A stretch of 64,000 nt of DNA, from contig CM068839.1 in NCBI GenBank assembly GCA_028554795.2, positions 44,327,117 to 44,391,116 on the forward strand. The letters are read 5' to 3'. Shown one piece after another: positions 1-64,000 of this stretch. Origin of the DNA: Sinohyriopsis cumingii (taxonomy: Eukaryota > Mollusca > Bivalvia > Unionida > Unionidae). The translations under genes were made by a program, and so were the position numbers. Numbering within the stretch: the first letter of the stretch is position 1; the number at the start of each line of letters is the position of its first letter. Below the pieces are notes generated by a model. That model was not told where the DNA came from, searched no databases, and saw only the letters and a program-made list of their open reading frames with translations.

Positions 1-95
1 TATAACCAGAGTAGGAAACACCCACTCCAAAGAATTCTTCCTTCAAAATGGAACACCTCAAGGGAGTGTACTCAGTCCATTACTCTTCAACCTTA

Positions 96-532
96 AGGAC
101 ATATAGCACAATTAATGTTACTATTTGTTCCCTACATTTGTTTCTCAATACTGACCTTTCCACTGTGTGACAATCAATACAAATCATATGTTAATCTCAA
201 ATGAAGTTCTTGTCAAGGGTTGACCTGCATTTTATTGAGAGGCTGGACTGTCAACAGAGCAGCATGTAATCAGAACACAGATTTCACTTCCAGATCATCA
301 CCAAGGCCTTATTACTCACTGTGCACTGTCGCCGAAATACACATGGAAAACCACACCCTGAACTCATATTATCAAGAATAAACAACTACCTTTAAAACCC
401 TACAAAAATGCATGAATATAACTCTTCCATCACCATCAAAATAAGAGATGAAAAAAAAACTGTTCTAAAATTAGACTAGAACTACATTAGTGGGTACTGA
501 ACTGGAAGTGCTAATTATGACCTGCTTCCTTA
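96..532. mobile_element. MITE-like insertion splitting the LINE reverse transcriptase
   Basis: The 5-bp sequence CCTTA occurs at 91-95 and again at 528-532. Reading from the first copy straight into sequence after the second restores the RT frame (LLFNL then MINDL). The roughly 437 bp between is therefore an insertion with a 5-bp target duplication. Its ends look weakly inverted: AGGACATATAGCAC on the left against AGGTCATAATTAGCAC on the reverse strand near 507-523. No coding capacity is seen. The superfamily is not assigned. Confidence 0.55.
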
Positions 533-860
533 TGATTAACGACCTTGACCTTAACCTAGTCTCCATTACAGTTAATATCTCACAATTCGCCGACGACAGC
601 GGCATCTGGAGAGCGGGAAACCCCGCCAGCAAACCAGTCATTACAGAAATACAAAAAGTTTAGATAACAAAGAGAGATGGGCGGATAAATGGGGGTTTAA
701 AATATCACATGATAAAACTGTAGCAATAATATTTACTCCAAAACGAAATAACGAATTAACCTACCCTAACTTCTATCTACAAAACCAACTGATCAAATAT
801 GTTAAGGTAGTAAGATTCCTAGAAATATATTTCGACAGCCACCTAGCCTGGGAACACCAT

Positions 861-881
861 ATGTATGTATGTATGTATGTA

Positions 882-936
<55 letters not shown>

Positions 937-962
937 ATGTATGTATGTATGTATGTATGTAT
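861..962. repeat. (ATGT)n/(CTGT)n microsatellite inside the RT
   Basis: About 100 bp of ATGT, then CTGT, then ATGT tetranucleotides sit between the conserved RT segments ending LAWEHH and starting ICYKDLNLLRN. The reading frame that crosses it is an artefact of the repeat. Confidence 0.95.
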
Positions 963-2480
963 TTCCTTATACAAATCTGTTATAAAGACTTAAACCTCTT
1001 AAGAAACCTCAAAGGTACCACATGCAGATCCAACCAAGAAACCTTAGTTACCATCTATAAAGCCCTTGTAAGATCCAAATTAGACTACGGTTGTGAAGTG
1101 TATAACTCAGCAAAACAACCACTCCTAAACAAACTAGATGCCATCCAAAGAAAAGCCTTAATCGTTTGCACAAGCACACTCTTCTCCACCTCATCGAACG
1201 AGCTTCAAGTCTTCGCTGGGCAACTACCGCTAAAACTAAGACGACAAGAAGTGTTACTTAGATACTCCACTCGATTAGCTAACCATCCAAACACGCATCC
1301 CACTAACATTGCTATTATCAAATGTAACATCACTTTTAGTCACAAACTAGTTCCAAACATACCCGGTGGCAAAGTAATCCTAGAACTTAGGGAACAACTT
1401 CCAATACTTGAACAACAGGAAGAATACACCAAACCAACCCCTTGGACACAAACCAAACCAAGGGTAAACACTATGACCACAGAATAAGGAAACAAATTGG
1501 AACAAGAAACTAAACTAAATCCATAATCGCAAATGACATACAAGACAACTACCCTGGTTTCACTAAAATATACACAGACAGGTCCAAAACAGCTGAGCCA
1601 CCCAGAATGGCAGCTGCAATAGTAATCTCTGAATTTAAAATCCAAAAAAGTACCAGGCTACCAGACCATTTCTCTATATACACTACTGAATTCTGGGCAA
1701 TTATTGAATCACTTCATTGGATCGAAAACAATAACATCAAAAAAGCAGTCATTATTAGCGACTCCCTTAGTGTAATTTTATAAACTCAATCAAAAACCGA
1801 AACACTAATTCAAGACAGCTGTTCCTTGACGGGGCCTTCCATATGCTCAAAGAATTATCCACAAGAGATCAAATAGTCGAGTTCATGTGGGTGCCATCAC
1901 ATATAGGAATCCCTGGCAATGAACAGGCTGATAAAATCGCAGAAAAGTAAGTTAGGCGACCACAACCCAGCCACACTTAGATATAGCATCACAGAAGCTT
2001 ACTGCTTCATAAAAACCTATATCAATCAACAATGGCAAGAACACTGGAATTCCACCCGTAAAGGTAGGAAACTTCACTCCATCCTAACAACAGTTAACAG
2101 GTCCATTAAACCACCCTAATGTAACAATGTTGCCCAAAAAATAATTAACCGAATAATGACAGGTAAAACCAATTTAGCAGGCAATTTTGGCAAATACATA
2201 GGCCACAAACCTGTACACATAAACTGCTACCACTGTCACACAGTAGAAGACCTGCAACATGTATTCAATAATTGCACTAAATTCCAATTAGCAAGAACCA
2301 ATTTCCAAAAACCACAAGAAGCAATTGGATCCCCTTATACCTTTCCAGAACCCTAGACTTGAAAAACCCTGACATACAATTAACATCCCATAATATATTA
2401 AAATTCCTAGAAAAAACAGAACTTAAAAATAGGATATAACCAGCCCCAAACAACCTTGTCAGGCAGTTAACAAGGGAGAC

Positions 2481-2530
2481 GGGTGACTTTGTCACGTCTA
2501 ACAAGACCTGATTTTTCAGCAAAGAAACCC
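2481..2530 (+). other. LINE 3' region hairpin 1
   Basis: GGGTGACTTTG (2481-2491) faces CAAAGAAACCC (2520-2530): nine of eleven positions pair, with a two-base internal mismatch. The loop contains AAGACCTGATTTTTCAG. It is one of three similar hairpins in the 3' part of the LINE. Confidence 0.5.
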
Positions 2531-2680
2531 ATCTCCAATTAACAAATATCAAATAACCTCCTCCACTAAACTTATCTCCATAAAAAAAACGATTACTCTA
2601 ATTAAAAACCTAAAAAACAACCATAACTAGCAGTCAGGCTAACAAACATAAAATTAGGTGGAAAACCAAAAAGTAAGTTC

Positions 2681-2730
2681 AGATATCCTTGACCGGTCCC
2701 AGCAATCCGAGTAATTCGGCAAAGATATCT
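2681..2730 (+). other. LINE 3' region hairpin 2
   Basis: AGATATCCTTG (2681-2691) pairs with CAAAGATATCT (2720-2730) at ten of eleven positions. The piggyBac-like element inserted only 6 bp after this hairpin. Confidence 0.5.
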
Positions 2731-2736
2731 GTCTTA

Positions 2737-3319
2737 TTAACACATTAAGCCCTGGTGACGAGTTTACGTGGCAGGAGGTAGAAGCCTACTGCCGAGCTCT
2801 GTAGTGTCAAGGTCATGGGTATTATAGAAAGCTAGACAGATGTAGCTCTACAATGATACCAAATAATCTGGAATTTCTAGTTGCCTGTACAAAATAGAGG
2901 GAAAAACCTCATATTTTGGACCCGATATTTTCTACCCGAAATTCGCCCATGGTCGGAATCCGATTTTGTGTCCAGATTTTAGACTTTTTGGTCTCAGATC
3001 TAAGGCAAAAACTATGATAAGATGGGCATTTGGAATAAAGAGTGGTCTCGATACGAAAATAATTTTAAAAAATAAATAAATATTATGGGTCCATTAAGAA
3101 AAAAAAAAAAAAATTAGAACTCCAACTTTTACCCTTCTGCTCATGCGTGAGCCATTTTCCAATGAAAAACTATGTTTCTAACACAACATGGCATTAGGTT
3201 ATTGGAAAATCACCTGGAAGTTGATGTTTTATGATGTATTCAGAAATAGCTTTCAAAATGTGTTTCCTACTCGAATTTCAGACGAAAACGACAAAAACCT
3301 CCAGGGGTTAATGTGTTGA
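2737..3319 (+). mobile_element. piggyBac-like MITE, copy 1, in the LINE tail
   Basis: The element starts TTAA-CACATTAAGCCCTGG and ends, on the reverse strand, TTAA-like (TCAA) CACATTAACCCCTGG, so it has 15-bp inverted ends next to a TTAA-type target site. LINE tail sequence resumes on both sides. A second copy lies in inverted orientation at 25579-26183 and is alignable along its whole length. No transposase is encoded. TTAA targets are known for the piggyBac superfamily; the assignment rests on that alone. Confidence 0.6.
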
Positions 3320-3431
3320 AATAAGAGTTAGCCTGAAATACAATAACAACACATAAATAAAGCAAAACAAAATCAACTATCATATTAACAAACAGGCTAA
3401 TAAACTTAAAAATTAGGGACTAAATAAGATC

Positions 3432-3480
3432 AGATGTCTTTGACATGTCATAGCGACCTGATCTTTCGGCAAAGACATTT
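3432..3480 (+). other. LINE 3' region hairpin 3
   Basis: AGATGTCTTTG (3432-3442) pairs with CAAAGACATTT (3470-3480) at all eleven positions counting one G-T. The loop contains GACCTGATCTTTCGG, close to the loop of hairpin 1. Confidence 0.5.
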
Positions 3481-3751
3481 ATCTTAATAAAATAAAACTT
3501 AACCTGGAAATAAAATAATGGCTCCATCAGTAAAACTATGACAAAATAAACCATACAACCCTAAAACAACCACATCAGCAACAATAAGATACAATAACCC
3601 TTAATCTTCAGTTATCTATCTATTTAATTATTTTAATTTATATTTTTTTTTTAAATTTACACTTACATTTGAATTTTTAAAAAAATTCAACAAAACAATT
3701 TTAGGACATAAATTTCAAACCTGGAAACAACGGACAGCAGCCTGCCTTTCC

Positions 3752-4120
3752 GCACATCTCCTCCCTTGCCACGGACAGACACCAATTATCAGCATGCAAT
3801 GCGCACATAAATGTTTCCAAATAAACACACGAGTGAGTGAACACAATTCCCACTCATCCCATCAAGTGAAATAGATGATTATTTCTAAAACATGATTGTG
3901 TTGGGTCCATTCCCACTCACGTCAGCCCTCCATTCAGGCAGTTAGGGACCTATAAGAATCCACGGCCTGAGGCTAAATTAACACTGCTCCTTGAGTACAT
4001 AAATGCCTGGGGGATGAGGCACTGATTCCTTCCCACAGGAACAATAAACAGGTCACAGTGCAGTCATAAACCCGAGGTACATGCACTTAATGTGCGCACA
4101 CCTCGTTAATTGAATATTAC
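3752..4120. repeat. Unclassified dispersed repeat, copy 1
   Basis: Aligns to 5105-5525. The best shared stretch runs from TGTTGGGTCCATTCCCACTC (3900) through the segments CTGAGGCTAAATTAACA and ATTCCTTCCCACAGGAA to the CTCGTTAAT end near 4108. It is GC-richer than its surroundings. No domain is recognised. Confidence 0.6.
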
Positions 4121-5104
4121 CACATTCCATTCAGGTTGGAGACGTCGACCAGTGAACATCGATGAGCAGCCGACTCTAGCGACCACATGCGACCATTAAT
4201 TGCCATTTGGAATGGAGAAGATTGAGCCACCAGCCCTAAGAGGACTATGTTGTATCCGTGGTTAGCGAAGATTGCTGACGAATTACTTCACTGGGGGAGG
4301 CCGTTTGCCCAAAGGAGAAAGAGTAGTCCACTTTGGCGACATCGAGGGAGTAAGCATCAGAGCCATGGCTGTTATCTTGACGGAGTGGTATGTGGGTGCA
4401 TGGGATACATTGATGCATATGCGGATAGAAGTCCGGTGATACCTGCATATCAACGAGTCTCCTTCTATTGAATAATAGAGGAGGGTACTGCTGCAGTTAA
4501 AAGGAAACTTTACTTTTCAGTATGCGAGCAAATTACCAGCTGAGATCTTAGCAGTCCAATGGTCGGGTGGATCCTCAAACGAGTTTTGGGGTGGGACTTG
4601 AAGAGTGGTGCCGGCTGATTCGTGGTGGACTGACGATAGCAGCGCTGTGAACCAGGTGCTGCCTTACTTCTGATGACCCCCGCTTTTATCTCAGTATGGA
4701 AGGTCAAGCTACCTCCCAAATTGCCAAAGTAAATTACACGGTTTCCATTTTGTCTGGGAAACTACTTTTGATAATATCACTATTTTAGACTCTAATTTGA
4801 CCATTTCGATGCCGCCATCAAAAACAAAATTTCTGCTATTTTTAAATTTAAGCGTGATACAAAATATTATGAGTGATTTTGACTCAGTTGATTGATATTG
4901 TTTAGCGTTTATTTATGTACAATTTGTACACAACATTCCATTTTAAATAGAATGACATAGGAAAATTGATAACTGTTATTGATTCGACTAATTGTACAGG
5001 TGGCTAACACATTATTGGAATTGTGTATTGTCCATTTAAATAGCTGGATTAAATTTGGTTAAGTACAGGCTGCGTTTCAGGGTTCTGTGCGTTTGCACCT
5101 GCTG
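4121..5104. other. Region between the two repeat copies, no gene recognised
   Basis: 4130-4720 is GC-richer than the rest of the window and holds only short frames (up to 74 codons) on both strands, none with a recognisable domain. 4730-5050 returns to AT-rich sequence. It may be the interior of a larger mobile element bounded by the two repeat copies, but no protein evidence supports this. Confidence 0.3.
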
Positions 5105-5525
5105 CCAGGTACCTTTCCTCCCTTGCCACTCCCGGACTCCTTGTACCATGACGGATATGTGGAACAATTCCCAATTCCCACCCGTCAAACCCAGGTGTGC
5201 CGATCTGACGTCATAGCAGTGACCAATTGTAACGGGCGTCACATACTGCTTGGGTAGACACCTGGATCAGTAAAACAGACTGATAAACCTCTTTAGAACA
5301 TGAGTATGTGTTGGGTCCATTCCCACTCATGAAAGCCCTCCATTCAGGTCGTTGGCGACATACTGTCCCATGACCTGAGGCTAAATTAACAGTGCTCTTT
5401 GAGCACATTAACACCTGGAGGATGTGGCTCTAATTCCTTCCCCCAGGAATAATTAGCAGCCTGCGGTGTAGGCATTAAACCGACTTACGTGCCCAAATGG
5501 GCGAACACGTCGTTAATCCAGATAA
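5105..5525. repeat. Unclassified dispersed repeat, copy 2
   Basis: Diverged direct copy of 3752-4120, about 1.4 kb away. The shared CCTCCCTTGCCAC segment near 5120 and the strong block 5310-5520 define it. The start codon of the following reading frame (5497) lies inside the repeat. Confidence 0.6.
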
Positions 5526-5778
5526 ACAAAGCAAACATTCGCGCCATTTAACCTTGAATACAAAACGGCAAGCAACCATTTGGAGAAAATTAAAAATGCA
5601 GGAGGTGGTAGATACCCTAGGTATGGTGGAGGAAATGCTGGTCGCGATGCAGTTTGGAGCTTATATTCCTCATAGGTTGTGTATGGAGATAAATAATTTG
5701 AAGAGAGGAAAAGGCATATTAAAAGAATTGATAAAACAGAAAGAGGATGAAGAAGATATAATAAAAGTGAGAGAATGA
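5497..5778 (+). CDS. Short Lys/Glu-rich reading frame, function unknown
   Basis: A 93-codon frame opens at ATG 5497; an in-frame TAA at 5476 limits the start. It has a basic N-terminal half, a central segment with the residues VVDTLGMVEEMLVAMQFGAY, and a charged helix-like end. It stops at TGA 5776-5778, but the same frame stays open for 45 more codons, almost all Lys, Glu, Arg or Asn, to TAG 5914-5916. A histone-type stem-loop begins 16 nt after that second stop. No domain is recognised and it is not a histone fold. It may be a decayed gene, a mobile-element gene, or chance coding in a purine-rich tract. Confidence 0.25.
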   Translation: MGEHVVNPDKQSKHSRHLTLNTKRQATIWRKLKMQEVVDTLGMVEEMLVAMQFGAYIPHRLCMEINNLKRGKGILKELIKQKEDEEDIIKVRE

Positions 5779-5932
5779 AATGAAAAAATAGAAAAAGAAG
5801 AAGAAAATGAGAAGAGGAAGAAAGAGGAGAAGGAGAAACAGGAGGAGGAAAAGGAGAAGAAGAAGAAGAATGTAGGACAGAAAATTAGAAGTTGGTGGAG
5901 GGAAAGAATATATTAGAAGAAAAAAAATCATA

Positions 5933-5948
5933 GGCCCTTTTCAGGGCC
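5933..5948 (+). promoter_or_regulatory. Perfect histone-type 3' mRNA stem-loop
   Basis: The 16 bases GGCCCTTTTCAGGGCC form a 6-bp stem with a TTTC loop and match the metazoan replication-histone 3' end consensus (GGYYCTTTTCAGRRCC), followed by AC. A purine box AGAAAAGA at 5961-5968 lies 12 nt downstream, where the U7 snRNA-binding histone downstream element is expected. In histone mRNAs the stem-loop binds SLBP and replaces polyadenylation. No histone gene is seen nearby. The sequence match is direct; the function is inference. Confidence 0.55.
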
Positions 5949-5968
5949 ACTCCATTGCCTAGAAAAGA

Positions 5969-7728
5969 TATATATTCTCTTTGCCATATTTGTGTGTGTA
6001 TTTGTGTTTGTTTGTCTATGTTTATGTCTATCCAGTGATATGTCCCGCTCGGCCAAGCGTTCTCACTTTTTTCTTCTTCACTGTTTCGCCCGATTCAGGT
6101 CAGCCCCTTGCAACATTGTTGCCAATGTCCAGTACCGTGATGTCACCCTACCTGTTCTATTCTTATAGACCCTATACAAACCGAACCTATGTTTAACTTT
6201 CCTTTGTCTGTAAACAGCCCAACCTTTTTTGTTATAAATCTTGTCCGTAAACAGCCCCCGGTGTTTTTGTCTGTGATCACACCACAACCTTTATGTGTGT
6301 TATTTCCATTGTCTTTAAACAGCCCCGCCTTTACTACTACCGTATTTTAGTTGAATTATTAAAGAGAACATAGGTATTATTATTGTATGATTTAATTTTG
6401 ATTGTATGGCTGAAACATTTAAGCTGCAAGCATCGAAACAGTCCTTTTGAATAATTCTCCTGTATTTCCCCTCACAGAACAGTATTTATTAGTGTCAGAG
6501 TCTCTAATAAATCCAGCTACCCTCCTTATGGTAAAAAGTGAGATATTTTAAAAATGCACATTACATTTTGTCAACATAGCAACCAATATTATGGTGAAAC
6601 ACAGGAACATAAAACTAGCCAGAATTATTCCTGAAATGTCAACAATAAATTTTACAGTTTGAAAAGGGATGGAACAGATTAGGTTCATAAAGGTCAAAGG
6701 TCAAAGGGTAAAATATTTGCGTATTGTTTAATATAGAAGAAGCTAATTTGCTTTTTCATCATTTATTTTTTAATTTCATTGCAAATAAATGAAAATAATC
6801 ATTTTCAGTATATATTTCTTTTACTTAATGCAACAGTTTTAAATTTAGGCTGACTCTATTCCTATATTCTAAGACGTCTAATTTCCCCATAATTAAGGTC
6901 ACTACTCACATAAACATGCCTCATGGCAAATTATGTAAGCAAGAGCAAAATGGGCATAATTAGCTTATTTTCATGATTAACATCAACATTAATGTACCAT
7001 TTTATTCAGAACATGTTATATAATGATATAAAAATAAGAAAAATAATTGCATACATTTTTATATTTGTTCTAAGGTGGCGCTCTACAGTTTCGCATTTTG
7101 CATTTTAAAGAAAAAGAATTTCCCTGGCTTTCCTCACTGGTTATACTGGTTATTTAAAAAAGACCTTGTATATCTTAGGTACAGATCAAAGAACCTTTAA
7201 TTCCCTTTATTTTGCTTTATGATTGATTGGTGTAATATGGATTATAGATTATACAGCTTGGCCTTACTCCAGATGTGCACCTTTCAAAATAGTGCTCGCT
7301 CCACTGGGTCATTTTCACTTTTTTTATGTTTTATGTATTTGGTAATTCATTCATTGCACTTTCTGAAGCTGGTATTGTCTAGTCTGGCAAAATTCATTTT
7401 CTCTATTTTAATAGCTGTGACGGATAGTGTACTTTAGACTAATTCAGGCTAATTTTCTTTAGCACAAGGGAGCAGTCATTTTAGTTAGCAGTGTGCTTGG
7501 ACCATGTACAATTTCCAAAAGTACAATACCCAAAGAAATGTCAGCCACATTACATTGAAGTAGCATAGAGGTATGCCAACATTCTCTCCCCTGTGCATGT
7601 TTTAAATGCAAACAACTTCACCTTACATACATCACTCTCTCAAAAGTACATAATAACTGGTGAGCACCCCCTAAACATGTCATATTTAATAAGTGCACAC
7701 AGGTGTAAGCTATTTATAGGGCTAAATG
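5969..7728. other. Non-coding, AT-rich stretch
   Basis: 5980-6330 carries a repeated motif (TGTAAACAGCCC or TTAAACAGCCCC at about 6210, 6250 and 6320) that looks like part of a mobile-element tail. From 6480 to 7728 I see only AT-rich sequence with short chance frames. Confidence 0.4.
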
Positions 7729-8415
7729 TTATACATTGCAATGATTAAAATAAAAGGGACAAATATTATACAATGTATTATTAAAATAAAAAAGTACAAA
7801 TATTATAAAATGTAATGATTAAAATAAGGGCCAACTATTAGGAAATGTGTTGATTAAAATAAGGGCCAAATATTAGGAAATGTATTGATTAAAATAAGGG
7901 CCAAATATTAGGAATGTATTGATTTGAATAAGGGCCAAATATTAGGAAACATAATGACTAAAATAAGAGCCAAGCATTAGGAAATGTATTGATTAAAATA
8001 AGGGCCAAATATTATAAAATGTAATGATTAAAATAAAGGCCAAATATTAGGAAATGTATTGATTAAAATAAGGGCCAAATATTATACAATGTAATGATTA
8101 AGATAAGGGCCAAATATTATAAAATGCAATGGTTAAAATAAGGGCCATATATTAGGAAATGTATTGATTAAAATAAGGGCCAAATATTAGGAAATGTATT
8201 GATTAAAATAAGGGCCAAATATTATAAAATGTAATGATTAAAATAAGGGCCAAATATTATAAAATGCAATGTTTAAAATAATTGCAAAATAATAGGACAT
8301 GTATTGATTAAAGTAAGGGCCACATATTAGGAAATATATTGATTAAAATAAGGGCCAAATATTAGGAAATGTAATGATTAAAATAAGGGCCAAATATTAG
8401 GAAATGAAATGATTA
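7729..8415. repeat. 35-bp minisatellite, about 19 copies
   Basis: Tandem units built around GATTAAAATAAGGGCCAAAT and TATTAGGAAATGTATT, period 35 bp. The first three units are the most diverged. The array ends about 380 bp upstream of the RBFA start codon, so it lies in the upstream region or 5' UTR of that gene. Confidence 0.95.
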
Positions 8416-8796
8416 AAAGAGTTGTCATAATCACCAACACATTTTAAAGTTTCATAAGTTTAAAAAAAGTAAATTCTAGCTAGTGTGAAGACTGTTTAGT
8501 GCACCACCACATATGTAACAGTAATCTTTAATGACCTTTTCCAATATAAATAACATAATTTTTGAAGTATTTTACTTTTTGTCTTGCCTCCTCTAATAGT
8601 GGACTGTGTTTTGAAGAAAATAATTGGATGCAATAATTAATTTGATTCTTCTTATTATTGACGAGTCATATAAAAACACACATAACAATTCTCAATTATG
8701 TAAGAAGTCTGCAAGCTCCACGGATAAATTGTTGGACAGGTTTACATATTGGTATCGGTGTAGTGTTGGGATTGCCATTAGTGTAGACCAACAAAG

Positions 8797-8966
8797 ATGG
8801 CAACCTCGTTGCCGTTACACTGCTATCAAAGCAGGGTGTGTTTTATTGCGAGACAGTTAGTCAGTTTGCGGCGTTTTCATGCAGCCACAGCCTTGGGTCA
8901 GAAGCATTTCAGGGCCTCGAAACTGTCTACTTTGGAAAAAATGATCTCTAAAGGAGCGAAGGAAAA
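8797..8966 (+). CDS. RBFA: RBFA exon 1: start and mitochondrial presequence
   Basis: RBFA is a KH-like RNA-binding factor that acts on the small mitochondrial ribosomal subunit during maturation, near the 3' end of 12S rRNA (family knowledge). This exon opens at ATG 8797 in a favourable context (AAAGATGG). It encodes 56 residues plus two bases, rich in Arg, Ser, Leu and Ala with no acidic residue in the first 45, as expected for a mitochondrial presequence. It ends with a Leu/Lys segment (LSTLEKMISKGAKEK) resembling the start of the conserved region in other RBFA proteins. The donor is AAAA|GTAATA, phase 2. The frame would stop at TAA 8968 if unspliced, which hides the exon from ORF scans. 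No TATA box is evident upstream. Confidence 0.75.
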
Positions 8967-11100
8967 GTAATATTTTGTGCGTCTGTTACCTAATTTCGAG
9001 GCCAAATAAATACTACGGACGGGTGGAGTGGGGTAGTCTTACATGTAAGACCTTGACGCTGATATTTATGTTTTGGGTGTCAGGGTCTTACTGCCTAACT
9101 AACAGCGCTGTGTATTCAAGTCTCGGGTTCAGCCAATGTGGGTATGTGAGAAAGCTTGCCAGTAGCTTCTCTAGGGTCAGTGTGTTTTTTTCCGGGGTTT
9201 TCCCTTGTTCTTCCTCCAGCATTTATACTGGCCGGCATGTGTAGCATATCTTGTGCTGAAAAATGACGTTAAACCCTACAACAACAACATATTGTGGTTT
9301 AAGTTTATTTCTCGAGCTCTTTTCTTGACAGAATCATTAAACTACTGGTGTACCTGTGTCAATACCGCTCCCTTACCACAAAAGAAATTTGATGAATTGG
9401 CAGTTTGACAGTAGTTAGTACTGCCATCTTAAAATTCCTAAAACATTTGCCATTTTTATGTTATCATGTATATTGCTTATTATCTTTAGACATTTGATAG
9501 GCTCAGTACCATTACTCATGAATTAAATCAAAACTTGCCCTAATGGTCACCTTTATATAGCAGCCACCTAGTCTCAATGGACAATCCCATTCCTCCCTCC
9601 CCTCAATGTATTAAATGGTCACCTGCTTTTTGTGGTCAGCAGTCAGGTGTCTCCTAACTAAATGGTGGTTTCTTATTGCTTAAAGCAGTCACTTGAGTGA
9701 TTTCATCCATGCAAATGAAGCATTTTCCTGAGGAAAGACATCATGTGAATTGGTGTGTGAATATGACATATCTTGCTTATATTCAACATATTCAAGTCAG
9801 TCTGCCAGTGAATCTAATCTAATCTATAATTAAATGTAATATTTGTAGAGATATACACCCCTCTCAATAATTTAGTTATGTTAGTAATTTTTTAATCCTG
9901 AAGAAAAATCCTGCTGATAGTTAATGTGTTTCATTAATATTTTAGTCAGAATTGGGGTACAAAGACAAAATGATTTAAGGTTAAAAGCACTGAGACACAA
10001 AGTTGAAATTTGGCACGAATACAGATAAGACACATATCTTGATCTTATAAAAATTTCATTGTCTTACGTAATTGCCCACATGGTCAAGCTATCTCTATTA
10101 TGAGGGTAGAATTGTCACATTTACTGATTTTTTTCAACAGTTTGAGCCCCCAGGTGCAGCTTAACAATGAACTTGAATCAGATTAGATTAATTTAGTACA
10201 ATCCCCTGTAGGTAAAGCTTTTAAATAAAAAAATTACAGTTGATGTTTGTAGTAGTGCTTCCTTAATTTCTGAAGAAAAGTAATCCATAATGAACAAAAT
10301 AACAACTTTAAGGGCGTAAACTTCATCAGATATTGGAGATATTGAAAATCTGAACTCAGATTCAAAGTCTTCAGGTCACAAATCTTTTGCATAGTAAATT
10401 TCAGCCTGATATCTGTACAGGAAACAAGTTACAAGCATTTGAAAACCTTCCATTGTAAGCCAATGAATTTGCAAGTGAAAAAACTTTGTTATCACTTCAA
10501 TTGGCCATAACTTCATAAGTAATTGGAATTTTAACCTGAAATTTTGCATGCAGCCAGCCAGCATTTGCATTGATGTACACCTGGAGAAAATTTTATGTAA
10601 ATTGCTTGTGGAAAACTTCGGGATTTTCGGTTATTTTAGTATGAAATGACCCATGTGCCCAAAATGGATTGCAGTCTGAAGAAAATGAACAGATAGTCAC
10701 AAAGTGATATTACATACCAGACTATTAAATATCCATCTGTATTTGAGACAGAAATGTCAACTGGCATTAAGTCATTACGTTTAAAAAATGTCAAGTAATG
10801 CATGCCAAATTCTGCAAGAACACACAACTGAAGACAAAAACTTGTGTACTTTTGATAATAAATACATGATGAGAAGATGGTTTCAGTTTAAAAGGAATTT
10901 GAAAATCTGAATCTTTTGGTTTTAACTCCATAAAGAACATATGCTGAACAGGTTGTCATTTACAAGTCATTGCCAGTTTTGTTATTGCTTTAATGAAGAG
11001 GAAAGTAGACCGTGAATGACTGATTCACAAAACTGAAAATTGAATAAATGGATAAAAACAAATCTATGAGAAAATGCGTAGCTGCCGATGCAGATATTAG
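8967..11100. other. RBFA intron 1, first part
   Basis: Holds a partial SINE (9112-9289) and, at about 9535-9670, a short stretch with repeated TGGTCACCT/GCAGCCACCT motifs typical of a transposon end. 9700-11040 is AT-rich and contains degraded repeats around phrases such as GGCCATAACTTCATAAGTAA and GAAAATCTGAA. No exon was recognised. Confidence 0.45.
9112..9289 (+). mobile_element. SINE with (CAA)n tail, 5'-truncated
   Basis: Matches the 3' two-thirds of the SINE at 15815-16060: shared blocks CAGCCAATGTGGGTATGTGA, GAAAGCTTGCCAGTAGCTTC and a terminal GTTAAACCCTACAACAACAAC. The tRNA-like head is missing or too diverged to read. Confidence 0.75.
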
Positions 11101-11124
11101 GCCAAGACTTATTCTTGATGTGTT

Positions 11125-11655
11125 TCTGAATTATCCCCCTTGTGCTTGCAACATGAAATCATGGATTTGTGTAGAATTATCCCCTTGTGCTTGCAACATG
11201 AAATCATGGATTTGTGTAGAATTATCCCTTGTGCTTGCAACATGAAATCATAGATTTGTATAGAATTATCCCTTGTGCTTGCAACATGAAATCATAGATT
11301 TGTATAGAATTATCCCTTGTGCTTGCAACATGAAATCATAGATTTGTATAGAATTATCCCCTTGTACTTGCAACATGAAATCATGGATTTGTGTAGAGTT
11401 ATCCTCTTGTGCTTGCAACATGAAATCATGGATTTGTGTAGAATTATCCCCTTGTGCTTGCAACATGAAATCATGGATTTGTGTAGAATTATCCTCTTGT
11501 GCTTGCGACATGAAATCATAGATTTGTATAGAATTATCCCTTGTGCTTGCAACATGAAATCATGGATTTGTGTAGAATTATCCCCTAGTGCTTGCAACAT
11601 GAAATCATGGATTTGTGTAGAATTATTCTCATGTGCTTGCAACATGAAATTATGG
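11125..11655. repeat. 45-46-bp minisatellite, about 12 copies
   Basis: Units contain TTATCCCCTTGTGCTTGCAA and CATGAAATCATGGATTTGTG. The array lies in RBFA intron 1. Both strands show long frames only because some units are 45 bp. Confidence 0.95.
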
Positions 11656-12954
11656 GTTACAGGTGTTTGAAAAAAGGTGTCCTATCAATCAATAGGTTGA
11701 CACTAACTATGCTGAGCCTAAGTCTGAGACAGCCAACTCCAGGTGCAGTATACAAGTAATACAATGCTACAGTGCTAGCTACCTCCATACCATATATATA
11801 AGCAATCACATACTACATAAAAATGAAAGAAGATAAAATATAAGTTCAGTCATCATGATTAAAACAACAATTAAACATAGGTTGTAATGAGCTTTATATC
11901 AAACTTACATAAAACAATAAAGACTTTAAATCAACATGATTTGCAAGATATACAAGCATAGTATAATATATAAATGCAAGACAAATCACACGGCACATAA
12001 ATGGAGATATTAGCAAAGCACTTGTCAAACAAAAACTTATTTAAAGTGAATGTGGCATTGACTAAATCAAAGCACAGAATAGGACCTGGACGAGTAAGAT
12101 CAAGGTTCCCCACACCCCGTCCCCTTAAAACTACTAAACGTAGGCATCTTAAATTAAAAATAAGTGCTGATTAGTATTAAAAGTAGATAGAAAGTTTGTA
12201 GATTAATTGCCATTGTAATGTCAAGCAAGTGTATATGCTTTAAGGATGTGGCTATGAACAGATTCTATGTTGTGGGTGGCTCTGAACAGATTCTATGTTA
12301 TGGATTAGGCCAAAGTCCCAATGGGGCTTGGAGTGATCCTGAGGACAATAGTACAATGCTGGCTGAACAAATGACTTGTCAGTTTTTATGCAGAGAAAGT
12401 AATATATATATATTCCTGGAAAGAAGATAAATCATACCAACTTTAATAGACAATGTAACAACTGTGTTCTCCATGCTTTTCTTTCTCTACTATATTTAAA
12501 ATATGTGAACAAAGCTGACACATCTCAACTACCCTTGCAAGAATTATCAGGCTGACTTGGGCCTTTTGTTGCTTGGTAAAACCAGAATCGTACATTTTAT
12601 TTTTACATGATCACAAGATATGTTGCTCTGATTAATACCGTTTGATTAATAACATATTGAAAGACCAATTCTGATTATTATTTTATTATGCAGAGACATT
12701 ATCAGTCCAATTCTTTCAAATGCAGTTTTTTAAAAATATTCCCTCTCATTCCATGTTGGTGAGAGAATATTTCTAAGAATTTGCTGGGATCAGTGGGATT
12801 TTAAATACCGTATTAATTTAAAGAAAGATTAATAGACTTTATGATTGATATCATTTCTTTTATAACCTTTCATTTAAAATATTCACTTTTAAATGATTTA
12901 ATTGCCTTATTTAATAAATTAATTAGCTGATATTATTTTCTGTACATTTTTCAG
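11656..12954. other. RBFA intron 1, last part
   Basis: AT-rich non-coding sequence. A short duplication (GAACAGATTCTATGTT twice near 12257 and 12282) is the only structure noticed. Confidence 0.4.
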
Positions 12955-12982
12955 GAAGAAAATATGGTACCATGTGCCTGCT
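12955..12982 (+). CDS. RBFA: RBFA exon 2, 28-nt microexon
   Basis: A pyrimidine-rich acceptor (TACATTTTTCAG) precedes GAAGAAAATATGG. The first base completes the Lys codon left open by exon 1, giving KKKIWYHVPA across the junction. The KK-WY signature occupies this place in RBFA proteins of other animals. The donor is CCTGCT|GTGAGT, a strong consensus, phase 0, as required by exon 3. A missing small exon between this and exon 3 cannot be excluded, because vertebrate proteins are a few residues longer here. Confidence 0.65.
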
Positions 12983-14034
12983 GTGAGTTCCCTTTGCCAT
13001 TTTAATAGTCTGAATATACCTCCCTGTTTGTTTATATGCCTTTACGAATTTAAAAGATGAAATGCACAAATGAAATAAAAGAGGCACATGACATAGTTCA
13101 TTTATTGATTTATAATTTCAAACCTGATTATGCCCAGGTGGGACCTTATTGCCTGCACATTTCATTCCAAACAGAAATCTTCAGTGTAGAAGACGACCTG
13201 TTCTCCAGTCATTTCCAGTTCCTGGATAAGTCCATTTTCAGTGAAGGGGTGTATGCATGACTACACATGTATGTACGTAGAAAGAAAATACTATGTTGTT
13301 TGCTTCTTCTGATGTTTACAATGTTGAATCAGGCAAAGGAAAGGAATGACAATTACAGATTTGCCTTTCACGTGGATTTAACAAGGGGGGACAATTTCTG
13401 TGTACATGAGTACAAAAGATATAACTCTAAATTCTCAACATTATGGTAATTTATGGAATTATATAGCAGTTACTGAATAGGATGAACTACGTCACAATAT
13501 TGTCTGTGGAAATCAACTTGCCCGTAGTGTTTGCAACATGGTGCCATGTTAGTATGGAAAGTCAATTAGGCGCAAAAGGTGCAGAGAATGCGAGTGTTCA
13601 AAAGGTGCAGAGAATGCAGTGTTAGGGCCACTCTGGTAACATTCAGGTTTGAAATTATAAATCAGTGAATGAATTGACTAAGTTCTGTGCACTTTTATCA
13701 CATTAAAGTTTGCTATTATTGAAACCAGTGGGGGGGGTACAAACAGACGGGGAGGTGTAGTCAGACTACAGCTATTTTGCCATAAAATTATCACTGTGCC
13801 TTCTTTGAGTCTCTTCCCTGAATCATTATGTTTAATTTAATTCTAATATATTCACAATACTTTAAATAACTGGCATTCTAGGTTAACTGATGCATTCATA
13901 CTTTAATTTGTGTATTCACATTATTTATAACAAGTTTAAAGTACGTACTTTCATGCGTTCTTTTATTCATTATTTACTTACAATCAGAGACTTTGAGTTT
14001 TGGAGGCCATTTGAACTTCCAATGCAGAAAGCCT
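12983..14034. other. RBFA intron 2, first part
   Basis: AT-rich non-coding sequence. A short duplicated phrase (AAAAGGTGCAGAGAATGC at about 13574 and 13600) and a run of eight G at about 13731 were seen; nothing else. Confidence 0.4.
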
Positions 14035-14040
14035 TTATAT

Positions 14041-14184
14041 TGAGGCAAATGAACCATGGCCATTTTGACAATCTTTTTATTGCCATTATGAGGCAAATGA
14101 ACCATGGCCATTTTGACAATCTTTTTATTGCCATTACGAGGCAAATGAACCATGGCCATTTTGACAATCTATTTTGTTGCCATT
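14041..14184. repeat. 48-bp tandem repeat, three copies
   Basis: Three near-identical units containing AGGCAAATGAACCATGGCCA. More diverged relatives of the same phrase (GTGGCCAC... TTGAAAATCTT) recur every 100-200 bp to about 15000, so this is the young part of an older repeat field in RBFA intron 2. Confidence 0.9.
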
Positions 14185-14199
14185 CCTCCTGAACAGATG

Positions 14200-15000
14200 A
14201 TCATATCAACATGGTGTTTTCACTAAAAGACTTAATATGATGTCTGTCCACAGTGGCCACTTTGAAAATCTTGTTATTCTACACCTTTTGAACAAATCTT
14301 CATATCAGCACAGGGTTGCCTCTGAAAGATTTCTTGTGAGGTTTAGTGGGTCCTGCATGAAGATACTGCTGACCTCCAGTATGGCTACCATCTTAAACAC
14401 TATGCCAGTCTGACATCCAGTATGTTTACCATTACAGCTATATTGAAAGTTTTGTTACAGCTAAGCCTCCTAAATGGACGGCCACGTCGACATGGGGCTT
14501 TCACCAGAAGCCTTTTTTTATGATATTCTTCTTTATTGAAGACATGGGGTATTACATATACCAGAAGACGTCTAAAGAATTCTGGTTGCTTCAGAATAAA
14601 AATGGTGTGAATCTGACCCCCATTATGGCCACCATCTTATCTGTGCTCCTCCTGAATGCATGGTCATATTGATATGGGATTTTCATCTGAAAGGGTGTTA
14701 TTGTAGAATATTGTACTCATAATCCAAGTCATGGGTTCAGCCCGGGTCATATGCCTCCCTGGGAAAGGCACTATCTTACATTTCCATGTAATGATATAGA
14801 CTGTAACAGATGAAAAGTCCCATTAAAACAATATAGTTAGTCCTAAGTGAAAATGATTCGAAGTTGATATCCAGTAGGGCCATCTTGAAAATCTTTTTCA
14901 AAAGCCTTGTGATATCTTCTTGGTCTTAAATTAAAATGGTGTGGATTTTACATCCAATGTGGCCACCGTGGTGACTGTGTTGAAAATCTTATTGTTTAAG
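14200..15000. repeat. Old, diverged tandem repeat field
   Basis: Phrases of the type ATGGCCACCATCTT... AAAATCTTGTTA and CATATTGATATGGGATTTTCA recur at irregular spacing. A piece near 14725-14830 (GGTTCAGCCCGGGTCATATG, then CCCTGGGAAAGGCACT) resembles the tRNA-side and body of an additional degraded SINE. Confidence 0.4.
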
Positions 15001-15373
15001 AATATCAGAGATAGTTTGAACACTAAGGAGATGAAATGAAGAAACAATCGTACAATAGCTTCCTGGAATTTGTTTTTGGCAGTAGAGCATCAGTCCCATT
15101 ATGGGACTCTTGTTTACCTTTACCATAAATTTTATATAGTTTTAAAAGAATTGTTAGATCTTTAACTTTTATCTTGTTGGAATACATGTTTAATTTTGTA
15201 TTTAGAAGCCTTTTTGCTGAAGATTTCAGCAACTACTGGTATATTTACTAACACTATGCACCAAGTAGCCATAAGTATGCTGTTGTACTGTAAACCCTAT
15301 GCACACTACCCTGTCATTCATAATATCTTCATATTAAAAGATCATTTTTATATGTTTTTGTCATGTCTTACAG

Positions 15374-15535
15374 CCAAATGTGGCAGGTATTATCCCAAAA
15401 GAGAGAAAAATATCAGCAGGGTCCATGAGACGAGCAGTTCATGTTAGTCACGTGTTATACAACTACGTCACACAGATCATTAACAGTGGAGAGCTGGATC
15501 CCAAACTTGGTGATGGGAAGATCATGATATCACAG
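15374..15535 (+). CDS. RBFA: RBFA exon 3: start of the KH-like domain
   Basis: Acceptor TGTCTTACAG, donor CACAG|GTGTGC. 54 codons in phase 0 encode the first helices of the RBFA domain: residues MRRAVHVSHVLYNYVTQII, then a Gly-Glu-Leu-Asp-Pro turn and KIMISQ leading into the central beta strand. Exon 4 continues VKVVPDFSSVNVYW, the typical RBFA strand, which confirms the junction. Donor GTGTGC is less than ideal. Confidence 0.85.
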
Positions 15536-15576
15536 GTGTGCATGAAATTAGTGATAGGATGGAGGAAGGAGTTTTG

Positions 15577-15727
15577 TATGCTGGGATATACATGTGGTAT
15601 CAGATCTTTGTCTGCACTATTTGCACTTGGTGGCACTTTATGCAAAAGAAAAATATGCTGGGATATACATGTGGTATCAGATCTTTGTTTGCGCTTCGTG
15701 GCATTTTATGCAAAAGAAAAATATTGT
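15577..15727. repeat. Two-copy tandem duplication, about 80 bp each
   Basis: Both units contain TGCTGGGATATACATGTGGT, ATCAGATCTTTG and TTTATGCAAAAGAAAAATAT. It lies just inside RBFA intron 3. Confidence 0.85.
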
Positions 15728-15814
15728 AAATGCTTTTTGTAATCATACATGGATTTCTGATTTCATGAAGATGGATTTATAATCAGACACAAAATATGAT
15801 TTGTCTAAATAATG

Positions 15815-16060
15815 TTGTTGTTGTTGTGGGGTTTAACGCCATTTTTCAGCACGATAGGCTATACCTGGCGGCCAGTATTAATGGTGGAGGAAGAACCCGG
15901 AAAACCCCGGAAAGAACCACCGACCCACGAGAAGCTACTGGCAAGCTTTCTCACATGCCCACATTGGCTGAATCTTAGACTCGAACCGCTGCAGACAGAG
16001 GTGAGATGGCAGTGATCCGTAACGAAGAGCGCTTTAGACCACTCGGCCACTCGGGGCCCC
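15815..16060 (-). mobile_element. Full-length tRNA-derived SINE with 11-bp target duplication
   Basis: On the reverse strand it begins GGGGCCCCGAGTGGCCGAGT, a tRNA-like head with a box A-like block (GTGGCCGAGTGG) and a box B-like GGTTCGAGTC. A body with CTTTCCGGGGTTTTCCGGGT follows, and a (CAA)n tail. TCTAAATAATG flanks it perfectly at 15804-15814 and 16061-16071, so the insertion is fairly young. The head resembles tRNA-Leu/Ser. The family may be one of the known molluscan V-SINE-like families, which I cannot verify. Confidence 0.9.
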
Positions 16061-16325
16061 TCTAAATAATGATAAATAATTGATGAAGTTCAGTTATCCC
16101 ACCTTTATTCTCATCTGTGGGTTTGTATGAAAATGTGTTGACTGTTTACTGTACAGAAACATGCTTACATGTACATATCCATTTTTCTATCATTCCATAA
16201 TTTACCTCACCTGGATTTAAGGCCAGGTGAAGTCATTGTATGATTTTTAGTCCATCATGCACTGTCTATTTAATTGACATTTCTGAAACAGCACATATTA
16301 GAATTTGACCAAAATTTGAAGAAAA

Positions 16326-17920
16326 CCATACCCTCATTAATCCCATTCAAAAACCATACCCTCATTAATCCCATTTAAAACCATACCCTCATTAATCCCA
16401 TTCAAAATCACACCCTCATTAATCCCATTTAAAACCATACCGTCATTAATCCCATTCAAAACCATACCCTCATTAATCCCATTTAAAACCATACCCTCAT
16501 TAATCCCATTCAAAATCACACCCTCATTAATCCCATTCAAAATCACACCCTCATTAATCCCATTAAAACCATACCCTCATTAATCCCATTCAAAATCACA
16601 CCCTCATTAATCCCATTTAAAACCATACCCTCATTATTCCCATTCAAAACCATACCCTCATTGTTCCCATTGAAAAGCCATACCCTCATTAATCCCATTG
16701 AAAATCACACCCTCATTAATCCCATTTAAAACCATACCCTCATTAATCCCATTCAAAAACCATGCCCTCATTAATCCCATTTAAAACCATACCCTCATTA
16801 ATTCCATTCAAAATCACACCCTCATTAATCCCATTCAAAATCACACCCTCATTAATCCCATTCAAAACCATACCCTCATTAATCCCATTCAAAACCATAC
16901 CCTCATTAATCCCATTCAAAACCATACCCTCATTAATCCCATTCAAAACCATACCCTCACTATTCCCATTCAAAACCATACCCTCACTATTCCCATTCAA
17001 AACCATACCCTTATTAATCCCATTCAAAACCATACCCTCATTAATCCCATTCAAAACCATACCCTCATTAATCCCATTTAAAACCATACCCTCATTAATC
17101 CCATTCAAAACCATACCCTCATTAATCCCATTCAAAATCACACCCTCATTAATCCCATTTAAAACCATACCCTCATTAATCCCATTCAGAATCACACCCT
17201 CATTAATCCCATTCAAAATCACACCCTCATTAATCCCATTAAAACCATACCCTCATTAATCCCATTCAAAATCACACCCTCATTAATCCCATTTAAAACC
17301 ATACCCTCATTATTCCCATTCAAAACCATACCCTCATTGTTCCCATTGAAAAACCATACCCTCATTAATCCCATTCAAAATCACACCCTCATTAATCCCA
17401 TTTAAAACCATACCCTCATTAATCCCATTCAAAAACCATGCCCTCATTAATCCCATTTAAAACCATACCCTCATTAATTCCATTCAAAATCACACCCTCA
17501 TTAATCCCATTCAAAATCACACCCTCATTAATCCCATTCAAAACCATACCCTCATTAATCCCATTCAAAACCATATCCTCATTAATCCCATTCAAAACCA
17601 TACCCTCATTAATCCCATTAAAAACCATACCCTCATTATTTCCATTCAAAACCATACCCTTATTAATCCCATTCAAAACCATACTCTCATTAATCCCATT
17701 CAAAACCATACCCTCATTAATCCCATTTAAAACCATACCCTCATTAATCCCATTCAAAACCATACCCTCATTAATCCCATTCAAAATCACACCCTCATTA
17801 ATCCCATTCAAAACCATACCCTCATTAATCCCATTCAAAACCATACCCTCATTAATCCCATTCAAAACCATACCCTCATTAATCCCATTCAAAACCATAC
17901 CCTCATTAATCCCATTTACA
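16326..17920. repeat. 27-bp minisatellite, about 59 copies, with higher-order structure
   Basis: Units of the form CCATACCCTCATTAATCCCA plus TTCAAAA repeat with period 27 for about 1.6 kb in RBFA intron 3. Variant units (ATTATTCCC, ATTGTTCCC, CCATGCCCTC) occur in the same order twice about 676 bp apart (compare 16762 and 17438), so blocks of about 25 units were duplicated together. The 159-177-codon frames on both strands are artefacts of the 27-bp period. Confidence 0.97.
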
Positions 17921-18482
17921 TTTTGTTCAGATGCTGCAGATTGCCATCATAAATATGACCATCATTACTAAACATAGGAACAACTTCTCACCAACTGCTC
18001 AACAGCATTTTTGTCTAAATTTAGCACATATCATATTGGCATGAAGGTCTTTAAAATTATTCAGATGGTACTGATCTGCACTCAAACATGGCCAGTGTTG
18101 CTACAAATAAAAAAATATTTTGAACATATCAAAAGCAGCTGAACAAAATTTGACAAAGAGCATCCTGGCATTGGTGGCTTTCAAGATTAAATAAATGATG
18201 CAGCTATGTGGCAAATTGAATTAGGCCCTCATGGGTATCTTGTTTTGAGACTCAGCCGTATTTAAAGATGGATCGTTGCATAAAATTTATGATAATCCCA
18301 AACAAAAATAAAATCAAAAATTCGTAAGCTTTAAGCTGTTGTACAATCTTCTAACGAATTATTTATCTGGTACAGTTTTCAACATACATGAAAAAATAAG
18401 GTATGCATCACTATTTTATCATGCAGGTTGGAAAAAAAGCAAAATTTTAAAATTATAAGAAATAGTAATGTTAATTTTTTAG
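17921..18482. other. RBFA intron 3, last part
   Basis: AT-rich non-coding sequence, nothing recognised. Confidence 0.4.
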
Positions 18483-18592
18483 GTAAAAGTTGTTCCAGAT
18501 TTCAGTTCTGTCAATGTATACTGGCTGGTTAGTGGTACAGGAGAAGATGAGGAACTAGAACAACTATTGAAGCAGAGGGCAGGAAAGCTAAG
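18483..18592 (+). CDS. RBFA: RBFA exon 4: core of the KH-like domain
   Basis: Acceptor TTAATTTTTTAG, donor CTAAG|GTACCT. 36 codons plus two bases. VKVVPDFSSVNVYWLVSG is the best RBFA match in the gene: a strand of the form V-x-V-x-PD followed by aromatic VYW. An acidic helix ending QRAGKLR follows. The split Arg codon AG|G is completed by exon 5. Confidence 0.9.
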
Positions 18593-19144
18593 GTACCTAC
18601 ATTTCACCAGTTTTCCTCAAAAGAATTTCAGGAAATCGATTTCTTGATTCATGTCTTGTGCAAAGTTTTCTGGTTTGATGGGCAAAAAGTTTTTTCCTTT
18701 TTTGATTAATTCTTGATTTCAATTTGCAAGATGCACCATTTTCAATCCCAATCTCAGACATTAATACTCGAGGTATTTTTCATACAACTTTCTCGGATTT
18801 GGAAAGAACCTAAAAAAGTTTTTGGTTGAGTAGTCTCAATATAGGGCTGTATAATTTGCAACAATTTTATGAAACAAAATTAGATTTTGATCTTTCTTTA
18901 AATCAATTTATGGTCACAAAGTTTGTGATGATTTTCATCAGTAAGTTTGAAATGTAGAAAATTACGGTTGAAATATTGTTCATGTTTTTAATATATTTTC
19001 ACATTTAGTTATATTTACATGTGAAAATACAAGATTTTCTGTCATGCTATGCGATGCTTGCTTGTGCCTATAGAAGTGATACTTGCGGCAAGAAACTCAA
19101 GCATTTTTTGAGCTTGTGCAATAAATGGAAAACTGCATCGCCGA
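18593..19144. other. RBFA intron 4, first part
   Basis: AT-rich non-coding sequence with no repeat or exon recognised. Confidence 0.4.
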
Positions 19145-19924
19145 ATTTACCGTATATATTGGGACACAATAAAATAATAATTATTTTTTCCTGTCCCAGA
19201 ACTTACAGTGAAACTTTTTTGTCCCAGAACTTATGGTGAAACTTTTTTTCACCTAGGTCAAATGTCCTAAGACTTAAGAAACAAAATTTGTATTGCATTT
19301 TTGCTCATCCCCCAATGCATGTTGCAATAAAATAGATAAAGAAAACGCTTATTTGATAATAAAAAGAAAGAAACTAACCTTGTATTGTTATAATTTTATT
19401 TCTTCTTTATTTCTACATGAGAATTAAAGAATAAAATATATCAACAGAATCTGTATATGTAGTATAGGTTTCCATACTGTAGTGTGTATTATGTCTGATA
19501 ACATGCCACGTCATTCAGTGACATGAACATTGAGAAACAAATTGTGTTTTGTTGTGCTCAAAGGTTTGAATATGTTATCTGACTGAAAACTGGCTCCAAC
19601 AAAATTGCAAACAAGAGGGAAATAATTGATATCTTGAAGACAGCTGTCATTCATGCATGACACGGTGTTGGGTGCAAAATAATCAAGATTGAATTATATC
19701 CAGGTCTACTGTATGACAGTATCTTGCAAATAAAAAATTATTTGGAAACACATTTACTTGAGTATAAGTGACAATCTTTTTGCCAGCATGGGATACAAAA
19801 GTGTCATTACTATTTACCAGCAGACATCAATGCTGCTTTGTGTTAATTAATACTACAGATGCTAACACATAGAAGCCCGGGTAGTGAATAAACACAACTG
19901 GCAACGAGCAATAAACTCGTTCAT

Positions 19925-20110
19925 TGAACTTACCGAAAGGACATCAAAGACAAAGGTTATTTTTATTACAAAGCAAGCCGACCTAAGAAACCAACTTTGG
20001 TTACTTTTTTTATTTTTAAGGATATCAATACAAATGTTATTTTTTTGCAAAGCAAGCTGACCTTGGAAGCCGACTGTGGATTCTTTTAAGTGTGTCGATT
20101 TAAAAAAAAA
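19925..20110. repeat. Two diverged tandem units of about 95 bp
   Basis: Within the pogo element, GTTATTTTTATTACAAAGCAAG followed by CCGACC...AACCAACTTTGGTT is repeated as GTTATTTTTTTGCAAAGCAAG followed by CTGACC...GCCGACTGTGG. Traces of a third unit reach 20155. Confidence 0.6.
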
Positions 20111-20483
20111 AAGAATATACAAAGATGGCCGAGATATGGAAGCTACCTTTGGTTCCTTTTCACCGGTGTTCACGATAATTTTTAAAATAAATTGAAACAA
20201 TAGAACAATTTTTTAATTGACACAGTATAGTGCTTCATGCACATACATCAATAACCCAGACGATTTGGAGAAAATAAATTTGTGTGATGAATTCATAAAG
20301 ATCAGAAGAGAAGTAGATGATTTTGCAGACAATATGGTCATTAACATGAATGAGATTCTAGTGTACTTGGATCACATTCCTGGATAGACTGGCGATAAGA
20401 TGGGGGTCAAAAGTGAGAATTAGACTGGTGCAGATTTGAAAAAAAATCTGACTTTAGTCCTTGCAGTTTCTGCTTCAGGTAAA

Positions 20484-20781
20484 TGTGTGTATGGTTTGGA
20501 TTTTTAACGTAACTTTAACAATTCTTAAGTCATATCACTACGATATCTGCAGTGTGGCAGTTTATAGAGATGTCTAGCACTGAGGCATAATGCCACAGTC
20601 ACATTATCCTGACACCAGACCGACCAGTCCTAACACTAACTGCTTAATGCTGAGCACCAAGCAAGGCAGCTGTTAGTACCATTTGTATAAGTCTTTGTTA
20701 TGACTCAGCCGGGGATCGAACACATGACCTCCCACATCTTAGGTGGATGCTCTAACCACTAGGCCACCGGATCGGTCCCGA
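20484..20781 (-). mobile_element. tRNA-derived SINE (second family) inside the pogo element
   Basis: On the reverse strand it begins with GATCCGGTGGCCTAGTGGTT, a tRNA-like head with box A, then box B GTTCGATCCCC. Its body carries CAAAGACTTAT, AATGGTACTAACAGCTGCC, TTAGTGTTAGGACTGGTC and TAGTGATATGAC. TTCAGGT occurs on both sides (20474 and 20782), and the transposase frame resumes after it, so it is an insertion. Relatives are at 32006, 48014, 53043 and 55414. Confidence 0.85.
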
Positions 20782-21115
20782 TTCAGGTGATGTGTTGCCA
20801 CTAACAATTTTTCACAGTATAAGGAAGCTGAAAAAAATATTCATGCACTGAATGAATGGATCATATGTGTGCAGGAGAAGGTTTATGTTGCTGAAATGCT
20901 GCTGCAGTGGATTAAAGAGTTTTATCACAAGTACAATTTTATATTTTTTTAACTAAATTTTAGTTGGAGTGCATTTTCCAACATGTAATTTTAAATTGAT
21001 TTAAAAGGTGTACCACAACTTATGACTCAAAATACATACAGAGCACAGAGAAATTACTTTAAAAATTAATTTATGGTGTCCCAACAAATACAATGTCCCA
21101 ACTTATATGGTAAAT

Positions 21116-23124
21116 ATGATTCCTTCTATTCATGTAAAATTAGTTTTTGCCTAAGATATTAAACTTGTCAGCATTTGGTTCTTTCCAAATTTATGTCTCC
21201 ATGACAAAAATGCATGCTACATTAATCTGTAGGACTTACTTTTGTGGTTAGATATCGTAAAATGCCAAACCTAGCATTCACTCAAATTGTTGATATGATC
21301 ATCCAATGGATACAGTTGAAATTTAGGTGGACTTACAAATAGGAGTTAGTTTGCTGAAGGGTAAACATAATCTTGTTTCAGTACTGAAGCAAGAAGAAAA
21401 TTTTCTTTTCCTGCATGTAATACCAGATATATTTAATCTAGTTGGGGAAAAAAAACCTGATATAAATTTTTTATTTTGTGTTATCTGTTTAATCAGTCTT
21501 GTATGGCCATACATGTGGGGAATAAACAAAATTAAAATGTATCTGTTAAAAATTTATGAAAGAAAGTAGTGAATGTAATATCTGACATAGCTGGTAAATG
21601 TAACAAGACCCCCCCCCCCCCCGATAAATATTGTATGCAGTAAAAATCTAGAAAATAAATAATCCAGATTTAGTGTAATGCATTTAACTGCAGCAATATA
21701 CATAATCATTGTGGATCAATAAATACAACCAAATGTTGGTATACTGAAATTATTTTAAGTTTATTTTATTAATTTCATTATTTGAGATATGTTAGGCTTT
21801 AAACGTTTTTTTAAATTTTTTAAATAATTCTCTAATAATACACAGAGCAGTATGATTTTACCCTTTGTTGAGCCTCTTGTTTGCATGACCCATGCATGAA
21901 CTCATGATACATACAGGGTCAAAATGGAGGCTGCAAAATGGCAGTTATGGTTATCTATTGATGTTTGTAAGAATGACTTCCAGTTAAGTGTTACTGTTGT
22001 ATTCCATTTAATTTTTGGTACATCAGTACCTGATTGATGTTACCTGACATCCATATTTAATGAGAGATCAGTCCTAAAATGTTGTCATAAATAGTAAATA
22101 CAGTTTTTAAAAAAGCACCATAGAGCTATAATAAAGAGGGTGTTTTTGTTAGATACATTAGAATGATGTTATTGTTGTCGAACCCACTCAGATGGAGGTG
22201 AGATAGCAGTGATTCGTAATTGAAAACGCTTTAGACCACTCGGGGCCACAATTCAGTATGGTGAATATAAGCAGGATGAGGCATGTTAAGATGTCAGTTT
22301 TTGCCATTTTTTTTTAAAACAAGCACTTCCTTGCAGACAGACATACAGTATGTTTGAGTAATAGCTTTGAGCAGTAAGAAGTTACTGGTTGGTTATAAAA
22401 ACACCTAGTCATTGACCATGGAAAGTGAGTGACTATTTAATACATGACTTTTATAGAGGAGATTCGATAGGGGAGAGAGGAATGGCCTTTAAGAGCAGGC
22501 AACTACTAAATAAAGATGCCTGTTACAACAATTGAAAAATGCAATACCTCCATCCTTTCAACCAGAGTAAAACTGGCATGCTGACCACATAAAAGGTCTT
22601 GAAGAAATCAACTTGGCCACAGTCAAAATGACTGGATTTGAATGCTTATGGGCTGATCAGTAACGACTTACAATTATTGAATCTTCAAAGTTTAAGTTGG
22701 TTTTTCATGGGTTTTGTTGTTGTTGATTCAATAGCACATCAGCACAATTGTGACTATGGTGGAGCACAAAGTAGGTACACATATAGTAAAAACGATAAAG
22801 GCATCAACCTTGCTGAAAACCCAAGAAAGTCTAATCTCTCCAATCAAAGTAAATGTGCCCCATGAGACAAAAGATAACAGGTAACAATGTTGCAGATACT
22901 CCCTTGTAATGGCTGACAAAACAATGAAAGGGTAAAATCCTTAAAATACAAGGTCAAAACTGTTATCATGTTTAAACTGCACACTTGTACAGAACGTTTG
23001 AAACCAGATCTGGAACATTATCACTGGACACCTTCCATGGCAAACATTGCTTAATTATTTGCAGGGGGTATGCATTGGGCCTATTCTATATTCCCAAGCT
23101 TGCAGAAGAACAGAATTAAGTCTT
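21116..23124. other. RBFA intron 4, between pogo and hAT elements
   Basis: AT-rich non-coding sequence with a poly-C run near 21610. The only repeat recognised is a short SINE head at about 22170-22250. Short frames here (up to 80 codons) show no domain. Confidence 0.4.
22170..22252 (-). mobile_element. SINE head fragment
   Basis: The reverse strand reads GTGGCCCCGAGTGGTCTAAA, then GATAGCAGTGATTCGTAATT in inverted sense, matching the 5' tRNA-like end of the SINE at 15815-16060. The body is absent. Confidence 0.65.
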
Positions 23125-24467
23125 CAGGGATGGTCCTGGCTTTTAAAAAGATGTCGCCAAAAAAATCGTCAACCTCAATATTTTGTCGCCAATTTTCAAA
23201 AAGTGTCGCCAGGACAAGTAGTGTACATTTTTTGAAGTGTTAATTTAGTCTATTAATGTAACAGGCAATGAAAATTACAAAAGATGGGTTAGTTAATACT
23301 CTAATTACAATAAGCATTAACAAAATGTTACAAAGTGTTATATGAAGATCCGTCGCGATTTTAGGGCTGCCAACTTGATGAATGCAGTTTCAAAGTCTAA
23401 TTTTTCACATCTGTACATGTTGATTCTCATTAAATTCTCAAGAGATGAAATGCAGAGTTTATTTCTGATGTCAGTTTTTATGAGGTTCATCTTACTGAAT
23501 CCATGTTCACAGTCTAAAGTGCTGACAGGTGACACCAGTAGTCTCTCTGCAGCCCCCACCCCCTTCTCCCCCTTATGGCTAGCTTCACAAAGCTTGAAGT
23601 GAATTGCTTCCTAAATCCCAAGAATGATCACTGAATGCTGTATAAATTTTCTCGACAAGCAAACTAGGATCTCCATTCCCACGAATGAAACTTACATGAG
23701 TCAACACCTGGCAATATTGGACCGTATATATAAGCATAAATTCACACCCACTTTAGGGATTCTTTCGCTCCTGTATTTTGAGAAATAAATAATTATTATT
23801 AATTATGCAAAACTGTTTTTTTTTTTTTTTGCTATTTCTTGTTGCGGAGTTTAAGTCTCTGCAGCCATAACACGGATTGATGGCAAAAGGAAAAGATCAA
23901 TGAGTAAAATGCTGCACTGGCGACAGATATAATTGTGATTGAGATTTTTTCCATTTGCTTTGTATTTATACGCAATAGTCGGTACTTCAAAGGTTATTAG
24001 TTTTCTATGAAGGTTCAGCAAAACTATTGTATTGGTGTATGGAAAAAAAAAAAAACAACAACAGAAGGATTAGCCATTCAATTAATTGTATCTGTTCTAT
24101 TCGCGTCTTCAGAAGTCGGTCAGTTGTAGGTATAGTTCGGTAGCATGATTGTATCACAGCATACATTACTCAGCCCAGATGTCAACATAAGCAGATTATG
24201 ATGTAACAATGCACTCTAAAGATGGGGTTGTCAATACGAACAAAGGATCGTTTGTGTAACAGATTGATTCCAATGCATTGCTTAGTCAAGTTTGTGGCTT
24301 CCTTTCATTCTCCCTTTTAATTTATCCAGTCAAAATCCATGATTGTATGTACAAATTAAATAACCAAAAAGTCTGTTGCCAAAAAATCGCCAGATGGGAC
24401 ATTTTTGTCGCCAATAAGGAAAAAAAATCGCAATTTGCGACATTGGCGAAGCCCAGGACGATCCCTG
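23125..24467 (-). mobile_element. hAT transposon, internally deleted
   Basis: Inverted ends CAGGGATGGTCCTGGCTTTT (left) and CAGGGATCGTCCTGGGCTTC (right, reverse strand) are followed by subterminal GTCGCCAA motifs on both sides. GTCTT directly flanks both ends (23120-23124 and 24468-24472), a 5-bp target duplication. A transposase C-terminal fragment is encoded on the minus strand. It lies in RBFA intron 4. Most hAT families make 8-bp duplications, so the 5-bp flank deserves note. Confidence 0.75.
23338..23559 (-). pseudogene. hAT transposase C-terminal dimerisation fragment
   Basis: A frame of about 73 codons contains PVSTLDCEHGFSKMNLIKTD and RNKLCISSLENLMRI, the signature of the C-terminal hAT dimerisation region in transposases related to vertebrate KIAA1586/ZMYM-like proteins. 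The catalytic part is missing apart from possible scraps at 23600-23720 in other frames. Confidence 0.75.
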
Positions 24468-24472
24468 GTCTT

Positions 24473-25578
24473 GATGTTGACATGTCCATCTTAAAGCTGG
24501 GGTGTTATGGTATGGCTTAGTCCATCTGCTCATCAGTTTTTGTTCTTTAGCATACAACTTTGTAATGGTTAGAGAGATTTTCATGAAACCATGAAACATT
24601 TCTCAAGTATATATCAAGACCAGATATACCATGGCTGGACATGTACCATAGACATGTCCCCAGCCTCAAGGTCAAACTAATGACAAGGGAAAATTTAATC
24701 CTGTGACTTGTATCCCTGTCTGCAGTACAACTTTTATCCTCTTTAGATATTAAAATGAAACTTTGCCCAAGTATATATAATGACTTTTATCCCATAGGAT
24801 ACCTCTTGCCTCAAGGTCATGGAAGAATGTTATTATGTGACCTTTATCTATTTATAACCAGTTATATATCATGACTTGACAGTGTCACATACCGTAGCCA
24901 TGCCCTTTGTCTCAAAGGGAATATAGATGAGTGACCTCTATCCATGTATAACATATGAACCACTGAAGATATATTAATCTTTAGCCTTAATCTATTATAT
25001 ATCTTGATATTGTTTCATGTATTAAGTCATACCATTTGCCCCTAAGTCAAGGTCATGAAAAAGGTAGTGTAAGCTAGTAGCTTGTTTCTTCATCTAGGCT
25101 GTCACTTTTGAACCACTACAAATAATTTCTTGAAGCTTTTCCCAGCTACAGACTTTATCACACAGCAGTCAGTCAAGACCCTGGCTCCAAAGTTAATGTC
25201 ATTAGTACGGTCAAGGTCATAAGATGGGCATATCATGTTTTATGTGGTAATCTTGATTTAGTTATCAGCCAGTTTTTAGTGTCAAAAGCAATTGAAAGCT
25301 TTATGATTGATCAAGATAGCCATATTGTGCTGTTTAATGGAGTAAATGATTTTTATATTTGTGTCATCTATGTTGGGATGTGGAAAACATTCTAACTTTT
25401 TGTTCCTGTGTGTGTTCGTTCTTTATGCCATCAATATCTTCATTCCTTTAAAACTACACTGAGGAAAAATTATGTGCATATGTCTTCATGAAAGTAACTC
25501 AACCATATTAAAACTTGTTATGAATATGATCTAATTTTCATGGGTTTGGGACTATGTACTTTTAGCCATTTGTTCCAT
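24473..25578. repeat. Diverged repeat field in RBFA intron 4
   Basis: Phrases such as CTCAAGGTCATGGAA, TCAAGGTCATGAAAAAGGTA and TTGAACCACT recur at irregular spacing. This looks like a very old tandem or dispersed repeat. No exon is seen. Confidence 0.4.
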
Positions 25579-26183
25579 AGCATATTAACCCCTGGAGAAA
25601 TTTGTTGTTTTTGCCTGAAATTCAAGTAGGAAACACATTTTGAAAGCTATTTCTGAATACATCCTAATACATTCCAAGTGATCTTCCAATAACCTAATGC
25701 CAAGTTATGTTAGAAACATCGTTTTTCATTGGATATTTGGCTCACGCATGAGCAGAAGGGTAAAAGTTGGAGTTCTTTTTTTTTTGTGCTTAACAGACCC
25801 ATATATTTCGTATCGAGACCACTCTTTATTCCAGATGCCCATCTTATCCTACTTTTTGCAGAGGTTCATCTGTCTGCAATTCATACCAGTCTGACTTAGA
25901 TGTGAGACCAAAAAGTCTAAAATCCTGACACAAAATTGGATTCCAACCACAGGCAAATTTTGTGTGGAAGAAAATTGAGTCCAAAAGTTGAGGTTTTTCC
26001 CTCTGTATTTTGTAGTGCAACTAGAACTTCCAGATTATTTGGTATCATTGTGGAGCTACATCTGTCTACCTTTCTATAACACCACCCACTTTAGTGTATC
26101 TTACATGACCTTGACACTACTGAGTTGGCAGTAGGCTACTACCTCCTGCCACAGTAACTCGTCGCCAGGGGTTAACGTGTTAA
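25579..26183 (-). mobile_element. piggyBac-like MITE, copy 2
   Basis: Inverted copy of 2737-3319. The left end reads CATATTAACCCCTGG, and the right end on the reverse strand reads TTAACACGTTAACCCCTGG with the TTAA target still intact (26180-26183). Shared internal blocks include GCAGTAGGCTACTACCTCCT, AGCTACATCTGTCTA and CTGAAATTCAAGTAGGAAACAC. No coding capacity. Confidence 0.65.
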
Positions 26184-26225
26184 ACCCTCAATATTTTGGA
26201 CCTTATTTCACCTACATTTGAGGAA

Positions 26226-26345
26226 GCTGTGGTAGTTCAGTCAGTAAAGCATCAGCTTAGAATGCAAGGGTCGTTGATTCACTATAAACCCAGACCAGCC
26301 TGGGTAGGCTGCTTAGAGTGCACCCTTTTGTTTGCAGGACGTTGT
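26226..26345 (+). mobile_element. tRNA-derived SINE of a third family, degraded
   Basis: The tRNA-like head GTGGTAGTTCAGTCAGTAAA has a box A-like stretch, and GTCGTTGATTCACTATAAAC occupies the box B position. The body begins GACCAGCCTGGGTAGGCTGC. It starts 40 bp after the MITE. The 3' end is not defined. Confidence 0.5.
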
Positions 26346-26409
26346 CAATAATGTGCTCAAAATGCTTTTTGAAAAAACAAAAAGCAACATTACCTGCAAT
26401 CCTAATAGC

Positions 26410-26810
26410 TGAATCTCATAGGAAGTAACTCAACCATACCCAGACTTGGCCAATATCACCAAATTTTCATGCTTGAGTGACTTTTTAACCACTCATTACA
26501 CCTTCAGTATTGCATGCTTATTTAATCTACTCTAAATGGTATGTGGATACATAAATGAATGGAACATGACCATACAAAAACTGAATAAATGTGACCTATT
26601 TTTCACGCTCGAGTTACTTGTAGTTGCATCTGTTTTTTTCCTCTTTTTTTAAAAATGATATTTTACACGTTTTTTAAAAATGATATTTTACACACTTATG
26701 AAAATTGGTATGTCAGTACATCTTTATGAAAGTTACTCATGCATACCAAAACCAGGTCACTGTCACCCAATTTTCACACAAGTAAGTCTATTGTATTTTC
26801 ATGTATCGAC
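26410..26810. repeat. Diverged repeat units (GTCACTGTCACCCAATTTTC type)
   Basis: Segments such as AGTAACTCAACCATACCCAG, CCAATATCACCAAATTTTCATGCTTGAGTGAC and AAAGTTACTCATGCATACC recur here and again after 27290. It is an old repeat interrupted by the SINE at 26825. Confidence 0.5.
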
Positions 26811-26824
26811 TTCCATTCAGTGAA

Positions 26825-27070
26825 GGGACCCTGAGTGTCCGAGTGTCTAAAGCGCTCGCCGTGATGGATCATTGCCATCTCACCTCTGTCTGCATGGGTT
26901 CAAGTCACGGGCTCGGGCAAAGTGGGTATGTGAGAAAGCTTGCCGGTAGCTTCTCAATGGTCGGTGGTTCTTTCCGGGGTTTTCCCAGGTTCTTCATCAT
27001 TTGTACTGGCCACCATGTATAGCCTATCTTTTGCTGAAAAGTGGCATTAAATCCTATAACAACAACAAAA
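26825..27070 (+). mobile_element. tRNA-derived SINE with 14-bp target duplication
   Basis: Same family as 15815-16060: the head GACCCTGAGTGTCCGAGTGT, the CTTTCCGGGGTTTTCCCAGG body and the AACAACAAC tail. TTCCATTCAGTGAA flanks it exactly at 26811-26824 and 27071-27084. Confidence 0.92.
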
Positions 27071-27084
27071 TTCCATTCAGTGAA

Positions 27085-28357
27085 ACAAGCTTTCTTATGT
27101 GAAATTTAGGCAACATATTATGCACCACCAGTTTTTTGGGGCAATTCTTTTTATGTACATTTTTTAAACTTTAATATCTAAGCATCACCATATAGCTAGT
27201 ATTGTGCTGATGTGCTATTAAACTCTAATACATGTAGATCCATTGTATTTTTTGTAATTTATTCATTAGACACTCAATACCTTTTGTTTCTATTCCACAT
27301 ACACTAATGAAAGTTGGTATGTGAATACAGCTCAACAAAAGTAACTAAAACATACCAAAATCTAGGTCAGTGTGACCCAATTTTCAAGCTTGAGTGACTT
27401 TGGTATTTTCAGCTGTCCACTAAACTCAATGTGTTTAACCAGTACTCATGAAACATGTCATCTAAATGCATCTTAAAGAGGGTAACTACAACATCCCAAC
27501 AGCTAGGTCAGTTTGATATCATTTTTGTGCTCAAGCGGCTTCATTTGTGCCTTCATTATCTTGGACCCAAGTTATTTACCTATGCTCATGAAAATTGATA
27601 TTTGGATGCATCTCAGCAAGGGCTAACATTTTTTGCAATGCTTGTTCCCAGATGTTTTGAATAAAATAGATGCTGTGCCCTGGTCCTGTGGCACCCAAGT
27701 GCCAACATTTCACTGAAGTCATACCAAGCATGTAATGCAGTACATAATATTCTGTACAGCACTTGGTATGGTGGTCAAATATATTTTCCTATTATATCCT
27801 ATTGTTTCATTCCTCATTTCTTTATACTTTTTGTCTACATACATTAGTATAATGTAATGATTCAGCAGAAACCGAGTTTGCCAGAATTTTTGTGGGTAAA
27901 AATAGCTGCATCCAAAGATCAAAAACATGGGCCTGCGACTTTTGGCTGAAAGAAACGAATGTTCAGCTCCTGCTGAACATTACATAGCGTTGTGCTTCTA
28001 GCATTTGTGCTCCAAGTGTGTTCCTTTTGGCAAGTAAATTCATCATAATGAGTACATGCTTTGTCATATTATTTAAGTCTTATTGTATATCGTTCATATG
28101 GAAAATATTTTTGTGTCAATTTTGTACGGTAAACTGACATCCATGCAACATACAATAAAACCTTGAACACCTGGCCACTCTAACTTGTCCTTCTTTGCAT
28201 TCTGGTCATCTATTTCAGTCTGAATAATACTAATCAAACCTTTGTAAACTGGCCACCTTTATAACACAAATTTGTTACTCCCAATAGCATTCAGTTTTGT
28301 GAAGTTTTATTGTATTCCATTTAAAATTAACATCTATATCCTTTATTGCTTTTTCAG
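27085..28357. other. RBFA intron 4, last part
   Basis: 27290-27620 continues the diverged repeat field seen at 26410. 28145-28265 holds two direct units (AAACCTTGAACACCTGGCCACT and AAACCTTTGTAAACTGGCCACC) that resemble a transposon terminus. The rest is AT-rich. The branch and pyrimidine region before exon 5 is normal. Confidence 0.45.
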
Positions 28358-29186
28358 GCATCTGCTGACAACATATCACACCCTAGGTATTGTTCCTCCT
28401 GTAACGTTTGTACGTGACAGGTCATTAGTTAACGTCAGGGAGGTGGAGAGACTTCTTAAGATTGCTGATTATGGGCCTGATGAAAAATTTGAAGAAACTG
28501 AAGAAATCCCCCCCAAGGTTACCAAGGAAAGAAAAATTGCACGTCTGCATCTATTAGGCCAAGAGTTTTCAGAGAATTGGGCTGATTTTAACACCTCAGA
28601 CACTCGAACAGAAGTGACTTATTTAGGAGGAAGAGGTGCATTAGAAACAGATAGCTCTAAATTGGAAGTTAATGATATGTCTGAAAGTAATCAGGCAGTT
28701 GAGAAAGTGAACATGCAGAATGGAAATATGCATTCTGATTCAGTGGGTCGTAAAACAATTTCTTTGGAACATTCTACAAATAGTTATGATGTTAAGTCAA
28801 ATTCTGGTGCAGATGTGAACATTAATTTCCGACAAGACTTATATGGACTTCATCATGACTTGATCATGAACAAAATTGTTGTTGCTAAGCAGAAATGCAC
28901 TAGACAAAGGTTGGATGATGCAGAACCTGTGACCTTGTCTACTGAACAAGAAACTCGAAAACCAGTTACAAGCATGTATTCCAAAAATACTGAAAGGATT
29001 GTTAAGAAGGACATGTGGCATTTGTCCTCTCTTGAAAGAGATATTGTGCTGAAGGGTTTGAATGACAAGTCTTCAGATGATATACGGCCTTATGTTAGTC
29101 AAAAGGAACTCGACTACTACAGTGATGACTATAGTGATAACAATTACAGCAGTGATGATGATGATGATGATAATGGGAGACAATGA
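28358..29186 (+). CDS. RBFA: RBFA exon 5: end of the domain and long C-terminal extension
   Basis: Acceptor TATTGCTTTTTCAG. The first base completes the Arg codon from exon 4. The first 35 residues finish the RBFA domain: HLLTTYHTLGIVPPVTFVRD matches the family's helix and VPP-x-x-F strand. A conserved-looking linker follows (VERLLKIADYGPDEKFEE). The remaining roughly 220 residues are polar, low in conserved features and end in an Asp/Ser-rich tail with runs such as SDDDDDDNG. Stop TGA is at 29184-29186. The extension is longer than in vertebrate RBFA, and I cannot assign a function to it. Confidence 0.85.
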
Positions 29187-29416
29187 TCATTTACATTAAG
29201 TGAAAACAGACATGGAAGCAGATCATTGAAAATCAAAGATAAATTTTTTCTTTCCCAGTTTCTAAGCATGTTGTTTTGTTTTTATTCACATTTAGTTTTG
29301 TTTTCAAACTGCTGTTTCCTCCTCAAATACATTACATGATTGTAACAAGTTAGAACATGGAAAATCCAGCCCTCCCAAGCGATAAACAACTTATCACATC
29401 GTTAGGTTATTTTGGC

Positions 29417-29422
29417 AATAAA
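29417..29422 (+). terminator. Likely RBFA polyadenylation signal
   Basis: AATAAA lies 231 nt after the RBFA stop codon in otherwise non-coding sequence. It is the first exact hexamer found downstream. Confidence 0.5.
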
Positions 29423-29429
29423 AGTGCTA

Positions 29430-30779
29430 CATGTTATCAGCTTACCAAGATGGATGTCAGATGAGATTAGTCTCCCCTTGGATAGCAGGATTGGTGCTAA
29501 ATCCCATCATTTGCCAGTTATTAATTACACTGATGGCTATTCAGCATACTTTCTCTCAAGGCAGAGAAACAGATCTCCTTTAAAATCAATCCTCTGTACC
29601 ACAGTTTGCTAACTTTTTTGACTTTTTGAGGAAAAGAAGTTAGCCCTGATCACAGTCAAGAGCTCCTGCTTCATAATTTCTAACATATTTTCACATCATT
29701 GAAGCGATTAAATACATGTTGACCAGAACAGTGATTTCTCCAACATTCTAGCTAATTTTTGTTTGTTCTGACCAAAGACCTTGGCTTTTTGTCTGAACTA
29801 GAACCCCCCATGGATTTTGACATGGTTAAAACAAAGCACCCTTTTAATCACTGTCAAAACTCTTGCTGACTCAGCTTTCATACACGACCTGCTTTTAGTC
29901 AACGTAGCCTTAGAAGACAAAATGTTAAATTCATGCCTTATCAGTCAACCAATTGTGCAATGATAGTTTGGCATCTCTGGCAATGGCTTCTGGTTTCATT
30001 TTTATGAACAGGCTCCAACTCTTGGAGAATTGGCCTTTCATTTGGAAAGTGCCATCTTATTTGGACTCATCTTTCCAAAGGCATATTTAGGACCCAGTCA
30101 GGGCATTGAATTGGTACCTTAAATCTACCAAGCTGATCAGAAAAGTGAGATTTTACCACTCAAAGAAGGACAATATATATGCTTATAATTGTTTATCATT
30201 GATTTGTTGGTTATTTACTCAGCTAAAAATGGAGCCAATCCAAGACCATATGAATTACTTATGAGATTCGGATGAGATTTGCATGAGATTTGGACAGTTA
30301 CTACAGCATAGCATGAGCTAAACTGACGTGAGGTGGGTGGGTGAGGGTGGTCTGATATACATTCTATAGGTTCCATCCGAGAGACCTTTCATTCTAAGGG
30401 CTCAATATGTACTTTTGGGGACTTAAAAAACTAATTTAAATTGCATAATATTTGCATGCTATTATTGTGTTGCTGTATCATGTTCCCAATCCAAAGACAT
30501 TATTCCCTCCTCCAGTTAGTAATAAGAGGTCTAGAATCAGAAGAAAAACAGGATCTCAGTCTGACATCTTGGTCCACTTCCGACAATCGGAAAAGCATCC
30601 TTCTTAGAGTTGGAGTTTTAGACCAAGACTGAATGACATCAGAGAGGGAGGAAGGAATTGTGCAATAATAGCAGCAAAGTATTACATAATTAAAATTAGT
30701 TTAATCCTCCTCCCAATTTTAATAGCATTAATAAATCACCTTGATTGCCCCTGTCACAGATATGATTGAGACTAGGATT
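29430..30779. other. Intergenic sequence, no gene recognised
   Basis: Contains degenerate sequence without clear domains. 30480-30780 may be more of the DIRS-type relic that is readable from 30780 on the minus strand. Confidence 0.35.
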
Positions 30780-31306
30780 TCAGTAGGAACAGGAGCTATC
30801 TAAGGCAGCCAGTTTTCTTGGCCTGAAATTGACGGTGGAAAAGGTGAGACTGAATTATAGTTACCATTGAAATGTAAACAACCCTTTTCCATCAACAAAG
30901 CACGATTTTCATTCCTCACCGATGGTAGGAAGAGGAGAAAGACTGTTTTGATAGTAAGGAGCTTAAAGGAAATTTTGCTCAAAAGGTCATGAGGATTAAA
31001 TAGTGACCAAAGAATACAAAAGAGGTTCCACAATGGCATTGACTAGTGAGAGACTGTCCTCTTGAGCTCCAAGAACCTGATTAATTCTGAAAGATATTGA
31101 GCCGACCATAAGAGTATTAAAGAGGGCTGCTTTATGGTCCTAATGGTGGACGCTTTCTTTCTTTGAAAGAGGAAATATGAAAACTCTGCAACCACAGTTA
31201 GAGGGTGCTGAAGGATCAACACATTTCCTGCTGCACCAATTATAAAAATTCTGACTTTGGAAAATGATTGCCTTCTAGAGTGATGCATTTGGTACCCTTG
31301 CTTCAT
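30780..31306 (-). pseudogene. DIRS-type tyrosine recombinase relic
   Basis: Two overlapping minus-strand frames read like the recombinase of DIRS/Ngaro retrotransposons. An N-terminal helical part with VVAEFSYFLFQRKKASTIRT (about 31090-31200) is followed by a core part with ISFKLLTIKTVFLLFLPSVR and a GCLHFNG strand (about 30850-31000). The family's usual motif is a LKxLTxKTxFLxALASxxR helix before the first catalytic Arg. Here several positions are lost, and frame changes and stops occur. Nothing of the reverse transcriptase is seen nearby. Confidence 0.5.
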
Positions 31307-31617
31307 GCTTTCTCTTTAACTTCACAACTTTAAAAGCTGTCGGAGTTTACAGGATGAAATTTGATATACTTGTGTATCATCACAATAAGGTGTGCCCTGT
31401 ACTACATTTGGGGGTTCCATTTTCAATATTTTGTTTTTCATATCTTTCCCTTTCACTCAATATCATAACCATTTGTGATTAAGGGATGATGACCTCACCA
31501 TGCAAGGAAGGGGACAAAAATCACAGAATTTGCTTCTTGCACTTTTTTGCTAAAACAAAGCAAGATGTGGTTAACGCCTTTTTTCTTTGCCAAGGCAGGG
31601 ATGGACTTGCAAGGTAG
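31307..31617. other. Intergenic sequence
   Basis: No feature recognised between the recombinase relic and the minisatellite. Confidence 0.35.
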
Positions 31618-31810
31618 TGGACATTTTCCTAACATATCATGATAAGGCAAGTATTATCCTAACATATTATGATAAGGCAAGTATTATCCTAACATATTAT
31701 GGTAAGGCAAGTATTTTCCTAACATATTATGATAAGGCAAGTATTATCCTAACATATTATGGTAAGGCAAATATAATCCTAACATATTATGGTAAGGCAA
31801 GTATTATCGA
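31618..31810. repeat. 30-bp minisatellite, six copies
   Basis: Units of TCCTAACATATTATGATAAG plus GCAAGTATTA. The 97-codon frame through it is due to the 30-bp period. Confidence 0.95.
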
Positions 31811-34709
31811 AGAAAAATGCTTTACTCCAGATATTATTTCAGAGAAAAGTTGTGAAAACGACCGCCATCTTTATTCTTAAAAAAAATCTTTAAGTTGAAG
31901 AAATAAAATGCAAAGAAAAGCATTTAATTCCACACAAATTATGTATAATAATGTACAAAAAACTTCCAATAACTACTGCATGAGTTTTCCAGTTATTAGA
32001 CTGACCGAGTCCTACCAGAGACTTATAAAAATGGTACTTACACTCAACATTACAAGGTTAGTGTTAGGACTGGTCAGCATGGTGTCAGGATAATGTGATT
32101 GGATGGGGCTTCATGCTACGTGTTTGTGGCATGATGCTCCAGTGCTAAAATTTTGTAAAGCTATGTTAAAAATCCAAGTCACACACACTGCAAACAGCAT
32201 GGATCCTGACCTATCATTGCATTATGTGCAAGCATATCTGGATCCATATTTGTTCTACTGATTATTCCTATTACAGTAATCCAAATCTGTCTATGCATTA
32301 TGCAGCAGCAGATCTAGGTCTGTGCAATTTGGACTCTGCATTTGAACAGATACAGCAGAGACTGCAAGAAATGTCTACTTGACAGAGATAATGTCTTATG
32401 ATTAAAAATATCATATATTTTCCAACAAAATATGTCAAATTTTATGGGAAGTGAAACAAACAAGAGAACCTAAAAAAAAATCACATAAATATTTCATAAG
32501 ATTTATTAAAAAAATACAATTCTGAGATGATGATATCCAAATATTATTTCAGAGAAAAATCTATATATTCAAGATTGCATCAAGGAACTGGCAATACTAA
32601 TACAATATTAAGATTACATATGTTCATTACACCTGGTATTTTGCTGGCAACACCCTCCAAGCACAAGATTTGAACCCAGATCCATCACATCATAAACTGA
32701 AACTATGTCTAGTTTATTTTTGTGGGGGATCTGAGGTCAAGGTCAACTCTGATCCAGGAAAGCACCATGGTTTTCATGTAATAAACATATATGCTGCCCT
32801 TGCTGATCTTACAAAAATAACTTCATTTTAAAAAAAGACCTATCATCACCAGGATTCACAGATCAGTTGTCCTTAAAGACTGACGATTTCACGCTTAAGG
32901 GGTCCTGTTTAAGATAACTGTGATTCAAAAGACAAACAGTAGGCATAGTGGTAGTCTTGTTCAAACCTGCTGGTACTTTTTAACATATTCTCAACACATA
33001 CAGTATATAAATTTAGTGATGTAGAACTTATTACCAAGTCAGATGACTGCAGGCAATATCAGTTAAGAAACTGAGCATAATACAAGCACAAAACAGTTAC
33101 ATCCATGGCTTGTCGAAATAAAGTCCCATTTTTTATTGAATGTTTAAGCACTGTTGAATAATTTTTTTAAAGTAGGTCATATTAACTTGTTTGATGTGTT
33201 ACATTCCTTCATCTCAAGTTGAAGCAGCACTGCTAATTTGAAGGTAATATGTGAATTAATGCAATTGATTTGCAACTTGGGAGAAAGTACAGATTCATTT
33301 TGTACATGCAGATTGAATTGTGAAAAGTGGTTAAACAAATTATGGAATAAATGTAACAAAACCAATCCCAAACTTCAAAACAAGCTTGTTCCTGCAAGGT
33401 CAATATAAAGATTTGATGTTTGTAAAATTTTACTCGTTTTATAAAATTCCATTGACTGGTAATATGTCATATTATTATGTACAAAAAGTCACTAGTAATA
33501 CATTACAGAACAGATCTCTGAGCTCAATCTAGGGCACATCTTACAAATTTGATGATGATTCTTGAAACTTTATTTGGTGGTGTGTCTGTGCAAATAGAAG
33601 AAAAAAATTGTCATAATTTAGCATACAGACATACATTCCCTCTTTTTGTTTTTAATCATGTTCTTTCCCACTACTATACATAAAGACCAGTATCTTTTGG
33701 GATTTACAAGACATTAACATTAACTGAATGATAACCAGTTATACTGTGTGCTCATTTGAGACTGCCCAGGAGATGTATAAAATGTCCCAAAGAAAAAAAG
33801 CAAACTGGAATTGTCAATTATCTCCTGCCTCAATTGCTCGAAGTAATAAAGTATACCCTACCTTAAGAGTCCAAGGAGATCTCTTTTTCATCAGACTCGT
33901 CAGCTAATAACCACTCAGGATGCAAATATGAAGTCACATAAAACAAAATTCAATTCTGAATAGTAGGGTGCTTTATTCTCGTTTCCAAGTGTGAGAAGAA
34001 TGTAGTGGGATGTAAGTTTGGTATTTACAAACATAAAACAATTTGATGACTAAGGGTATGGATACAATTTTTGCATATTAGACGTCGAGCAGGAAGCAAA
34101 TGCGACTTAAGAGCTATGTGGGAGATTTCTATGCAAACTGAAATTTCATAATGCTGTACAGAACAGATTGAGGAAGATGACATTATAAAATGAGTTAGGG
34201 CTTTGCATACTGACTTGCAAAAAAGGAGATTCGTGTCAGTAAATATAGTTCTTTTATAGAAATAATCAAACTTCTCCAGTGTCGACAATTGAAGAAGTTA
34301 TCATAAGTATTTCAGCCAGGTTTGACATAAATGAGGCCAAATGGCACCTTGGACTTGTTTATTTTGTGGAAATCCCTCAAGGGCATCCAGTTAAAAACAC
34401 TGCACAATGACTGCAATAAAGACTCAAAGGATGTGAGTGCATTTGTTTTTTATTTCAAAGAAGCACTAAAAATATAAAATTACAGAAAACTTTTGGGAAG
34501 TGTAGTTCTTGGAAAATCATAATTTTCTGACCCATAAAATATTGTCAAACATTTGGGTTTACATAGATAACTGAAAGTAAAATTTGAAGATTTTGAAAGG
34601 CATTGGCAATGTTTTTTTTAGTGCTTTAAATAGCTCTCAAGAATAATACAAACATATTTGAATAACTACAGCTGTTGATTTCATATCAGAATGAGGAAGA
34701 TCCACATAC
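31811..34709. other. Intergenic, mostly unrecognised
   Basis: Holds a SINE fragment (32006-32185). Minus-strand frames at about 33863-33925 (ending WLLADESDEKEISLDS then stop) and 34025-34240 look somewhat coding-like, but I could not join them with consistent splice phases. Confidence 0.3.
32006..32185 (+). mobile_element. SINE fragment, second family, head missing
   Basis: Matches the body and tail of the SINE at 53043: GACTTATAAAAATGGTACT, GTTAGTGTTAGGACTGGTCA, GTGTCAGGATAATGTGA and AAGTCACACACAC. The tRNA-like head is absent. Confidence 0.8.
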
Positions 34710-34822
34710 CAGAAGAAATGTGTTTTGTGGAAATATCATCTGTACAGATGGGATTAGTTTCATAAGAGAAAGAAGAAATAGCAGAAAGTACAACAGGTTC
34801 AATGGAGCTAGACTCTTCCAGC
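34710..34822 (-). CDS. Possible single exon of an unrecognised minus-strand gene
   Basis: On the minus strand, acceptor ATTTTCCATAG and donor TTCTG|GTATGT bracket 113 nt open in one frame (phase 2 in, phase 1 out), giving a Ser-rich peptide with LEESSSIEPVVLSAISS and TNPICTDDISTKHISS. A following stretch near 34230 has an acceptor (CTTTTTTGCAAGTCAG) of matching phase. No family is recognised and the call rests on splice sites and composition only. Confidence 0.25.
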
Positions 34823-35004
34823 CTATGGAAAATGACTTGGAAGTAAGTTGATATAAGAGAAAATGGGTCGTCTCAAGACAGTAACAGATGCTTTATTAAT
34901 AATTATCCAGTGGATATAAAAAAGATTATGGATGCTTGCAGTGGCAAAGGAATGGATATGTATTGGATATAATGGGTAAAGCTATTGTTATTGGGATCTT
35001 CGGT

Positions 35005-35012
<8 letters not shown>

Positions 35013-35066
<54 letters not shown>
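35013..35066. repeat. (GT)n(AT)n microsatellite
   Basis: A GT run followed by an AT run ends directly at the start of the Tigger-like terminus. Confidence 0.95.
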
Positions 35067-35069
<3 letters not shown>

Positions 35070-36203
35070 CACTCCCTCGATAACTCGCGCACATCGGGGT
35101 CCAGAAACATCGACCGCACTATAAGCGAGGGGCGAGTTATCGAGGTACCTATAAAATAAGCCCAAAACCAATAAAGTGATTGACGACATAACGGAAAAAT
35201 AAGGGGGGGGGGGTAGGCAGATTATACTGTTGAATACTCACTTTATAATCGTTCTGAGATTAACTGTTAATAAATATCTCTTCATAACGGTGTACTTTAT
35301 TATTTTCTCATAGGACAACATTAAAAATTTCAGGATAAATTACAGTATATTGAGGCGATCATCGAAAACATTATTCCACGTGGTTTCCGTTCGCTGAACA
35401 TGTGTACCACTTCACACATTGTGTACTACGTCACTAATTTTTATGTTGAATTGTATACATTCTAGTTTTATTGTTTGAGCCAAATTAGAAGTTTTTTATA
35501 CACAAAAGATCGACTCTTTTCGAGAAACAGTGTCGATCGAACGATAGATAGATAGATTTGAATGCGATAGAAGTAAAATGGAAAACAAAAAAAAACAAGA
35601 GTTAATCAGTACTGACATATTTAATTGGTCTACAAATTTAAAACAGCGTAAATTAGAGCAAGTTAATACTTGCCGTTTGTGCCACGCTTGACAAATATCA
35701 ATTCACTTTTTGAAAAAATCAGTTAATTTTTTTTGTGTGTGTTACTCCTTGGTTTCTCTGCCGCCGAGCAAAATCCCTCAGATTTCTCAACTGCATGAGC
35801 TTTACGTAGTCAACATTTTGGGTCTCCAGCCACCTTATGGCAATATCAAAATATTTGCTTCCTGTGCAGAGGGGTGGGGGTGCAACATCTGTGTCTGCAT
35901 CACTTTCAACACTTGTGTTACTCCAGTTAGAATCGTCTTCTGCTGCAAATTTGTTCGCTATAGAAATAATTATAGTTTCATCTGACATGTATTCGGCTGT
36001 AGGGCAATCATTGTCAGCACAAATCCACTCCTCCATATCATCAAGAGAAACGCCCATCTCAGGACCATGAGTCTTTACTAATTTCTCCCAAACAGCCTCG
36101 GCATTAATGACATCAGTTTCACTGAAACATTCGAAGTCACTATCGTCGTCGTTGTCTCTGTTACTGTTTTGCTTTACGTCAAAGGCAGCTCCAAGACCCT
36201 TAA
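35070..36203 (-). mobile_element. Second pogo/Tigger-type element, 3' portion
   Basis: The left end CACTCCCTCGATAACTCG is typical of Tigger termini and contains a perfect 14-bp inverted repeat (CCTCGATAACTCGC at 35075-35088 and its complement at 35132-35145). Inward lies a minus-strand transposase tail. The right end was not found, and the DDE core is absent or unreadable. Confidence 0.6.
35719..36203 (-). pseudogene. Tigger transposase C-terminal tail
   Basis: An open minus-strand frame of about 160 codons ends at 35719. An acidic Asn/Asp stretch leads to VWEKLVKTHGPEMGVSLDDM, then an acidic block. The end, FDIAIRWLETQNVDYVKLMQ followed by LRNLRDFARRQR, is the characteristic final helix pair of Tigger-derived (TIGD-type) transposases. 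The upstream part is lost beyond a stop near 36204. Confidence 0.75.
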
Positions 36204-36768
36204 TTCAGCACCCGAGGTCTCTCGTAATCGATTTTTTTTTCAATGCAACAAACACTTCCCCAAGTTGTTGATCAAAACAAAGCTGGCATGTACATGTAAT
36301 TAGGTTCTCACAGAAGTACTCGCGGGTTTCGATGTGACGGTCGATTGACTCTTTTCATGTTTTCAATGAAGAGACTATGTTGTGATTATAATGTTTACAC
36401 TGAAACGGAATTAAAGGATTAGAACGTGACTTTCACACAGGAAGTCGTTTAATTGGTGTTTATTTCATTCTCTGTTGCCACCTGTTAACATTTACCAGAA
36501 GTTTTCATTGATCGCTATTTGACCAGACTGTTTATTTACAGTATAATGACAACTATTTATCCTAAAAACTTACATAATATATGATATCTTTAAACAGAAG
36601 TTGCTGTCAGAGCAGATTTGGAGGGAATGATCATGCCAAGGAGAGGCAGGTCATTTATCATCCATAATGGAGATTGCAGATGGATCCAGAACTTGGTGCC
36701 GTAATCACTCTGGCACACCCAGTAGTCATGATATTGGCTCAGGCAGAAAAAAGCAGTGCAGTTTGTTG

Positions 36769-37115
36769 TATTATTGAAATAGACTATACAATCCACATCA
36801 TCTGTATGCTGTTTGGATCTACTTTATGGATTGCATGTATGAATCAGATAAAGAAATAAGGTCTTGGAAGCAACACACTTGTCTCTGTTCAATTATATAT
36901 AAACATCTCACTTGAGATAGTTTATAACAAAAATAAGGGAGATGTATTATTGAAATAGACTATACAATCCACATCATGTATGTGCTGATTGGACCTGCCT
37001 TGTGGACTGCATGTACGAGTCACTCAAAGAAAAAAAGTCAGGGAAGCAACACGCTTGTGTCTGTTCTAATATATATAAACATCTCACATGAGACAGTTCA
37101 TGACAAAAACACAAC
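36769..37115. repeat. Two-copy tandem duplication, about 178 bp each
   Basis: Units at about 36769 and 36947 share TATTATTGAAATAGACTATA, CAATCCACATCAT, GAAGCAACAC and ATATATAAACATCTCAC. Confidence 0.85.
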
Positions 37116-37187
37116 ACAGTTGTTGAACAATCATCATCGCATTCAGAAGTCCATTTTCTCGATGAACTGCTGGACTGTGGTTCACCA

Positions 37188-37574
37188 ATGAATTTTTCTG
37201 TCACTCATTTGCCCCAACATGAGATCAGCCTACAGACTTTAGTCCCACTAAACACTGTGCTGCTTAATCCCACTACTGTGCAGAAAGGGAAGTCACATCA
37301 CAGCCAACATCCAAGGAACTCAAAGCCAACAGATATCAAGTTTGCAGAACAAAGGCAACTACTGCTGAGATGCACAAGCGAAAAATTACAAGCAAAACAT
37401 CAGCTTCCTCTAATAGCTGAAGCTTTGGCACAAAGGAAGGAGTCTGTTACAAGCGCTGATAAATTGAAAGATGTTATGGAAAAACAAGGGGCTGTGCTAA
37501 AGGAGAACACAAGCGTCAGCAGCTCTAATAATGAAACTTACTATTGCCATCCAGGAGTGAACCAAGACCTATAG
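37188..37574 (+). CDS. Unassigned 128-codon reading frame
   Basis: Polar, Gln/Lys/Ser-rich, with a helical middle (FAEQRQLLLRCTSEKLQAKH). No domain is recognised and no good splice sites bound it. Lys/Glu-rich coding-like sequence continues in another frame to about 37825. It could be a decayed gene or transposon protein. Confidence 0.2.
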   Translation: MNFSVTHLPQHEISLQTLVPLNTVLLNPTTVQKGKSHHSQHPRNSKPTDIKFAEQRQLLLRCTSEKLQAKHQLPLIAEALAQRKESVTSADKLKDVMEKQGAVLKENTSVSSSNNETYYCHPGVNQDL

Positions 37575-37829
37575 GGAACTAAACCATAACATCACAAAAA
37601 TGATAGAACACCTCATTCAGAAGGGGAACCACCATGTGCAATTGGCTGAAGACAAAGAGAAAAGTGACGGGAAAAGAAACCAAAAGAAGGAGTGAGGAAA
37701 TCCAAAAGAGGCCTGAGGAAACCATAGGCATGCCTGTGAGAGGGGAAATAATCAAGAAAGAAGAGATGAGGTATAGCCAAAATGAGAACAGAAAAGAACG
37801 GTTGAAAAAGTGTTGTAAATATTGACACT

Positions 37830-39640
37830 CACCATACTAGGGAGGCAGGTTCTTGATACCAATTAATGATCATTTGGAACTTCTAAATTTACTAAGGTAC
37901 ATGTAAATTATAGGGATAGGGATAAAAGCATCGAGTGAATCTGGTTGTGGTATCGTTGCAATTTTATAAATTTACCATGGAAAAGAAAATTTTGGATGCA
38001 TTATACATTATATAACATATACATAATATTTATGTTAACTAAACCATATCAGGCTCTCAATGTTGTCATGAGATTTTAAGCTACTTTCTTTTTTTAGACA
38101 TTTTAAACAGCAAAGCTAAAAAAGTGTACTACATTTTTTAAAGGATTCTCGTGTATTAATTTTACTCTTTGTGGGGACACTAAACAGAAAAAATCAGAAT
38201 AATGGACAGAAAATCTAGCCTCTAATTTTTTTAAATAGTTTCAGATTAAGTTCATTAATTGTAAAGCTCTTGCTGGTCAAACAGGGTAAATGGCAGTCCT
38301 AATACTAGTACCACCATTTCTCGAATGGTATAAACGTGCTTGTTGGAATTTGTGTCAGGACCTGCTGGGTTTCTGAGGGTTGTGTTAAGAATTTTGTACA
38401 TTTAGACAGTTTGTAGGAAACTCTTTTACTATCTTTTTCACTACAAAGACCATACAAGACAGTGCACAAAGAAAAGGTAACTCTTGTTTATTATTTTCTT
38501 CGAATCAGCAATTCAGTTTTTTCATTATGTCTACATAAATAAATGCAAAGAAAATGTCTTTTTGATAGTATATTTAGGAAATGTCTAAAACTAAATTTTG
38601 AAATCTACATCTGTATAAATAAAAACTTTTCTTGATATTTATTTGTTCATTTTAATGTTTTAAATCCGCATCATTAACTTAAATATCTGCTTAATCAGTT
38701 AAATTGTAATCAGAAAGTATTTTTCATGATATTTTGAGGTCAAGTGTTTCTTGCAGACTTGAGTAAAATAATAATACACACCATGGTTTAATAGAAATAG
38801 GAAATCAGATTAATAATAATAATAATAATAAGTGCAAGTTTTAACATGAAGCCACTGAGTGTTTCTCAAGTCTCTATTCATAAATTATTTGTTACATTGT
38901 GAAGCTATTAAGTGTTTTTCAAGGCTTTGCACATATTTTGTTATTTATTCTTGTTATAGTAATTGAATTTCTCAAGGCTGTTTGAAGTTAACCCATATGA
39001 ATTTAATTGAATGTTAGCCTGTGTTTCAGTCTATCACTAAGCAATCTTGTGAATAGAAAATGAGAGCATTAAAACTTTGATATTTATAAATGGTTATAAG
39101 TTGATTCTATCATAATAAACTGTTAAATTAATTATGTTTGTCCAAATACACACTACCACTATAATATAAAATCAAAGAGTTATTATTTATAAGTGATGCA
39201 CCTGATATTCAAGTCTTATATTTTCACTGCCATGATTTTGCGACAATAAACCAAAACTTAAATTTCAGTGTTTCATCCAATTCTTATTATAAGCATTCTC
39301 CACTTCATCAAAAAATCACAGAAACCTCCTAGAGTTAAGGTCTAAGTTTCACCAGGTCTTTATTCTAACGAGTTTATTGGCCCCAGACAGCATGGCGAGT
39401 CGGTGAATGGCCACCAAGTTAATGACCAGCACTAGCCCATAACACAATGCACTTTAAGCCTGCTGTATATCTAGATTTCATAGTGTCTTACGTATTCATA
39501 GTCATATTCTTAACTCCAAGAGTTATGGTTAAAAACAAGGAAGGTCAGTGGCCTGCTTCCTCATCTTGGCTGTCACTTTATAACTTCATATATTTCAATG
39601 AAATTTTATCCAGTTCCACACTTCAGGGTGCATCTGGCAG
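37830..39640. other. AT-rich stretch without recognised features
   Basis: Only a short (AAT)n run near 38813-38831 was noted. Confidence 0.45.
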
Positions 39641-39647
39641 GTTTGTG

Positions 39648-40262
39648 GCACTATGGTCAATGTTATTGGTAGGGAAAATGGCACATAATGTGGCATTACG
39701 GTCAGTGTTATTGGTAGGGAAAATGGCACATAATGTGGCACTACGGTCAATGTTATTGGTAGGGAAAATGGCACATAATGTGGCACTACGGTCAATGTTA
39801 TTGGTAGGAAAAAATGGCACATAATGTGGCACTACGGTCAATGTTATTAGTAGGGAAAATGGCACATAATGTGGCATTACGGTCAATGTTATTGGTAGGG
39901 AAAATGGCACATAATGTGGCACTACAGTCAGTGTTATTGGTAGGGAAAATGGCACATAATGTGGCACTACGGTCAATGTTATTGGTAGGGAAAATGGCAC
40001 ATAATGTGGCACTACAGTCAGTGTTATTGGTAGGGAAAATGGCACATAATGTGGCACTACGGTCAATGTTATTGGTAGGGAAAATGGCACATAATGTGGC
40101 ATTACGGTCAATGTTATTGGTAGGGAAAATGGCACATAATGTGGCATTACGGTCAATGTTATTGGTAGGTAAAATGGCACATAATGTGGCACTATGGTCA
40201 ATGTTATTGGTAGGGAAAATGGCACATAATGTGGCACTATGGTCAATGTTATTGGTAGGAAA
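39648..40262. repeat. 45-bp minisatellite, about 13.6 copies
   Basis: Units of ATGGCACATAATGTGGCACT plus ACGGTCAATGTTATTGGTAG plus GGAAA. The frames of up to 207 codons on both strands exist because 45 is a multiple of three. Confidence 0.97.
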
Positions 40263-40918
40263 AAAGCCCTACTTAGTTCTTTTAAACTATATTTAGTTTA
40301 CCCCTTGATAATTCCCTTAGATTTGTGGAAAGGAGTCAAGAATTAGCACTTGTTCAAAATATATTTATAACATCATGCATTTAGGTTGGTGGTATATCGA
40401 ATTTACTTTGTCTATGACTGTGGGTCCATCTGTCCTACTTGTTCATGCTAAAACTCCTATACAGCTTCTCCTCTTAACATTAAACTTGCACTGTGTGTCA
40501 ATTTGGGATGAGTATATGTGTGTACCATATAAATAATCATCGTCCTTTTATTGTGAGAGAGAGTAAGAGAGCTCTGTGATAACAAACTTTCGATAAGTAC
40601 ACCTGGAGATGATCCCCCCCACCAATTGCATTGCACAACAAATTACTAGCTTTATCCACTGTTCTAATGCTACTTATGAAAACTGCTTTACTTCAGGGAG
40701 AGTACATTACCATCTATTAAAGCTACTCCATCCCATCATTGAGAGCAGTACATAGTCTTTTATTAGTTTTTATTATCACATAAATTAACCCAAAATCATC
40801 AACATCCACTCTCACACTGTTTACGTTTTGAGTACTATTTTGATTTGGTGCGTGATCATATCATAGTCAAGCTATTTTTAGACGAGGAAAGCCCTACGTA
40901 CATTGAAGTTTGTCCACC
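40263..40918. other. Intergenic, no feature recognised
   Basis: AT-rich non-coding sequence. Confidence 0.4.
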
Positions 40919-40922
40919 TTTA

Positions 40923-43128
40923 AAGGAGACTAGAAATCAAAATTTTCCTTTTACGTATGTAATTCTCTACAGATTTTAATCCGACTGTCATGTTTATAAA
41001 TTAAATATCATAAGCGGGTAGTGATTTTATTGCATAGAAGATACCACGATTACGTAAATTGCCGAGTTTTTCCGAGTTTTGATGAGATGACAGATCACGT
41101 GGTACCATGACGCAATACTAGCCAGTCCTCGAATACAAACATAAACATTGGCGAGCGAGGCAGACGGAAGGAGACCACGTTTGGGGTGCACATTCAAAAC
41201 TTGAATCTGCAGTATGATATAATAGTTTATGTACTGTACTGGTCAGTGCTAAAAGAAAATTTTTAGACACAGGCCCCGGGCTGGTGACTTAAATAAACTA
41301 AAGTCCTGAATGAAATTCTACAAGCCCGGACAGTTCATACCTGTCAACTCTCAAGCCATGAGAAAAACCTCTTGATTTTGGGGGTATTTCCTCATCTACC
41401 TCCCAATCTCGTAATATCTCTCGTCCCGATTATTACATTATGTCTGTCAATTTTTATTTGACAGAAGAAAAAATCCAACCCCAAACCATTTATAAATAGA
41501 TGTAACGTATGCAATCCACAGTCTAAACTGCCATACTGCAGACATCGTAGTGATATGACTGAAAAATTGTTAAAGCTACGTTAAAATTTCAAATCACAAG
41601 CATATACCTCTAAATCCGGCACTGGACGAAATAATTAATATCACACAAGTTTTTTTTTCTTTTTTTCTTCTTCAGTAAATAGAATGTGAAAATTAAACAT
41701 TATTCAAGTAAATTTCAGATGTTTTTAAACAACTACAACAGTACTATAGTATAAAAAAATTAAAAGAATAAAATTGTCACCAATTAGCTTAAATGAATGA
41801 TCACTGTGAAATTTTCTCTGCAAACAAAATCGCATCTCCATTTCCGCCGAAGAAACTCGGCCAGTTAACACCTGACAATCCTCTACCATATATGTAAACT
41901 TCAATTACCATGATTAAATTACAAGGAATAAAACAAAATATACCATGCAGTATATGTGGCCCTAAAGAACTAATTCTGAATAAATATCTTGTTCAGCAAA
42001 CAGTGTTACATGCATTAAGACTTAAAGGAGACTAGAAATCAAAATTTTCCTTTTACGTATGTAATTCTCTACAGATTTTAATTCGACTGCAAAGTTTATA
42101 AATTAAATATCGTAAGTGGGTAGTGATTATATTGCGTGGAAGAATCCACGATTCCGTAAATTGCAGGGTTTTTCCGAGTTTTTGATGAGACGACAGATCA
42201 TGTGGTACCGTGACGCTATACTAGCCAGTCCTCGAATACAAACATAAACATTGGCGAGGCTGACAGGAGACCACATTTGGGTGGCACATTCAAAAGTTGA
42301 ATCTGCAGTCTGATATAATAGTTTATGTACTATACTGGTAAGTGTTAAAAGAAATTTGTTAGGCACAGGCCCCGGGCTGGTGACTTAAATAAACTGAAGT
42401 CCTGAATGAAATTCTATAAGCCCGGACAGTTAATACCTGTCAACTCTCAAGCTGTGAGAAAAATCTCTTGATTTTGGGGGTATTTCCTCATCTACCTCCC
42501 GATCTCGTAATATCTCTCAATTCTGCGCAGCTAAGTCCCGATTATTACATTATGTCTGTCAATTTTCATTTGTCAGAAGAAAGAAAAAACCCCAACCCCA
42601 AACCATTTTTAAACATAATGTATGCAATCCACAGTCTAAACTGCCACACTGCAGACACTGTAGTGATATGACTAAAAAATTGTTAAAGCTACATTAAAAA
42701 TTCAAATCACACGCACACACATCTAAACTGGCACTGGATGAAATAATTAATATCATACAAGTTTCTTTCTTCTTTTTTTCTTCTTCAGTAAATAGAATGT
42801 GAAGATTAAACATTATTCAAGTAAATTTCAGATTTTTTAAACAACTACAACAGTAGTATTAAAAAAAAATTAAAAGAATAAAATTGTCACCAATTAGCTT
42901 AAATGAATGATCACTTTGAAATTTTCTCTGCAAACAAAATCGCACCTCCATTTCCGCCAAAGAAACTCGGCCAGTTAACACCTGACATTCCTCTACCGTA
43001 TATCAAAAGTTTAATTATCATGATTAAATTGCAAGGAATAAAACAAAATATACCATGCAGTATATGTGGCCCTAAAGAACTAATTCTGAATAAATATTTT
43101 ATTTAGCAAACAGTGTTACATGCATTAA
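40923..43128. repeat. Tandem duplication, two units of about 1.1 kb
   Basis: Unit 1 (40923-42024) and unit 2 (42025-43128) align end to end. Both start AAGGAGACTAGAAATCAAAA and end AGTGTTACATGCATTAAGAC. Each contains a CACCTGTCAACTCTCAAG-type motif reminiscent of a hAT terminus, the 3' tail of the second SINE family (CTGCAGACATCGTAGTGATA-like), and a segment resembling hAT coding debris. The duplication therefore came after those insertions. Confidence 0.9.
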
Positions 43129-44122
43129 GACTTAAACCTAAGGAAATAAGGTGGGGCATAAAACGCGAGAAAAACAGTTGCCACAAGTACGGTAACTTGT
43201 GACTGCAGATTTGAACTGTTAAAATGAGGTCCATGGTATTGTAAGTAACAACAAAATAGGCATCGTTTATTTGGTAATAATTGCTGGTGCTTACGCATAC
43301 ATACACTGTCGAACATGGTTTCTTTGAAGTATGTCCGAAAGGCAGTCCTTTTCAAAAGATCAATGCAAGGATAAGGATTATGTTCATTAGTCACACCAGC
43401 TTTATCGTTTGCGTACTTAAATCAAAACTTTAGCTATTTTGCAATTTAGCCAGAACTGACCAGAATATGCAAAAGGGGCTTGTCATGGAGGAATAATAAG
43501 GCATATCACAGGGAGAAAAGGCATGTCAAATGGGTGGTCGCACATTGGGGCAAGGGGGGGAGAGGGTCAATAGTCCCCCCCCCCCCGTTCTATTGTCAGA
43601 CAGTTAATGTGAAACGTTGACCTCTTTTTTAATCGCTGCTTTTTAAACTGCCCAAGGAATAGTTTTATATCAGTTCCAATTATTACAGATTACCGTTTAT
43701 GCATACTACATGTATACAATGCATTTTTAAATTTTTTTTTAAAATTTTGATTAGATTACTGAAAATTGTGTTTTCTCGAAACACGACAGGTTTAGAATCT
43801 TATTTTTAGCAAAGCTTCCATTTGATTAAAATCAAATCTAAATTTCACCTAGGACAGTGGTGATTTGATTTAGATTGTGCCGTGTTAAGGCATGTATGTC
43901 AACATCTTGAAAATACATTTACTCATTTCATCAGGGCAATCAAAGTTTCCTAAGGCAACCAATTTTTGTTTTGACAAGCCTGACTGGCACCTGACTTTGA
44001 ATACAGGATGGGCCGGAACTAAAACCAGAAGGGACCAAGGGTGTCGGGCTATCAGATTTGTTTTTAGCACTGCTGTTTTTAGATAAAAGATATGTGGATT
44101 TATTGTTGCATTTTGTGGTCAC

Positions 44123-44449
44123 TTACTCGTCCTTCTGCCTATTTTTGTAACTCACACATTTAACACTTTTCCCAGGATTTAAAATGTCCAAAGGTATGTC
44201 TGGAACAGCGCAAACTTTTAGTCTAGGTCTAGCATTTGCGTATCTTTGAGCTGCTATTTTTTCATGATCCCTCTCGTAACATTCCTTTGAGAAATGTAAC
44301 GAGCACATAATGCTGTATGGTGTTGCTTTGAAATCGACTCATTTGCAATGATGTACCCATTCTTTCATTATGCCTTTATCGTTTGGAAAAGATTTTTTAA
44401 AATGTCAACAGGCATTTATTAATGTTCTATTACACCCGTAAGCAACGCA
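44123..44449 (-). pseudogene. THAP zinc-finger remnant
   Basis: Reading the minus strand from 44449: C-V-A-Y-G-C, then KKSFPNDKGIMKEWVHHC, then CSLHFSKECYERDHE, and AVPDIPLDI. The C-x4-C ... C-x2-H ligands, the Trp and the closing AVP motif are the THAP signature. Two in-frame TGA codons break it. Downstream minus-strand frames at 43885-44122 may be the continuation. Confidence 0.75.
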
Positions 44450-44701
44450 AAACGGTATTGTCTTTTACTCTAGCAACTCCCACTTGGGCTGCTTTAGTCG
44501 CTACTATGACGTCACATCCTGAAAGTAACCGAATAGGCGCGGAAATTTTGCACACAAGGTCACGGAAATTCAGCTCCTAGAAGATAGGCCAATATTTTAA
44601 TATTGGCATTACGGTTGCAGATGATACTTCAGAATAAGGTTTTCTGCTATAGTACTTTTATTATTATTCTATATTTCCATTGGTTTCTGGTCTCCTTTAA
44701 A

Positions 44702-46492
44702 TGCAATTTTAAGCATTATTAGATTTAATACAAGCATAATTTCAAAATTTTGATTCAAGCAGAAAAATAAACCAAAGAATTGTTTTTGCAAAATTATGCA
44801 GTAGAGCCCCTTTAAATCAATGATCTATTAATCAAGCATAAATTATACATAGAATAAATTAGCAAACATCTTATAAGCATAATAAACAATAACAATGAAA
44901 CATTAAAATACAATATGAAGGAGAATGAAATCAAATAAATAATACAGGCCTAGACAGATAATGACAGGCCAATGCGCATTGAATCATACATTTAACTGAT
45001 CTGAACCATGTTAGGTGAAGCTTCTAATAAAGTTATATGATTGAAAATAAAGAAAAATTTAAAATATAAAAAAATCGAAAACAAATCGTCACTTTTAAAT
45101 GCACTTGAATTTTCATGTACTAATCCATCCCCACCCCAATTTACATGTAATCATCTGAGGTAAACAAATCAAAATGAACTTAGGAAAACTTATTTTCTCT
45201 CGCTCGAAAAGTGGAAAAAGCACAGCTTTTGAGTCTTAATTCAAACCCATACCTTTCAGCAGCAGCTCCTTTTCAATGTTACCTTCTTATCGTTTTAAAA
45301 CTATTTGGTTTTGATATCGCTGGTCAATATAAGGCATTTTATAATGTTTAAATCATTATACAAATAACATTTTGTATGGCACCAAATAGCCTAGCAGTGC
45401 TGGTGCTCTGTTAAAATACAATCAATCAATTAGCAGCAGCTCCATGATTACACACCTGTGCTATCTAATCAAGTTATCTCTGGATACAAAATGTATTTTT
45501 GGCTAAATCATTATAAATGTCTTTCATACCAGGAAATACGTTATCAAATCATAAATATCTGAATGAAGATTATGTATCTATAAGGAAACCATTCAATTAA
45601 AAGTCAAATGTGAGATTGGTTTATGTATCTTTAAGGAAACCATTCAATTAAAAGTCAAATGTTAGAGTAGTTCTTATTTTACATGCATCTCATGTGAATG
45701 AGTTTCTCCCTCTTTGCCAATGAACAAAACTATGGAAATTATAAATTATGGGTTGCCTGATAGGTAACACTGATTTGGTACCCATTTTTATGACCATTCA
45801 TGAAAGGACAAAGTCAGTTTTTAGAACTCTATGCACATCTTACAAGCAACTGTTGTAATTTTTAAGCAAAGATGATAGACTGCATTTCCATTTGCTAGAC
45901 AAAATCAGGCACTCTTGTATATTTGCTTTTCATTATTTACTGTCACCCTAAACATGACTTACCTCCTTTTATTAAGTGAATTTTCTTAGTTCCCCTTTTA
46001 TACTGAGCATCAAGAGAGTATCCTTTTAAATGTACTTAATTTGTATTCTTACAGACACTGCTGGAATAGGAAATCCCCTACAATGTTATTTCACCATGGC
46101 AGTAGGAACACCTACATTCAATCAATGGGGTATGCTGAATACTTTATTTCATCTGCAGTGCTGTGATGTATGTCAAATGATTTTCAAAAAAGTAAAACAC
46201 AACATGTTAACATTACTGATAATATTGCCACTGCCAGGAGAAAAAGACAACTTTGTTTTGCTATACGATAACAAAGGCAGGTTAAACAATTTCAAGTTTT
46301 CCATTAAGCCCCTATGCTTTTTACTACTTGAAAAACTGGAAATATATTAATCACAGTATAAATCTTAACTGGACATTGGTATATACAGATGGGCAGATAA
46401 TGGTATTAACATTAAATTTCCATTCCCTATTTGTGGCTGGATGGACACCTGTCAGTCTGAAAGCCAGCCAAAAATCCATGATCCAGATATCG
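44702..46492. other. CENPT 3' flank, AT-rich
   Basis: Two tandem units of about 50 bp sit at 45565-45662 (TTATGTATCTATAAGGAAAC repeated). The complement of AATAAA at 46143-46148 lies about 345 nt past the CENPT stop and could be its polyadenylation signal. Plus-strand frames at 46030-46579 are shadows across the CENPT 3' region. Confidence 0.45.
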
Positions 46493-46613
46493 CTACTCTG
46501 GCTCAATACGATTCCCAGATCTGGCAATGGGGATCAGCAGACTGCGGTACTCGTGTGGAAGATACTGCTCAATCAATGAAGTCAAACTTCTTTTTTCGGT
46601 AACGAAGCCTTGT
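46493..46613 (-). CDS. CENPT: CENPT last exon: C-terminus of the histone fold
   Basis: Acceptor TTTTTTTTCTTCAG. The first base completes the Arg codon of the previous exon, giving LLIRR|QGFVTEKRSLTSLIEQYL across and after the junction. The exon then reads PHEYRSLLIPIARSGNRIEP before stop TAG (46493-46495). The QG-x-VT linker, the helix ending YLP-x-EYR-x-LLIP and the Ser-Gly-Asn close are the hallmark C-terminus of CENP-T. The last intron (46614-52084) is about 5.5 kb and contains an intact transposon. Confidence 0.92.
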
Positions 46614-48338
46614 CTGAAGAAAAAAATGATATAAAAAAGATGCATAGCCACTTGGGTTTTACTGCTGGATAAATTTTTTTTAATACAAATATTTGAAACA
46701 AATAAATAAATGGGTAAAACTTCAAAAGCTCAAACAAGAATCGCTCTTACACAGCATTACTCTAATGACTATTTTAGTATTGTTGTAAAGACTTCTCTTG
46801 GCAGTAATTTAGAAATTCTAAGCTAATGAAAATTAAAACCAATTCTGGGTGCACATCACATCGACTTTTCAAAGTTCTACTGTAAATAAATAAATAAATA
46901 AATGATTCACATGCCCCCACTAAAATAGAAAATTCTAAATCTGAAAGTTCAAAAATGTATTTGTAGTATTGCTGTAAGAATACAAAAATCTAAATGCATA
47001 AGCTATTTATGATTGCAAACAAGCATATACATTTTTTTCATTCATCTACCTCAAGTGGTTTTTCTTAATCATGCAAGTAGTTTTCTCGGGGAAAAAATTG
47101 TCCCATCAAGAAATGTGTAAAACTTGAAATAATTGCAATAATGTCCTGAAGATCTAATAGGTTTTCTGCATTTGAATACAAATGTGCATGCTAAATTTCA
47201 TTGACAATCTCATAAAATATTTGTTTAATTGTGCAAACAATAAAAGTCTGAACCTGATGTGATGTGTTTGTAAAACATGTATGCCTCCACTGCAGACCAA
47301 AATGTCAAATTCCAAGAAGTTCAAAAATTGAGAAAAGACTGAATCCAAACATGTCAAATACATATGCATACAAACATACACATATCAGTTTGTGTTTCTA
47401 CACGAAGTGTATTTGCTTAATTGTGCTAACATTTTTTTCTGGTAAGACAAAATTCTGAAGGTCTGAAAGTGCCAAAATGTGGAAAAACTTTAAACATTGG
47501 CCTTAAATTACAGAGGATCTACATATGAATACAAGTATGCCTGCCAAATATCATTTGTTTACCTCAAGTGACATTTGCACCATCATGCAATGGTTTGTAT
47601 TTGTCTACATTAAGCGTTTTAGGCTGGATGGACAGAACATAATCACCCCACCCCCGGCTGTAAGCAGTATGGGCATAAAAACTGCTTTAAGAGATTTAAA
47701 AAAAGAGAAAAAGAATCTATATAGGTTTACAAACACGCATATTACATTTGTCTATCTAAGCTTGTATTTATTTTTATCATGCTAACAAGGTTTTCAGTAG
47801 AATAAAGTCTGTCTACAAAATTGAAAACTTGCTATATTGGCCTGTTATCAAAATTTCATTTGTCAACATTGAGTGGATTTTGTGCAATCTTGTTTACAAG
47901 CTTTTTGGGACAGGTTAAGACATGTCTGGAAGGATGGACAGACATGGCCAAACCATGATGCCCTAAGTACTATAAGTGCGAGCATAATAAATAAATGACT
48001 AAGTGGAATGAGACCGCTCCGATGGCCTGAGTGGTTAAAGCATCTGCCTCTGATGTGGGAGGTCGTGGATTTGAACTCTGGACAAGTCGTAACAAAGACT
48101 TATAAAAATGGTACTAACAGCTGCCTTGTATCGCATGGCGCTCAGCAATAAGAGGTTAGTATTAGGACTGGTCAGCCATCTTAAGTTCATACTCACCTGG
48201 TAGGTTATAGATTCCCTGACTCATTTTTAATTGTGAATAATGATCCCATGTATCTCAATATTTACTTGTTTCCACATAAAACATACTTTACGTTCCTCAA
48301 ACACAAGGTACAATATGCATTTCTGGGAATACTGATTT
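46614..48338. other. CENPT last intron, 3' part
   Basis: 47150-47990 is an old repeat field: units of the type TTGAATACAAATGTGCATGC, AAATTTCATTGACA and TTTAATTGTGCAAACAA recur about every 200 bp, ending ATGGACAGACATGGCCAAAC. A SINE fragment follows. No exon is seen. Confidence 0.45.
48014..48180 (+). mobile_element. SINE, second family, 3'-truncated
   Basis: The tRNA-like head CGCTCCGATGGCCTGAGTGG, a box B-like GGATTTGAACTC, then GACTTATAAAAATGGTACTA and GTTAGTATTAGGACTGGTCA. The tail part is missing. Confidence 0.85.
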
Positions 48339-48600
48339 CACTGGTCAACAGTGAAATCATTACTGACTTGAAAAGGCCCTAATCTGTAGTATTTTGGTGT
48401 GCCGAACACGAATATAACCGTGAAAAATTTGTATTGGCTCTCGTTTTGAAGATATTCATATACCTCATTTTCTATGTTTCACTGTGTAAATTTCTCCAGT
48501 AGGACTGCAGCAACATCCGGAATAATGATGTAACATTGCATAATACCATCATGCTCACATCATCCACAGTTGATTGCATCATTTTCTGATGCAATGCAAT

Positions 48601-48719
48601 ACTAATGCCATGCGGCTGCTGAAGTAAGTTGACGTCAGCAGTGTACTATACATGTGTAGGCCTATTATACTAATGCCAGGCGGCTGCTGAAGCTGACGTA
48701 AGCAGTGTACTATATAAAG
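48601..48719 (+). promoter_or_regulatory. Promoter region of the transposon gene: duplicated CRE-like block and TATA box
   Basis: A block of about 45 bp (ACTAATGCCATGCGGCTGCT ... GCAGTGTACTATA) occurs twice, at 48601 and 48669. The first copy holds a perfect CRE palindrome TGACGTCA (48630-48637) and the second a variant TGACGTAA (48694-48701). The second copy runs into TATATAAAG (48711-48719), a good TATA box about 115 nt before the start codon. The promoter role is inference from these motifs. Confidence 0.55.
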
Positions 48720-48832
48720 CCCAATCAGATAGGTTCAGCATTTAAAATATTTTAGACGTTGTGCGAGACAGTTCAAGCTACTGTTACATAAAACTTATTA
48801 TTTTATCCATTTACGTACAATAAAGAACAGTA

Positions 48833-50521
48833 ATGCCTCGAAAGTGTGTTAATACCGCGGACAATTTTTGCTATATTTGTGGGGAAGTGACATTTGCCAA
48901 CCAGAAGAAAAGTATCAATTCTCAAGTGAAGAAGGCATATCATCTTTACTTCGGATGCAAGGTTGGTGACCAAGACAAGCCTTGGGCTCCGCATATATGC
49001 TGTGCTACATGTACAACACAGCTTTCACAGTGGTTGAATTGCAAAAGGTCATCAATGCCGTTTGCAGTCCCAATGGTGTGGAGAGAGCCAAGCAACCACC
49101 TAAATGAATGTTACTTCTGCTTGGTTCCTCCTCTTTCCGGCGGAATAATGAAGCGAAAGAAGTCGAGAATAGTCTACCCAAACATTCCGTCTGCATTGAG
49201 ACCAGTTCCACATGGTGAGGGACTTCCTATTCCAGAACCTCCAGCAGAATATTCTCTTGATTCATCTGACGAAGACAAAGGTGAGTCGACCTGTTCTTCT
49301 CCTGGTCCATCAGCATGCAGTGATCCAGATTTTCACTGTGGTGCATCATCAACCCCACACAGAATAACACAGGAAGAACTAAATGACCTGATTCGTGATT
49401 TGGACTTATCAAAGAACAAGGCAGAATTGCTAGGATCAAGACTCCAACAATGGAATCTTCTAGAAGAAGATGTCACAATTACTGCATATCGAAAGCGCCA
49501 CCAGCAATTGGAGCCTTTCTTCAGAAAGGAAAGTAATCTGATATTCTGTTCCGATATTGAGGGCCTCATGAATGCTTTAAAAATCACTCATGACCCACAA
49601 GAATGGAGACTATTTGTGGACTCTTCGAAACTGAGTCTCAAGGCTGTGCTTTTGCACAATGGAAACATTCTTCCATCTATTCCAGTAGCGTATGCTGTCC
49701 ACATGAAAGAGACATACGATAACTTAAGGCAGCTACTGAATTCCATTGAGTATAACAAGTACAGCTGGCACCTCTGTGGTGATTTGAAGGTAGTTGCCCT
49801 TTTAATGGGACTGCAGCAAGGATATACAAAATACATGTGTTTCTTATGCGAGTGGGATAGCCGAGCAAGGGAAATGCACTACATGAGGAAGGAATGGACT
49901 CACAGGCAGAATGTAGCCATTGGAGAGAAGAATATCCAACACCCAGCTCTGGTTGAGGCTCAGAAAATCTTGCTACCACCCCTTCACATCAAACTAGGTT
50001 TGATGAAGAACTTCGTGAAAGCCATTGACCGGACTTTGCCAGCATTCCGATACCTGCATGAAAAATTCCCTCGACTCAGCGAAGCAAAGATTAAAGAGGG
50101 AGTTTTTGTGGGTCCTCAGATTCGAGAGCTTTTCAAAGATGACCGGTTCAACAACTTGCTGGAAGGTGACGCGAAACAAGCATGGAATGCTTTTCGCCTA
50201 GTTTCTACAAACTTCCTCGGAAATGTTAGGGCAGAAAACTATAAGGAACTAGTAGAAGACATGTTGATGAAGTATAAGAAACTTGGCTGCAATATGTCTC
50301 TAAAGATTCACTTCCTTCATTCCCATTTGGATTTCTTTCCTAGCAACTGTGGTATTGTTAGTGATGAACACGGCGAACGTTTTCATCAAGATATCGCAAC
50401 AATGGAACAAAGATACCAGGGAAAATGGTCCACTACAATGCTGGCTGACTACTGCTGGACACTCCTCAGAGATGCTCCCGAACAGCTGTACAAGAGACAG
50501 GCGAAGAAATCTAAGATGTAG
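48833..50521 (+). CDS. Putative DDE transposase, uncharacterised animal family, 562 residues
   Basis: A single uninterrupted frame, by far the longest non-repeat ORF in the window. N-terminal zinc-binding region: C13-x2-C16, C42, C57-x2-C60 and C93-x2-C96, with Trp and His between (KPWAPHICCATC). An acidic Ser/Pro linker (about 140-175) and a basic helix (RKRHQQLEPFF, about 220) follow. Candidate RNase H-like catalytic core: RLFVDSSKLSLKAVLLHNG (Asp near 263), WHLCGDLKVVALLMG (Asp near 316), a CFLCEWDSR-x9-H metal-binding insert (about 336-355), PPLHIKLGLMKNFVKAID (about 385-400) and DEHGERFHQDI (Glu near 512). I know closely similar proteins only as uncharacterised, multi-copy animal proteins, from memory. 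The D-D-E assignment is inference. The intact frame argues for recent activity. Confidence 0.8.
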   Translation: MPRKCVNTADNFCYICGEVTFANQKKSINSQVKKAYHLYFGCKVGDQDKPWAPHICCATCTTQLSQWLNCKRSSMPFAVPMVWREPSNHLNECYFCLVPPLSGGIMKRKKSRIVYPNIPSALRPVPHGEGLPIPEPPAEYSLDSSDEDKGESTCSSPGPSACSDPDFHCGASSTPHRITQEELNDLIRDLDLSKNKAELLGSRLQQWNLLEEDVTITAYRKRHQQLEPFFRKESNLIFCSDIEGLMNALKITHDPQEWRLFVDSSKLSLKAVLLHNGNILPSIPVAYAVHMKETYDNLRQLLNSIEYNKYSWHLCGDLKVVALLMGLQQGYTKYMCFLCEWDSRAREMHYMRKEWTHRQNVAIGEKNIQHPALVEAQKILLPPLHIKLGLMKNFVKAIDRTLPAFRYLHEKFPRLSEAKIKEGVFVGPQIRELFKDDRFNNLLEGDAKQAWNAFRLVSTNFLGNVRAENYKELVEDMLMKYKKLGCNMSLKIHFLHSHLDFFPSNCGIVSDEHGERFHQDIATMEQRYQGKWSTTMLADYCWTLLRDAPEQLYKRQAKKSKM

Positions 50522-50738
50522 TCAATGACTTGATTTTTTATAGGTAGGCTATTACAGTTGACCTTTTACTATTGGAATGCATTTCGTTATGTAAACATTA
50601 ATTTCTTGCAGATTACAAAAAAACTAGAGCCAATTTTGCAATTTGACTGTCATATTCGTGTTCAGCACATAAAAATTGATAAGAATTGACTAATTTTATT
50701 TCAGTAACATGACTTTTGTAAAAATTTGTTGTCCAGTG

Positions 50739-52084
50739 TTTTCTGAAAAAGTGTCTGTCAACTTCCTGCACCAACCATTCCCATTTTCATGCATTTTTTA
50801 TCCCTTGGTTGATATCTGTGACAGTTCATCCCTTCCCCTGCCATACTGATTACATGCATATTGATATTCATGCTGCTTCTTGTGTATGAAAAGGAAAGAG
50901 AATAGACTATTTCCGACTACCTGCTGGCACAGACTGGTTCTACAACATACTCAGCTTGCATATTCAGCCATTTACTGGCTGTACACCATTGGTGACCTGG
51001 TGTAGTTCACACTCACGCACCACCAACATTTTCTCAGCAAAATTTTGCACATCTTACAAATTCTCTTGATCAAAAAAAAAAAAAAAAAAAGGAATTCAGC
51101 CTAAAAAAATGTTCCAGTTATATGCCTGTAACTCTGAAACAAAATTTGCAGTCACAAAGTGCTTTGTCGATATGTGCATCTTCAGGTCATTTAAATAATA
51201 TTTACCTAGTTTCTTGGCAATCTGGCAATCCAAAAAAAAAACCACAGGACTATTTGTGCTAAAAAGATTGTGTCCTACAGAAAAAGGGCAATAACTTTAA
51301 CAAAAATCGCAGGAGCAAAGTGATATGTCGGTGTGACCATCATCAGGTGATGACTATAATATTTACAAAGTTTGTGGCAATATATCAGAAACTGCAGAAA
51401 TAGTTGCACTAACGAGTGCCAGATGAATGAACAGATGGGGGAATTATAGACTGTCACACCTGTCAACAACAATATGTGTAACATGACCTGAAAAAAATCC
51501 CAAATGTGAAAATGTTAATTTTTGACAATGTGCCTTTCATGGCTGAATTTGTATCAACCTGTAAAGTTGCAACCTCACCAAGTTTCTATATGGAACAGTG
51601 TCAATTAGAAACCATTACAGAATAATACTTTTAATTAGAGAAGGTTTTGTCTGAACTGTTTCTAAGGCATGGCTTCTTTGTCATTTTTCGGTCCAATGTA
51701 TTTGTTATAGTCACATTATACTGTTTAAGATTTTTTTAAAAAATTCATAGTGCAAGAAATGGCACAGCCACAATTCAAAACTGCATGATGTCTCAGCATT
51801 TCCCACATTCTTCAGTGCTAACATTTTTACTCAACTTTTTGAATTATTTCTTTATATTCCTCAAATTATTTGGCCACCAGAGCGGTCTTGAGGGATAGGG
51901 AAACCATGTATCCATTCAAATGTCAGAACTGGGAATACAGTTCAAGACCATGGGATTTGTAAAAAGAGCATGTTGCCACCATTCCGTCCACGTCTTCAGT
52001 GATCCTTGATGTAAAGGCTACAGGGCACCTGTCCAAAATTTGAAGTAGTTTTCTTTGTTGCTTTCTCCTGTAAGACAAATTTAC
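50739..52084. other. CENPT last intron, 5' part
   Basis: 51110-51450 holds two diverged units of an old repeat (GCAAAGTGATATGTCGGTGT, CATCAGGTGATGACTATAAT, TTTACAAAGTTT) whose relatives are at 53880-54200. A poly-A run is at about 51070-51090. No exon is seen. Confidence 0.45.
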
Positions 52085-52189
52085 CTTCTTATTAAGAGTG
52101 CAACATCATCCTCTGTGATTGTCTTTCTTCCAGCATGAACAGCAAAGGCTTCCAAATCCTTGACCATTTGATCAAAATATTTCTCTGAC
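52085..52189 (-). CDS. CENPT: CENPT exon: central histone-fold helix
   Basis: CENP-T is a DNA-binding histone-fold protein of the constitutive centromere network; it pairs with CENP-W and recruits the NDC80 complex through its N-terminal arm (family knowledge). The acceptor is TTTTTCAG and the donor AGAAG|GTAAAT. The exon reads SEKYFDQMVKDLEAFAVHAG followed by RKTITEDDVALLIRR. The AxHAGRKT-x4-D-x-x-LL motif is the most conserved stretch of the CENP-T histone fold. Phases match both neighbours (2 in, 2 out). Confidence 0.93.
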
Positions 52190-53042
52190 CTGAAAAATAG
52201 TTTATATTGTATGTAAACTGTTATAGATACTTTGTATTACAGCTTAGACGTCATTAGTAAGTGATATACAGCAAGTCATAGCAAATTGGCACGTTAATTG
52301 AAATATTTTCAAAATTTCATTATAAAACTGCGACCAAGATAATTACTTGGAACCATTATGGTAACAGATTGCATTCCTTATGCTTAATGGCATTCTGTCA
52401 AAGGTTGGTATTTTACCCCGAATTATTCTATTTCCTTCACCATATGGATGATCTCACTATTAACAAGTTGCTTGTTTTAACTGTATATCATTTTGTCATG
52501 GCTGAAAAGAATTAAATTTTGTTTGAAAAAAAGTGGTTCATCTGTAATTGCAGGTACTGGGAACTTCCGTTTTAGTAGTGACAACCAGCAGTACTTACTA
52601 CATCAGGACAAGAAGACCAGGATCTACATGTCAGGTCCACAAAGAAACTGCTATAAAACTTTTAACCTTGACCTTAAGGTCAAATGATCATGCAAGTGTG
52701 TTACAGAATGAATTGTCTTGGCTTCATAATGATTGATCCATGCTAGAAGAAAATTCATCAAGGGTTTGGAAATTGAAGCAAATGAAACATAAAGATGCAC
52801 AACCTTAATGCAAAATAATTTTCTAACAATGACCTTAAATACAAGGTCATAGGGACAAGTGAGTATGTTGCAGAATGAATAATCATTGCTTCATAATGAT
52901 TCATGCCACGTATGGTGAAAATCTATCAAAGCATTTAGGAAACACAAGCAAACAAAACAGGTAACACAAGTTTTAAATCTGTAACCTTGACTTAATGGTC
53001 GCTGGGGTAAGCAAATACGTTGTAGAATTTGTCTTCTTTTCA

Positions 53043-53336
53043 AACCACTCCAGTGGCTTAAGTGGTTGGATGCGGAAGCCTGCAGGTTCAAACCCTGGTC
53101 GAGTTATACCAAAGACTTATAAAAATGGTACTAACAGCTACCCGGCTTGTCGCTCACATTAAGAGGTTAGTGTTAGGACTGGTCGGCCTAGTTACAGGAT
53201 AATGTGACTGGGTAAGACATCATGCTACATGTCTGCGGCATGATGCCCCAGTGCTAGACATCACTATAAACTGCCACACTGCAGACATTGTAGCGATATG
53301 ACTGAAAAATTGTTAAAGCTAAGTTAAAAATCTAAA

Positions 53337-53376
<40 letters not shown>

Positions 53377-53377
53377 A
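53043..53377 (+). mobile_element. Full-length SINE, second family, with 12-bp target duplication
   Basis: The tRNA-like head CCACTCCAGTGGCTTAAGTG, box B GGTTCAAACCC, the body with AATGGTACTAACAGCTACCC and ACTGCCACACTGCAGACATT, and a (CA)n tail. GTCTTCTTTTCA flanks it exactly at 53031-53042 and 53378-53389. Confidence 0.93.
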
Positions 53378-53720
53378 GTCTTCTTTTCATAATGGCAGAC
53401 CAACTTTGAAAGCCCTCTATTTCAGAATGCTTTCTGTCAAATTCTATTCAGCAAATTTGAAGAATACATTTATAGGATTTTCTGCTTTGGGTAATCCCAG
53501 TCACATTTGATGGTGGTATTCATACAGACTTGGAAAGTTGATAAGCTCGGATGCTCTTTGTCAAGATTGATCAATGTCTTTTTCAGTGATTTTCAGATGA
53601 TCAAGAAACACGCACAAAGTTTCATGGCAATCAATAGAAAACCAAGACCAGTTAACATTCACAAGATTCTGTCATATTTAAATACCTGTATTTACTTGTT
53701 TATAAGTTGACTCCAACTGC

Positions 53721-53783
53721 AAACTGCACAAACCCAGATCTGCCGTCACATAATGCACCAGTAGATCTGGGTCTGTGCAGTTT
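53721..53783. repeat. Hairpin with 21-bp arms
   Basis: AAACTGCACAAACCCAGATC (53721-) faces its complement AGATCTGGGTCTGTGCAGTT (53763-): 20 of 21 positions pair around a 21-nt loop. A degraded relative may lie near 32185-32340. It is probably a palindromic mobile element. Confidence 0.7.
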
Positions 53784-54264
53784 GTTAGGAGTAGAACAAA
53801 CAAGATATACCCAGGCTAATTATGCTATGGCAAATCAGGATATTTGTTTTTTGCATTTAGAATTGACTTATAAGCAAGTAGACATGGGAAGCAAAATGTT
53901 AAACAAAAATCTCAGTAGTAAAGTGATTTGTCGACATACATGTCTTCGGATGATGACCATAATGTCTACAAAGTTTCAGGGGGATCTATACAAAATTGTA
54001 GGATCAAGATTCTGCGAGACCAAGATTCTGACGTACATTACATTCACATGCATGTCAAACAAAAGGGTAATACTGCAAGAGCAAAGTGATTTGTCAAATT
54101 TCGCATCTTTTGGTAAAGACTATAATATTTACCAAGTTTTAAGACAACCCTTTAAAAACTGGGGGACTAATTGTGTTTACAAGATTGTGTGATGGATGGA
54201 CAAATGGACATGAGGATTCCTATATACTCTGGCCTCTAGTGCAAGGTTATAAAAAATATACTAC

Positions 54265-54387
54265 CATATAGAAACTTCCTCTACCGCCTCTTTGGAAAAT
54301 TTCAGCTTGCTAATATTGGCCAGTAATTTCTTTATAATTGATGGTGGGATTGTGTAATCCACAGTGTTTGCCTTCTTTCTTCTGGGT
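54265..54387 (-). CDS. CENPT: CENPT exon: start of the histone fold
   Basis: Acceptor CTTCTGTTGCAG, donor TATATG|GTAGTA (phase 2 both sides). A basic stretch (PRRKKANTVDYT) is followed by IPPSIIKKLLANISKLKFSK and EAVEEVSIW. This is the first helix of the CENP-T histone fold, normally of the form LP-x-S-x-x-K. The final Trp codon is split and completed by the next exon. Confidence 0.9.
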
Positions 54388-55413
54388 CTGCAACAGAAGC
54401 ATTGAAAATTTAGGTAGATGTTAGATACTGTATGAATAAACGTCAACCTGGTTACAAAATGCAACGGTACATTATATGCTTGCCATGTGTTTAATAATTC
54501 TCTATGTAGACACTAGTAAGGCATATTTGACTCTTGATATTATTGATCAATGAGTTTCAATGGCTGATCTTTCATCAATGTATGCAGTCTTGAATAAAAC
54601 TTCCAGTGGAGAAACCAATCTGTTCTTATATGAATTTCCATGATTTGAAACCCCCAAATTCTGAGTTTTTTTTCTTATCCTAAATGTAACCAATCTACAA
54701 ACTTTGGTCAAGGATCACGACCTAAAAAAAAGCTAATATGTGAAACCACTTTTTTTTCTTCTTCAGTGATACTGACCTTTGACCTTTAGATCCCCAAATC
54801 AACAGGCTTCTTTTTTATCCAAATATTGAGCCATCTGGAAATGTTGGTGAAGGAAACTGTTTGGGAACTGAAATTTTTCTTCAGAAACCAGTGTTTCTGA
54901 TGGTTTTGACTAGACCCAAAACAACTGTCCTGAAACTTTTGTGAAATTCTGGACAATGCAGAAAATGTCTGGACATACTAGTGACTGACCATGCATTGCT
55001 CATACTGATAACTGACTGTTTAAAGAATTTGCAACTGTAAATTAAATGCAATTATCAGCATTTTACTGATATAAATTCATATGTTAGATACAAGTTTGAA
55101 CTCCATTCTTTTTTTTGTCAGTAATCAACTAATATAAGAAACAAGGGAATTGATATTCTCACAGACCAGTATTAAACAGGCCTTATTCATTATGGACAGG
55201 CACTAATACTTTAATTGTTACATAAATATTTACTTCATTACATGATTTACCAAATATTTGTTTCAGTGGAAAGTTTCTTTAACCAGTTTTGATTAAAAGT
55301 CAAATGGTTTTGATGCTGTTTACATGATACACACTGCTACACCAGTCCACTCAATTAGACAATTCCAAATTAAGCATATCTGTCTGAATCAGCCTGTACC
55401 TAAATATAGAAAT
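54388..55413. other. CENPT intron, no feature recognised
   Basis: AT-rich non-coding sequence. Confidence 0.4.
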
Positions 55414-55715
55414 GACTGCTCCAGTGGCCTAAGTGGTTAGAGCATACACTTATAATATGGGAGGTCGCTGGTTCGAACCCTGGTTGAGTCATACCAAAGA
55501 CTTATAAAAATGGTACTAGCAGCTGCCTCACTTGACACTCAGCATTAAGAGATCAGTGTTCAGACTGGTTGGCCTGGTGTCAGGATAATGTGACTGGGTG
55601 GGACATGATGATACATGTCTGCAGCATGATGCCACAAGTGCTAGACATTGCTTTCACTGCCACACTGCAGACATCATAGTGATATGACAGTTAAAAATTC
55701 CAAATCACACACTAA
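55414..55715 (+). mobile_element. SINE, second family, nearly full length
   Basis: The head TGCTCCAGTGGCCTAAGTGG with box A, box B GGTTCGAACCC, the body ATGGTACTAGCAGCTGCCTC and GTGTCAGGATAATGTGAC, and the tail AAATCACACACTA. A target duplication was not clear. Confidence 0.9.
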
Positions 55716-58700
55716 TCACTTGTAACCACAACCACTTACAAAGTGAAGACTGTTCTATAAAATAAAAGAAAAAAGAAAAAGAGGCTGCCTAACAAATTTC
55801 TGCCTTTTACAGGTCATGCTGGTCGTGTAATTTGTTATAGAATATAAGTCAGACTAAAGTATATGTCGCTAACTTCCATTGTGGTGCTGAAATCACTGAT
55901 ATTTACCATTCCTTCTTCAAACGCAAGTCATAACAGATTTAAGTTCAATGTTTGAATTGTTTCTTGATCATTGTGAAAACTTGCACAATGCTGCTAATAT
56001 TATAATGAGCAATCTTTATTAAGTGCTTTGACGTAGTGGTGAAGTACATCATTTGTCTTTGGAGTTAATTTGTAATGCCTGGGAGAAGTGAGGTGTTAAG
56101 TATATTTAATTGTTTGTTTGTTAGTTTTAAAATTTTAAATTTTTTTTTTACATGCTATTGTAATGTAACATTGTATGCTGGACTTGACCTTGTCCAAAAT
56201 TGAGTTCATTTCTGCTTGACCTGATTGATTTTTTACTATATATATATATATAAAAATTCATTTTATGTAAACAAATAATAGCTTTATTATTCTCTATGTG
56301 TACGCACTTAATATCAGGATTTTTATTCATGTAAAGAAGGAGTAAATATGTTGATTTGGGTCAGGGTATCGGAGTTTCCTAAGTGAATTATACAGGTTAT
56401 TGTGTTGTAAATAAACAAGGCTCATTAGATCATTTTAGAAGGTTATTTTCCTTTAGGTAATGTTTTTCTTATATATAGAAAATGTTAATTGTGACCTAAG
56501 GTGAAGCAGATCTCTATAGAATCTTGTGATTGTGAGGATTTGGTCAGTTGTGCTTTAATATCTAGTCCCTTCAAGTTGTATAATGTTGTGACCAGTTTGG
56601 GCTGAATTTTATTTTCTTCAAATTATTGAATTCAAGTGATTATTTTCTCTGAAAATACAAAAGTGCTCTGATGAAATTCTAGCATAAAGACATTCACTAG
56701 AATTTATAATATATTAAAACCTGGAATTTTATTACTGTGATTCAACAAAAGATTGTGGACACATCAGCACTCCATAAGCTATAAGACACATCATCACCTT
56801 CAGTTTTCGACCTCTTTGGAACTTGTACTGAGTTTTATTCAGGATTTTAAACTACTAGGACTTGTCTGATCAAATTCTTGGATTATTTTGGGATTAATTT
56901 GCAATACCATAAGATCTTGTCTCTCAATTTCACTTTGTATTCTAGGGAAATAAATTAATTCTTAAATTTTACAACGATTATTGTCTTTCACTCTTTTCTG
57001 TTACCTATTTTAAGAGCATTGACTGATAACAGAGGTCATTATTTTCATCTTTAATATTAGTGAGTGATAACTGTTTTCCAGATTTGATTGCCATCATGAA
57101 AAGTTTGTGTCGTTTGTTGCTTCTTTGGATGTTACAGTGATTACAATCTACACACCAAGGTATCATCCATTCACCTTATTGTAGCCAGTTACACGCTTTG
57201 TTAAAGAGTTAATTAATTTATGTTATTGCTGAATTAAGGTTTTGGTTGTTTGATTTATTCTGTTGCTGGAAGAATTAACGACTTATTTTATTCTATGGTG
57301 CATGTGTGCACGCATGCACATAAGCACACACACAGAGTGAGCAAAACCACTACAGTCCTTATTATAATTGATCACCATTGACATTACTATATTAGAACTG
57401 CTAATAAAAAAGGGAAAAATTCTAACACTGGAGGAAAGATTTAATGTATTTGAAAGAAGTGAAGTTATTTTAAGGACTGGATGAAAAAAATACTGTCATT
57501 CATTTTGCAATTCATATGCCAATCTTCAAATGTGAATGTTGAATGATGTACTGCTATATAGAATTATTTAGAAATTTATTATTTAAAAAAGAATTTTAAA
57601 TAGGGAATATAATATATGCACAGTCATTGTGAGTATCTTTATTTCTTAAACAGTGTCAAATTTTGACCATGCAAACAGGTCCTTTGTACAAACCTGTTAC
57701 TGAAGACCACTTTTTGTTGGCAGATGGGGCGGTCTCTCGGGACAGGTTTTGACACTTACAACAATGACAACAACAGTATTGATGGTGATAGTGATCTGGA
57801 AAATTCATGCTGACTCCAGTGGAAACCTGGATCCAGTAACAATATATCGTCTTCTAAGTGTTAAGATCAACAATGATGAGGACTACCACAAATATAATCC
57901 AGGCAATGATTTCCTAAGAGATGCTAAAAATGCATGTCATACTTTAATATACGTAGAGTATAAACTGCAACAAGTTACTCTAAAAAGACAGTTTTCTTCT
58001 TCAGGTCAGTGACTTTGACATTTGACTCCCAAATCAACACTATTATGGCTTAACCAAGTGCAAATCATCCACAAAGTTTAGTAAAGGTAAATGGTGTCAA
58101 ACTAAATTTATTGTGCAAAACAAACAAACAAAAAAAGTAAATGACTGATAAATGTATGGATAGACAATGTCAAAACATCACACCCTCTGCCTTTTGATAG
58201 GTGTAGAACAATTTAAGCTCACAAAATTTCAAGTAATTATTGGGATAATTTAAAACTGCATTAACAGATCGTGCATATTTTTCAAAGTTAGAAATTTAAA
58301 CTCATTTAACAATGTGCAAATTTCCCCTAATACAATAGTTTTTATGATGATATTTTAAAAAATCTACACTGAATTTCTAACATTGGAAAACTGCATTAAA
58401 AAATGGCAAACTGAAAGAATGGGGATCAAAAGGGTAATTTATAATTAGGTCTGGTTCTATCTTAAAATGGGAAAAATAAAGTCTGCTGAAAATCAAATCT
58501 GGAGGAATAAATTTTCCTGATTGGATATTGCATTTTTACACAAAAAACGGAAAAGGAACCTATTAGCATAAATGGTGTATCATTAGTTACCAATAACATG
58601 TGCTGTCAAAGTGACTGAGAAATGGCTTAGGTTGTGTCATGTAAATATTATCGATTCATTCATTTTGGTAGTTTTGTGAGAGAAATCTTTTTGTGGGTAC
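55716..58700. other. CENPT intron, mostly unrecognised
   Basis: Long AT-rich stretch. At 57680-57790 a segment with GTTGGCAGATGGGGCGGTCT and CGGGACAGGTTTTGACACT resembles the terminus of a DNA transposon. A frame starting there stops after about 28 codons. An (AT)n run is at 56237-56252. Confidence 0.4.
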
Positions 58701-58881
58701 TTAGTCTTTTGGATGTGCACTTCCTCATCTACTGGTGTGGAGGTCCTCACAATGCCAGGGGAGGCTGCCAGGACCGAGGAGGGGTCAGCTTCCTTTTCAC
58801 TGTTGGGTGGGATTGAAGACCTATGTAATGCAGCAAACCCAGATCGATTTTTCTGACTAAATGCAACAGAACCAATGGACT
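58701..58881 (-). CDS. CENPT: CENPT exon: linker before the histone fold
   Basis: Acceptor CTTTTTTTTTTGCAG, donor ACTAA|GTACCC. The only open frame (phase 1 in, phase 2 out) encodes a polar Ser/Pro/Glu-rich segment with SIPPNSEKEADPSSVLAASP and GIVRTSTPVDEEVHIQKT. The split Lys codon joins the PRRKK start of the next exon. CENP-T linkers are poorly conserved, so the assignment rests on position, strand and phase. The exon before it was not found. Confidence 0.65.
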
Positions 58882-59070
58882 CTGCAAAAAAAAAAGAGAC
58901 ATACATAGACATGACTGGAAGATGTCTTGTCAAATGAAAAAAATATTAAAACTGTTAGCACATTTTGTACTGTAAACTTAAAAAAAAAACAAAACCAACA
59001 GAATGTGAATGCATAAAGTGGCCATCATGGACTAATTTTATTTCATAACCGTTGAAGGCATAAAACAACT

Positions 59071-59890
59071 CAGGGCCTCTGCTAGGCTTCTGAATTCTGA
59101 AAGTGGCGCTATCTATTTACTGACTGGTGAAAGTTGCAAGCGACTAATTTTTTTAAAGTAAATCTTTAATTTTTCATTGATATAGGCAACTCAGGCCACT
59201 TAATACCTGTTTTCATAATCTGCTGCAGTCAGTGGATCATGTTGGTAGATGAAGAAGACGATATTCAAACATGAATGCAGCTTGCTTCAAGCTGTCAGTC
59301 GGTTTTGAGAAGCAATTCAATGTGATTAGGAGGAAATAAGGAATGACCACAGTATATAAACTGTTGTTTAACAGTTCGCCAAAAAGATTTGGTGTCATTT
59401 GCACGTGTTGCTAATTTGTTTATTGCAAACTGTGAGTGTGAGACGCACTCAGGACTACTTAGAGTTTTAAGGATTATTTACTTAGATAACACATTTTTGT
59501 GGTCTGAACTTAACTGAGTAACAGAGGATGCCACTACAAGGACTGAAAAGGGCCAGAGTTGCTTATATCAATGAAAACCTAAAAATTTACTTTATGAAAC
59601 AAGTCTGTCTCAAGCACAAAGAATATGGCTAATCTAGCTCTGAAAAAGAAAGATTTATGTCCAGTTGCATCTGAGGCAGCTACCAGATTACTTGCTGCCC
59701 CTATTTCTACTGCAGAATGAGAGTGAGTTCAGTTGCCAGAATCTGATCAAAATAAACTTCCGAAAGTCTATGGATATATCTACTCTGAAAATTTAATGAG
59801 AATTTCAATTGATGGGCCCAATGTTGCGACTTTTGATTTCAGGAAGGCATTTAAGAAATGGTCTGGGGGAAAAAATGAGAAGATGTTGAT
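59071..59890 (+). mobile_element. hAT transposon relic, second copy type
   Basis: The left end CAGGGCCTCTGCTAGGCTTC resembles the hAT end at 23125. A plus-strand C-terminal transposase remnant lies at 59650-59885. No right end was recognised, so the 3' limit is that of the readable protein. Confidence 0.55.
59650..59885 (+). pseudogene. hAT transposase C-terminal remnant
   Basis: Across three frames I read LAAPISTAE, then FSCQNLIKINFRKSMDISTL, then ENLMRISIDGPNVATFDFRK. This is the order of the hAT C-terminal dimerisation region (STADCERxFS, IKT-x-RN, LMRI). Several stops and frameshifts are present. Confidence 0.7.
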
Positions 59891-61617
59891 GAAGTGTCAG
59901 TGACATTGACTAAGCACTATTTTGTATTATTAGTCATAAAGAAACATTCTTATTCATTCTTGCTTTTCATATGATATACACTTAACTTCACTTGTATATA
60001 ATGGTACTGTTATATTTATTAAAAATTATTCTTATGCTCTGAAATGTAAAAAAACATGTAAAAAATGTTTTATTGTCATGTTTATATCGATTATAAATAT
60101 AGTAAATATAATATTATGCATATATTTAAGTCCCTGAATGTCACAGAATTAGGCAAAGAAATAACTTGGTTTTGTCTTAAAACAATTCGACTATTTCTCG
60201 TTGTACATGTGTACAACGTTATCTAGGGTGAATGTGTTTTTCCAGGTAAGCGACTGTATTAACATGTACCTAGCCACAGAGATTACTTGTGACGAGGTAA
60301 CATAACTAACATGATACACACGGGTATTCTACCCTGACTTGTACTCACTCTCCTATGGATTTAAATAAGACCAATTTCTAAAAACACACTGGTCGTTTTT
60401 GGATCACGTCAAGGAGTATACACTCTCCATTGTTCTCCAGCCATAGGGGTAAGTGTTAAATTTACATTTTCATTTGATATGCGAAGCTTATTCGGTTTGT
60501 AATGTCTTATCGCGTAATAATGTATTTATTACAACGCAGATTTAAAGTATTATCATATATCTAGAGATTATACAGAAACTATTATTATTACCAATTTGGT
60601 TTTATTGTAGCTGACTGTGTTTGTAGCTGATTGTGACTGTTATTGTAGCTGATTTTGACTGTTGCTGTGATTGTGTCTATGAAGTGTGATTGTCAATGTG
60701 ACTGTGAATATGACTAGAGCGGTCTGAAGCTGTCCGAAGCCGTCTAAAGTTGCTTAGAGCCATCTGGAGGTTCCAGAATATTTTATGCTACATGCTGTCG
60801 ATACGTATGTATGTATATACGTATGTCTGTGCCACGGACGTAGATGTAGCAAATTGAAAAAGTGCTGTATGCTGTCTGTATGTGTAACGTATGACTGTGC
60901 TCGTGGTGGAATCATAAAGGGTGTAAGCGGTCGATAAGAGTGTGGACCAACCCAAGGAATCGTGCGACTGTACAAGGGGTCTAGAAGCATACGTTTGGAT
61001 CAATTGTTGTTCCATTGCATTTTTTTTGTTATATTCATAAGATTATTTTGAATCTTCGTTATGTTCATAAGATTATTTTGAATCTTAGTTGTGTTCTTAA
61101 GATTATTTTGAATCTTAATAGAATTCATATTCGAGATTATGTGAATCTCTTATTGTTATAGTGTAAAATACTGTTTGAAGCATATGTGCAGTCCATGAGG
61201 TTTCTTGGATCTGTACTTCCTTTTGATTTAATATTTTTGGTTTATTTTCGATGTGTGAATGTTGTGTAGAGTGATTTGAGTAAATCGTATGTTGAGAGCA
61301 TGAGAGAATCATCGTATTTTTACATCATATATTTATCATTAATTCATTCATAAATTTCCATCTTTCCCACATTGTGTTTGTCTTATTCATTTAGTCTAAA
61401 AACCCACTCAGTTGCTATTCTGCAACTGAAATTTATGAATTCATGACCTTAAATGGGTCCAACGGCTGAAAAGTGGCTCCAAATTTTTAAATTTGGCGAA
61501 TTTCATGACGCAAAGATAAATATTTCAAAATGAGGCCTTGCAACTTGGAAGTGTTTGGAGAATATGAATAAGTCAGAAACTGGAACAAACAAATTGTGTT
61601 CACAGAATACATAACTC
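59891..61617. other. Non-coding, with small tandem repeats
   Basis: Notable items are plus-strand donor-like sites CCAG|GTAAGC (60245) and AGGG|GTAAGT (60450) without recognisable exons, a TGTAGCTGATTGTGAC-like repeat (60608-60680), and three 35-bp units (61033-61118). Confidence 0.4.
61033..61118. repeat. Three tandem units of about 35 bp
   Basis: TTCATAAGATTATTTTGAAT followed by CTT recurs three times. Confidence 0.9.
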
Positions 61618-61979
61618 ACCCCTGTGATGCTTTACAATAGTGGTTAGACTCGGGAAACATTAATAATCTTGAAGAAAATACACTCTTAAGTGGTCTTGAC
61701 CTAAAAGATGTTTACCTCTTGTTTATAAAAAAAAATTACTTAAAAAATCAGTTTTTTCTTTTCTGTCCCATGTTTCATCACATCATTATCCAGACAATCT
61801 GCTTCATAAGCTATCATTATCAAAACTTAAAAGCTAGATAAAGCTGAGTGGGTCACACAGATTTTAAATAACTTTGGAGTATCAGCCAGGACTGTTTTGG
61901 CTCACCACTAGCAATATGGTCATGACTATATGACCAACAGAATGTTTTGGCAACTTGGCTGAATTCTATTCAGCCAGGT

Positions 61980-62190
61980 TTCTTTTCATGTATTCTACAA
62001 ATGAATCTGGTTCTTCTTATATGTATTCTCATGTATTCTACAGATGAATCTGTTTCTTCTCATATGTATTCTACAAATGAATCTGTTTCTTCTCATATGT
62101 ATTCTACAGATGAATATGTTTCTTCTCATGTATTCTACAGATGAAACTTTTTCATCTCATATGTATTCTACAGATGAATCTGTCTCTTAT
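61980..62190. repeat. 28-33-bp minisatellite, about six copies
   Basis: Units of ATGTATTCTACAGATGAATC plus TGTTTCTTCTCAT, some 5 bp shorter. Confidence 0.95.
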
Positions 62191-62274
62191 AATAACCAAG
62201 GTCATTAACACACCCAAACATCAATTCAAGGTGAATCGATTTATGGTCAAAGTGCCAAAACACAATCCAGTGTG

Positions 62275-62625
62275 ACCACTATTTCAAGCATCAGTAATTG
62301 ACTTTGTTACAAATGAGGCCTAACATGGAAAGCATAGTTCAAGCATCACTAATTGACTTTGCTACAAATGAGGCCTAACATGGAAAGCATAGTTCAAGCA
62401 TCAGTAATTGACTTTGTTACAAATGAGGCCTAACATGGAAAGCATAGTTCAAGCATCACTAATTGACTTTGTTACAAATGAGGCCTCACATGGAAAGCAT
62501 AGTTCAAGCATCAGTAATTGACTTTGTTACAAATGAGGCCTCACATGGAAAGCATAGTTCAAGCATCAGTAATTGACTTTGTTGCTCATAACAAATGAGG
62601 CCTCACATGGAAATCAAGCAGTTAA
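62275..62625. repeat. 55-bp minisatellite, about six copies
   Basis: Units of AAGCATCAGTAATTGACTTT, GTTACAAATGAGGCCTAACA and TGGAAAGCATAGTTC. GTAATTG alternates with CTAATTG in the first units, hinting at a 110-bp higher-order unit. Confidence 0.95.
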
Positions 62626-62736
62626 TTATTCTAATAATGACATCACATGTACAATAGACAGTTAAATTTCTGAGAATAAACCCATCACAATATAGGATGT
62701 ATAGTCATTAACAAGTTTACCGTTCAGTAATTATAG

Positions 62737-62862
62737 GTTACTGCATTTGTATGGGAAAATATGAACGAGTTTTTCGGATGGAATACTGCACGACCATGGG
62801 AGTGCAGTATATCCATCCGACAAAACAAGTTCATTTTTTTCCCCAATAAATGCAGTGACCTT
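62737..62862. repeat. Large imperfect palindrome (arms about 60 bp)
   Basis: The left arm (GTTACTGCATTTGTATGGGA ... CGGATGGAATACTGCAC) and the right arm (GTGCAGTATATCCATCCG ... AATAAATGCAGTGACC) are complementary over nearly their full length, with a short central loop around CATGGGA. It is likely a palindromic MITE. No coding capacity. Confidence 0.8.
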
Positions 62863-63975
62863 TTTATTATCTGCTCATTTTCTTATTCTACCTAATACTT
62901 AATTATATTAACAAAATACACTACAAGAAACAAAGCAACTGAATGTATGCCGTATTCCAAACTAAATACACATCGCAGATTCATCATTATACAACATTAT
63001 TACTGCGCACATAACTCCACCCACATAAATTTGAACTTATTCATGCACTAGACATAACTTTCGAAAGAAAAAGACGTGTCTAGTTAAAATTGAAATTTGG
63101 AGTTATATTGTGAATGAATGTGCATTGCAAAAACTTTTCCATTGGATGTGGAATGAATAGATTTTGCTATTTTTTTTTAATCTACAAAATTTTGTGATTA
63201 TGGACTGGATTTATATGTGACAATTCCACATGAAATACATCGGATTGAAGAAGCAAGGGAGAAGCATGTTTACATCTGCAAATGTGTTTCTGTTTCTGTC
63301 ACTGAATGTTTGAAATCATAATGTGGGAAAAATATGAAGTCTTTCAATTGCAATTATCAAAAAGACACTATGGAATTTAATGCTTATTTCATTTTGAGTG
63401 CAGTAAGGAGGATGTAATTGCACTTATATTCGAAATTACAGTACAATTTCAAAATGTGTAATCAAGATTGAGAACCTAATGACATGACTCATGTAATTCG
63501 GATTTGCAGAACTAAGAAAATACATTTTGAGGAAATTCAGGATGTAAAACTGTAAGTATACTTTTTACCATTCTTATTACCAGCTAAAGTAGACAGTTTA
63601 TGCCTTGTCACTTGCATGTTATTTGTAAGGACCCTTTCTGGTGTCTAGTGTATAGCTAGCATAATCCAAAACATTGTGTCAAAAAAACATTAACGGGGAA
63701 TGTGCCAAAGCAGCTGGTATGTGGCAGTCCACAAAACATCTGCTTTACTTAATTTAATCAACCAAAATCTAAAGTGCCTACTACGCAAGTGCACATGATT
63801 TGTTTACAAATCAAAAGTATTAGTGTCTGCATCCATTGTTTTCAATAGAAAGTAGTTCCCTTATGAGTGCAATATGAAGTTGCGCGCAAGTTCAGTATTG
63901 TAAAATACTGAATGATTCTGACAATGCAAAGTTAACAGAAAAAAGATGAGCATATAATAAAGATTTTTAACTCAC
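62863..63975. other. AT-rich stretch, nothing recognised
   Basis: No repeat, exon or domain seen. Confidence 0.4.
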
Positions 63976-64000
63976 CTGGCTGTATTGCCAAAGGAAGTTA
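63976..64000 (-). CDS. Possible exon end at the window edge
   Basis: On the minus strand, TTTGGCAATACAGCCAG runs into GTGAGT, a strong splice donor. Only 25 nt of the putative exon are inside. In phase 1, which the visible CENPT linker exon needs, a stop codon would fall at the very edge. It is therefore either separated from that exon by another exon or belongs to another gene. Confidence 0.3.

Follow-up and report, generated by a model that had tools for sequence, protein, structure and literature searches.

A probable Chapaev3 transposon with thousands of young copies in the genome of Sinohyriopsis cumingii

Chapaev3 transposons, a group of Chapaev in the CMC supergroup, carry CAC/GTG ends, TWA duplications placed between A and T, and a transposase with C(2)C, LH and H(4)H motifs, according to excerpts of a published survey (Zhang et al. 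2014, PMC4079192). In these excerpts all of the Chapaev3 elements examined were flanked by TWA, most of those other than Merrow and Garfield have one exon, full-length Merrow and Garfield elements measure 2.3-2.5 kb and encode 556-562 aa, and Conan_ET is smaller at 1,865 bp and 461 aa (PMC4079192). Excerpts of a second study place a C(2)C and an H(3-4)H motif between the second D and the last E of EnSpm, Mirage, Chapaev, Transib and RAG1 (PMC12730594), and a Chapa domain is reported, in literature likewise used in part, in Chapaev3 and in part of RAG1. Here we describe a 2,400-bp element found in a 64,000-nucleotide stretch of the S. cumingii genome (the window, whose first base is position 1). 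With a probability of about 0.9 we read it as a DNA transposon of the cut-and-paste type that is intact, autonomous and a member of Chapaev3, the comparison with named Chapaev3 elements being one of descriptions only.

The element in the last intron of CENPT

A preliminary description of this DNA had proposed an autonomous, compact, single-gene and CMC-like element within the last intron of CENPT, having an intact frame of 562 codons and inverted ends CACTGG...CCAGTG flanked by TTT. These claims held up, the ends both in the window and in other copies. The features of the locus are as follows.

46496-46729 (-): frame with the last CENPT exon
48336-48338 (no strand): target site duplication, left copy TTT, read directly from the flank
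48339-50738 (+): complete transposon, 2,400 bp, its two ends present in 54 distinct insertions
48339-48349 (+): left terminus, CACTGGTCAAC
48391-48447 (+): subterminal inverted repeat, left arm, aligned with the right arm
48599-48719 (+): putative promoter, two near-copies of a unit of about 50 bp, with CRE-like TGACGTCA at 48630 and TATA-like CTATATAAAG at 48710
48833-50521 (+): transposase gene, 562 codons in a single exon, an open frame
50620-50676 (-): subterminal inverted repeat, right arm, from alignment and a repeat search
50728-50738 (-): right terminus, reading CACTGGACAAC on the minus strand
50739-50741 (no strand): target site duplication, right copy TTT, read directly from the flank
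52081-52233 (-): frame with the penultimate CENPT exon (histone fold)

The element opens with CACTGG at 48339 and closes with CCAGTG at 50738, and its boundaries are proven because other copies share exactly these ends: the host genome gave 42 matches, of which 32 (window excluded) cover bases 1-2400 and one covers bases 1-2382. The two ends had been described as similar for about 80 bp inward. The similarity is real, with a local alignment score of 50 for the subterminal arms against a mean of 16.7 and a maximum of 28 in 500 shuffles, but it is not continuous and consists of a short terminal match followed by the strong block of the two arms. Within the element the transposase frame runs from its ATG without interruption. 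A CRE/TATA-like promoter of its own had also been claimed, and both sites are present above their expected counts (three occurrences in the window for the CRE-like site where 0.29 are expected, two for the TATA-like site where 0.16 are expected). They fall within the near-duplicate of roughly 50 bp, and their role as the promoter of the element is putative, the sites being only suggestive of it.

The minus-strand frame at 52081-52233 matches CENP-T_C (PF15511) at 4.8e-13 as well as residues 30-71 of chicken CENP-T. The frame at 46496-46729 matches residues 67-109 of the chicken protein at 1.3e-9, and its CENP-T_C match is weak (0.002; 18.6 bits for a cut-off of 28.1). The two pieces correspond to consecutive parts of chicken CENP-T and, since they lie on the minus strand on both sides of the element, the element sits in the last intron of CENPT and antisense to it.

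The encoded protein carries the following candidate features, all on the plus strand.

48869-49120 (+): N-terminal part rich in Cys, with a CxxC at each of residues 13, 57 and 93, possibly a zinc-binding Chapa domain
49619-49621 (+): Asp263 (FVDSSK), proposed first catalytic residue
49781-49783 (+): Asp317 (CGDLK), proposed second catalytic residue
49838-49849 (+): C(2)C motif, Cys336-Cys339, a motif named for the superfamily in the literature
49982-49987 (+): LH motif, Leu384-His385 (within PLHIK, 383-387)
50309-50326 (+): H(4)H motif, His493-His498, probably the relevant one; a second H(4)H starts from His513
50366-50368 (+): Glu512 (SDEHGE), proposed last catalytic residue, placed after H(4)H, with Glu515 as the alternative

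The order along the protein is thus D263, D317, C336-C339, H385, H493-H498 and E512, in which the catalytic residues are candidates; given this assignment C(2)C and H(4)H lie between the second D and the last E. The catalytic residues, the binding of zinc by C(2)C and H(4)H, and this transposase as the enzyme that does the work are inferred.

Searches with the transposase gave no match in Pfam up to E 10 and none in a PDB profile search, while a PDB sequence search returned two unrelated chains only, at E 1 and 2. Two structure models (mean pLDDT 51.4 and 38.2) were too poor to assess an RNase H fold, and with these models Foldseek yielded 0 of 75 matches at E 0.001. A tblastn search of phages found no relatives of the protein. 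Pattern matches taken as possible relatives, 4 in viral contigs and 123 in prokaryote genomes, were followed up and none was confirmed. Two degenerate patterns gave 2 places (L077 and L078) and 0 places in viral contigs; the two places proved to be short matches with best E values of 0.20 and 0.12, which we judged to be chance, and the matching stretch in L078 is in a different frame from an overlapping collagen-like gene.

Copy number, target sites and age of the family

The host genome (2.90 Gb in 1,138 contigs) contains 4,826 exact left ends (first 40 bp) and 4,832 exact right ends (last 36 bp). A 40-bp segment that includes the proposed catalytic Glu has 4,651 exact copies, and 5,100 when up to 3 mismatches are allowed. 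Control patterns, that is the end and catalytic patterns read backwards, occurred 0 times. The preliminary description had proposed a search for near-identical copies that share these ends and have 3-bp duplications, and such copies exist in thousands. By simple arithmetic 4,651 copies of 2.4 kb come to about 11 Mb or 0.4% of the genome, of which some copies may be shorter. Lengths were sampled from the first 100 left ends on one contig (C1, up to 49.6 Mb), and 91 of them had a right-end partner. The copy is exactly 2,400 bp long in 73 of these 91 cases and 2,364-2,402 bp long in 89; the two others measured 2,295 bp and 1,540 bp. An exact partner was missing for 9 of 100 left ends and 3 of 94 right ends. 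Since nearly all paired copies on this contig are about 2,400 bp long, there are few internal-deletion derivatives with these ends, a scarcity that is unusual for a DNA transposon this numerous. Direct tandem pairs sharing one duplication gave 0 exact matches in the host genome.

To describe the insertion sites we used 54 distinct insertions that passed an end filter of up to 3 mismatches in 24 bases. The sample is non-random and consists of the best DNA matches and the best protein matches, a bias from which the whole-genome 40-mer counts are free. Left out of it were the place of L039/L051, and L067 (failed end filter), the truncated L042, L043 and L044, and L045 and L046, which belong to an old family described below. 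All 54 insertions, having been chosen by that filter, carry the CACTGG...CCAGTG ends, and 53 of the 54 have a 3-bp duplication at the exact ends, the exception being a composite. The duplicated triplet is TTA in 19 cases and TAA in 15, with eleven other triplets spread over the remaining 19 insertions. It follows the TWA form in 34 of 53, and the 19 of 53 that do not include the TTT of the window. An A precedes the duplication in 49 of 54 insertions and a T follows it in 42 of 54. The site of the window, A/TTT/T, has the expected A...T context around a triplet that is not TWA.

For one insertion (L021) an empty site could be compared. It is flanked by a duplicated TCC, and its empty counterparts, three distinct repeat copies that are 73-78% identical, carry a single TCC, in confirmation of the duplication. 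One of them lies in the window and the others are L049/L008 (one place) and L071.

15816-16060 (+): empty-site repeat copy for the L021 insertion, single TCC, 78% identical

A second candidate empty site, L002 compared with L064, had gaps at the junction and was set aside.

The copies are young. With 4,651 of 5,100 catalytic 40-mers exact, the divergence from the window sequence is about 0.23% per base, a value that is slightly too low because copies with more than 3 mismatches fall outside the count. The mean pairwise difference is 0.35% among 29 copies of exactly 2,400 bp from the DNA-search set; the protein-search set is less diverged (0.15%, 21 copies). The 562-aa frame is kept in 27 of 32 insertions of the DNA-search set and in 49 of 54 overall, 22 of the 54 having been picked by protein score. 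Private coding changes comprise 37 nonsynonymous, 13 synonymous and 4 stop changes, to be compared with neutral fractions of 0.685, 0.274 and 0.041. They match the neutral expectation, and therefore inserted copies decay neutrally and the uniformity of the family comes from its youth. Shared variants split into 8 nonsynonymous and 2 synonymous, against 41 (stops included) and 13 for private ones (Fisher p = 1.0, with few variants). At an assumed rate of 2-5 substitutions per site in a billion years, this divergence would correspond to roughly 0.5-1 million years. The picture is one of a recent burst of expansion followed by neutral decay of the copies. That the element was recently active, as initially suspected, is borne out by near-identical copies with fresh 3-bp duplications.

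Alongside the young family the genome contains an older, decayed sister family, of which two members, L045 and L046, were fetched. They align with the transposase piecewise at about 36-76% identity and contain stops and frameshifts. A 97-aa piece of L045 used as query gave 6,682 first-pass candidates, among which 150 places were scored. In 121 of these (L045 included) identity is 66-100%, frames reach at most 328 codons and many have stops. The other 29 show 64-65% identity with frames of up to 565 codons and are taken as the young family. The old and young sets differ in identity and in frame, and thus the young family is not a slightly altered old one.

A separate observation concerns mitochondrial sequence in the assembly. 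COX1 and COX2 each gave three matches, on two contigs, C807 and C1106. On C807 the COX1/COX2 pair occurs twice at a distance of 15,961 bp, and the two domain matches are separated by 75 bp. The pair on C1106 is a second version that scores lower, has more TGA codons and leaves 615 bp between the domain matches. We take the two versions to resemble the mitochondrial genomes of freshwater mussels, which come in a female and a male form, the male COX2 having a long extension.

A composite insertion and the alternative readings

One insertion, L019, is made up of several parts. From left to right it reads CTA, element 1-1198, inverted element 2400-1196, full element 1-2400, and CTA. The inner junctions are exact element ends standing on a duplicated TAA (element 1196-1198), and the outer CTA duplication is kept. 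When compared with the full copy at the same locus the first part is identical (0 of 1,198 positions differ), while 1 of 1,205 positions differs in the inverted part. The parts share three variants that are present in 0 of 48 other copies. Pairs among these 48 differ on average at 6.7 positions in 2,400; of their 1,128 pairs, 16 show no more than 1 difference and 54 no more than 2. The order of the parts is as expected if the ends of two sister copies were used jointly after replication, in a single case that was read from the assembly. Excerpts of work on maize Ac describe alternative (reversed-ends) transposition, in which the ends of separate copies act jointly during replication (PMC4270019, PMC3744419), with insertion into the sister chromatid and composite products (PMC4270019).

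L019 might instead stem from an ordinary nested insertion followed by recombination or gene conversion, with no use of sister-chromatid ends. It is a single case from an assembly, and the close pairs counted above show that near-identity between two copies arises anyway. We nevertheless consider this origin unlikely: the two inner joints fall precisely on the ends of the element and on a duplicated TAA, the outer CTA is intact, the parts are nearly identical to the neighbouring full copy and share variants absent from all 48 others, and plain nesting would by our reasoning yield a different order of parts. An error of assembly on a larger scale, such as one sequence placed many times, could in principle inflate the copy number itself, and two loci, L031 and L033, do have identical flanks. 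However, the flanks of the 54 distinct insertions differ and 53 have their own duplication, many copies bear private changes, and the left ends are balanced between strands (2,443 to 2,383), so that we attach next to no weight to it.

The intact frame within a conserved gene, CENPT, could also have been that of an immobile host gene or of a transposase domesticated at one conserved locus. This is already refuted by some 5,000 copies with identical ends, by fresh duplications at 53 of 54 sampled insertions and by coding changes that look neutral. A less remote, if improbable, alternative is that the element belongs to another CMC branch, for instance a CNEST-like clade, and resembles Chapaev3 in its ends and motifs only. 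C(2)C and H(3-4)H are common to EnSpm, Mirage, Chapaev, Transib and their relatives (PMC12730594, in part), and a CNEST clade containing unclassified animal transposases is placed, in the portion of the study used here, as sister to the Chapaev and Mirage clades (PMC12810828). The likeness to named Chapaev3 proteins, moreover, rests on description and not on alignment. Against this the A/TWA/T preference, the LH motif and the length of 562 aa (78+484 aa in Merrow) closely fit Chapaev3, as far as the excerpts describe it. We therefore keep the assignment to Chapaev3: the ends, the A/TWA/T target, the size and the C(2)C/LH/H(4)H motifs match that group, and thus the transposase is of a known kind. 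The preliminary description had taken it to be of an uncharacterised kind, a view that finds no support here: the ends, target site, length and motif order are the published marks of Chapaev3.

Comparison with described systems

Taken together these results suggest how the Chapaev3 element most likely works. Transcription would start upstream of 48833, perhaps at the CRE- and TATA-like sites, and one intronless gene would give a 562-aa DDE-type transposase. By analogy with its superfamily this protein would bind the subterminal repeats and pair the ends; it would then cut at the CAC...GTG ends and insert at A/TWA/T-like sites with a 3-bp stagger. Of this scheme the ends, the duplication and the target preference are shown by the copies themselves. 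At L019 one sister copy would have contributed its right end and the other its left end, both being joined to a TAA that lies within the former. The thousands of recent and mostly full-length copies make the family a good candidate for a still-moving transposon. The full picture, in which a Chapaev3 element remains mobile after an explosive invasion (about 5,000 mostly full-length copies) and its transposase pairs sister-chromatid ends and rearranges the chromosome as a RAG-relative counterpart of maize Ac, is tentative, and we put it a little short of an even chance.

The family is a new one of a known kind, Chapaev3. Among the matches listed in the open-licence literature we found neither a Chapaev3 family in a mollusc nor a Chapaev burst of this size, which is weak evidence of absence. 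In the main-text part of a survey of bivalve transposons the word 'Chapaev' appears 0 times, and the survey has a curated library with two CMC elements (PMC10294476). What is unusual here is the scale, the few deletion derivatives, the older decayed sister family and the one composite, L019. The thousands of young copies, most of the sampled ones intact, supply candidates from which a functional transposase of Chapaev3 could be chosen, an enzyme related to the group to which RAG1 belongs. With this family one could also ask why there are so few deletion derivatives and whether the burst came by horizontal transfer, and L019, if confirmed, would show a CMC transposase acting across sister chromatids.

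Among the wider relatives, EnSpm/CACTA elements also make a 3-bp duplication, and their architecture is unlike the single small gene found here. The termini here are CACTGG and not CACTA, and an A/TWA/T preference is seen. Transib duplications are 5 bp long, whereas 53 of 54 insertions here have 3 bp. The likeness to EnSpm/CACTA lies in CACT-type ends together with C(2)C and H(3-4)H, and that to Transib and RAG1 in the same two motifs between the second D and the last E, as given in excerpts (PMC12730594). CNEST and CNIRT6 of Cryptococcus likewise have CMC transposases, and these elements were caught moving, but they are fungal and of other CMC branches in the portion of the study cited (PMC12810828).

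The closest descriptions are those of Merrow and Garfield in the excerpts of the Chapaev3 survey. Merrow, known from lampreys, fishes and a dragonfly, measures 2,451-2,455 bp, encodes 78+484 = 562 aa in lampreys and shares, at the level of the group, CAC/GTG ends and a TWA duplication between A and T (PMC4079192). Likened by description, it differs in having two exons where our element has one, and its largest listed copy number is '>254', compared with about 5,000 here (PMC4079192). Garfield, from insects and a bracovirus, is similar in its length of 2,289 bp, its 556 aa, its three motifs (C(2)C, LH and H(4)H) and its TWA duplication, but it has two exons and its main family is listed with '>7', 16, 2 and 3 copies and a deletion derivative with 97, whereas derivatives are few here (PMC4079192). 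Conan_ET, at 1,865 bp and 461 aa, is shorter than the 2,400 bp and 562 aa found here, and the uniform TWA of the elements surveyed in the excerpts differs from the 19 of 53 duplications here that are not TWA. In the survey table the highest entries are '>254' among full-length families and 281 among deletion derivatives, so that the roughly 5,000 young copies here are about twenty times the largest number in that table (PMC4079192). Finally, the likeness of L019 to maize Ac, as described in the excerpts used, lies in ends of separate copies that act together and in composite products; Ac is a plant hAT element for which this was shown genetically, whereas here a Chapaev3 element offers one case read from the assembly.

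Insertions related to the transposon in the host genome

A decayed sister family of the window transposon has numerous copies across the host genome, and two of its members, together with a composite insertion of the transposon, are located as follows:

L045 1868-3528, decayed sister-family member
L046 422-2096, minus strand, decayed sister-family member
G000:C6:37810561-37816163 (host assembly, contig C6), composite insertion L019

In the composite insertion a half element lies inverted and adjoins its own full copy, and private variants are common to both parts. This order of parts and the shared variants are compatible with a joint use of element ends lying on two sister chromatids. One insertion, with its near flanks in common, occurs at two places on different contigs (L031 on C273 and L033 on C5), and the pair could represent either a duplication or a leftover haplotype.

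Other repeats and matches in the window

15816-16060, dispersed repeat with other copies at host-genome places L021, L049/L008 and L071; by eye it looks tRNA-related
39644-40264, tandem array (unit 45 bp, 13.8 copies, 95% matches) with several reading frames open
44126-44338, minus strand, weak THAP-domain match (PF05485, E 0.0034, under the curated cut-off)

Mitochondrial contigs of the assembly

Contigs C807 and C1106 carry two differing versions of a mitochondrial COX2-COX1 set, the two domain matches being spaced by 75 bp in C807 versus 615 bp in C1106. The sets are reminiscent of female and male mussel mitochondria.
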